Made by a program: the position numbers and the translations under genes
The notes under the pieces: generated by a model
What the model was told of the DNA's origin: nothing
What the model saw: only the letters and a program-made list of their open reading frames with translations
The model's database searches: none
Part shown: positions 1 to 41,611 of the stretch, in pieces
Layout: each line of letters starts with the position of its first letter
Numbering within the stretch: the first letter of the stretch is position 1
Assembly (NCBI GenBank): GCA_015488885.1
Contig: WFMW01000067.1
Location: forward strand, 1-41,611
Length of the DNA: 41,611 bases
From: Gammaproteobacteria bacterium
Lineage (GTDB): Bacteria > Pseudomonadota > Gammaproteobacteria > SZUA-229
Direction: 5' to 3'

Positions 1-150
1 CACTATCTAAATGCAAAAGGCAGACTTCCTGAGCTAAAGGCGTGGCAGTTTCGGCAGATTGCTGATGCACTGCGACTTTTATTCACTGATCTGGTTCAGG
101 CTGAATGGTCAAAATCTTACGACTCCCCCGGCTTAATTACACCGGTATAG
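1..150 (+). pseudogene. Integrase N-terminal SAM-like fragment, truncated
   Basis: The first frame is open from base 1 to a TAG at 148-150. It reads through AWQFRQIADALRLLFTDLVQ and then EWSKSYDS. This resembles the N-terminal core-binding (SAM-like) domain of tyrosine recombinases of the kind found with integrons and transposons, where a Q-x2-DALRLLF helix is followed by W-x3-Y/FDW. The resemblance stops near base 123, and no catalytic domain (R-H-R-Y) follows, so this is a remnant or a gene fused to foreign sequence. The 5' part lies outside the window. It sits inside the interval that would belong to the Tn7-like element ending near 370, so it may be former cargo. The family call is from memory of the motif. 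Confidence 0.5.
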
Positions 151-293
151 TGTTTTATCTGAGATTTATAATCAAAGAAATAAAAATGAATGGCTGTTTA
201 CCGGTGTTAGCTGCCATAGCGATAATTCATCCAAATATCACTATGGCCAATACCCTTTCCAGGAAAACTGTCCATTCCATTAAAATTCGCCAC

Positions 294-374
294 CATTTTA
301 CGACTTTATTATTTACGCCTGTACGAAATTTTACGACTTTATTATAAATTTTACGACTTTATTCGCAGCAAATA
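294..374. mobile_element. Probable Tn7-like transposon end (TnsB-site array) at attTn7
   Basis: Read on the minus strand, going away from glmS, two identical 17-mers AATAAAGTCGTAAAATT occupy 363-347 and 343-327. A degenerate copy lies at about 325-310. A fourth copy at 310-294 differs only in its last two bases. The Tn7 right end, as I remember it, carries clustered TnsB sites of the form AATAAAGTCTTAAACT, which agrees closely. The array starts about 33 bp beyond the glmS stop, and the inferred tip (370-374) is 22-26 bp beyond it, where TnsD-directed insertion falls. No tns gene and no opposite end are in the window, so the element is decayed or extends off the left edge. Confidence 0.65.
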
Positions 375-420
375 CTTATCCAGCAAAATAGCTACCCTAC
401 TCAACTGTCACCGATTTGGC
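375..420 (-). other. attTn7-like target site (glmS 3' end)
   Basis: The last glmS codons encode LAKSVTVE before TAG. This is the conserved C-terminal coding sequence recognised by TnsD in Tn7 target selection. About 22-26 bp separate the stop from the TnsB-like array. The assignment rests on position and on the conserved GlmS tail. No target-site duplication can be checked because only one side is in view. Confidence 0.55.
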
Positions 421-2229
421 CAGATTTCTGGGTTGATCGACATCGGTGCCTTTGCGTACGGCAACAAAATAGGCAAATAACTGCAATGGTATGGCAAACA
501 GTATCGGGGCCAGTTCGGCATTGATGGCCGGTATGTTTAATACCTTGCAGCCAGCGCCAAGTCCGGCTACATCCAGACGTTCATCGGCGAATAGATAAAC
601 ATTGCCTCCACGAGCAAGAATTTCCTGAATATTGGATTTTATTTTACCTTCATAACCATCCATACAGGCAATGGCAATGGTAGGCAGGTCGGGGTCGATT
701 AAGGCAATTGGGCCGTGTTTCAGTTCGCCTGACGGGTAGGCATCGGCATGAATATAGGAAATTTCCTTGAGTTTTAGCGCGCCTTCCAGAGCAATGGGAT
801 AAAGCGCACCTCGACCAATAAAAATAGCATTGTCGATGTCGGTGAACAGGTCTGCCCACTGGTCAATGGCCATTTTATCGAGCAACATCCTGTCCATTAA
901 TGCAGGCAGGCTTAATGCCTGTTTAATCAGCACAGTGATTTTTTTATCTTCCATACCGTGACGTTTACCCAGAGCGATAACCAGGAGTAACAGAGCCATC
1001 AACTGAGTGGTGAAAGCCTTGGTGGAGGCAACACCGATTTCCGGGCCGGCGCGGGTCATTAGTTTCAGCTCACTTTCACGCACCAGTGAACTTTCCGGCA
1101 CATTACAGATAGCCAGCGTTAGCGTGGTCTTTTCCTTTACTGCACGTAAGGCAGCCAGTGTATCGGCGGTTTCTCCCGACTGTGAAATGGTAACCACCAG
1201 AGTGCCATCGGCAAGTACCGGTTTACGATAGCGGTATTCGCTCGCTACTTCAACCCGGCATGGTACACCGGCCAGTGCTTCCAGCCAGTAGCTGGCCACC
1301 AGCCCGGCATGATAACTGGTACCACAGGCTATAATCTGCACCGACTTGACCTGGTCAAAAAGCGTTTGCGCTTCCGGCCCAAAAGCCGACTCTATCAAAC
1401 GACCATCCGCCACCCGTCCCTGCAGCATATCCACCAGAGCAGCAGGTTGTTCATGAATTTCCTTAAGCATATAATGGCGATATTCACCCTTGGCCGTGGC
1501 ATTGGCACTGAGTTCGCTTTCTTTAATCTCGCGTTCTACTTCGGCACCGGTTTTATCAAAAATACGTAAGCAATCATTATGTATATCCGCGACATCACCC
1601 TCTTCCAGATAAATAAAACGTCGGGTTACCGGTAGTAATGCCGCTGCATCCGAAGCGATAAAATATTCGCCAATACCCACACCAATTACCAGCGGGCTAC
1701 CACTGCGTGTGGCGATGAGACGATGCGGATCGTTAACCGCAATAACCCCCAGCGCATAGGCACCTTCAAAATCAGCTACCGCTTTATTCACGGCGGTTAA
1801 TAAATCGCCTTCCTGTTGCAGGTAATCTTCGATTTGATGAACCGCAACCTCGGTATCGGTTTCCGAGGTAAAGACAAACCCTTTCGCTTTTTGTAATGCA
1901 CGCAAAACACTGTGGTTTTCGATAATGCCATTGTGCACAATCGCCACTTTATGATTACAGATATGCGGGTGAGCATTGGTCTCACTGGGTTCACCGTGCG
2001 TTGCCCATCGCGTATGCGCAATACCGGTACTGCCTTTTATGGCATGTTGTTCAAGCGCCTCTGTCAACGCTTTTACCTTACCCACCCGACGTACCCGGTC
2101 AACACAGGCATGACCATCAATGACTGCAATCCCGGCTGAATCATAACCTCGATATTCAAGCCGACGTAAGCCTTCAAGTAATATTGGCGTTACATTACGT
2201 TCTGCTACTGCCCCAACGATACCGCACAT
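397..2229 (-). CDS. glmS: Glutamine--fructose-6-phosphate aminotransferase (isomerizing)
   Basis: This cytosolic enzyme makes glucosamine-6-phosphate from fructose-6-phosphate and glutamine, the entry step to UDP-GlcNAc for peptidoglycan and LPS. The 610-residue length is normal. The start MCGIVGA places the catalytic N-terminal Cys at position 2. The class II glutaminase domain (about 1-230) is followed by two SIS domains (about 290-600) and the conserved tail DVDQPRNLAKSVTVE. An AAGGA ribosome site lies 8 bp before the ATG. It is divergent from deaD across about 230 bp containing a probable promoter and a perfect palindrome. Its 3' end abuts a Tn7-like end. No glmS ribozyme is seen in the leader. 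Confidence 0.97.
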   Translation of the reverse strand: MCGIVGAVAERNVTPILLEGLRRLEYRGYDSAGIAVIDGHACVDRVRRVGKVKALTEALEQHAIKGSTGIAHTRWATHGEPSETNAHPHICNHKVAIVHNGIIENHSVLRALQKAKGFVFTSETDTEVAVHQIEDYLQQEGDLLTAVNKAVADFEGAYALGVIAVNDPHRLIATRSGSPLVIGVGIGEYFIASDAAALLPVTRRFIYLEEGDVADIHNDCLRIFDKTGAEVEREIKESELSANATAKGEYRHYMLKEIHEQPAALVDMLQGRVADGRLIESAFGPEAQTLFDQVKSVQIIACGTSYHAGLVASYWLEALAGVPCRVEVASEYRYRKPVLADGTLVVTISQSGETADTLAALRAVKEKTTLTLAICNVPESSLVRESELKLMTRAGPEIGVASTKAFTTQLMALLLLVIALGKRHGMEDKKITVLIKQALSLPALMDRMLLDKMAIDQWADLFTDIDNAIFIGRGALYPIALEGALKLKEISYIHADAYPSGELKHGPIALIDPDLPTIAIACMDGYEGKIKSNIQEILARGGNVYLFADERLDVAGLGAGCKVLNIPAINAELAPILFAIPLQLFAYFVAVRKGTDVDQPRNLAKSVTVE

Positions 2230-2271
2230 ATAAAAAATCCTTCATTCAGATAATAATCAATATAATCTTAG

Positions 2272-2303
2272 ATAATAGAAGTATTGGCAAACATTTGCCA
2301 ATA
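2272..2303 (-). promoter_or_regulatory. Probable glmS promoter overlapped by a perfect palindrome
   Basis: On the minus strand, TTGGCA (2301-2296) and TATTAT (2277-2272) are separated by 18 bp and lie just over 40 bp upstream of the glmS ATG. The -35 hexamer lies inside an inverted repeat at 2282-2303 with arms TATTGGCAAA and TTTGCCAATA around a 2-bp centre, a perfect 10-bp match. The site looks like an operator for a dimeric regulator. It also lies about 155 bp upstream of the chosen deaD start. Confidence 0.45.
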
Positions 2304-2456
2304 ACACAGAGCAATAATTCCAATAAGCGCTCATAAACTCAAGCAATATTCCTGCCAAACCGGTAGAATAGCCACTATCCCTTCAGTTTTTCACCCGTAT
2401 TGCCAAACAGTCATTTAATCCGCCTTACATCTTTTTCATCTATATCAGGTATTACC

Positions 2457-4343
2457 ATGAGCAGTCAAACCATCACCACATTTAATCAACTGGCATTAGA
2501 TCCATCTTTATTAAAAGCCCTTGATGAAATTGGTTACGAAACTCCCTCCCCTATTCAGGCAGCAACCATTCCCCTGTTACTGCAGGGCGGGGATATTATC
2601 GGCCAGGCACAAACCGGCACTGGTAAAACGGCTGCTTTTGCCTTGCCGGTTTTGTCCCGGCTGGCTATGAAACAGAAAAACCCGCAGGTTCTGGTACTGG
2701 CACCGACCCGCGAGCTGGCCATTCAGGTTGCTGAAGCTTTCCAGAAATACGCCAAACATCTGCGTGGATTTCATGTACTGCCCGTTTATGGTGGTCAGGA
2801 TTATCGTGGTCAGATTCGCGCGCTCGAACGGGGGGTGCATGTGGTGGTTGGTACCCCTGGACGGGTTATGGATCATATGCGCAAAGGTACTTTAAAATTG
2901 CATGAACTTAAAACCCTGATACTCGATGAAGCCGACGAGATGTTACGCATGGGTTTTATTGATGATGTTGAGTGGGTCATGGAACAAACGCCGGAAAACC
3001 GGCAGGTCGCTCTGTTCTCGGCTACCATGCCACAGCAGATCAGGCGTATTGCCACCCGCCACCTGAACCACCCTGAACAGGTAACAATCAAACTCAAAAC
3101 CACCACTGCCGATACCATTCGTCAGCGTTTCTGGCCAGTTAGTGGTTTGCATAAACTGGATGCACTTACGCGTATTCTTGAAGCTGAAGATTTTGATGCG
3201 ATGATTATTTTTGTACGCACCAAAAATTCGACGGTTGACCTGGCCGAAAAACTTGAAGCGCGAGGTTATTCTGCCGCTGCCCTTAATGGTGACATTGCCC
3301 AGAACCAGCGTGAGCGTACCGTCAATAATTTAAAACAGGGAAAAATTGATATTCTGGTTGCCACGGATGTCGCCGCACGCGGTCTTGATGTCAGTCGTAT
3401 CAGTCACGTATTGAATTACGATGTACCTTACGATACTGAATCTTATGTTCACCGTATTGGCCGTACTGGCCGCGCCGGTCGCCAGGGTGATGCGATTTTA
3501 TTTGTAGCTCCACGGGAAAAGCGCATGCTGGCTGCCATAGAAAAAGCCACCCGGCAAAAAATCACCATGATGGAATTACCCTCTACTGAAAAGATTAATG
3601 ACAAACGCGTAGAGAAATTCAAGCAACGCATTAGCGATGCGCTGGAAAATGAAGAACTGGAGTTTTTCACCCAACTGGTTGAACAGTACCAGCAGGAACA
3701 TAATATACCCGCCATAGAAATTGCTGCCGCACTGGCACATTTATTACAGGGCGAAACCCCTCTGCTATTACAGAACAAACCGCAAAGAAATCGCCATCAA
3801 CAGGATGACTGGAACGATACACATAAAACTGATACGCGTCGTTCTACACGTAAAAAAACACCCGTTAAAGACAAAGACCGTTATAACACCTCCCAGGGTG
3901 AAAACCGTGGCAGAGAATCAGCCAGATCATCGACCAACTCTCCAGTTGAAGCCGGGATGGAGCGTTTCCGTCTGGAAGTTGGCCATGAGCATAATGTAAA
4001 ACCGGGCAATATTGTCGGTGCCATTGCCAATGAAGCTGGCATAGAAAGCCAGTATATTGGCCGTATTAATATTTACGATGACCACAGCCTGATCGACTTA
4101 CCCGAAGGAATGCCAAAGGAAATTCTTTATACGTTAAAGAAAGTATGGGTTGCCGGACAGCAGTTAAAAATTACCCACTTAGATAAACATTCAAGCGATA
4201 AACATTCAAGCGGTAAAAACACAAGCGCAGGCAAAACACCGCGACCACAGGCTAAAAACAAAACACAGCGGCAGATTAATAATCAGTCAAAGAATAAAAA
4301 TAATAAAAAATTAAGCCTGAAAAAAAGAGTTAAAAGAAAATAA
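2457..4343 (+). CDS. deaD: DEAD-box RNA helicase with DbpA-type RNA-binding domain (DeaD/CsdA)
   Basis: This is an ATP-dependent RNA helicase of the cold-shock and ribosome-assembly type, acting in the cytosol. Core motifs appear in order: a Q motif around SPIQAATIP, Walker A AQTGTGKT, PTRELA, TPGR, DEAD, SAT, RGLDV and HRIGRTGR. A DbpA-like RNA-binding domain follows at about residues 490-570 (FRLEVGHEHNVKPGNIVGAI), then a very basic tail rich in Lys, Asn and Gln. I chose the ATG at 2457 (628 aa), preceded by AGGT. A TTG at 2400 would add 19 residues unlike the family N-terminus. The tail contains a 15-bp tandem duplication at 4182-4211. Confidence 0.93.
   Translation: MSSQTITTFNQLALDPSLLKALDEIGYETPSPIQAATIPLLLQGGDIIGQAQTGTGKTAAFALPVLSRLAMKQKNPQVLVLAPTRELAIQVAEAFQKYAKHLRGFHVLPVYGGQDYRGQIRALERGVHVVVGTPGRVMDHMRKGTLKLHELKTLILDEADEMLRMGFIDDVEWVMEQTPENRQVALFSATMPQQIRRIATRHLNHPEQVTIKLKTTTADTIRQRFWPVSGLHKLDALTRILEAEDFDAMIIFVRTKNSTVDLAEKLEARGYSAAALNGDIAQNQRERTVNNLKQGKIDILVATDVAARGLDVSRISHVLNYDVPYDTESYVHRIGRTGRAGRQGDAILFVAPREKRMLAAIEKATRQKITMMELPSTEKINDKRVEKFKQRISDALENEELEFFTQLVEQYQQEHNIPAIEIAAALAHLLQGETPLLLQNKPQRNRHQQDDWNDTHKTDTRRSTRKKTPVKDKDRYNTSQGENRGRESARSSTNSPVEAGMERFRLEVGHEHNVKPGNIVGAIANEAGIESQYIGRINIYDDHSLIDLPEGMPKEILYTLKKVWVAGQQLKITHLDKHSSDKHSSGKNTSAGKTPRPQAKNKTQRQINNQSKNKNNKKLSLKKRVKRK
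4182..4211 (+). repeat. 15-bp tandem duplication in the deaD tail
   Basis: GATAAACATTCAAGC occurs twice in direct succession (4182-4196 and 4197-4211), encoding a repeated DKHSS/G unit in the disordered basic tail. The unit keeps the reading frame. It is one of several short tandem duplications in the window. Confidence 0.9.
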
Positions 4344-4357
4344 AAAACCCATCATCT

Positions 4358-4388
4358 TATCGTTCCCACGCTCCGCGTAGGAACGATA
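4358..4388. terminator. REP-like palindrome between convergent deaD and eno
   Basis: Arms TATCGTTCC (4358-4366) and GGAACGATA (4380-4388) pair perfectly. After one mismatch, ACGC and GCGT pair inside around a TCC loop. The core GTTCCCACGCTCCGCGT resembles palindromic units common in gammaproteobacterial intergenic DNA. Placed between two converging genes, it could stop transcription from both sides, although no long T run follows on either strand. Confidence 0.6.
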
Positions 4389-4404
4389 GAGTGACTGGCC
4401 CTGA

Positions 4405-5682
4405 CTATTTCCAGTAATACAATGCCGTATCACCCAGTTCCTGTTCAATCTCCAGCAAACGATTATATTTTGCAATACGTTCACTACGGCTGGCTGATCC
4501 AGACTTCAGGTGGCCACCATCCATGGCAACGGCAAAATCAGCCAGGAAGGTATCAGCCGTTTCACCGGAGCGATGAGAGATAAAATAACGCCAGCCGGCA
4601 TCTCTGCACATCCGTACCGCTTCAATGGTTTCAGAAACTGAACCAATCTGGTTAAGTTTAATCAGCGCCGAGTTTGCTATTCCCTGTTGAATACCTTTTT
4701 GAATATAATGCGTATTGGTCACAAAAATATCATCACCAACCACTTCGATTTTATCACCCAACTGGTCGGTAAACTTCTTAAAGCCGCCCCAGTCGCCTTC
4801 AGCCAGCGGATCTTCCCATAAAATAATGGGGTATTTTGAAACCCAGTCAGCAGCCATTTTAATAATAGCCTCACTGTTCATTTTGCCAGCACCCGACCAG
4901 CTAAGATCATAGGAGCCCTGCATATTAACAGCAAAAGAATTTGCCGCGCTGTCTAATGCAATAGCAATATCTTCACCAGGTTTATAACCGGCAGTTTCAA
5001 TTGCCTGGATAATGGTTTCAATCGCATCTTCATTACTACTTAGATTGGGTGCAAACCCCCCTTCATCTCCCACACTGGTGGCCAGTCCGCGATCTTTCAG
5101 AATTTTCTTTAAGACATGAAAGGTTTCTGCAATATAGCGCAGCCCTTCTCGAAAAGTTGGCGCGCCCAGAGGTACTGCCATAAACTCCTGAATATCGACA
5201 TTATTATCGGCATGTTCCCCGCCATTGAGAATATTCATACAGGGTACGGTCAGGCGCCTTGCACCGGCACCACCCAGATACTGATACAGCGGCACACCTG
5301 CCGATGCTGCAGCGGCTTTTGCTACTGCCATCGAAACGCCCAATATGGCATTGGCACCGAGGTTTGATTTATTGTCTGTACCATCCAGAGCAATCATGGT
5401 CTGGTCAATCAAGGCCTGCTGACTGGCATCCAGCCCCAGCAAATTATCGGCAATTTTTTCATTTACATTGGCAACGGCCTGTAATACCCCTTTACCGGCA
5501 TAACGTGTGCTATCGCCATCACGCAATTCAATCGCTTCATTCTCACCGGTACTGGCACCTGACGGCACCGATGCAACGGCTTTGGTTCCATCATTGAGTT
5601 CTATAAAAACACGCACTGTCGGATTACCACGTGAATCGAGTATTTCCATTGCGCGAATTGAGGATATCGTTGTTTTTTTCAC
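4405..5682 (-). CDS. eno: Enolase (phosphopyruvate hydratase)
   Basis: Enolase interconverts 2-phosphoglycerate and phosphoenolpyruvate in glycolysis and is often part of the RNA degradosome. The 425 residues begin MKKTTISSIRAMEILDSRGN, containing the family's DSRGNPT motif. Further on come GDEGGFAPN, WEDPLAEGD, GDDIFVTN (metal-binding Asp), LIKLNQIGS (catalytic Lys) and SHRSGET, so it should be active. In many Gammaproteobacteria eno follows pyrG; here it is alone and convergent with deaD, with its own 172-bp upstream gap. The SHRSGETAD segment has Ala where SGETED is more usual, which is probably neutral. Confidence 0.97.
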   Translation of the reverse strand: MKKTTISSIRAMEILDSRGNPTVRVFIELNDGTKAVASVPSGASTGENEAIELRDGDSTRYAGKGVLQAVANVNEKIADNLLGLDASQQALIDQTMIALDGTDNKSNLGANAILGVSMAVAKAAAASAGVPLYQYLGGAGARRLTVPCMNILNGGEHADNNVDIQEFMAVPLGAPTFREGLRYIAETFHVLKKILKDRGLATSVGDEGGFAPNLSSNEDAIETIIQAIETAGYKPGEDIAIALDSAANSFAVNMQGSYDLSWSGAGKMNSEAIIKMAADWVSKYPIILWEDPLAEGDWGGFKKFTDQLGDKIEVVGDDIFVTNTHYIQKGIQQGIANSALIKLNQIGSVSETIEAVRMCRDAGWRYFISHRSGETADTFLADFAVAMDGGHLKSGSASRSERIAKYNRLLEIEQELGDTALYYWK

Positions 5683-5809
5683 TGTTTATTTACCTTTGAT
5701 TACTGGTTTTTGATTACTGATTATTACCTGAATGCACGAGTATTTTAGCACATTTTTCTTCCAGCCCTGCTGTATACAGGGTTTTATGCTGATCCATTTC
5801 AGCGGCAAT

Positions 5810-5852
5810 CTGAGCAGTTATAATTACACTTGACACTACACTGAGTAGTTAT
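5810..5852. repeat. GTAACTACTCAG-family repeat pair (degenerate)
   Basis: Two inverted-orientation copies lie upstream of eno and just beyond the prenyltransferase stop: CTGAGCAGTTAT at 5810-5821 (two differences) and CTGAGTAGTTAT at 5841-5852 (one difference) from the consensus CTGAGTAGTTAC. The second overlaps about the last codon region of the next minus-strand gap. Better copies occur near htpG and rplS. Confidence 0.55.
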
Positions 5853-5854
5853 GT

Positions 5855-6760
5855 TCAACCCAGCAATATTGATAGGGGCAATAAAAACAGCGTTAACACC
5901 ACAGCCATAACATTTGCCCCCAGATATTGCGGATAGTGTCCAATTTCTGCTTTATATCTGGTTGAACCCATTAAAGCAAAAACTGAAAAAACCCATGGGA
6001 TAAGCGCAATATAACTTAACGTCGGCAGATAACCCAGATTAATATACAGTACAATGAGTAAATAGGCTGATGCCGAGAACAGGGCGTAAACATAATTACT
6101 TTTTGTTATCCCATAAATGATGGGAAAAGTTTTTCTGCCAACATCAGCATCGGCTTTTATATCGGGATACTGGTTTAATAATAAAAGATTATTCACCAGA
6201 AAAAAGGGAACCAGTGATACCAGTAAAGACAGGTGCGAATAATGGCCGCTTAATAACACATTCGTACCCACAACCATTAATAAACCAAAACCTGTTCCCG
6301 GGGCAATCAGACATATAAACGGATGACGGTTAATCCACGGGGTATAACCAATAATTAACAGACAACCAACGATACCTAATGGCAGAATTAACATACCTCT
6401 TACCAACACAAAGTAGATACCGATGGCAATCATCACAAACAGGCTTATCAGGGCTATTTTAAGGGTTACCCCGGCAACCTGAGGACAGGCAGGTAATGCG
6501 CCACTACCACCACTAAACCCTGTTTTCTGCGTTGTAAAATCCAGTCCACTTTTAAAATCCAGATATTCATTGAAGGTGTTTGCGCTGATAGCGGCACATA
6601 AAGCTGCAACAAGAATTAAAAAAATATATAAATAATTAACCGCAGACATAGGCATTAAAGCCGCACTAAAACCGAGTAAAACACACAGTGGTGTTAATAC
6701 CAGAAAAGGGGGCCTTAAGGTTTGTATAACCGGACTTACTTGCATACACTGAATACTCAT
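5855..6760 (-). CDS. UbiA-family polyprenyltransferase (MenA-like)
   Basis: This is an integral membrane prenyltransferase of the UbiA superfamily, which attaches an isoprenoid chain to an aromatic acceptor. Two Asp-rich metal/diphosphate motifs are visible: NTFNEYLDFKSGLD near residues 65-80 and NQYPDIKADAD near residues 190-200. They sit between about eight or nine hydrophobic segments. The ANxFNEYxDxKSGxD form is closest to MenA (1,4-dihydroxy-2-naphthoate prenyltransferase), but no other menaquinone gene is nearby, so the acceptor is open. The start is uncertain. I use the ATG at 6760 (301 aa); a GTG at 6784 would add 8 residues, and neither has a strong ribosome site. A decayed modC tail lies just upstream. 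Confidence 0.75.
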   Translation of the reverse strand: MSIQCMQVSPVIQTLRPPFLVLTPLCVLLGFSAALMPMSAVNYLYIFLILVAALCAAISANTFNEYLDFKSGLDFTTQKTGFSGGSGALPACPQVAGVTLKIALISLFVMIAIGIYFVLVRGMLILPLGIVGCLLIIGYTPWINRHPFICLIAPGTGFGLLMVVGTNVLLSGHYSHLSLLVSLVPFFLVNNLLLLNQYPDIKADADVGRKTFPIIYGITKSNYVYALFSASAYLLIVLYINLGYLPTLSYIALIPWVFSVFALMGSTRYKAEIGHYPQYLGANVMAVVLTLFLLPLSILLG

Positions 6761-6792
6761 ATTATGGATTTTTGTTAAAGACACAGTCGAAA

Positions 6793-7165
6793 TCAGAATA
6801 ATAAAGCCACACTTTTCACCTTGGAAAATACTTTTTCACCCGGTTTTAAGTTGAACTATATCGCTGATTTTCTGGTCACACGTGCTAATAAAGGTATCTT
6901 TTTAGCCAGCAGCCGCACCATGACCTGTGTATTACCTTCGGCGGCTATTTTATCAACTTTTACCGGAAAATATTCAAAATACTGGTATCTATTTACTGTA
7001 CCAATATCAGAGCTAACACTGTTTCGAACAGGACTTTGCAGGGCGAACGGTATACCCGGCAGTGATAAAATAACCGTTGTTAAACTGGTCAGTTTTAATC
7101 TGGATATTTCATGGAAATGCAATATTTTAGTGAAATCACTGCAGGGAACAGAAATAACAGGAAAT
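6793..7165 (-). pseudogene. modC: Decayed C-terminal (TOBE/Mop) part of molybdate transporter ATPase ModC
   Basis: Read on the minus strand, the frame gives FPVKVDKIAAEGNTQVMVRL and then LLARVTRKSAI. It is interrupted by TAG at 6858-6856, and then continues in the same frame as FNLKPGEKVFSKVKSVALLF to a TGA at 6793-6795. This matches the end of ModC, where NILPVxV, LLARITRRSA, LxPGxxVYAQIKSVAL is the molybdate-binding Mop/TOBE domain. The ATPase domain is missing, no ATG precedes it, and the in-frame stop splits the domain, so it is a remnant. A TTG-initiated 88-residue ORF and an antisense ORF over the same bases are best explained as by-products. Confidence 0.65.
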
Positions 7166-7250
7166 TATATCCAAATTCAACTTTTCTGCAGCGGGCTACG
7201 TTAAATCCGACATACCCCCGAGTGCTGTAGGTGATAAATTAGTCTAATAT

Positions 7251-8093
7251 TTACCGTATGGCCGACTCATACAGTGTGGCAGGAGTAATTCTGGAAAGAG
7301 GAGTGGGTCTGCATAATAGGAAACCCTGTTGCTGGTCGCAGCCAATGTCATCAAGAAAATGGTACTGTTCCGGGGTTTCAATACCCTGAACAACAGCCAG
7401 TAAACCACTATCCCTGGCCAGATTTACTAATGCACCAATAATAAGCTCACTACGTTTTGAATGACCAATATCACGCGCAAAACATCGATCTATTTTTATG
7501 CTATTTGCTGGTAATTCGCATATATTAGTTAACGATGATTGCCCGGTACCGAAACTATCCAGAGAAAATGTTGCTCCGTGATTTTTTAATATCTCGCAAA
7601 AAGCAGCAACTTTTCGAATATCATGAAAATATTGATCGGCGGTTAATTCAAATTCAAATTCAGACAGTGGTGTATGGCAGCGCTCGCTTATCTCAATTAG
7701 TTTTTGTGCCAGATAAATACTTTCACCTGCCTGCATTGAAAGGTTAATCGCTATTTTTGTATTTGGATTAACATGTGTCTGTACCCATATCAAATCTTTA
7801 CAACATTGTTCAAATACCCATAAATCCAGCAAAAAGATCAAACCGTTCTCTTTCGCGGCTGGAAGAAAGCATTCCGGGTAAAATAAACCGGCATCCGGCC
7901 GCGGCCAGCGCACCAGTGCTTCAAGTATATCAGCCTTACCCGTGGCCACATTATATCGTGGCTGATAATGCAGGCACAGTTTGTTATTACGGATAGCCTG
8001 GTTGAGATGGTCAATAAACCGTTCATCTTGCCGTGGCAACTTCTGTTTGGCAAATGCAAGTATGTTATTGCTCTGGTATGTGTTATTTTTCAT
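7251..8093 (-). CDS. Stand-alone EAL-domain protein, probably catalytically inactive
   Basis: A single EAL domain fills about residues 25-272 of 280, with no N-terminal sensor or membrane segment. Several conserved elements are kept: E58 of EALVRW, N117 of INLS, D179, K200 of SIKID and QQG at 255-257. Three acidic positions used for metal binding and catalysis are changed. TE is T151-A152, the second Asp of DDFGTG is Ser180, and the Glu of EGVET is Gln236 in VVQGIET. By the logic of known EAL enzymes this should abolish c-di-GMP hydrolysis but may leave nucleotide or protein binding. It lies alone, downstream of a 24-bp tandem repeat. Confidence 0.85.
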   Translation of the reverse strand: MKNNTYQSNNILAFAKQKLPRQDERFIDHLNQAIRNNKLCLHYQPRYNVATGKADILEALVRWPRPDAGLFYPECFLPAAKENGLIFLLDLWVFEQCCKDLIWVQTHVNPNTKIAINLSMQAGESIYLAQKLIEISERCHTPLSEFEFELTADQYFHDIRKVAAFCEILKNHGATFSLDSFGTGQSSLTNICELPANSIKIDRCFARDIGHSKRSELIIGALVNLARDSGLLAVVQGIETPEQYHFLDDIGCDQQQGFLLCRPTPLSRITPATLYESAIR

Positions 8094-8181
8094 CAGTTTT
8101 CTTCATTTAGCCATCTTCAGCTATTAATGTATCGAGCAAATAATCTATAACAAAACAGGAAAACACTAATATACCCATATT

Positions 8182-8240
8182 GTTTACAAATTGTTTACAA
8201 ATTCATAAAACACCCTGTTTACAAATTTATAGAACACCTA
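8182..8240. repeat. Direct repeats GTTTACAAATT upstream of the EAL gene
   Basis: GTTTACAAATT occurs at 8182-8192, 8193-8203 and 8217-8227. The last two belong to 24-bp tandem units (8193-8216 and 8217-8240) that agree at 21 of 24 positions. The array lies 90-150 bp upstream of the EAL gene start and downstream of the deoxynucleoside kinase gene, in a 258-bp gap. It could be a regulator-binding array or a simple tandem duplication. Confidence 0.8.
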
Positions 8241-8306
8241 TTAGTCATTAACACGTAATTTAATTAAATTGGTTCCAGAGGTTACCGATTAGTTCCAGAA
8301 ATAGTA

Positions 8307-8321
8307 GGAAGCTTTGCTTCC
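8307..8321. terminator. Small hairpin downstream of the deoxynucleoside kinase gene
   Basis: GGAAGC and GCTTCC pair perfectly around a 3-base loop (TTT on the plus strand), 31 bp past the stop of the minus-strand kinase gene. The sequence after it on that strand is only moderately T-rich, so it would be a weak terminator at best. Confidence 0.3.
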
Positions 8322-8351
8322 ATAGTTACCCTCAGACGAAGCATAACCGCC

Positions 8352-9026
8352 TTATGACAAAACAAGTTGTGAAGGGTTAAAATAATGTCGTCCGCTGTGT
8401 TTTTGCATAATGCGTTGAAACAATAACTGGTAGTCATCTTCATTATGCGCGAAGTCTATTTCCGCTGCATTAACAATTAATAAAGGCGAACGATTATACT
8501 GGTAGAAAAACTGGACATAGGCATCACACAAACGTTGTAAATACGCCGCTTCGATCAAACGTTCATGAGGCAGACCACGTTTTTCGATACGCTCAAGCAG
8601 GACCTCCACCGGTGCCTGCAGATAAATAACCAGATCAGGCTGAACCACATCAATGGTCAGACTGGTATACACCTGCTCATACAAATCGAGTTCATCTTTA
8701 TCCAGGGTCAATTCGGCAAACAACCGGTCTTTTTCCAGTAGATAATCGGCCACACGTACCGGGTTGAACATATCTTCCTGCTTGATGGCTTTTAACTGCC
8801 GGGCACGTTGCAACAGAAAATACAACTGTGTCGGCAGGGCGGCCTGTTGCGGATTCTCATAAAACTTTTGCAGAAACGGATTTTCATCAGCACTTTCAAG
8901 TAACAGATTACTGCCAAAGGACTGTGCCAGCCGGTTGGCCAGTGTGGTTTTACCCACACCAATCGGCCCTTCCACCACCACAAATCCCGGCGGTGTTAAT
9001 TGCTTGTTTGATTCAATATTCATCAT
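8352..9026 (-). CDS. Deoxynucleoside (dG/dA-type) kinase
   Basis: This is a soluble kinase that phosphorylates deoxyribonucleosides for dNTP salvage (dNK family). The P-loop EGPIGVGKTT is at residues 19-28. QLYFLLQRARQLK and YLLEKDRLFAEL follow, matching the family's substrate-binding and DR(S/L) regions, then YLQAPVEVLLERIEKRG, the lid-like Arg-rich segment. Length 224 is normal. It follows folK and pcnB on the same strand, the usual gammaproteobacterial order, but panB and panC, which often come next, are absent. Substrate choice cannot be read from sequence alone. The start is either of two adjacent ATG codons. Confidence 0.88.
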   Translation of the reverse strand: MMNIESNKQLTPPGFVVVEGPIGVGKTTLANRLAQSFGSNLLLESADENPFLQKFYENPQQAALPTQLYFLLQRARQLKAIKQEDMFNPVRVADYLLEKDRLFAELTLDKDELDLYEQVYTSLTIDVVQPDLVIYLQAPVEVLLERIEKRGLPHERLIEAAYLQRLCDAYVQFFYQYNRSPLLIVNAAEIDFAHNEDDYQLLFQRIMQKHSGRHYFNPSQLVLS

Positions 9027-9085
9027 TTAATTATTATTTGCTTTGGCTCTGGATCTCAGGCCACATAACGATATAACATATCTGC

Positions 9086-9607
9086 TCAGAGATTTCCCTG
9101 ATAAGTTGCCGCATAATTCATTGAAGCTTCGTCTGAATTATTGATTAATGGCTGGTTAATCAATGTTTTCAATTTACCACAACCGGGAATTTCAATCGAT
9201 GGCACCAGTTTCAACAAGGGTAAAAAAACAAAATCACGCTGCAAAATACCTGGATGAGGCACCGTTAAACGCGGGTGGTGAATCATTTCATCCCCATACA
9301 ATAATAGATCCAGATCCAGGGTACGCGCGCCCCAGTGCTGTGTCCTCACCCGTCCCTGTTTGTTTTCAATTATCTGAAGTTGATCGAGTAGTGATAAAGC
9401 CTGCAGGCTGGTGGTAAGCTTAGCCACTGCATTGATATAGTCTGGCTGATTCTGTGGCCCCATCGGTTTACTGGAATAATAACCTGAATCTATAATAAAT
9501 GTCGTTTGTGGAATTTTTGACAGGGCTGTCAGCGCAGCTTTAATCTGCAACAAAGGTTGTGCGAGATTGCTGCCTAAACCGATAAAAACAGTGACTGGAC
9601 GGGGCAT
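9086..9607 (-). CDS. folK: 2-amino-4-hydroxy-6-hydroxymethyldihydropteridine pyrophosphokinase
   Basis: HPPK transfers pyrophosphate from ATP to 6-hydroxymethyl-dihydropterin in folate synthesis, in the cytosol. It starts MPRPVTVFIGLGSNL with the family GLGSN motif. RTLDLDLLLYGDE carries the two metal-binding Asp residues. HPRLTVPHPGILQRDFVFLPL is the classic C-terminal signature. The 173 residues are near the usual length of about 160, with a short extra tail. It is 37 bp from pcnB and 59 bp from the kinase gene, so probably in one transcript. Confidence 0.94.
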   Translation of the reverse strand: MPRPVTVFIGLGSNLAQPLLQIKAALTALSKIPQTTFIIDSGYYSSKPMGPQNQPDYINAVAKLTTSLQALSLLDQLQIIENKQGRVRTQHWGARTLDLDLLLYGDEMIHHPRLTVPHPGILQRDFVFLPLLKLVPSIEIPGCGKLKTLINQPLINNSDEASMNYAATYQGNL

Positions 9608-9644
9608 TTATACACTATTACAATGTGAGATTAATCAGCAATCA

Positions 9645-11210
9645 TCAAAGTTGTGTGGATGGTTTGTGTTTTGAACGTGGTTTTCGTGGTTTCCCTGCTT
9701 GTGCAGATTTATCCACTGCGGTATTTTGCTTACTCACGCTAATTTTTTTACCGTCTATTTTATTACTGCCTGCTTTCTTACTGCCTGTTTTCTTACTACG
9801 GCCTGGTTGTTTTAATATTTTATTCTGCTGTTCGACAGACAACTGCTGCAGGTTTGTCCACCATTCACAATCTGCTTCCACCTCTTCACCTGAACGTGCG
9901 CGTAAACACAGAAAATCGTAGGCGGCACGGAATTTAGGATGCTCCAGTACAGCCATAACGCGACGACCTTTGCGGTAATGAAAACGTGTTTGCAAGCCCC
10001 AGATATCACGCATGGTGGAAGTAAAACGCCGTGGAATGGAAATACTTTTAACCTGCTGGCGCATCACTGCGGTTGCCGCTTTCTGTATAGCTACCGAATA
10101 AGGCAGACCTTTTGCAGATATTTCCTGCGCACGTTTTGACACCGGCACCCATAGCAGGGCTGCAAATAAAAATGCCGGGGTAACATGCTGATTGTTTTTA
10201 ATGCGCTCATCAGTACTCGTCATGGCCGACTGTAATAACGGCATAATCTGTGGATCTTCTTTAATGGCCAGGGCGGTTGCGGGGAACAGATAATGCAGAA
10301 TATTAAATTCATTCAATGCATTAAAACTTTTTAAGGCATGGCCGGAATGAAACATTTTCAGCACTTCTTCATACAGACGTGCGGCAGGAATATCCTGCAA
10401 TAAAGGCGCTAATTTATAAATAGGCAGACGTGAGTTTTCTTCAATAGTAAAATCAAGTTTTGCGGCGAATCTGATTGCTCTCAACATTCGCACCGGGTCT
10501 TCATGATAGCGCTTATCTGCATCACCAATCATTTGCAGATGGCGCTGTTTAACATGACTGAGGCCACCAACAAAATCAATCACACTGAAATTTGAAATAT
10601 CGTAATACAAAGCATTGGCAGTAAAATCACGGCGCCAGACATCATCACTGATATTACCATACACATTATCGCGGACAATACGCCCGGTTTCATCCAGACA
10701 ACCCGAATCCGAACGGCCATGATCTGCCCGATAAGTGGCAACTTCAATGGTCTGTCGGCCAAAATATACATGAGCAAGGCGAAATCGACGACCGATTAAA
10801 CGACAGTTACGAAATAATGCCGCGACCTGTTCCGGGGTGGCATCGGTGGCCACATCAAAATCTTTTGGTATTTCCCCAATTAATAAATCACGTACGGCGC
10901 CGCCAACCAGACAGGCCTGAAAACCAGCCTGATGCAGTCGATACAATACTTTGAGTGCATGTTTATCGATGCGTTTTCTGGAAATACCATGTTCCCCACG
11001 AGGAACAATTGTCGCATGACTTAAATATTTAGCGTGTTTTTTTGACTGATGCTGACCTGACTGATGCTGGTCTAACGGATGTTCAAACTGTCGTGCTGAT
11101 TTCCGACTCACGCTATCTAGCCCGGCATTCGTCGTTACTACTTTTTTTTTCGCTATACGTGTATCACGACACTGCTGTTTGAATGCCAGTGATTTTAGCC
11201 ACTTCAGCAT
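9645..11210 (-). CDS. pcnB: Poly(A) polymerase I
   Basis: This enzyme adds 3' poly(A) tails that promote RNA decay. The nucleotidyltransferase head shows CLVGGAVRDLLIG (GG at 103-104) and DFDVATDA (catalytic Asp pair at 117 and 119), then CRLIGRRFRLAHV and RRDFTANALYYD, the class II CCA-adding/poly(A) polymerase pattern. The synteny with folK and the long Lys/Arg/Ser-rich tail (about 470-521) favour PcnB over a tRNA CCA enzyme. The first 80 residues are a basic extension. It contains a 15-bp tandem duplication (11043-11072, encoding QHQSGQHQS). The ATG at 11210 overlaps the stop of a 62-codon ORF as TGATG, suggesting translational coupling. Confidence 0.92.
   Translation of the reverse strand: MLKWLKSLAFKQQCRDTRIAKKKVVTTNAGLDSVSRKSARQFEHPLDQHQSGQHQSKKHAKYLSHATIVPRGEHGISRKRIDKHALKVLYRLHQAGFQACLVGGAVRDLLIGEIPKDFDVATDATPEQVAALFRNCRLIGRRFRLAHVYFGRQTIEVATYRADHGRSDSGCLDETGRIVRDNVYGNISDDVWRRDFTANALYYDISNFSVIDFVGGLSHVKQRHLQMIGDADKRYHEDPVRMLRAIRFAAKLDFTIEENSRLPIYKLAPLLQDIPAARLYEEVLKMFHSGHALKSFNALNEFNILHYLFPATALAIKEDPQIMPLLQSAMTSTDERIKNNQHVTPAFLFAALLWVPVSKRAQEISAKGLPYSVAIQKAATAVMRQQVKSISIPRRFTSTMRDIWGLQTRFHYRKGRRVMAVLEHPKFRAAYDFLCLRARSGEEVEADCEWWTNLQQLSVEQQNKILKQPGRSKKTGSKKAGSNKIDGKKISVSKQNTAVDKSAQAGKPRKPRSKHKPSTQL
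11043..11072. repeat. 15-bp tandem duplication near the pcnB 5' end
   Basis: TGACTGATGCTGACC (11043-11057) is followed at once by TGACTGATGCTGGTC (11058-11072), identical in 13 of 15 positions. It encodes a repeated Gln/His-rich stretch in the N-terminal extension of PcnB. Confidence 0.8.
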
Positions 11211-11398
11211 CAGTCAAAATCCCTGATAATCAGCGTTAGTACATCACCTGATGGCTGTGAACTTTTTATGGTTTGCGAATCGGCCCGGGTTAGTTGATTA
11301 GATGAATAAATTGCCTGTATATCTGTGTTATGACGAATGTTATGACGAAAACCCATCACACAGAAGTGGTCTGTTTCATTTACGAAAAATTGATTCAT
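11210..11398 (-). CDS. Small hypothetical protein coupled to pcnB
   Basis: A 62-residue frame starts MNQFFVNETDHFCVMGFRHN and ends LTLIIRDFD. I do not recognise a family, a signal peptide or a membrane segment. The argument for a real gene is position: its TGA overlaps the pcnB ATG (TGATG), and it fills the gap between hslR and pcnB on the same strand. The argument against is a poor ribosome site (GGGAAG, 17 bp before the ATG) and unremarkable composition. It could simply be the chance-open leader of pcnB. Confidence 0.35.
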   Translation of the reverse strand: MNQFFVNETDHFCVMGFRHNIRHNTDIQAIYSSNQLTRADSQTIKSSQPSGDVLTLIIRDFD

Positions 11399-11420
11399 GA
11401 CTTATTCAGAGCTTCCCTTG

Positions 11421-11487
11421 TTTTTTTAAACCAGATATTTTTTAACCCGGATATTTTTTTAAACCAGATATTTTTTTAAAACGGATA
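11421..11487. repeat. Four tandem 16-17-bp units over the hslR 3' end
   Basis: Units lie at 11421-11437, 11438-11453, 11454-11470 and 11471-11487. The first and third are identical (TTTTTTTAAACCAGATA). The hslR stop falls inside the second unit, so the last residues of the protein (KKISGLKKYPG) are repeat-encoded. Homopolymer T runs make the array prone to slippage. Confidence 0.85.
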
Positions 11488-11846
11488 ATATGTTGTCGCT
11501 CATGTTTATTGGGTCGTCTTTGTGGCATTGGACAGCTACTGGCCACAAGACGCCGGTTTTCTTCTGCCTGATGCCGTTTCTGTTTACTTGTTTGTGTTTC
11601 AATATACAATAAAACTGCTTCTTTTGCAGGCCGACGTTTTTCATTTAAGCCGACTACTTCAATATCAAAATGCTCCAGTGCACGTTGAACACTTAAACTA
11701 TCACCAGTTTTGACCACATGTCCCGGCTTTACCCGCTGGCCATTAAGGTGTACCTTGCCACCACTTACCGCTTCGCTGGCCAGGGAACGTGTTTTAAAAA
11801 ATCGTGCTGCCCATAACCATTTATCAAGTCGAACGCTATCAATCAT
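11442..11846 (-). CDS. hslR: Hsp15, ribosome-associated S4-domain heat-shock protein
   Basis: Hsp15 binds free 50S subunits carrying a stalled nascent chain, through an S4 RNA-binding domain. The S4 domain (about residues 5-65) reads VRLDKWLWAARFFKTRSLAS and VHLNGQRVKPGHVVKTGD. The C-terminal part ends PNKHERQHIIRFKK, matching the RPxKxERRxLxRFK tail of the family. Ten or so extra residues then come from the tandem-repeat array over the stop codon. It begins 4 bp after the LysM/FecR gene on the same strand. Length 134 is close to that of E. coli Hsp15. Confidence 0.88.
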   Translation of the reverse strand: MIDSVRLDKWLWAARFFKTRSLASEAVSGGKVHLNGQRVKPGHVVKTGDSLSVQRALEHFDIEVVGLNEKRRPAKEAVLLYIETQTSKQKRHQAEENRRLVASSCPMPQRRPNKHERQHIIRFKKISGLKKYPG

Positions 11847-11849
11847 TGT

Positions 11850-12836
11850 TTACAAAGCAACAGCCAGTATGACTGCTCCACCCAACAACCACCACCAGAA
11901 ATTAGTATCCTTATCTTCTGCACTATTAGCGGGCGGTGCGGCTTTTTTCGGTTGCTCAGAATTTTTGACTACTGGATGCAATATGGCCGTATCAATTTTA
12001 CGTTTTAAAGGTTTTTTATCGGGCAAGGCAACATAGGCAGTATCACCTTTGGCAAGCAAGACCTTACCGGCTTTGTTGCTGACATTCACCAGGCCTTTTA
12101 TTACTTCAAGATACAGTCCGTTATCGGCATTCGCTCTGCCGCCACAACCTTTGGACTGGAATACCCTTAAGGCATATTCTGTCCCCCTAACGCCGACATT
12201 AGCTACGGGTGTTTTTAACTCATAGACATCATTTTTCAACCTGCCGATGGTTCCGCTGACTTTACGCAAACTACCACGCAGCAAGTTTAGAATACTACGC
12301 CGACTGTCAATTTTCAACGCATAATCTTCAATTACTATAACACTGTAGCAATGCAAATCAAGTATGGCTTTATCAATCATATGCAGTTGGATATAACCAT
12401 CTTCGCCAGTAATAATTTTATCGCCAAGATATACAGGGGTATTTTTTTTAAGTTTACGTGTTTGTTTCTCTGCATCAACAGCAACAACCTTTCCTCGTAC
12501 CTCGGTAACTGTACCAACCGGTTTTCGGTGTGATGCATGCATCGCGCCCCTATGTACTGTTGCTGGCATGGGTAAGCGCAGTTTTACCCCTGCTTTCATT
12601 CGGGTTTCATCAGCATGGATAAAGGCATGAGGATTCAGGCGTACAGTTTGTGCACGTAATGCTGCCCAGCGTTTTTTTTGCTGTGGATAAAGGCGTGAGA
12701 CAATATTATGCAACGTCTGTCCGGGTTGAACATACAGGTAGCGAATATCAGTATTATATTTTTCCGCCCCCCATGATAATGAAAAACAGCATAAAAACAG
12801 AGTAACCAGAATAAATTTCAGCAAAATGCCAAACAT
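11850..12836 (-). CDS. LysM and FecR domain envelope protein
   Basis: The N-terminus (MFGILLKFILVTLFLCCFSLSWG) is a signal peptide. A LysM-like module (about 32-80, YVQPGQTLHNIVSRLYPQ) would bind peptidoglycan. A FecR domain follows (about 105-260, GKVVAVDAEKQTRKL, GDKIITGEDGYIQLHM, TPVANVGVRGTEYALRV). The tail ends with one hydrophobic segment (FWWWLLGGAVILAVAL), so the protein is probably held in the inner membrane with its domains in the periplasm. No TonB receptor or ECF sigma gene is nearby, so it is not a classical FecIR system. Its partner is unknown. It probably shares a transcript with hslR. Confidence 0.8.
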   Translation of the reverse strand: MFGILLKFILVTLFLCCFSLSWGAEKYNTDIRYLYVQPGQTLHNIVSRLYPQQKKRWAALRAQTVRLNPHAFIHADETRMKAGVKLRLPMPATVHRGAMHASHRKPVGTVTEVRGKVVAVDAEKQTRKLKKNTPVYLGDKIITGEDGYIQLHMIDKAILDLHCYSVIVIEDYALKIDSRRSILNLLRGSLRKVSGTIGRLKNDVYELKTPVANVGVRGTEYALRVFQSKGCGGRANADNGLYLEVIKGLVNVSNKAGKVLLAKGDTAYVALPDKKPLKRKIDTAILHPVVKNSEQPKKAAPPANSAEDKDTNFWWWLLGGAVILAVAL

Positions 12837-12909
12837 AAAAATATTTACTCAATAATATCAGTTAGTATATGCCAGTTAGTATATTACAGGAGAGCTTCGT
12901 TTGATGGTG

Positions 12910-12934
12910 TTTTTACCCTGTCATAGGGTAAAAA
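12910..12934. terminator. Perfect bidirectional-type terminator after htpG
   Basis: TTTTTACCCT (12910-12919) and AGGGTAAAAA (12925-12934) form a perfect 10-bp stem with a 5-base loop GTCAT, with A and T tracts on both arms. It lies between htpG and the LysM/FecR gene, both on the minus strand. Confidence 0.65.
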
Positions 12935-12951
12935 GTGACCGAAAAAGCAGC

Positions 12952-12976
12952 AAAAAAGCCATCCATGGCCTTTTTT
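12952..12976 (-). terminator. htpG-proximal rho-independent terminator
   Basis: On the minus strand the stem GCCAT/ATGGC, flanked by A and T tracts with one mismatch, is followed by TTTTTTG. It lies 49 bp past the htpG stop and upstream of the second hairpin, so htpG appears to end with two tandem terminators. Confidence 0.6.
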
Positions 12977-13024
12977 ATACTTTTAAGCAGGTAAAAATCT
13001 AATAGAAATTTCTATCTGGCTTTT

Positions 13025-14923
13025 CTATCTGGCTAATAGTTTATTGACCCGCTTCACAAAACCGGCGGCATCTTCAAGTGAACTGCCAGCCGCAATTTGC
13101 GCCTGTTCAAATAACAGATGTACCCAGTCTTCAAACAGTTCGTCATCGGTAATGTCTTTAAGTTTCTCGATCAACTCATGATGTGGATTAAACTCCAGAA
13201 CGGGCTGTACCTTCGGCGCATATTGCCCGGCAGCCTGCATAATCTGTTGCATTTGCGGGCTCATTTCACCTTCATTTAATACCAGACAGGATGGTGAGTC
13301 GATTAAGCGCCTGGACATACGGATATCTTTAATATCATCGCCCAGTACTTTTTTAGCGTGTTCGATAACTGACGCAAAATCTTTTTCCAGCTTTTCCTTT
13401 TCCGCCTCTTTTTCCTTATCATCCTTATCATCCAGATCCAGTTCGCCACGGGCGACTGACTGTAAAGATTTGCCTTCAACTTCAGTTAGATGTGAAACCA
13501 GCCAGTCATCGACCCGGTCGCTCAGCAACAGCACTTCAATTCCTTTCTGTTTAAAGATCTCCAGATGTGGGCTGTTTTTGGCCGCCAGATAACTATCAGC
13601 AACAATATAATAGATTTTATCCTGGCCTTCCTGCATCCGGCTGATATAGTCATCAAAGGAAACATTCTGCTCATTATTATCGTTGTGCGTGCTGGCAAAA
13701 CGCAGTAATTTTGCAATCCGTTCACGATTGTCAGTATCTTCTACAGGACCTTCTTTGAGCACCTGACCAAAATTTTTCCAGAACGCTGCATAAGCTTCCG
13801 GTTTGTCTTTTACCAGTGTTTCCAGCATTTGCAGCACTTTTTTCACCGAAGCGCCACGAATGCGATTAATCACTTTATTTTGCTGCAGAATTTCACGTGA
13901 GACATTCAATGGAAGATCATCCGAATCGATAATCCCTTTTACAAAACGCAAATAATTTGGCATGAGGTTTTCAGCATCATCCATAATAAAAATACGTTTT
14001 ACATAGAGTTTAATACCACGTTTATGGTCACGGTCGAACAGATCAAACGGGGGATTTTCGGGAATATAAAGCAGCGAGGTATAACGTTGATTACCTTCAA
14101 CTTTTGAGTGTATCCAGGTCATCGGATCGGCAAAATCCATGGTTGAATGTTTATAGAATTCCTTATATTCTTCCTCACTGATTTCACTTTTATCCCGTGT
14201 CCACAAAGCTGATGCACTGTTAACCCGAGTCAGTTTTTTACTGCCTTCAACCGGTTTACCTTCATCATCCCTTTCCTGTTCATACATCATTATCGGTATG
14301 GATATATGATCGGAATATTGTTTAATAATGCTTTTCAGCCGATACTCACTGGCAAATTCAGTTTCAGAGTCTTTCAGATGCAGGGTAACCGTTGTTCCAC
14401 GATTTTCGCGCTTAGTACCTTCCAGTGAGAAACTACCCGCACCGTCTGATTCCCAGCGTACACCCTCATCAGCAGTGGCTCCCGCTTTACGGGTTTCCAG
14501 CGTCACCTTGTCTGCAACAATAAATGCGGAATAAAACCCCACCCCAAACTGACCGATCATCTGCGAATCTTTTGCCTGGTCTCCAGTCATGGATTCAAGG
14601 AATTTACGTGTTCCAGAACTGGCAATAGTGCCAATGTTATCAATAACTTCCTGTCGCGACATGCCAACACCATTATCACTAAAACTGACTGTTTTTGCCT
14701 CTTCATCGAACTCAACGGTAATCTTTAACTCACCATCACCCGCATATAAGGCATCGTCTTCCAGTGCCTGAAAACGCAGCTTATCGCAGGCATCCGATGC
14801 ATTGGAGATTAATTCACGAACAAAAATTTCTTTATTAGAATACAGGGAATGCGTCATCAGATGCAGAATCTGACGGGCTTCTGTCTGAAATTCCATGGTT
14901 TCTTTACAGGCTTCTACACTCAT
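13025..14923 (-). CDS. htpG: Chaperone HtpG (Hsp90)
   Basis: HtpG is the cytosolic bacterial Hsp90, an ATP-driven chaperone dimer. The GHKL ATPase domain (about 1-220) shows LYSNKEIFVRELISNASDA, DNGVGMSR, GTIASSGTRKF and QIGQFGVGFYSAF-type motifs. The middle domain carries LPLNVSREILQQNK with its catalytic Arg. The C-terminal dimerisation domain ends VKRVNKLLAR. Length 632 is normal. The start MSVEACKETMEFQTEARQ fits homologues. The 158-bp gap before ogt on its 5' side holds copies of the GTAACTACTCAG repeat. Confidence 0.97.
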   Translation of the reverse strand: MSVEACKETMEFQTEARQILHLMTHSLYSNKEIFVRELISNASDACDKLRFQALEDDALYAGDGELKITVEFDEEAKTVSFSDNGVGMSRQEVIDNIGTIASSGTRKFLESMTGDQAKDSQMIGQFGVGFYSAFIVADKVTLETRKAGATADEGVRWESDGAGSFSLEGTKRENRGTTVTLHLKDSETEFASEYRLKSIIKQYSDHISIPIMMYEQERDDEGKPVEGSKKLTRVNSASALWTRDKSEISEEEYKEFYKHSTMDFADPMTWIHSKVEGNQRYTSLLYIPENPPFDLFDRDHKRGIKLYVKRIFIMDDAENLMPNYLRFVKGIIDSDDLPLNVSREILQQNKVINRIRGASVKKVLQMLETLVKDKPEAYAAFWKNFGQVLKEGPVEDTDNRERIAKLLRFASTHNDNNEQNVSFDDYISRMQEGQDKIYYIVADSYLAAKNSPHLEIFKQKGIEVLLLSDRVDDWLVSHLTEVEGKSLQSVARGELDLDDKDDKEKEAEKEKLEKDFASVIEHAKKVLGDDIKDIRMSRRLIDSPSCLVLNEGEMSPQMQQIMQAAGQYAPKVQPVLEFNPHHELIEKLKDITDDELFEDWVHLLFEQAQIAAGSSLEDAAGFVKRVNKLLAR

Positions 14924-14963
14924 TTATAAGACTCCAGAATGGGTTAACAAAAATAATAGTAAC

Positions 14964-15020
14964 GACTACACGAGTAGTCAAAATCAACTGTAACTGCGCA
15001 GATTGCTACTGAGTAGTTAC
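14964..15020. repeat. GTAACTACTCAG-family palindromes upstream of htpG
   Basis: GACTAC and GTAGTC (14964-14979) form a short hairpin. GTAACTGCGCAG (14990-15001) and CTGAGTAGTTAC (15009-15020) then form an imperfect 12-bp stem around ATTGCTA. The second arm is an exact inverse copy of the family consensus seen near rplS. Confidence 0.75.
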
Positions 15021-15081
15021 AAAAAATATTGAAATAATGTGTGGTATATGGGGCTATTTTTGTTAATTTCAAGAAAAATAA

Positions 15082-15603
15082 TCAATAGCCGTTTAATCTG
15101 CTTTCATGCTTCAACAGCCAGTGTTTTACCTGCATCAAACGACCGCTACGGGTACCACAATAACCGCCCGCCCCATCAGCCGCAACCACACGATGACAGG
15201 GAATAACCAGAGGTAATGGATTACTGCGGCAGGCACCACCTACCGCACGTGCAGAGGTATTTAACTTTTTTGCAACCTCACCATAGGTTTGAGTACAGCC
15301 ATAAGGGATCTGCTGTAGCGCACGCAGGACACGGTGCTGAAATTCCGTACCACTCACACCAAGTTCGATATCAAAGGTTTTAAAGGTCGAATCGGCATTA
15401 CAATATTGCTCAATCTGCTGACAGGCTGACTGCACCACCGGATCAGTTGAAGATTTTTCCTCGGCATATTGCAGAAAATCCAGTGCTATCAATTTGTGCT
15501 GCTGAAAACACAAGCCGATAGCATTAAAAGGCGTCTGCACAATGGCATTATAATATTTTAGCCCGGAATGTTTGTTTACCCATGTATTCACCTGTTTAAT
15601 CAT
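15082..15603 (-). CDS. ogt: Methylated-DNA--protein-cysteine methyltransferase
   Basis: This suicide repair protein transfers the alkyl group of O6-alkylguanine to its own Cys. The active-site motif IPCHRVV lies near residues 139-145, preceded by the helix-turn-helix region TYGEVAKKLNTSARAVGGACRSNPLPL. At 173 residues it is the short Ogt/MGMT form without an Ada regulatory domain. The segment after the active site, GGYCGTRSGRLMQVKHWLLKHE, fits the family. It starts 6 bp after the TPR-like gene ends, so the two are probably co-transcribed. Confidence 0.92.
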   Translation of the reverse strand: MIKQVNTWVNKHSGLKYYNAIVQTPFNAIGLCFQQHKLIALDFLQYAEEKSSTDPVVQSACQQIEQYCNADSTFKTFDIELGVSGTEFQHRVLRALQQIPYGCTQTYGEVAKKLNTSARAVGGACRSNPLPLVIPCHRVVAADGAGGYCGTRSGRLMQVKHWLLKHESRLNGY

Positions 15604-15609
15604 CTATTT

Positions 15610-17580
15610 TTAGCGGCTGGTCGATGGATGCTGTTTAATCTGCTGTGCCCGTTTCAATAGTTTAATATGCTGTAAATTCTGCTTGATCAGTAATTTACGT
15701 GATTCCGTCACGGTTATGGCCAGTAAATCCCGATAAACTTTCTCCGCATCTGTATAAATACCCGCTTTAACCAGTGCGCCAGCAGCTTTGAAACGGGCAG
15801 ACTGCCCCCACAGGTCATTTTCTTTACCCGCCAAAGCCTGAGCTGAACGCAGGTAAAATAATGCAGCCATATCCTGTTCATTTAACGCGGCATAAGACTG
15901 TGCTTTCCAGAAATAAATCTCCCGCTTTAATTCTCCGTTAAGCCATTCGGGTTTAATTAAATCAAACAGTCGTAATGCCTGACGATGTTGTTGCACGGTT
16001 TGAAAATCAAACACAACCTGTATATATCGATCCAGCGATATTTTATTTAACTCAGTCAGCGGGGACAGGGTGGTATACAGTAAATCATAACTCTGCTGGT
16101 ATTTTCCTTCAAACACCAGCAGTCTTGCTTTGCGCAAACGCCAGTCAAACAGGCTTTGCCCCTGTGGTGGTTCGGGCAGGGTATCCATTAATCGACTGGC
16201 CTGCTTAATAGCTCCCCGATGCAGGTCATAATCCACCAGACGGTAACGCATGGGAACAGGCAGCACAGTAATATCATGAATCTGATTACTGTGAAAATAA
16301 AGCTGATCTATCAAGGTCAATCCATTCTTTTTCTTTGCCAGAATGCTGACAATAGCCGCGTTTGCTAACTGTATAAACACCGTTTTTTTTGCTTCAAATG
16401 CGAGTGCAACATTCAGGTACAGAGCCTGCCCGCCAGCCTTCTCGGTTTTTATCAGCGCCAGCCATGATTGATCATCACCTATTAATAAATTATGTTTATT
16501 TGCTATTAACAGCCCGGCCTGCCGGTATAACTGCCATAAAGCATCGGCGGATACAGTATAATTTTTTCCTGGCACCGGGTGCTCAGGTGCCAGTGACAAC
16601 ATGATTTCAAGGTAACGAATCTGGTTGACTGGATTATTCAAAATAACTGCTGCACGGTAGGCAACATAGGCGTAAGCCCAACGTGTGGAGGTTTGCAGGG
16701 TACTACCATTCAGCCTTTTATCCAGTTGAGCGGCAATGGTCTGTATTCGTGTCAGCCCCTGTTGTTGATTAGCCGCCTGAGTATCGCTCTGTAGTTCGGC
16801 AAGTAATTTTAACGCCCTGCTGGTTGCCGATAGATGCTCTGGTTGAATAGTGGCGAGAACCTGTGCCGCCTGTTGCGGTCGCCCCGTACGCAGTAAAATT
16901 CGTACCTGCAATAACTGCCAGTCGGTATCTTTGCCTGACTGTTTAAAATCCTGATTATATTTTACCAGCGCCTTCTGTGCATCCTCATATAATTGCAAAC
17001 GGACATAGGCACGAATAACTAGCCGTCGCCACACAGCAGGTAAGGTTCTATTAATATGATCAATATCATGTGTCCAGATCAGGCGCTCTAACTGACGCAA
17101 TGCCAGCGATGCCCGACCACTTTGTAACCTGGCGATAACCTGCTGTGTTTCAAACCAGAGAGCAATTTTTTCAGTAATCAACCCTCTGTCTCTGGTTGAC
17201 TGCAACAGCCAGTCCACACGTTTATTCAATGCCGACCAGTTTTCCATGGCCGCATAAATGACAATTCTTTTATACTCAAAGGCATACCAGCCAACCGTAT
17301 AAGTCTGGCGTTTTTTCTGCTGAGTTTCGAGTAGACTAAGGGCAAGCCCAGGAAGACCTGCTCGTATCAGGGTGTCAAGCTGACGCAGTGACTGAAAAAC
17401 AATAGCTCGCTGAGCCTGACGCTGCTTATCCGTTTGTTGCTGCGATGCCTGTTGATGCGACAGTTCAAATAACTGTTTAACGACATCACTTACCCGTATT
17501 GACTGGTTTGTAGATGGCTGGTTTGCAGCCATAATACTATGACTGAACACACAAAAAAAGATAAGGCAGATCAGGCGCAT
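15610..17580 (-). CDS. Secreted helical-repeat (TPR-like) protein
   Basis: The start is set at MRLICLIFFCVFSHSIMAANQ, a clear signal peptide, with AGGATAA about 8-10 bp upstream. A longer frame from 17652 adds 24 residues ahead of it and is unlikely. The 656 residues are mostly amphipathic helices rich in Leu, Ala and Gln, with TPR-like pairs such as RVDWLLQSTRDRGLITEKIA, LLRTGRPQQAAQVLATI and LFYLRSAQALAGKENDLWGQ. No catalytic motif is visible. The likely role is a periplasmic protein scaffold, as in TPR lipoprotein or cell-envelope assembly factors. I do not recognise a named family. ogt follows directly. Confidence 0.72.
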   Translation of the reverse strand: MRLICLIFFCVFSHSIMAANQPSTNQSIRVSDVVKQLFELSHQQASQQQTDKQRQAQRAIVFQSLRQLDTLIRAGLPGLALSLLETQQKKRQTYTVGWYAFEYKRIVIYAAMENWSALNKRVDWLLQSTRDRGLITEKIALWFETQQVIARLQSGRASLALRQLERLIWTHDIDHINRTLPAVWRRLVIRAYVRLQLYEDAQKALVKYNQDFKQSGKDTDWQLLQVRILLRTGRPQQAAQVLATIQPEHLSATSRALKLLAELQSDTQAANQQQGLTRIQTIAAQLDKRLNGSTLQTSTRWAYAYVAYRAAVILNNPVNQIRYLEIMLSLAPEHPVPGKNYTVSADALWQLYRQAGLLIANKHNLLIGDDQSWLALIKTEKAGGQALYLNVALAFEAKKTVFIQLANAAIVSILAKKKNGLTLIDQLYFHSNQIHDITVLPVPMRYRLVDYDLHRGAIKQASRLMDTLPEPPQGQSLFDWRLRKARLLVFEGKYQQSYDLLYTTLSPLTELNKISLDRYIQVVFDFQTVQQHRQALRLFDLIKPEWLNGELKREIYFWKAQSYAALNEQDMAALFYLRSAQALAGKENDLWGQSARFKAAGALVKAGIYTDAEKVYRDLLAITVTESRKLLIKQNLQHIKLLKRAQQIKQHPSTSR

Positions 17581-17671
17581 GAGCTTATTATCCTGAAAAA
17601 AACAGCCGGATGCAAAAAGAATGCCCGCTGCGCCGAAAGATGGAACACACAAACCACACGGAGAAGATCAA

Positions 17672-17715
17672 ACAGGCTCATAATCCCCTTGCCAAAGAGG
17701 GGGTTATGAGCCTGT
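17672..17715. terminator. Long hairpin between rplS and the TPR-like gene
   Basis: ACAGGCTCATAATCCCC (17672-17688) pairs with 17699-17715 through 17 positions, one of them a G-U pair, around a 10-base loop. It follows rplS by 65 bp on the minus strand. The trailing sequence has only a short T run, so it may end rplS transcription poorly, or protect the 3' end instead. Confidence 0.55.
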
Positions 17716-17747
17716 CCGAGAGGAAATTTGCTTTTTCTAGCTTATTT

Positions 17748-17778
17748 GTAACTACTCAGCCAGGCGCCGAGTAGTTAC
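17748..17778. repeat. Perfect GTAACTACTC palindrome next to the rplS stop
   Basis: GTAACTACTC (17748-17757) and GAGTAGTTAC (17769-17778) form a perfect 10-bp stem with an 11-base spacer, 3 bp beyond the rplS stop. It is the cleanest member of the dispersed family and could act as a terminator or a 3'-end stabiliser. Confidence 0.85.
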
Positions 17779-17780
17779 GC

Positions 17781-18128
17781 TTATTTTAGCTTTTCGGTAA
17801 TACGTGCCGCTTTACCGGTACGACCGCGCAGATAATACAGCTTGGCACGACGCACTTTACCACGACGTTTCACTTCTATATCACCAATGGCATGACTGTA
17901 GGTCTGAAACACACGCTCAACACCTTCACCATGAGACATTTTACGCACTGTAAACGCAGAGTGCAGCCCACGATTGCGTTTGGCAATCACCACACCTTCA
18001 AACGCCTGTAAACGTTCACGGTCACCTTCCTTTACACGCACCTGCACAACAACCGTATCACCCGGATGAAATTCTGGAATTTCACGTGTCATTTGTTCCG
18101 CTTCAAGCTGTTGAATAATATTGCTCAT
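17781..18128 (-). CDS. rplS: 50S ribosomal protein L19
   Basis: L19 sits at the 30S-50S interface. The protein is 115 residues, with [32 protein letters not shown] and the C-terminal [23 protein letters not shown], all typical. The ATG at 18128 has GGAGTAAAGAC just upstream. An upstream in-frame start at 18143 would add five residues and lose that spacing. Usually rplS follows trmD closely; here 227 bp containing several repeat copies separates them, so it may have its own promoter. Confidence 0.96.
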
Positions 18129-18190
18129 GTCTTTACTCCACATTCATGTCTTGTATAATTGTAACGATCAACGAGCAGCCCTGTTTAACA

Positions 18191-18253
18191 GTAACTACTC
18201 AGCTATTTTTGTAACTACTCAGCGAGTAGTTAAATGTGTCTGTAACTGCTCAG
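18191..18253. repeat. Cluster of GTAACTACTCAG repeats between trmD and rplS
   Basis: Exact copies of GTAACTACTCAG lie at 18191-18202 and 18211-18222, and GTAACTGCTCAG lies at 18242-18253. TAACTACTC (18212-18220) and GAGTAGTTA (18224-18232) form a perfect 9-bp hairpin with a 3-base loop. A further variant, CTGAGTCGTTAC at 18348-18359, overlaps the trmD stop codon. Confidence 0.85.
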
Positions 18254-18355
18254 ATTGCCGCTAAAATAAGTCAGATTAAGGCTAAAATGTGGGTTTACAT
18301 GTGTAAAGACCATTTTTAACGCAGAGCTGGCTCATTTCAGTGGTTAGCTGAGTCG

Positions 18356-19189
18356 TTACATATTTTTTACTGTCTGCTGCGCCTTGATGTAATCGGCTAA
18401 CAGTCGCTCTTTATTTTCATCCCAGATAGCAACACCGTTTATATCCGTGCTGCCCGCTTTGGCTGCCAAAATTAAATCGGGACGCCGTTCCCAGGTTCGT
18501 CCCAGTGCCTGCTGCAAACGCCACTGGCTGATTGCCTGATGGTCACCACTGAGCAAAACGGCTGGAACCGAACAACCATTCACCATTTCCGGTCGCGTAT
18601 AATGCGGGCAGTCCAGCAAACCCTGCATAAATGAATCCTGCTGGGCCGAGGCTGCATCACCCAGCACCCCGGGGCATAATCTGGCTATTGCATCAATGAC
18701 CACCATCACCGCCAGCTCACCACCGCTTAATACATAATCACCGATTGACCATTGCTCATCAACCAGCTGCTCAATCAGACGTTCATCAATACCTTCATAG
18801 CGTCCAGCAAGGATAATCCAGTCCTGACCCTGACGTGCCTGCTGCGCAAAATGCGCTGCTGCCTGCTGGTTAAATACCTTCCCCTGCGGGCTCATATAAA
18901 CCACTCTGGCATCCGCACTGGCCTGCTTTCTGGCTGCATTAATCGCATCGGCCAGTGGCTGCCATTTCATCAGCATACCCGGGCCACCACCATAGGGTCG
19001 ATCATCGACGGTTTGATGACGATCATGGGTATAATCACGCGGGTTCAGGCAATGCACGGATAATAATCCGCGTTTAATTGCCCTGCCTAAAACACCATGC
19101 GAACAAATCTGTTCAATCATTTCAGGAAACAGACTGATAACAAAAAAATTTATACTCTCAGCCGTGGTATCAACTGTGTGTCTAGTCAC
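18356..19189 (-). CDS. trmD: tRNA (guanine-N1-)-methyltransferase
   Basis: TrmD methylates G37 of tRNAs to prevent frameshifting. The SPOUT fold is marked by [46 protein letters not shown] and [21 protein letters not shown] place the start at a GTG at 19189 (277 aa, GTGACTAG), which overlaps the rimM stop by 8 bases. No ATG occurs between there and the conserved ISLFPEM, and a farther upstream start would lie inside rimM. That leaves about 14 residues more than E. coli at the N-terminus. The stop overlaps a copy of the repeat family. Confidence 0.94.
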
Positions 19190-19799
19190 ACCATTCTGCC
19201 TGCCAGTCAACCTTAATCTGACCTTTATCCAGATTAACGGCAATAATCACTTTGTTAAATGACCAGGGAATAAGCCGCTGGGTGGCTCCAGTATCATCCG
19301 CCCCATCCTCAGTGGATGTAACAACCAGCACATCATTGGCACCGGTTTCCATCAGTTCACTTACTTTGCCCAGAGTGACGCCCTGCAAATTGACCACTTT
19401 AAGGCCGATTAAATCGGACCAGTAAAATTCATCTCTACCGTTTAACGGCAAAAGTTGTGATGCTTTAATGGCAATTTCATAGCCTGTATATAACTGTGCA
19501 TCATCACGACTTTCACAGGCTGGTATCTGTACAATCACCGTTTTGCCGTGGCGTTTACCCTGTAATAATTCAACAGGCTGCCAGTCTCCACGCTTACTGC
19601 CATGACGCATATACCACGGTGAATAGTCAACAATAGCCTGTATCGGGTCGGTATAAGAGTATATTTTTAACCAGCCTTTTACGCCGTAAACACCTGATAC
19701 CTGACCCAGAACAATCATCTTTTGTGCTGAATGTTTTTCCACTGGATGAGCTGAAAACGGGTCAACGAAGGATTGCGCTTTACAGTGCCGATCAGTCAC
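19182..19799 (-). CDS. rimM: Ribosome maturation factor RimM
   Basis: RimM helps mature the 30S head by binding S19. The RimM domain begins [24 protein letters not shown] and includes [18 protein letters not shown]. The PRC-barrel follows with [30 protein letters not shown] and [24 protein letters not shown]. The start is uncertain. I give a GTG at 19799 (205 aa), 30 bp after rpsP ends. An ATG at 19718 would cut 27 residues and still keep the whole domain. It lies in the usual rpsP-rimM-trmD-rplS order. Confidence 0.92.
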
Positions 19800-19828
19800 C
19801 AGTCAAAGCTGGCACCCATAAACCGGGC

Positions 19829-20089
19829 TCAGGCAGCAGCAGAGGTTTCTTCCGGTACAGCTTTAATTAATACCGCCACCCGATCAGAGGTGGTTGCGCC
19901 TACTGATTTCCAGTAGCTGATACGTGCCAGATCAATTCTCAGACGCTCTTCATTACCGCGCGCACAGGGGTTAAAAAAGCCAATGCGCTCAATATAACGA
20001 CCATCACGCGAACGCCGCGAATCTTTTACATCAATATGATAAAACGGATTCTTTCTGGAACCGCCTCTGGATAAACGAATAGTGACCAT
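19829..20089 (-). CDS. rpsP: 30S ribosomal protein S16
   Basis: S16 is a primary-binding small-subunit protein. It is 86 residues, with [38 protein letters not shown] and [14 protein letters not shown]-like segments typical of S16. I use the ATG at 20089, preceded by GAGAG; an upstream in-frame start adds only four residues. It heads the operon that continues through rimM and trmD. A good promoter lies about 60 bp upstream. Confidence 0.96.
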
Positions 20090-20149
20090 GATTACTCTCA
20101 AAAAATGCTATACAGCCGCCCATCATCAGGTGGCCACAGAAAACCGCGA

Positions 20150-20178
20150 ATTTTACGTCATTATTGCGTCAGATGGAA
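20150..20178 (-). promoter_or_regulatory. Probable rpsP operon promoter
   Basis: On the minus strand, TTCCAT (20178-20173) and TAAAAT (20155-20150) are separated by exactly 17 bp, and the -10 lies about 60 bp upstream of the rpsP start. The -10 follows ACG and precedes a GC-rich stretch resembling a stringent-control discriminator, which would fit a ribosomal-protein operon. Confidence 0.5.
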
Positions 20179-20236
20179 GCCTGATTTGGCGACAAAGTAA
20201 CATAATGCGCCTGCAATCAACATAAAAGAGACAAAA

Positions 20237-21619
20237 TTAAAATCCCAGACCACCCGACCCGCCCATGCCCGGCGGCAGTCCACCACCGCCTTTCATCGCC
20301 CGCATCATTTTTGCCATACCGCCGCGTGACATTTTTTTCATCATTTTACGCATCTGTATTTGCTGTTTAATCAACCGGTTAACATCCTGTACCTGCAACC
20401 CGCAACCCTGCGCAATCCGACGTTTACGCGAACCTTTTATAATATCGGGAAATTTACGTTCTTTTGGTGTCATGGAATTAATAATCCCCACCATGCGCCG
20501 CATTTCTCTCTCATCCACTTTGCCTTTCAGCTTTTCTGCCATGCCGGGCATACCGGGCAATTTTTCCAGCAGCCCTGCCATCCCGCCCATATTCTGCATC
20601 TGTTCGAACTGTTCCTTGAGGTCATTAAAGTCGAAATTTTTACCCTTGCTAACTTTTTTTGCCAGCTTTTCGGCTTTTTTATGGTCGATTTTCTGCTGAA
20701 CTTCCTCAACCAGTGACAGGACATCACCCATACCCAGAATGCGCGATGCCACCCGATCGGGATGAAACGCCTCCAGTGCGTCCACTTTTTCACCCGAGCC
20801 CATAAATTTAATGGGCTTACCGGTAATCTGCCGGATTGACAGGGCTGCACCGCCACGCGCATCACCATCGGTTTTGGTCAGAATAACCCCGGTTAACGGT
20901 AATGCCTCATCAAAGGCACGGGCGGTATTTGCAGCATCCTGCCCGGTCATACTATCGACGACAAATAGCGTTTCAACCGGCTTGACTGCAGCATGAATCG
21001 ACTGAATCTCAGTCATCATTTCAGTATCGATATGCAAGCGTCCAGCCGTATCAACAAGAACCACATCAAAAAAATGTTTGCGTGCGTAATCTACCGCAGC
21101 ACGCGCAATAGCTTCTGGTTTCTGCTCGGTTGTGCTGGGGAAAAATTCAGCCTCAATCTGATTAGCCAGTGTGTGCAACTGTTCAATGGCTGCCGGTCGG
21201 TAAATATCACAACTTACCAGCAGTGATTTTTTGTTTTCACGCTGTTTAAGGTATTTAGCCAGTTTTGCCACTGTGGTGGTTTTACCCGCACCCTGCAGGC
21301 CAGCCATTAATACGACTGCCGGTGGCTGCGCGCTCAGGTCTAATGCTTCATTAGACTGCCCCATCATTTTTTCAAGTTCACGCTGAACAATGGAGATAAA
21401 GACCTGACCGGGTTTCAAACTGGTTAATACCGCTTCACCCATTGCCTGGGTTTTGACTTCATCTATAAAACTGCGCACCACAGGCAGAGCAACATCAGCC
21501 TCCAACAGTGCCCGGCGTACATCTCGCAATGCATCCTGAATATTGGCTTCAGTTAAACGGCCTTCACCGCGTAATTTCTGTACTGTACCCGCAAGGCGAT
21601 CACTTAATCCATCAAACAT
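20237..21619 (-). CDS. ffh: Signal recognition particle protein Ffh (SRP54)
   Basis: Ffh is the GTPase that, with 4.5S RNA, delivers membrane-protein chains to FtsY. The NG domain includes Walker A GLQGAGKTT (107-115), DTAGRLHID, TKTDGDARGGAALS and GEKVDALEAFHPDR. The Met-rich M domain (about 300-460) carries LPGMPGMAEKLKG and QIQMRKMMKKMSRGGMAKMM. The tail is Gly-rich. Length 460 is normal. It is divergent from the CcsA-like gene, the standard gammaproteobacterial arrangement. Confidence 0.97.
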   Translation of the reverse strand: MFDGLSDRLAGTVQKLRGEGRLTEANIQDALRDVRRALLEADVALPVVRSFIDEVKTQAMGEAVLTSLKPGQVFISIVQRELEKMMGQSNEALDLSAQPPAVVLMAGLQGAGKTTTVAKLAKYLKQRENKKSLLVSCDIYRPAAIEQLHTLANQIEAEFFPSTTEQKPEAIARAAVDYARKHFFDVVLVDTAGRLHIDTEMMTEIQSIHAAVKPVETLFVVDSMTGQDAANTARAFDEALPLTGVILTKTDGDARGGAALSIRQITGKPIKFMGSGEKVDALEAFHPDRVASRILGMGDVLSLVEEVQQKIDHKKAEKLAKKVSKGKNFDFNDLKEQFEQMQNMGGMAGLLEKLPGMPGMAEKLKGKVDEREMRRMVGIINSMTPKERKFPDIIKGSRKRRIAQGCGLQVQDVNRLIKQQIQMRKMMKKMSRGGMAKMMRAMKGGGGLPPGMGGSGGLGF

Positions 21620-21716
21620 AATAAACCCTGAATTTTTAATTCTGGTTGAGTAAAAATGAATTTTACCTCAGTAACACTAATTTGACCCGAATATTTCATG
21701 GAAATGCGACTATTTT

Positions 21717-21725
21717 TGTTATACT
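21717..21725 (+). promoter_or_regulatory. Extended -10 promoter element for the CcsA-like gene
   Basis: TGTTATACT fits the extended -10 pattern TG-n-TATACT, about 105 bp upstream of the gene start. No good -35 hexamer is present at the right spacing, which extended -10 promoters tolerate. The leader would be long. Confidence 0.35.
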
Positions 21726-21829
21726 TTACCAGTAATGTATGACACTTAAATATTTAACGACAACCCCATCAGCATTCAGGCGAACTCTGAAACACTGATA
21801 ATGGATTTACTTAACCATTCAAAAATAAT

Positions 21830-22642
21830 ATGAATAATCTTATCGCCACCTATGCATCTCTGTTTTTGTATCTGATATGTACTGTTCTCACCATCCTGAA
21901 ATTGCGCCAGCATACTTTAACCACGACAATCCCCAAAAACCTGATTCTGCTTATTGGCTTGCTGGGTGCTTTGGCACAATGTTATACACTATATAGTGGC
22001 ATACTGGATAGTGGCTCGGAAATTAATCTTGGCTTTTATAACTCCCTGTCGTTGATCAGCGCATTTATTACCCTGTTTGCTCTGTTTACGACGATGCGCT
22101 ATGCAACCGAATCTTTGCTGGTGGTTATCCTTCCTATTGCCATGCTGACTATATTCCTGGATTATAACTTCAGCTCTAATCATCTACTCCCCCCCGGCAG
22201 TTCTGATGCCCTGTATTTCCATGTTATCACCTCACTCGTTGCCTATAGTATTCTGGCAATGGCTGCTCTCTTAGCCATTATGCTGTCCATTGTAAACCGG
22301 TATTTGCACAATCATCAACCAGGTGGTTTCATCAATAAACTACCGCCAATCAAAACCATTGAATGTTTATTGTTTGAGGCTTTAACCGTCGGTTTTATCT
22401 GTCTTACTATTTCATTGCTAAGTGGTATGCTTTTTGTCGATAACATCTTCACCCAACAACTGGCACACAAAACCATTCTTTCTATCATCGCCTGGTTTGT
22501 CTTTTTAATTTTATTAATGGGTCGCTGGTTCCTGGGCTGGCGTGGCCGGGTGGCCATTCGCTGGACACTGGTTGGTTATATCAGTCTTATGCTGGCTTAT
22601 TTTGGTAGTAAATTTGTAATTGAGATTATTTTATCCCAGTAA
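21830..22642 (+). CDS. CcsA/YpjD-type cytochrome c assembly family membrane protein
   Basis: A 270-residue protein with about eight transmembrane helices, matching the short inner-membrane 'cytochrome c assembly' relatives usually found beside ffh. The family-like region includes YFHVITSLVAYSILAMAALLAI (a conserved His), then SLLSGMLFVDNIFTQQLAHKTILSIIAWFVF with a second conserved His near AHKTILS, and GWRGRVAIRW. In CcsA-type proteins such His residues bind haem, but the function of this branch is not established. It is followed 30 bp later by the CNNM gene, so an operon is likely. Confidence 0.82.
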   Translation: MNNLIATYASLFLYLICTVLTILKLRQHTLTTTIPKNLILLIGLLGALAQCYTLYSGILDSGSEINLGFYNSLSLISAFITLFALFTTMRYATESLLVVILPIAMLTIFLDYNFSSNHLLPPGSSDALYFHVITSLVAYSILAMAALLAIMLSIVNRYLHNHQPGGFINKLPPIKTIECLLFEALTVGFICLTISLLSGMLFVDNIFTQQLAHKTILSIIAWFVFLILLMGRWFLGWRGRVAIRWTLVGYISLMLAYFGSKFVIEIILSQ

Positions 22643-22672
22643 CGGTATTAATCCTTACTTGAGACCTGATTT

Positions 22673-23962
22673 TTGAACGATATTGCTACCAGCACGTTAT
22701 TTATCATCCTCGGTGTGATGATTCTTCTATCGGCCTTTTTCTCCGGTTCGGAAACCGCGTTGATGACACTTAACCGTTACCGCCTGAAAAGCCTGGCCGA
22801 CCACGGTCACCGTGGCGCAATACGAGCACAAAATTTACTTAAACGCCCTGATCGTCTACTCGGTTTGATATTACTCGGTAATAATATTGTCAATATTTTT
22901 GCCGCAACCCTGGCAACGGTTATTGCATTACGCCTGTTTGGCCAGATCGGTCTGGCGATTGCTCCCTTTGCTCTGGCATTTGTTATTCTGGTATTTGCTG
23001 AAGTTACACCAAAAACACTGGCAGCCTTAAAACCGGAACAACTGGCCTTCCCCTCAGCATTGGTTTACAGTGTCATTGCCGCACCGCTCTATCCGTTCGT
23101 CTGGCTGGTTAATATTTTTTCCAACACCCTGCTGTCACTTATTGGCGTACATCCAGATAAAAACAGAAACCAGGCGCTTAATGCCGATGAATTACGTGCT
23201 GTCGTACGTGAGGCTAAACCATTTATGCCCAGCGCCCACTCTGATATGCTGCTAGGCATCCTTGATCTTGAACAGGTCAGCGTCGAAGATATCATGATTC
23301 CACGCAACGAAATCACCGGCATTGATTTGAACGATGACTGGAAAGATATTATTCATCAAATAACGCATAGTCAACGCACCCGCGTGCCTGTGTTCCATGA
23401 CAATATTGACCATACTGTTGGTATCCTGCATCTACGCAAGGCACTTAATTTCCTTGCCCACGATGAACTTAATATGGACACCCTTAAATCACTTGTTCGC
23501 GATGCCTATTTCATTCCTGCTGCTACCCCGCTGACACGACAATTATTAAATTTTCAGGATAATCGACGTCGTTCAGGGCTGGTCGTAGATGAATATGGCA
23601 GCATTCAGGGGCTGGTGACACTGGAAGATATTCTTGAAGAAATTGTGGGTCAGTTTACCACCGATTCACCGACACGCAGCGGCGGCATACACCGACAAAT
23701 AGACGGCAGTTATCTGATTGATGGCAATACCCATATTCGTGAAATCAACCGCACACTCCACTGGCAGTTACCCAGCAAAGGTCCGAAAACACTCAATGGC
23801 CTGATTCTGGAGCACATGGAAATGATTCCTCCACCCGGCACCAGTTTCAAGATAGAGCCTTATACCATTGAAATTACCCGAGCAAACAAAAACACCGTGT
23901 TAACGGCAAAACTGTACGATAATAATATCTCTGCAATACCACATCTACCAGAAAATCAGTAA
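22673..23962 (+). CDS. CNNM/CorB-type transporter-associated protein (DUF21, CBS, CorC domains)
   Basis: A 429-residue inner-membrane protein of the HlyC/CorC (CNNM) family, linked to Mg/Co resistance or transport. A DUF21 domain with about four membrane segments comes first (FFSGSETALMTLNRYRLKS). A CBS pair follows (about 200-330, IMIPRNEI, RTRVPVFHDN, GLVVDEYGSIQGLVTLEDILEEIVG), then a CorC_HlyC domain (about 345-425, DGSYLIDGNTHIREINRTL). The start is a TTG at 22673, because its N-terminus lines up with the start of E. coli CorB-like proteins and no ATG lies before the first membrane segment. Confidence 0.88.
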   Translation: MNDIATSTLFIILGVMILLSAFFSGSETALMTLNRYRLKSLADHGHRGAIRAQNLLKRPDRLLGLILLGNNIVNIFAATLATVIALRLFGQIGLAIAPFALAFVILVFAEVTPKTLAALKPEQLAFPSALVYSVIAAPLYPFVWLVNIFSNTLLSLIGVHPDKNRNQALNADELRAVVREAKPFMPSAHSDMLLGILDLEQVSVEDIMIPRNEITGIDLNDDWKDIIHQITHSQRTRVPVFHDNIDHTVGILHLRKALNFLAHDELNMDTLKSLVRDAYFIPAATPLTRQLLNFQDNRRRSGLVVDEYGSIQGLVTLEDILEEIVGQFTTDSPTRSGGIHRQIDGSYLIDGNTHIREINRTLHWQLPSKGPKTLNGLILEHMEMIPPPGTSFKIEPYTIEITRANKNTVLTAKLYDNNISAIPHLPENQ

Positions 23963-24007
23963 TAAACAGAACCAGATCTGCTCAGGTACCCTTACAGATA
24001 ATAAACC

Positions 24008-25384
24008 ATGGCTAAATCAAAAATACATTATTCCTGCACCGCTTGTGGTGCTGTTCATACCAAATGGGCGGGGCAATGCAATGATTGCGGACAATGGAAT
24101 ACGCTTACTGAAAGTCTGGCCATGATCAGCAAACCAACTAATAATCGACAGGGTTTTGCCGGTAAACAGGGGCAGACACAAATACAGTCCCTGACAGATA
24201 TCCAGATGCAGGCCGATACCCGTACACCTACCCACATCAGCGAACTTGATCGGGTACTTGGTGGTGGCCTGGTACACGGTTCCGTCACCCTGATCGGCGG
24301 CGACCCAGGGATTGGTAAATCAACACTTTTAACCCAGACTCTTGCCTCCTTATCCACCACCATACCCTGCCTTTATGTGACCGGTGAAGAGTCTTTGCAA
24401 CAGGTTAGCCTGCGCGCCCATCGGCTAAATTTAAACCATCAGCAACTCAAATTATTATCCGAAACCTGTGTCGAACGGATTATTACCCTGGCATCACAAC
24501 AAAAACTCAAAGTCATTGTTATTGATTCCATCCAGACTATTTACACCGAAGCGCTGCAATCAGCACCAGGCGCAGTCGCTCAGGTAAGAGAAAGTGCTGC
24601 ACAACTGGTGCGCTTTGCCAAACAAACCGGTATTGCGTTGTTTCTGGTTGGTCATGTTACCAAAGAAGGAACCCTTGCTGGACCACGTGTACTCGAACAT
24701 ATGGTGGATACCGTACTGTATTTTGAAGGCGACCCCGGTGAACGCTACCGCATGATACGAGCAATAAAAAACCGCTTTGGCGCGGTTAACGAGCTGGGTA
24801 TTTTTGCGATGACTGATACCGGCCTGAAAACAGTCAACAACCCTTCGGCGATTTTTCTATCACGACACGAACAACCGGTAGCAGGCAGTATTATTACCGT
24901 TACCCGCGAAGGCAGTCGTCCGCTACTCATCGAATTACAGGCTCTGGTCGATGATAGTCATAGTAATCAACCACGCCGGGTATGCCTCGGGCTGGATCCC
25001 AACCGTCTGAATATGCTGCTCGCCGTGATGCACCGCCATGCCGGTATCGCCATGTTTGATCAGGATGTATTCATCAACATTGTCGGTGGGGTACGCCTCA
25101 CCGAAACAGCAGCTGATACCGCGCTGGTACTGGCCGCCCTGTCCAGTTTCCGTGACAAACCCTTACCTAATGATGTTTTTACCTTTGGCGAAATCGGTCT
25201 GGCAGGTGAAATCCGCCCCATTCCCAATGGCCAGGAACGCCTGCGTGAAGCCGCTAAACACGGTTTTAAGCAGGCAATTATTCCCAAAGCCAATCAACCG
25301 GGGCGAGGTGAGCATATTGATGGTTTAAGTATTACCCCGGTAAGCCGGGTGAGTGAACTGATTGAAGTAGCTATTTCATTATGA
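24008..25384 (+). CDS. radA: DNA repair protein RadA
   Basis: RadA is a RecA-related helicase that extends D-loops in recombination. An N-terminal zinc finger has Cys10, Cys13, Cys24 and Cys27. The RecA-like ATPase shows GGDPGIGKST, VTGEESLQQV, VIVIDSIQT and the RadA-specific KNRFG motif. The Lon-type C-terminal domain contains QDVFINIVGGVRLTETAADTAL and IGLAGEIRPIPNGQERLREA. Length 458 is typical. It lies 46 bp after the CNNM gene. Confidence 0.96.
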   Translation: MAKSKIHYSCTACGAVHTKWAGQCNDCGQWNTLTESLAMISKPTNNRQGFAGKQGQTQIQSLTDIQMQADTRTPTHISELDRVLGGGLVHGSVTLIGGDPGIGKSTLLTQTLASLSTTIPCLYVTGEESLQQVSLRAHRLNLNHQQLKLLSETCVERIITLASQQKLKVIVIDSIQTIYTEALQSAPGAVAQVRESAAQLVRFAKQTGIALFLVGHVTKEGTLAGPRVLEHMVDTVLYFEGDPGERYRMIRAIKNRFGAVNELGIFAMTDTGLKTVNNPSAIFLSRHEQPVAGSIITVTREGSRPLLIELQALVDDSHSNQPRRVCLGLDPNRLNMLLAVMHRHAGIAMFDQDVFINIVGGVRLTETAADTALVLAALSSFRDKPLPNDVFTFGEIGLAGEIRPIPNGQERLREAAKHGFKQAIIPKANQPGRGEHIDGLSITPVSRVSELIEVAISL

Positions 25385-25469
25385 GCCTTGCATCAGAAAC
25401 GTTGTACCAGATGAGATAATAATCATTTTGTATTATCATGGTTACAATAGACGATAAAGGAAACATACA

Positions 25470-25643
25470 ATGAAACCCTTACTCAAAATAATCAGCCTGG
25501 CTGTACTCACCACCCTGTTTATCACTGGCTGTAGCAGCACACCACCAGCACCGCATAAAAAAAACCCGTATAACCAGCCTGACGTACAACGTAACAGAGC
25601 ACATCAGGCACAGGGTGATTTATCGTCCGAAACCTCCCGATAA
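25470..25643 (+). CDS. Small 57-residue lipoprotein
   Basis: The frame runs from ATG at 25470 to TAA at 25641-25643. MKPLLKIISLAVLTTLFITG is a signal peptide ending in lipobox ITGC, with lipidation expected at Cys21. The mature part is 37 residues, hydrophilic, with SSTPPAPHKKNPYNQPDVQR. A clear ribosome site AAAGGA lies about 9 bp upstream. It follows radA by 85 bp and converges on lolD. Short lipoproteins of this kind have no assigned family that I recognise. Ser at +2 predicts sorting to the outer membrane. Confidence 0.85.
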   Translation: MKPLLKIISLAVLTTLFITGCSSTPPAPHKKNPYNQPDVQRNRAHQAQGDLSSETSR

Positions 25644-25710
25644 TTGATAATTTTTCGTTTCCAGCACAGGGCATGAAAATCTGATGTAACAGTAAAGATG
25701 ATTAGGAGAT

Positions 25711-26409
25711 TTATGAGCAGTGGCTCAGCACGCCATCTTCAAGGGTATAAACCGTATTCATACGTGCAGCAATTTCGAGATCGTGAGTAACAATAACCAG
25801 CGCAGTATGGAACAGGTTGTTTAACTGCATAATCAGTTCAATCGCCTGCGCCGCACTCTGGCGATCAAGATTACCGGTGGGTTCATCGGCAAACACGCAA
25901 TCGGGTTGATGAATAACCGCTCTGACAATCGCCACACGCTGACGCTCACCCCCGGATAGCTCACCAGGTCGATGTTGCAGACGATTACCCAGGCCAATTT
26001 CGGTTAACACATCACCGGCTTTGCGGGTGGCGGTCGCCACCTTTTCACCGCCAATCAACAAGGGCATGGCAACATTTTCCAGTGCAGTAAATTCAGGCAG
26101 TAGATGGTGAAACTGATAGACAAAACCCAGATGCTGATTACGAGTTCTACTGCGCTGTTTTTCAGTCATTTTTTCAATATTATGGCCATTTAATAACACC
26201 TTGCCTTTCGATGCATCATCCAGTCCACCGAGAATATTCAACAAGGTTGTTTTGCCGGAACCGGACGTACCGATAATGGCAATGGTATCACTGGCGCAAA
26301 TACTGAAATCAATATTTTTCAGCACATGTAATTCATGGCCGGTACCATCTTCATAGGATTTACCTAATGCCTGTGCTTCAAGTTTAAATGCCGGTCGGGT
26401 TAATGTCAT
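25711..26409 (-). CDS. lolD: Lipoprotein-releasing ABC transporter ATP-binding protein
   Basis: LolD powers extraction of lipoproteins from the inner membrane for LolA. It is 232 residues, with Walker A GTSGSGKTT (47-55), signature LSGGERQRVAIVRA, Walker B CVFADEPTGNLD and the LolD-like LGFVYQFHHLLPEFTALENV. The ATG at 26409 lies 1 bp after the permease stop. An upstream in-frame start at 26493 would run back through the permease gene. The pair is translationally linked. Confidence 0.95.
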   Translation of the reverse strand: MTLTRPAFKLEAQALGKSYEDGTGHELHVLKNIDFSICASDTIAIIGTSGSGKTTLLNILGGLDDASKGKVLLNGHNIEKMTEKQRSRTRNQHLGFVYQFHHLLPEFTALENVAMPLLIGGEKVATATRKAGDVLTEIGLGNRLQHRPGELSGGERQRVAIVRAVIHQPDCVFADEPTGNLDRQSAAQAIELIMQLNNLFHTALVIVTHDLEIAARMNTVYTLEDGVLSHCS

Positions 26410-26410
26410 T

Positions 26411-27658
26411 TTATTCGTAACGCAGGGCTTGGGCAGGCAGGGTTTTCGATGCACGCCAGGCGGGATAGATGGTTGCCAGAATGGTGACACCAAACGCGGA
26501 CAGGGCGTAAATTAACACTTCGTGAAACTTGACGTCTGCGGTAATATCGCTGATATAATAAACATCAGCAGGTAAAAAATCGGTGTGGAACAATAATTCC
26601 AGCCAGTGAACAATTTCAAATATATTTAATGCCACCGGTACACCCAGTGCAACCCCGATCAAGGTACCAAACAGACCGATAAATGCCCCCTGCACAATAA
26701 AAATACGCATAATGCTGCCCGGGCTCATCCCCATGGCACGTAAAATAGCAATATCTGGTTCTTTGTCTGTCACCGACATCATCAGGGTGGATACGATATT
26801 CAATGCTGCAATAGAAACCATCATTAACAGAATAATAAACATAACGGTTTTTTCGGTTTTTAAAGCACGGAAAAAATTACGATGTTGTTTCGACCAGTCA
26901 CGCACCCAGTAATCGGGGCCGAATATTTTTTCAATATTTCTTGCTATACGTGGTGCTTCAAATAAATTGGTGAGTTTCAGACGAACGCCATTTACCCTGT
27001 TTTTAAGGCGAAATAATTTTGCTGCGTCGGCGAGATGCACATAGGCCATGGCGCTGTCAAATTCATGCATACCGACTTCAAACACACCTACCACACGAAA
27101 ACGTCGTAATCGTGGCAATACACCCACAGCAGTAATATTTGCCTGGGGAGTAATCATCGTCACCCTGTCACCTTCGTACAGACCAAGCGAATTGGCCAGT
27201 TCACGTCCCAGTACGATACCGTATTCACCCGGTTTCAAATCACTCAGACGACCGGAAACCATCTTGCTGGCAATACCGGATACTTTTTCTTCATAGCCGG
27301 GCAGAATGCCCCGAACGATAGAACCACTGACTCGACGGCCATTGGTTAACATCACTTCTTTATTGATGTAAGGTGCCGCCGCCACAACCTCCTTGTCTTT
27401 TTCGACCTTTTTGATGACAGCAGGCCAGTCACTTAAAATGCCATTATAACCGGTGATGGTCGCATCAGATGTCATGCTTAAGGTGCGATTACGTAATTCA
27501 TCACCAAAACCGTTCATCACGGATAAAACCACGATTAAGGCAAACACGCCCAGCGCAACACCGGCAATAGAAATAAAAGCGATAAAGGAAACAAACTGGT
27601 TCTTACGCCGGGCACGTATATAGCGTAAACCAATGAACAATTCTTTGGGTTGAAACAT
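26411..27658 (-). CDS. LolC/LolE-type lipoprotein-releasing permease
   Basis: This is an FtsX-like inner-membrane permease of 415 residues. The N-terminus reads FIGLRYIRARRKNQFVSFIAFISIAGVALGVFALIVVLSVMNGF, the classic LolC/E start with its first membrane helix. A periplasmic MacB-like domain follows (about 50-260). Three helices come at the C-terminus, with the AALNIVSTLMMSVTDKEPDIAILRAMGM motif and YPAWRASKTLPAQALRYE. Only one permease gene adjoins lolD here, so I cannot say whether it works as a homodimer (LolF type) or with a second permease elsewhere. Confidence 0.93.
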   Translation of the reverse strand: MFQPKELFIGLRYIRARRKNQFVSFIAFISIAGVALGVFALIVVLSVMNGFGDELRNRTLSMTSDATITGYNGILSDWPAVIKKVEKDKEVVAAAPYINKEVMLTNGRRVSGSIVRGILPGYEEKVSGIASKMVSGRLSDLKPGEYGIVLGRELANSLGLYEGDRVTMITPQANITAVGVLPRLRRFRVVGVFEVGMHEFDSAMAYVHLADAAKLFRLKNRVNGVRLKLTNLFEAPRIARNIEKIFGPDYWVRDWSKQHRNFFRALKTEKTVMFIILLMMVSIAALNIVSTLMMSVTDKEPDIAILRAMGMSPGSIMRIFIVQGAFIGLFGTLIGVALGVPVALNIFEIVHWLELLFHTDFLPADVYYISDITADVKFHEVLIYALSAFGVTILATIYPAWRASKTLPAQALRYE

Positions 27659-27696
27659 ACAGGCATTATACCATGGACATGAAAAGCATCCTGATA

Positions 27697-28341
27697 CTAC
27701 TTTTTATTGATAATAAGATGTTTTTCATCCAGATCAGCAATAACCAGTTTAGTTAAATCGGGGATAACTTCATCAACAGACTGAGAAGCAAAAATGTGAC
27801 TATGTGCCGACCAGACCGGTTCTTCTGAATTAACATCATACAGATTTGTTTCCAGCTCTACTTGTTTATGCGTAATGGAATGAGTGGGAATATGTACGTA
27901 GTTATATACCTGAGAATAATAACTGTATAATCCGCCAGAATATCCATTGCTGTATACCGGCATATAATCAGTAGCGGGTTTATATACTGATTCTTTATTT
28001 ATGACAATAAGATAGGTAACCAGTACACCATCAATTCCCAGACCTTTAATCGCTTTTGAGACTGATTCACGGTTAATACTGGTATCGGCACTCATGAGTT
28101 TATAACTCTCAATAGCCTGAACCCCTCTTCTTCCAAGCGCTGACACAAAATACTTCTCAAATATCCGGCGGGTCTGCTGACTGTTGGAAACGCCAATAAC
28201 AAGTAATTTTTTATAGGTTTTTTTATTCGTCTTCGATGACCATACCTGAGTCAGGCTTACATGGGCACAGGCTGATAACAGCATAAAAACAGGTAGGACA
28301 AACAGAAAGAATTTTTTATATGATAACGACAAGATTAGCAC
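27697..28341 (-). CDS. Hypothetical lipoprotein, DUF4136-like
   Basis: A signal peptide with lipobox LSAC (Cys near residue 25) is followed by a globular part: KKTYKKLLVIGVSNSQQTRRIFEKYF, LGRRGVQAIESYKLM and GIDGVLVTYLIVINKESVY. A Tyr/Gly-rich stretch follows (PVYSNGYSGGLYSYYSQVYNY) and then a beta-rich end. The alpha/beta pattern with a variable Tyr-rich loop resembles small outer-membrane lipoproteins of the DUF4136 type, but I am not sure. The start is uncertain: a GTG at 28341 or a TTG at 28332. It stands alone between uvrB and the lol genes. Confidence 0.72.
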   Translation of the reverse strand: MLILSLSYKKFFLFVLPVFMLLSACAHVSLTQVWSSKTNKKTYKKLLVIGVSNSQQTRRIFEKYFVSALGRRGVQAIESYKLMSADTSINRESVSKAIKGLGIDGVLVTYLIVINKESVYKPATDYMPVYSNGYSGGLYSYYSQVYNYVHIPTHSITHKQVELETNLYDVNSEEPVWSAHSHIFASQSVDEVIPDLTKLVIADLDEKHLIINKK

Positions 28342-28484
28342 TCGATAAATATAAATAATAAAATTCGATTATCCCAGATAATTTACAGAAATACTATATT
28401 TTTAACAGCGTATCCTTAGATAATACCCATGCCTCTGCATAGAATGCATAAACGCTAATAAATAGTTAAATGCCAGACTTTTAA

Positions 28485-30494
28485 CTACCCTGTCATGGCC
28501 AGTTGTTTAACCCGTTCAATTTCATCACGCAGGCTGGCAGCCTGTTCAAATTCAAGATTACGCGAATGTTCATACATCTGCTTTTCCAGATTTTCAATTT
28601 CTCGACTTAAAGCTGATGGTGACATAGCCTGGTAATGGGCATGTTCTTCGGCAACTTTCAACCGTTCTACTGTTTTGCGTGAATGTTTATCACCATAACC
28701 GGCTTCCAGCACATCATGAATATCTTTTACAATGCCGGTGGGTACAATATCATGCTGCTGATTATATTGCTGCTGAAGCGTACGCCTCTCCTCAGTGATA
28801 CTTATGGCTTTTTGCATAGAGCCGGTTATTCTGTCTGCATACAATATGGCTTTACCATTAATATTTCTTGCCGCCCGGCCAATGCTCTGAATCATCGAAC
28901 GTTCGGAACGTAAAAAACCTTCCTTATCAGCATCCAGTATGGCAATCAAAGATACTTCCGGCATATCCAGCCCTTCACGTAACAGATTAATACCAACCAG
29001 TACATCAAATTCTCCCAGTCTTAAATCACGAATAATTTCTACCCGCTCCACGGTATCAATATCTGAATGCAGGTAGCGCACACGCACATCATGGTCGGTT
29101 AAATAATCGGTTAAATCTTCAGACATGCGTTTGGTCAGGGTTAAAATTAGCACCCTTTCATTAAGCGGTACACGCTTATTAATTTCTGACAGTACATCAT
29201 CCACCTGCGTGGCCACGGGTCGCACTTCAATCAGCGGATCCAGCAACCCGGTTGGCCTTACCACCTGCTGCGCTATGGCATCACTGTGGCTTTCTTCATA
29301 CGGTCCCGGCGTTGCGGAAACAAACAGAACCTGCGGTATCATTTTCTCAAATTCATCAAAGCGTAGCGGGCGATTATCCAGCGCAGAGGGCAGACGAAAA
29401 CCAAAGTTCACCAGATTTTCCTTACGCGAACGGTCACCTTTATACATAGCACCAATCTGCGGCACCGAGACATGGCTCTCGTCAATAATCAACAGGGCTT
29501 CTTCCGGCAGGTAGTCGAACAGACACGGCGGTGGCTCGCCAGGTGTTCGACTGGACAGATAACGCGAATAGTTTTCAATACCGCTGCAATAACCCAGTTC
29601 ACGCATCATTTCCAGATCAAACTGGGTGCGTTGTTCCAGTCGTTGCGCTTCAACCAGTTTATTGTTATCACGCAGCTCAGCCAGGCGCTGCTTTAATTCA
29701 ACACGAATCTGTTCAATTGCATTAACGATCACGTGACGCGGCGTGGCATAGTGAGTTTTCGGGTACACGGTAATACGGGCTTTCTTATGTAACAGTGCTC
29801 CGGTTAGCGGATCGAAAATACTGATGTTTTCAATTTCGTCATCAAACAGCTCAACCCGGATGGCCTCACGTTCAGAGTCTGCCGGGTGAATATCAATCAC
29901 TTCACCACGCACCCGGTAACAGCCACGGCGCAACTCAAGGTCGTTGCGCACATACTGTAATTCTGCCAGTCGGCGCAGAATCATCCGCTGATCCACCAGA
30001 TCGCCACGCACCAGATGCAATATCATGGAAAAATAGGATTCCGGGTCGCCCAGTCCATAAATGGCTGAAACGGTCGCCACGATAATGGTGTCCTCACGTT
30101 CCATCAGGGCTTTGGTCGCCGATAGCCGCATCTGCTCGATATGCTCATTGACCGAGGCATCCTTTTCAATAAAGGTATCACTGGCCGGCACATAAGCTTC
30201 CGGCTGGTAATAGTCATAATAAGAAACAAAATACTCCACCGCATTGTGCGGGAAAAATTCTTTCATCTCCCCATACAGCTGTGCCGCCAGGGTTTTATTC
30301 GGTGCCATAATAATGGTTGGCCGTTGTAACTGGGTAATCACATTCGCCACCGTAAAGGTTTTCCCTGAACCGGTCACGCCCAATAAAGTCTGTTTCGCCA
30401 ACCCGGCCTGAAAGCCATCCACCAGGCTGGTGATAGCCGCCGGTTGATCCCCGGTTGGCGCATAATCGGTTTGCAGATGAAATTTTTTTGACAT
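28485..30494 (-). CDS. uvrB: Excinuclease ABC subunit B
   Basis: UvrB is the damage-verifying helicase of nucleotide excision repair. Walker A GVTGSGKT is at 39-46. The beta-hairpin region [40 protein letters not shown] and SIGRAARN follow. The C-terminal UVR domain ([20 protein letters not shown]) contacts UvrC. Length 669 is standard. I looked for a LexA box in the 90-bp gap before the aminotransferase gene and saw no CTGT-N8-ACAG. Confidence 0.97.
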
Positions 30495-30584
30495 AATGCT
30501 TTTGAGTTATTTCTTTACACGTAAAATTAACTTAAACTCGACCCGATAATTATTTCAGACCAACCTAAGCTCACGGATATTACA

Positions 30585-31769
30585 GTGGCCATAAAACTTT
30601 CCAGCCGTATACAACGCGTCAAACCTTCCCCCACCCTGGCGGTTACCGCACTGGCCAATCAACTACGTACCGAAGGCCGGGATGTTATCGGTCTGGCTGC
30701 CGGTGAACCCGATTTTGACACCCCGGAACATATCAAACAGGCCGCTATTGAAGCCATTCATAAAGGTTATACCAAATACACTGCTGTTGATGGTACCGCA
30801 GGATTAAAACAGGCTATTATAAACAAATTTAAACGCGAAAACGGTTTTGACTACCAGGCCAGTCAGGTTCTGGTTTCGGTTGGTGGCAAACAGGTTTTTT
30901 ATAACCTTTGCCAGACCCTGCTGAATACCGGTGATGAAGTCATTGTACCGGCACCTTACTGGGTGTCCTACCCGGATATCGTCAAGCTGGCCGATGCAAG
31001 CCCGGTTTTTATTGAAGCCGGTATTGAACAGACATTTAAAATAACCGCCGAACAGCTGGAAGCAGCCATTACTGACAGAACCCGGCTGGTGATTATTAAC
31101 AGCCCGTCCAACCCTTCCGGCAAAGCATACAGCCGTGATGAACTTAAATCCCTGGCGGATGTTCTGCTCAAACATCCCGATATTATCGTTGTCACTGATG
31201 ATATTTATGAACACATAGTATGGACAGAAGAAGGCTTTAACAATATTTTAAATGTCTGCCCTGAATTATACCCACAAACAGTTGTGTTGAACGGGGTTTC
31301 CAAAGCCTACTCGATGACCGGCTGGCGTATTGGCTATGCCGGTGGCCCCGAAAGCCTGATTCAGGGAATGAAAAAAATCCAGTCGCAAAGCACCTCCAAC
31401 CCCACGTCGATAGCCCAGTATGCTGCCCAGGAAGCACTCGATGGCCCCCAGGATTTTCTCCTGCAGATGTGCCATACCTTTAAACAACGTCATGATTTTG
31501 TTTATGCCAGCCTGACTACCATCGAGGGCGTAGAATGCCTGCCCAGTGACGGCACGTTTTACAGTTTCCCTTCCTTTAAACCGGTGATTCAACGGCTGAA
31601 AACGATTACCGATGATATTCAACTGGCACAGATGCTACTGGAAAAAGCCGAAGTCGCATTAGTCCCGGGTTCCGCATTTGGCCTGCCCGGCCACCTGCGC
31701 CTGTCTTATGCCACGGATATGAACAGCCTGGAGAAAGCTATCGACAGAATCAAACAGGCAATAAAATAA
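30585..31769 (+). CDS. Aspartate (class I) aminotransferase, PLP-dependent
   Basis: A cytosolic enzyme that interconverts aspartate and oxaloacetate with a 2-oxoacid partner. It is fold type I, subgroup 1-gamma: GLAAGEPDFDTPEHI, NSPSNPSGKAYSRDEL and the PLP-lysine motif NGVSKAYSMTGWRIGYAGG near residue 235. The C-terminal Arg-containing GHLRLSYATD is present. Length 394 is normal. It begins with GTG, preceded by ACGGAT. It is divergent from uvrB and followed by tRNA-Asn. Prephenate or other substrates cannot be excluded. Confidence 0.92.
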   Translation: MAIKLSSRIQRVKPSPTLAVTALANQLRTEGRDVIGLAAGEPDFDTPEHIKQAAIEAIHKGYTKYTAVDGTAGLKQAIINKFKRENGFDYQASQVLVSVGGKQVFYNLCQTLLNTGDEVIVPAPYWVSYPDIVKLADASPVFIEAGIEQTFKITAEQLEAAITDRTRLVIINSPSNPSGKAYSRDELKSLADVLLKHPDIIVVTDDIYEHIVWTEEGFNNILNVCPELYPQTVVLNGVSKAYSMTGWRIGYAGGPESLIQGMKKIQSQSTSNPTSIAQYAAQEALDGPQDFLLQMCHTFKQRHDFVYASLTTIEGVECLPSDGTFYSFPSFKPVIQRLKTITDDIQLAQMLLEKAEVALVPGSAFGLPGHLRLSYATDMNSLEKAIDRIKQAIK

Positions 31770-31790
31770 CCATAAAATGGCAGATAGCTA

Positions 31791-31819
31791 TTGACCAAAG
31801 CAGGATGAATAGGTAGCAT
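31791..31819 (+). promoter_or_regulatory. Promoter of tRNA-Asn
   Basis: TTGACC (31791-31796), a 17-bp spacer and TAGCAT (31814-31819) lie about 46 bp upstream of the mature tRNA 5' end. Spacing is ideal and both hexamers are recognisable. Confidence 0.6.
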
Positions 31820-31865
31820 ACCGCCTTCCAGATCAGGGGCACATCTGAAACCCCTGGAGCATCAT

Positions 31866-31941
31866 TCCCCGATAGCTCAGTTGGTAGAGCAACGGACTGT
31901 TAATCCGTTTGTCCCTGGTTCGAGCCCAGGTCGGGGAGCCA
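31866..31941 (+). tRNA. tRNA-Asn(GUU)
   Basis: A 76-base cloverleaf. The acceptor stem TCCCCGA pairs with TCGGGGA, the D arm contains AGTTGGTAGA, and the anticodon stem ACGGA/TCCGT encloses CTGTTAA with anticodon GTT at 31899-31901. The T arm CCTGG/CCAGG encloses TTCGAGC. Discriminator G and an encoded CCA end the gene. Asn tRNA genes are common integration sites, but no repeat of its 3' end is seen in this window. Confidence 0.97.
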
Positions 31942-32435
31942 ATTCTTTATCAGTTAAATCACCAACTTACACGAAAATAAACAGCGGTCAAGCAGTGCGT
32001 TAAATCATTGTGTTCTTTTTTTACACCATATTTACACCAGCTTGATTGATGAAGCAGCCTTTTACAGCCAGATTGGATTCAGCCGAATAACGTCAGCTGG
32101 ATACTAAAATATCCAGCTGACCCTGTTGCTGACATCAACAAAATGGTGATTATTGGCCGAGTAATCGACCGTGGAAGATGTAAAGGTACTCATTACGCAC
32201 CAAAGCATGACCTTCAGGGCACTGATATGTTTCCGTATTGCCATCAATATGAAGTGCTGATCCTGGAAATTACTTCCGGATTCAACTCATAGCGAACCTT
32301 CAGCAATATTTTCTGTTTCAGCTTTATAACACGCTTTTTTAATCTTTATGAATCGCACTGATTGCTGATAGAATTTGTTGATTTTTCATTTCCTGTTCTC
32401 CATGTCATTTTTTTGTGTCACAAAACATAAAAAAT
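31942..32435. other. Gene-poor stretch with probable gene fragments
   Basis: No convincing gene lies here. A T-rich run and two close copies of TTTACACCA (around 32020-32040) come first. A plus-strand frame ending at TAA 32105-32107 reads SLIDEAAFYSQIGFSRI, like the C-terminal FYxxxGF region of a GNAT acetyltransferase. A second plus-strand frame is open from 32053 to a TAG at 32290-32292. Both look like remnants, consistent with turnover of foreign DNA next to a tRNA gene. Confidence 0.4.
32143..32292 (+). CDS. Possible 49-residue ORF or gene fragment
   Basis: The first ATG of the open frame from 32053 begins MVIIGRVIDRGRCKGTHYAP and ends EVLILEITSGFNS. The codons upstream of the ATG (including NNVSWILKYPADPVADINK) also read like protein, which argues for a truncated gene rather than a complete small one. 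I recognise no family, and no good ribosome site precedes the ATG. Confidence 0.25.
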   Translation: MVIIGRVIDRGRCKGTHYAPKHDLQGTDMFPYCHQYEVLILEITSGFNS

Positions 32436-33098
32436 CTACTTATTCTCAACCTGAACCACCCTGGTTTTTTGCGGTGCTTTCACTATTAGTAACAGAACAG
32501 CTATTACTGCCAGCGGCCATATCATAACCAGCGTTAACCATGGCAACATCATCAACATGTGCCAGTTAGCAATCAAACCTGTGACATTTAAAAGCAGTAA
32601 AAAACCATTAATAAATAAAGTTACCATCAGTGATCGGCTTATTGCCTGTACACGCTCTGGTAACCAGCCATGCAATGCCCATAAAACAGGCAGCATTATT
32701 AACCAGCCGATAATCAACAGCCATAAACCTGCTTCAGCCAGCCAGACATTAAATAGCGAACCGATTTCGATTAGCACAAGTGCAAGCATAAATACCAGAT
32801 AAATAAAATTATAGCGTGGGTAATAAACAGGCGAAAGCCCATATCTGGCAGGTAGTAATGTCATTAAAAAACCGGCTACGGGTAAAGCCAGTACACCATA
32901 GCTAAAGCCGGTTAACAGGCTGTCCATTTTTAATGACAGGCCATTATGAAAAACATAAATCAGCAACACAGCAATAATTAACAGATGCAATATGGCCGCA
33001 AACACAAACAGACGTAATGGCGTGGCAGCAATACGGGACCATATTTTGCTAAACCAACCGGTATTGCTTTTTGAACGGGGTGCAATCGCTAAACACAT
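32436..33098 (-). CDS. NnrS-like multi-helix membrane protein
   Basis: A 220-residue inner-membrane protein with about six helices. TPLRLFVFAAILHLLIIAVL followed by FSYGVLALPVAGFLMTLLPA resembles the start of NnrS proteins (PxRxFFLxAxL ... GFLLTAVPNW), which are linked to nitric oxide stress and haem-copper enzymes. It is about half the usual NnrS length, and the HxHEM residues of that family are absent at the matching place (LKMDSLLTGFSYG), so any function is uncertain. It is divergent from the flavoenzyme pair across a 144-bp gap. Confidence 0.6.
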   Translation of the reverse strand: MCLAIAPRSKSNTGWFSKIWSRIAATPLRLFVFAAILHLLIIAVLLIYVFHNGLSLKMDSLLTGFSYGVLALPVAGFLMTLLPARYGLSPVYYPRYNFIYLVFMLALVLIEIGSLFNVWLAEAGLWLLIIGWLIMLPVLWALHGWLPERVQAISRSLMVTLFINGFLLLLNVTGLIANWHMLMMLPWLTLVMIWPLAVIAVLLLIVKAPQKTRVVQVENK

Positions 33099-33242
33099 AT
33101 TAAGTATCCATAAAAAACTTTAAAAACTTCTAAAAAAATCAGCAATTGCTGAACCAAAAGATAATTAAATTATCTCACCATTATCCTTATCTGTCTGTGA
33201 TATTCTTACCATCAATAAGTAACCGGGACATAAACCTGAGCA

Positions 33243-33911
33243 ATGAACCGAAAACCCCGACCTGCAAGCTGTTGCAACAATAATAGCTGTTGCAACAATA
33301 ATAACTGTTGCAATAATAATATGGGTGTATCCCGAACGGATTTTTTATCCCGTTGGCACCAGCGGCTGTTAACACGCCGCCAGCTTTTAATCCATGCCGC
33401 CGGTGGCTCTCTGGCGGCATTATTGCCGTTACCGGCATTCACCGCAAGCAATCATCATACCGATTCTACAGTACCCGATCCGTGGCCGGTCATCGACGCT
33501 GTACAACAACACCTTTTTCCTGCTGAACAACACGCACCCGGTGCTCATGAAATTAATGCCCTGGGTTATCTACAATTTGTTGTTAGCGATACCACACTGG
33601 ATCAGGATGAACGTGCATTTATTACCCATGGTGTCAAATGGTTGCAGGGAATCAGCCAGCAAACTTACCAGCAATCATTCCTAAAACTGGACACGCAGCA
33701 GGCAGAAAATGTTCTGCAACGTATCGCCCGGAGTGATGCGGGTGAAAACTGGCTATCCACGTTGATGTTATATTTGACTGAAGCTTTATTGACCGACCCG
33801 GTTTACGGTGGCAATACCAATCAGATCGGCTGGAAATGGCTACAACATACACCGGGGTTTCCACGCCCACCTGCTGATAAAACTTTCCCACATCTACTGG
33901 CTAAAAAATGA
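33243..33911 (+). CDS. Gluconate 2-dehydrogenase subunit 3-like Tat protein
   Basis: This is the small partner of GMC flavodehydrogenases, which usually carries the complex across the inner membrane by the Tat route. LTRRQLLIHAAGGSLAALLP is a twin-arginine signal. The rest (PWPVIDAVQQHLFPAEQHAPGAHEINALGY ... DPVYGGNTNQIGWKWL) matches the gluconate 2-dehydrogenase subunit 3 pattern, including the terminal YGGN and GW. The start is unclear. From 33243 the protein begins with a Cys-Cys-Asn-Asn-Asn repeat; the ATG at 33321 starts just after it, but has no ribosome site. It overlaps the GMC gene by 4 bp (ATGA). Confidence 0.78.
   Translation: MNRKPRPASCCNNNSCCNNNNCCNNNMGVSRTDFLSRWHQRLLTRRQLLIHAAGGSLAALLPLPAFTASNHHTDSTVPDPWPVIDAVQQHLFPAEQHAPGAHEINALGYLQFVVSDTTLDQDERAFITHGVKWLQGISQQTYQQSFLKLDTQQAENVLQRIARSDAGENWLSTLMLYLTEALLTDPVYGGNTNQIGWKWLQHTPGFPRPPADKTFPHLLAKK
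33267..33320 (+). repeat. Three 18-bp tandem units containing TGTTGCAACA
   Basis: Two identical units AGCTGTTGCAACAATAAT (33267-33284 and 33285-33302) and a third with two changes (33303-33320) end directly at the ATG of 33321. Units one and two each hold the perfect palindrome TGTTGCAACA. If translated they give SCCNNN, SCCNNN, NCCNNN. Confidence 0.92.
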
Positions 33912-35578
33912 ACGACTTTGATATCTGTATTATTGGCAGCGGTGCCGGTGGTGGCCCGGTAGCATTAACCCTGGCACAAGCCGGTCATTCTGTTGTGGTG
34001 CTGGAGAAAGGCCCCTGGTTTACTGAGAACGATTTTTATAAAGACGAACTGGCCTGCTGTCTACGCAGTGTTTATACCCCCAACCTGCGTGATGAACAGC
34101 ATGTTATTGAAGACAGGGATGCGGATGGCAAGTGGACAGATACGCCTACGTCTGAATCCGGCTGGGATTTCTGGAACGGTAATCTGGTTGGTGGTTCCAG
34201 CAATTTGATGAGCGGCTTTTTTCATCGTTTAAAACCGGTCGATTTTCATCAGCTGGATGAATTCGGGCCGATAGCCGATGCTAATCGGGTCAACTGGCCA
34301 ATCAGTTATACTGACCTTGCGCCTTATTATGACAAAGTTGAACGCGTGGTCGGCGTCTCGGGAAAATTTGTTCCTCATAAAAATATCGAACCTCGTAGCG
34401 GTGATTTCCCCTACCCGCCAACGGTCGAACATGCCATTTCCGGCTGGATTGATAATGCCTGTGAAAAACTGGACTATCACAGCCTGAGAGTCCCTCGAGC
34501 CATTCTATCCAGGCCTGAAGGTCAACGGCGCAGCTGTGAATATTCCGGTTATTGTGGCAGCCTTGGCTGTTCGTCAGGTGCCAAAGGCAGTTCGCGTGCG
34601 GCACTACTGAACCAGGCAGTCAGCACCGGGTTTTGCCATATTCGTCCGCATAGCAAAGTAACCCGGCTTATCACTAACCCGAAGGGAAAAATTACCAGTG
34701 TTGAATACATTAACCGCGAAAATAAAGTCCAGCAACTAAAGGCGCGTATTTACGTAGTTGCCTGTCAGGCCATCGAAACGTCACGCCTGTTGCTGCAATC
34801 CACCGGCCCCGCCTTCCCTGATGGGCTGGCAAATAACCATGCTCAGGTAGGTAAAAATCTGTTGTTCTCTGCTGGCGGTTCGGGTAGTGGTGATTTTAAT
34901 TTTGCCGACTTATCAGCAAAAAAACGGGGCCAGCTCAAACAACTTGGCCCATTTGTCAATCGTGCACTGGATGACTGGTACACAATACGTGATGTCAAAC
35001 TGGCCAGACAACGGCTTAAAGGTGGCATTGTAGAATTCCTGTTTGCCCACCCGAACCCAACCGGAAAAGCCAACGCCCTGAAATGGAACGATGACCAGCT
35101 GAGCTGGGGCAAACCCTTTAAACGCAAACTGAAAACCTGGTTTACCACGGATCGAACCTTAAGGTTCGAAGCATTTAACGACTGGCTACCTACCGATAAC
35201 TGTTTTGTCAGCCTGGATAAAAATATTAAGGACAAGTGGGGTTCGCCTGTAGCAAAAGTACGCATTGGTTACCACCCACATGATTTAGTGATAGGCCGTT
35301 ATCTGGCAGACAAGGCTGAACGGGTACTCAAACAGATGGGGGCAGTACGTATCAGTTCCAGCATCAGTGGTGATCCGCCCGCTAATCTGGTTGCCGGTGG
35401 CTGCCGGTTTGGCAATAACCCTGAAACCTCCGTACTGGATGCAGATTGTCGGGCTCATGAAGTTGAAAACCTGTTCGTTACTGACGGTAGTTTTATGCCC
35501 ACGGGCGGTAGCGTACCCTATACCTGGACGATTTATGCCAACGCTTTTCGGGTAGCCGATAAAATCAAACAGGTATAA
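33908..35578 (+). CDS. GMC-family FAD oxidoreductase (gluconate 2-dehydrogenase large subunit-like)
   Basis: A 556-residue flavoenzyme oxidising an alcohol or sugar acid. The FAD-binding motif IIGSGAGGGP is at residues 9-18. VGGSSNLMSGFFHRL, ARIYVVACQAIETSRLLLQ and the GMC C-terminal block CRFGNNPETSVLDADCRAHEVENLFVTDGSFMPTGG follow. The end GSVPYTWTIYANAFRVADKI replaces the common NPTLTIMALA block, so the usual His/Asn catalytic pair is not obvious. It needs its Tat-borne partner upstream. The cytochrome c subunit of true gluconate dehydrogenases is not in the window, so the electron acceptor is unknown. The substrate cannot be read from sequence. Confidence 0.87.
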   Translation: MNDFDICIIGSGAGGGPVALTLAQAGHSVVVLEKGPWFTENDFYKDELACCLRSVYTPNLRDEQHVIEDRDADGKWTDTPTSESGWDFWNGNLVGGSSNLMSGFFHRLKPVDFHQLDEFGPIADANRVNWPISYTDLAPYYDKVERVVGVSGKFVPHKNIEPRSGDFPYPPTVEHAISGWIDNACEKLDYHSLRVPRAILSRPEGQRRSCEYSGYCGSLGCSSGAKGSSRAALLNQAVSTGFCHIRPHSKVTRLITNPKGKITSVEYINRENKVQQLKARIYVVACQAIETSRLLLQSTGPAFPDGLANNHAQVGKNLLFSAGGSGSGDFNFADLSAKKRGQLKQLGPFVNRALDDWYTIRDVKLARQRLKGGIVEFLFAHPNPTGKANALKWNDDQLSWGKPFKRKLKTWFTTDRTLRFEAFNDWLPTDNCFVSLDKNIKDKWGSPVAKVRIGYHPHDLVIGRYLADKAERVLKQMGAVRISSSISGDPPANLVAGGCRFGNNPETSVLDADCRAHEVENLFVTDGSFMPTGGSVPYTWTIYANAFRVADKIKQV

Positions 35579-35641
35579 ATACTGGTCTGCTCATCCATAA
35601 CTTATTCGAATATTCTGTTTTATCTTACTGCCATCATCTAT

Positions 35642-36517
35642 CTATAATTCAAGTTTTTTCAGAAAAGAACAAAACTCTTCAGCCAGATCATCATGCTGTA
35701 ATGCCAGTTCGACATTGGCTTCAAGATAACCCAGCTTGCTCCCGCAATCGTAACGTCTGCCATCGAAACTGTAGGCATAAATCTCTTCGGTTTTACGCAA
35801 CTCAGCCAGCGCGTCGGTGAGCTGTATTTCATTGCCTGCACCACGTTCAGTGGTTAATAACTTTTCAAAAATGGCAGGGGTTAATATATACCGTCCGACA
35901 ACAGCCTGATCAGAAGGTGCCGCGGAAGGCAGCGGTTTTTCGACAATTTCATCCACACGTGCCACTTTTTCACTCAGTTTTGGGCCTGATACCATACCGT
36001 ATTTATCACTTTCAGAAACATCGACGGTTTGTGTACCAATAACCGAACCATGATATTGGGCATACACATCAACCATCTGTTTTATACAGCCATTACCATT
36101 TGTATTATTGATTAAATCGTCCGGCAGGATAACAGCAAACGCTTCATCACCAACCGCCGGTCTGGCACATAACACCGCATGACCCAGCCCTTTGGCTTCT
36201 GACTGACGAATAAAAACACAATGGATATTGTCGGGAACAACATCAGCAACCACGTCCAGCAGGGCATCCTTGTGGCGCAGTGCCAGCTCGGTTTCCAGTT
36301 CATAGGCTTTATCATAGTGATCGATAATGGCATTTTTTGTCCGCCCAACCACAAATACAAGGTTGGTAATGCCCGCATTGATAGCTTCTTCCGAAGCATA
36401 TTGAATCAGTGGTTTGTCAACTACCGTCAACATCTCCTTGGCAATCGCCTTGGTTGCCGGTAAAAAACGCGTACCGAGACCGGCTACGGGGAAAACAGCA
36501 GTATGAATGGCTTTCAT
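35642..36517 (-). CDS. galU: UTP--glucose-1-phosphate uridylyltransferase
   Basis: GalU makes UDP-glucose for LPS core, capsule and trehalose-type pathways. It is 291 residues, with the nucleotidyltransferase signature FPVAGLGTRFLPATKAIAKEM, VVDKPLIQYASEEA, QSEAKGLGHAVLCA and FAVILPDDLI. The C-terminal half contains GRYILTPAIFEKL and RGAGNEIQLTDAL. It is convergent with the GMC gene and divergent from the ferredoxin. Confidence 0.96.
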   Translation of the reverse strand: MKAIHTAVFPVAGLGTRFLPATKAIAKEMLTVVDKPLIQYASEEAINAGITNLVFVVGRTKNAIIDHYDKAYELETELALRHKDALLDVVADVVPDNIHCVFIRQSEAKGLGHAVLCARPAVGDEAFAVILPDDLINNTNGNGCIKQMVDVYAQYHGSVIGTQTVDVSESDKYGMVSGPKLSEKVARVDEIVEKPLPSAAPSDQAVVGRYILTPAIFEKLLTTERGAGNEIQLTDALAELRKTEEIYAYSFDGRRYDCGSKLGYLEANVELALQHDDLAEEFCSFLKKLEL

Positions 36518-36596
36518 AATTATTATAACTTCCTTAAAATTAATCTTTATTTAATCCTGATTTTAGACTATATTAGTCCGCGCGTTCCAATGTCTG

Positions 36597-36648
36597 TGTT
36601 AAAATTTACCACTTATTCTGCTACCCCCTATTATTCTGCTACCTCTAA
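36597..36648 (+). promoter_or_regulatory. Extended -10 element and 18-bp tandem duplication before fdxA
   Basis: TGTTAAAAT (36597-36605) fits an extended -10 element about 60 bp upstream of the ferredoxin. Just after it, TTATTCTGCTACC occurs at 36613-36625 and 36631-36643 within an 18-bp tandem duplication (16 of 18 identical) that would lie in the leader. No close -35 hexamer is seen. Confidence 0.4.
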
Positions 36649-36666
36649 TAGATATAACTTAAAGAT

Positions 36667-36990
36667 ATGACTTACGTTGTCGTTGAAGATTGTATTAAAT
36701 GCAAACACACTGACTGTGTGGATGTATGCCCGGTTGACTGTTTTCATGAAGGCCCTAACTTTCTGGTTATTGACCCCGATGAATGTATCGACTGTACCTT
36801 ATGTGAACCTGAATGCCCGATAGGTGCCATTTTTGCGGATGATGATGTACCGCCAGGGCAGGAAAATTTCCTCGAACTTAATGCACAGTTAAGCCAGCAA
36901 TGGCCAGTTATTAATGTCAGCAAGGAATCTTTACCCGATGCGGACAAATGGGAAGGTGTTGAAGGAAAACTGGCTTATCTCGAACGCTAA
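36667..36990 (+). CDS. fdxA: 7Fe ferredoxin (FdxA type)
   Basis: This is a soluble electron carrier with one [3Fe-4S] and one [4Fe-4S] cluster. The Cys pattern C9, C17, C21, C25 and C40, C43, C46, C50 matches Azotobacter-type FdI, with an extra Cys at 12. The C-terminal extension with [20 protein letters not shown] is typical of FdxA. Length 107 is normal. The partner enzyme is unknown. The nuclease gene follows 51 bp later on the same strand, but any link is unproven. Confidence 0.94.
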
Positions 36991-37041
36991 GCCATTTTAA
37001 AAGAAGCCTCCTGACAAGCCTGTAAAGCAGTAATGTGAGTA

Positions 37042-39993
37042 ATGGAACCGCCAGCCACGATCACTTCCGATTACAGTCAGAACCTGCTCCTCTGTGCTGC
37101 TGATTTTGTCCTGCAGCACAGTGAAGCTAAACTTCCCGACCTGCATACAATTGTTGTATTCATTCCCCACCATGGTGCCTGCGATGCCTTCCGACAAGCT
37201 TTGCTTCAACTCGCTGACAGCAAAGGTTACTCTGCCATTATACCGCCGTGGGTGGGAACCTTAAAAGACTGGATAACCCAGCATATTTTCACTGATAACA
37301 CATGCAGCATTATTGATGAACAAAGTCGGCGGATGTTGTTTATCGACAGCCTGAAAGATTACCCCGATTTATTCCGCGAAGAGAACAAATGGCAGGTAAG
37401 CATTGCTTTACTGGCCTTATTTGATGAACTGACTCTGCAACAAACACCGGTCGCCGATGCCGAAACCTGGTTGCAGTTTATTCAGCAGGCCTATGGCCTG
37501 GCGACCCATTCACACTGTAACCGCGAAGCCGACATTGTATATTCTTTATGGCAGGCATGGCATCAACAGCTGGATGCCAGTCAACTCATGGACAGCTGTG
37601 GTGATTATGTCAACCGCCTGCACACCGCCTGCAAACAGCTTGCAGAGAATACCTTCCCCCATGACAGGCTCTTCTATTGCCTGGGGGACATGAACCTGGC
37701 CTGTACGGAACAGGCCTTTATCGAACAGTTAAAAAATCATCAAAGCTGCATACAGATCAACCACGCCTTAAATGGCTGCGCACAGCCAACTGCTTACAGC
37801 TATTTTATTGAACAGTGTTTTGCCGCAGACACCGCCACTTCAGGCAAAGACAGTCTGTTTCAGCGCATCAACGCCGTTAAACAACAGGCACCCGAGAGCA
37901 TACCTTTACACTGTTTTCCAGTGCCCGATGCAGAAACCCAGGTACAGGCCATTGATTTACAGGTTCGCCTGTGGCTGCTAGAGAAAAAGCAGGACATTGG
38001 CATTATCTGCGAAGACAGAAAACTTGCCCGGCGGCTGCGGGCTTTGCTCGAACGCGCAGACATTCCCATGCAGGATCTGTCGGGCTGGTCACTGGCGACC
38101 ACCCAGGCAGCAAGCATTATTGAACGCTGGCTGCAATGTATTGAAGAGGATTTTGATTCAAGACCACTGCTCGACTGTCTGAAATCACCCTGGCTGCAAA
38201 ACGGCTTTAATGATTTACCCGGCAGGCAGCATGAAGATAGCCAGAATAAAAAAAGCCCGGCCAGCAAAGATCTTTCTGCAGACAGTCCATCGATAGAAGA
38301 GCACTTTAACTACCTTATCTACCGTTTTGAACACGATATCATTCTGCATGAAAATATCAACAGTAATCTTGACCGTTACCGTCAACATCTGGCCTTGCGC
38401 CGCAAACGACTCAGCCACTGGCCGACGGACAGTTATCAGCAACTGCGGTTTATTCTTAACCGGATTGAATCCATTGCTGCACCTCTGGTTGAATTATATC
38501 AGGCCAGACAGCCGCAACCTGCAAGCCAGTATTTTGCTGCTTTAATGCAATGTCTGGATGCACTTGGCATTAGCCATGGCTATACCCAGGATGCCGCCGG
38601 TTTACGTATTTTACAGACTCTGGATGAAATACAGGCGAGCAGCCGTTATGCCAACCCGGTTTTTAGCTGGCAGGATTTCAGATTCTGCCTGGGAAATGCG
38701 CTGGAGGAAAACCTTTTTCGTCCGCAGACACAAAACAGTTCTGTTCAATTAATGACTCTGGAGCAGGCTGAATTACTTCACTTTGACGGGCTGATTATTG
38801 CCGCCGCCGAACCCCGGCATTTTCCCGGTAAAGCAAAAAACACACCGTTCTTTAATCAAGCGGTAAGGCAGGCACTTGGTTTGAGCTGCTGGCAACAGGA
38901 ACGTGCCCGCCGTTTTGAAACATTTAAACAAGCCCTGTTTGCCGCCACAGAAATTTTAATCACTGCACAGGCGGAAGAGGATGGTGAAGCTATTCCGGTT
39001 TCACCCTGGATGGAACTGCTGATGCAATTTCATCAGCAGGTATACGGATACAAACCTCTGGCTACCGAACTCGCCCGATTAGTGCAGATCAAGCCCGAAA
39101 ACTTTTGTTGCGACACGAAACAGCTACCTGAACAACCTGAGCAGCCGCGACCTTCCATAAACACAAAACTGTTACCCGAACGTTTCTCCGCCAGTTCACA
39201 CCAGCGCTTAATCGATTGCCCCTACCTGTTTTTCTGCAGCGACGCGTTAAAACTTAAACCACTGGAAGCCATCAGCACAGAACTAGGCAAGGCGGATTAT
39301 GGTGAACGTATTCACCGTATTCTGCAACTGTTTCACCAGCCTCACCAGAACGGCAATACCGAAACAAAAAGTCAGGATAACTTCAATAATGAAGACAGGC
39401 ATTGGCGTGCGGAACAGCGGCTGGAAAACATTTCCAGACAGGTTTTTGCTGAAGATCTGGAAGACAATATCCTTCACCGCAGCTGGTTACAACGCTGGTT
39501 AAAGCACATCCCCGCCTATATTGCATGGCAAATGGAACAGCAGAAACACTGGCATGTGGATAAAACAGAACAGCAGCAACAAACCAGCCTCGAAAAAAAT
39601 TATATTCTATATGGCCGACTTGACCGCATTGACAGAGAAAACGCTGAGCAAGGTGAAAAATACCGTATTATCGATTATAAGACCGGTCGCAGTGCCAGCC
39701 AGTCGCAGATTGAAAGCGGTGAAGATGTGCAGCTAAGCAGTTATGCCTTACTTGAAAAGCAGGCCAGCGAAGTGATGTATCTGTCTCTTGATGCCCCGGA
39801 CTTTACAATAAAACCGGGTGCCCGCCTGCAGGAAGACGTACTGGATGATTACCGGCAGCAGACCCGTCAGCGTCTGGTATCGATGATTGAAGCCATCAGC
39901 CAGCAGCAACCCCTGCCTGCCTGGGGTGATGCAAAAGTCTGTCAGTATTGTTCTTTTTCAGGCTTATGCCGCCGTCAGCAATGGCAAGGCTGA
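37042..39993 (+). CDS. AddB-like PD-(D/E)XK nuclease, probable DNA repair protein
   Basis: A 983-residue protein built like AddB: an inactive helicase-like N-terminal part without a Walker A motif (HTIVVFIPHHGACDAFRQAL), and a C-terminal RecB-type nuclease. Nuclease motifs are YGRLDRID and YRIIDYKTGR (about residues 850-890). An Fe-S cluster is suggested by Cys in LIDCPYLFFC (about 725) with Cys967, Cys970 and Cys976 in CQYCSFSGLC. Such proteins act with a UvrD-like helicase (AddA-like) usually encoded next door. None is seen here, because the next gene converges on it. A ribosome site GTGAG precedes the ATG. Confidence 0.85.
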   Translation: MEPPATITSDYSQNLLLCAADFVLQHSEAKLPDLHTIVVFIPHHGACDAFRQALLQLADSKGYSAIIPPWVGTLKDWITQHIFTDNTCSIIDEQSRRMLFIDSLKDYPDLFREENKWQVSIALLALFDELTLQQTPVADAETWLQFIQQAYGLATHSHCNREADIVYSLWQAWHQQLDASQLMDSCGDYVNRLHTACKQLAENTFPHDRLFYCLGDMNLACTEQAFIEQLKNHQSCIQINHALNGCAQPTAYSYFIEQCFAADTATSGKDSLFQRINAVKQQAPESIPLHCFPVPDAETQVQAIDLQVRLWLLEKKQDIGIICEDRKLARRLRALLERADIPMQDLSGWSLATTQAASIIERWLQCIEEDFDSRPLLDCLKSPWLQNGFNDLPGRQHEDSQNKKSPASKDLSADSPSIEEHFNYLIYRFEHDIILHENINSNLDRYRQHLALRRKRLSHWPTDSYQQLRFILNRIESIAAPLVELYQARQPQPASQYFAALMQCLDALGISHGYTQDAAGLRILQTLDEIQASSRYANPVFSWQDFRFCLGNALEENLFRPQTQNSSVQLMTLEQAELLHFDGLIIAAAEPRHFPGKAKNTPFFNQAVRQALGLSCWQQERARRFETFKQALFAATEILITAQAEEDGEAIPVSPWMELLMQFHQQVYGYKPLATELARLVQIKPENFCCDTKQLPEQPEQPRPSINTKLLPERFSASSHQRLIDCPYLFFCSDALKLKPLEAISTELGKADYGERIHRILQLFHQPHQNGNTETKSQDNFNNEDRHWRAEQRLENISRQVFAEDLEDNILHRSWLQRWLKHIPAYIAWQMEQQKHWHVDKTEQQQQTSLEKNYILYGRLDRIDRENAEQGEKYRIIDYKTGRSASQSQIESGEDVQLSSYALLEKQASEVMYLSLDAPDFTIKPGARLQEDVLDDYRQQTRQRLVSMIEAISQQQPLPAWGDAKVCQYCSFSGLCRRQQWQG

Positions 39994-40000
39994 ATGACGT

Positions 40001-41104
40001 TTATTGCACCGCATAAAGTGAACCGTTTACACTGTTAAAATAAACCTTGCCTTCACTGATCGCCGCAGCTGAATAAATATGATCATCAGCCCGGTATTTC
40101 CAGGCCAGTGTACCCTGTTCGGCATCCAGCACATAAAGGTTATTATCCACACTACCCACATAAACCATACCGGATGCCACACTGACTGGCCCGTATATGG
40201 CACCATCTGTACGGTACTCCCACTGGCGGCGGCCATCGCTGGTATGATAGGCATAGATATAATTATCTTTACTGCCAACAAATACCTTATCATCATACAA
40301 AGCCGGTGATGACATCACCGGGCCTGCGGTTTTCTTCACCCAGACTTTTTGACCGGTCAGCAGATTGACCGCATACAGGTGTTTGTCATCGCTGCCAAAA
40401 TAAACATTTTTATCATCGACAGCAGGAGAAGAATGAATTTTTCCAACGGTTTGATAACGCCAGAATTCCTGCCCGGTTTTTATATTCACCGCATACATCA
40501 AACCGTTCAAGGTACCAAACAATATGATGTCATCATGAATGGCGGGTGAACTGTAAATGGGTGCTCTGGCATTAAACTGCCATTTTCTGAATCCGGTTTT
40601 TGCATCGGCTGCATACAGTCTGCCATCTTCACTGGCAAAATAAATAATCCCGTCAGCAATAACCGGTGACGACGATATCGGCCCGTCAGTTTTATATTTC
40701 CAGCGTACCGCACGGGTTCTGGCATCAATCGCATAGAGATATTTATCCCAGCTGCCAAGATAGATGATCCCGTCAGCAACTGCCGGGGTCGATTCTATAT
40801 TACCTGCGGTTTTAAATGTCCACTTCAATTGCCCGGTCTGCTGATTAATCGCATATAACTTACCGTCGTTACAACCCAGATAAACCGTGCCGTCCGCCAC
40901 TACCGGCGAGGAATAACATTTATCATCCGCAGAAAATTTCCAGTCCAGTTTATCCAGTGTGGTAGGCCCGGCGTCATGATAAACCCCGATGCGGCTGGCA
41001 TCGGCCCGAAACATGCTGGTTTTACCGGTGCTACAAGCCGTTAACAGTGACAGAGTGCCCAGGCAGACCAGCGCCAGTACAACATTTTGTTTATTCAATA
41101 TCAT
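40001..41104 (-). CDS. PQQ/BamB-type eight-repeat beta-propeller lipoprotein
   Basis: A signal peptide with lipobox LTAC (Cys near residue 24) is followed by eight near-identical repeats of about 40 residues, each of the form SSPxxADGxVYxGSxDxxLYAxxxxTGxxxWxxxT. This forms an eight-bladed propeller filling the rest of the protein. The repeat type is shared by BamB and PQQ-domain proteins; the location away from hisS/der argues against BamB. I use the ATG at 41104 (367 aa), preceded by GGAAG; a start at 41119 adds five residues. It follows alr on the same strand. Confidence 0.82.
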   Translation of the reverse strand: MILNKQNVVLALVCLGTLSLLTACSTGKTSMFRADASRIGVYHDAGPTTLDKLDWKFSADDKCYSSPVVADGTVYLGCNDGKLYAINQQTGQLKWTFKTAGNIESTPAVADGIIYLGSWDKYLYAIDARTRAVRWKYKTDGPISSSPVIADGIIYFASEDGRLYAADAKTGFRKWQFNARAPIYSSPAIHDDIILFGTLNGLMYAVNIKTGQEFWRYQTVGKIHSSPAVDDKNVYFGSDDKHLYAVNLLTGQKVWVKKTAGPVMSSPALYDDKVFVGSKDNYIYAYHTSDGRRQWEYRTDGAIYGPVSVASGMVYVGSVDNNLYVLDAEQGTLAWKYRADDHIYSAAAISEGKVYFNSVNGSLYAVQ

Positions 41105-41186
41105 TCCCGTATCTTCCACATTTATTTAATTCTATGGCAAAAAGGTATATGGCATATAAGGATAGCTTATTTTGACTAAAATGCTG

Positions 41187-41611
41187 TTACGCTGGATGCA
41201 TACTGCCCATTTTGCACAGAAGTTCATAGGCAATGGTGTCGGCACCTCGTGCCACCTCATCCACCGATAATTCTTTACCCCATAATACGACGCGGTCACC
41301 GGGGCTGGCGGTCTGTTGACGCAAATCAATACACAGACTATCCATCGAAACCCGACCCAGAACATGACAGCGTTTGCCGTGCAACCATACCGGTGTTGAT
41401 GATGAAGCATGACGCGGATAACCGTCACCATAACCGGCGGCAACAATACCTACCGACATCGTTTGCGGGCAGACCCAGCTGCTGCCATAGCCGATGGCAT
41501 CACCTTTGTTCAGGGTTTTAATGGCAAGCAGTGTGGATGTCACCTGCATGACTGGCTGCAAACCGAACTGTGCAGCTGACTGAACCGGCAAAGGTGAGCT
41601 ACCGTATAACA
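41187..41611 (-). CDS. alr: Alanine racemase, C-terminal part (5' end outside window)
   Basis: A PLP enzyme converting L- to D-alanine for peptidoglycan. The last 140 or so residues are present. LYGSSPLPVQ at the edge leads into the beta-domain. AIGYGSSWVCPQTMSVGIVAAGYGDGYPR has the conserved Tyr region and GYxDGYPR, and GRVSMDSLCIDL is the family GRVxMD motif. The frame is open to the window edge, so the gene is cut there rather than broken. The ending YELLCKMGSMHPA is near the usual (YE)LLC tail. It lies 83 bp before the propeller lipoprotein on the same strand. Confidence 0.93.
   Translation of the reverse strand, partial: LYGSSPLPVQSAAQFGLQPVMQVTSTLLAIKTLNKGDAIGYGSSWVCPQTMSVGIVAAGYGDGYPRHASSSTPVWLHGKRCHVLGRVSMDSLCIDLRQQTASPGDRVVLWGKELSVDEVARGADTIAYELLCKMGSMHPA

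Follow-up and report, generated by a model that had tools for sequence, protein, structure and literature searches.

The 227 bp gap between the divergently transcribed genes glmS and deaD contains a perfect palindrome, TATTGGCAAACATTTGCCAATA, in which two arms of 10 nt that are 100% complementary, TATTGGCAAA and TTTGCCAATA, are separated by the two nucleotides CA, and which lies on the predicted promoter of glmS (Table 1). The palindrome may be an operator specific to this lineage, a single site through which a dimeric helix-turn-helix repressor would control glmS alone, and on this reading our belief and our doubt are evenly balanced. For now, this lone and unconserved sequence should be regarded as at most an ordinary, putative control site, and the value of the result lies chiefly in tempering what had been claimed for it. 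The gap was analysed as part of a stretch of 41,611 nucleotides from a gammaproteobacterial genome, referred to here as the window.

The palindrome and the promoters of glmS and deaD

That a perfect palindrome with 10-nt arms occupies the gap between the two genes is confirmed from the sequence. We take the two genes to be glmS and deaD on the basis of the original prediction and of the look of their translations, which for GlmS includes the N-terminus MCGIVG; relatives of GlmS were also found in the genome collection.

Table 1. Positions in the window of the palindrome, the flanking genes and the predicted promoter elements
Feature	Position	Strand	Basis or remark
Perfect 10-2-10 inverted repeat, possible operator	2282–2303	none	sequence
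glmS, glucosamine-6-phosphate synthase, 610 aa	397–2229	minus	start codon at 2229
Predicted glmS −35 hexamer TTGGCA, in the right arm	2296–2301	minus	promoter scan
Predicted glmS −10 hexamer TATTAT	2272–2277	minus	promoter scan and relatives
deaD-type DEAD-box RNA helicase, 628 aa from ATG 2457	2457–4343	plus	
Predicted deaD −10 hexamer TAGAAT	2364–2369	plus	footprint in relatives

A scan of positions 2150–2520 for sigma-70-type promoters gave two candidates, both of them for glmS, where shuffled sequences gave an average of 1.4. They are TTGGCA-18-TATTAT (2301–2272), which matches the consensus at 10 of 12 positions, and TTGCCA-17-GATTAT (2290–2262), which matches it at 9 of 12, both on the minus strand. 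We prefer the first because four of the nearest relatives have its −10 box, TCTATTAT, upstream of glmS, exactly in two of them (L035 and L037) and nearly identically in the others (TCTATAAT in L047 and TCTATATT in L036). This placement is credible as judged by sequence comparison, and it bears out the original prediction that the palindrome covers the −35 box of glmS. Transcription of glmS would then start near position 2265, which would put the palindrome at about −38 to −17.

Operators of dimeric repressors are inverted repeats of about 16–22 bp with even spacing that overlap promoter elements, and the perfect 10-2-10 repeat has this form, with the −35 hexamer inside it and the −10 hexamer 4 bp away. 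Overlap with the −35 and spacer is a classic place for repression. Bound to the 22-bp palindrome, a homodimeric helix-turn-helix repressor would mask the −35 hexamer together with most of the spacer and repress glmS sterically, by keeping RNA polymerase away. The overlap of a perfect repeat with the −35 and spacer of a promoter matching 10 of 12 consensus positions, and the sharing of its −10 box with the nearest relatives, favor an operator.

The original prediction allowed that a factor bound here might also act on deaD. The upstream regions of deaD in relatives share an ATGCAA-17-TAGAAT-like promoter, which in the window has AAGCAA at 2341–2346 in place of ATGCAA, followed by a 17-nt spacer to TAGAAT. 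The −10 of this family-conserved promoter is about 60 bp from the palindrome, and an effect on deaD is without support because the palindrome lies upstream of and outside the promoter.

The sequence CATGCAA is found at the place of the deaD −35 in 9 of 17 relatives, which is more sharing than a plain −35 needs, and the copy in the window has diverged. The deaD upstream regions of L119, L122–L126, L128, L130 and L131 have AAAnCATGCAA in common at this place and a AAACCGTTAGAATA-like sequence at the −10. The gap also contains TGCCAAAC twice, at 2353–2360 and 2401–2408, the first copy overlapping the spacer of the deaD promoter; its resemblance to a half-site of the palindrome is probably due to chance.

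The same bases could instead be an intrinsic terminator or an RNA hairpin, which on the minus strand would stop antisense transcription before it reached the glmS promoter, or which would lie in a long deaD leader. We consider this improbable. A scan for terminator-like sequences picks up the palindrome on the minus strand (1 hit, compared with 0.2 expected), and on each of the two strands the sequence can form a hairpin with 9 pairs and about −10 kcal/mol. However, just three of the pairs are G-C, and the interrupted tail, CTTCTATTAT, is the conserved −10 box of the promoter itself. Despite passing the loose scan the palindrome does not show the G+C-rich stem and subsequent T run of an intrinsic terminator, and the minus strand upstream of it encodes nothing except the divergent deaD. 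A deaD leader would not include the palindrome either, since the promoter conserved for deaD is downstream of it, and no Rfam family comes near its gathering score within positions 1–6800.

A sigma-54 promoter, for which the consensus of the −24/−12 element is GG-N10-GC, is hardly credible. By eye TTGGCAAACATTTGC resembles such an element, but on both strands the spacing, GG-N9-GC, lacks one base, and the same place is occupied by a promoter of the sigma-70 type whose −10 is conserved. When tested, neither of these two readings fits, and nor does a site for a known amino-sugar regulator, which is considered below.

Relatives and further copies

The original prediction had proposed looking for the palindrome upstream of glmS in relatives and elsewhere in the genome, and had named absence from close relatives as evidence against an operator. 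Neither search came out in its favor. The motif is missing upstream of glmS in all 24 relatives compared, with best GlmS identities of 74–79% and no congener among them, and as far as relatives at this distance can show, the absence speaks against the prediction. The best motif match in these upstream regions has 5–8 mismatches in 16 positions (mean 6.6, compared with 6.4 for shuffles). No palindrome of another sequence takes the same place in the 24 relatives, the best pairing there being 6–8 of 10 pairs (mean 7.0, compared with 7.2 for shuffles). Upstream of deaD the motif is likewise missing in all 17 relatives (5–7 mismatches).

A GlmS match was present in 40 of 40 genomes searched, the own genome included and none of them marked as belonging to the same genus, and 583 stretches of the genome collection encode a GlmS relative, of which the best 80 were kept. 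The 24 relatives comprise 19 of the 24 genomes of the same family, the other five of which had no usable glmS start, together with five loci (L035, L036, L037, L042 and L047). A further six (L038, L039, L040, L041, L049 and L085) were excluded because they seem to repeat genomes included in the count. For glmS loci at a greater distance the scan covered perfect palindromes only, and in two of them (L052 and L096) fewer than 50 bases are available upstream. A DNA similarity search with the gap returned, besides the gap itself, short matches only; the best (E 0.0024) covers 32 bases at query positions 6–37, outside the palindrome, and the others are at 0.04 or weaker.

The arrangement of the two genes is equally restricted. 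Apart from the own locus, 107 glmS loci were examined (108 in all), and deaD is upstream of glmS in none of them, although some have only a short upstream flank; the only one with a deaD-like helicase in reach (L088) has it downstream of glmS. Correspondingly, no glmS gene occurs at any of the 17 deaD loci, many of which have flanks of about 1.5 kb. Because no other examined locus has deaD upstream of glmS, the divergent neighborhood looks recent in this lineage.

Within the genome, the 18-bp core of the palindrome has one exact copy. Allowing up to three mismatches gives 24 places, compared with 25 for a reversed control pattern, and the three places with two mismatches all lie inside open reading frames. 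Neither a second operator site above control level nor a regulon was found in the genome. Further sites are usual for an operator, though not strictly required, as a regulator with a single target would not need them. Across the class, exact matches occur in 3 of 369 genomes, the own included. One of the others (G077) is inside a gene that we take from its translation to be glgB-like, at the same site as the C12 near-match of the own genome, and the other (G136) is at the start of an open reading frame, presumably sulfotransferase-like. On the evidence of these translations the two matches appear to be in, or at the start of, unrelated genes.

The absence of the motif from 24 of 24 relatives, without a substitute palindrome, counts against an operator, as does the lack of a second site in the genome, since regulators often control themselves.

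Frequency of perfect palindromes

The results from the relatives and the single copy speak for a palindrome that arose by chance or mutation and serves no regulator. The glmS promoter would then simply read through it, the right arm merely supplying the −35, in a gap that formed when glmS and deaD became back to back. This explanation is a serious, if tentative, contender that ranks close behind an operator. It agrees with the lack of a divergent glmS/deaD arrangement at other loci, and with the position of the palindrome between a −10 box conserved for glmS and a promoter conserved for deaD. What stands against it is that a perfectly symmetrical sequence falls precisely on the −35 and spacer. 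In a first-order Markov model a 227 bp gap contains a palindrome with arms of at least 10 and a loop of at most 4 in about 0.1–0.15% of runs, and this low chance per gap is a reason for favoring an operator.

The model expects 0.14 such palindromes on average in a sequence of the length of the window (41.6 kb). The genome itself is about 10 times richer in perfect palindromes with arms of at least 10, coding sequence included, than the first-order Markov model, which speaks for the chance explanation. There are 12 of that grade in 317 kb of the own genome, where about 1 is expected, the 317 kb being 16 stretches (L148–L163) that were picked non-randomly for near-matches of the motif, a choice that affects the palindrome count less than the comparison of motif with control. 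Four of the 12 are in coding sequence, which again weighs against an operator, and eight are intergenic, of which four were judged by eye to be terminators (two in L156, one in L158 and one in L161) and another, in L151, resembles a dispersed repeat. Because the real genome exceeds the model in this way, one palindrome of such a grade per 41.6 kb window is ordinary, and what is unusual is only that this one lies on a promoter. Among the 13 palindromes in 358.6 kb of the own genome, that of the window is the sole case in a divergent gap, and this favors an operator.

Several other repeats were observed alongside the palindrome. Elsewhere in the own genome (L153, contig C17, 9524–9558), 63 bp upstream of an open reading frame, two 17-bp arms around a 1-nt center form a perfect palindrome, which is a stronger operator candidate than the glmS palindrome. 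Just downstream of deaD, positions 4361–4387 of the window contain a palindromic element, CGTTCCCACGCTCC..GCGTAGGAACG, and a similar element (CATTCCCACGCTCC..) is present at 7711–7736 of another stretch of the genome (L151), so that the two look like members of a dispersed repeat family. Past the 3′ end of glmS, positions 297–363 hold short direct repeats, with a 20-nt unit, AAATTTTACGACTTTATTAT, in 1.9 perfect copies preceded by an imperfect copy.

Candidate regulators and known systems

The original prediction expected a DNA operator to be bound by a transcription factor sensing amino-sugar or related status. The position on the −35 is compatible with an operator, while the missing conservation and the lack of a matching regulator in the families scanned are not in its favor, and an amino-sugar-sensing factor in particular is unsupported. 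A Pfam scan of 20 of the window's proteins revealed no transcription regulator, which is a further reason for disfavoring an operator.

We then consider the own genome, for which the stated completeness is 100. The LacI-type helix-turn-helix domain scores at best 17.8 bits against a cut-off of 27, at a 95-aa open reading frame that is presumably XRE/HigA-like. For DeoRC the best score is 17.6 bits (cut-off 31.8), at a 220-aa open reading frame that we take to be RpiA-like, and for UTRA it is 21.3 bits (cut-off 23.8), at a 193-aa open reading frame that is presumably like the chorismate lyase UbiC. As a control, the same profiles give matches in E. coli and others. The genome encodes two ROK proteins, of 299 and 338 aa, both of which begin at the kinase core, so that a DNA-binding domain of the NagC type is absent from both and there is no room for one N-terminally.

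It is thus very improbable that the palindrome is a site for a known amino-sugar regulator (NagC, the GntR/HutC-type NagR or the DeoR-type GlmR) or for a LacI-type protein such as PurR. The PurR box, ACGCAAACGTTTGCGT, does have a GCAAA-TTTGC core in common with the palindrome, but LacI, DeoRC and UTRA all fall below cut-off in a genome where the ROK proteins have no DNA-binding domain, and the LacI, DeoR, UTRA and NagC-type families are nearly refuted as the source of the regulator. Among the papers listed on glmS and its regulators, none deals with a DNA operator of this sequence.

More specifically, an undescribed, dedicated repressor with one perfect operator on glmS could have arisen after glmS moved beside deaD, in a genome lacking the NagC, GlmR, NagR and LacI types tested; we think this unlikely. 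If the operator is real, transcription would be switched at the first committed step in making amino sugars and cell wall precursors, in a gammaproteobacterium that lacks those known amino-sugar repressors that were tested.

The arrangement can be compared with several known systems. Operators of dimeric helix-turn-helix repressors in general may overlap the −35, and the 10-2-10 palindrome over the −35 and spacer is like them; it differs in having no regulator found, no second site and no motif in any of the 24 relatives, among which there is no congener. According to the published account (PMC2806358), NagC controls glmUS in E. coli through two 23-bp boxes near the promoters P1 and P2, and is an activator of P1. 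The two cases share a DNA site near the promoter of a glmS operon, but here there is one 22-bp palindrome and no ROK protein with a DNA-binding domain was found. The glmS ribozyme-riboswitch of Gram-positives controls the same gene, and no match to it was obtained within positions 1–6800 at E up to 5; GlmY and GlmZ likewise have no match within 1–6800. The enteric GlmY/GlmZ–RapZ system acts on RNA and not on DNA, but a RapZ-like protein is encoded in the own genome, and the known post-transcriptional route to glmS may therefore operate here.
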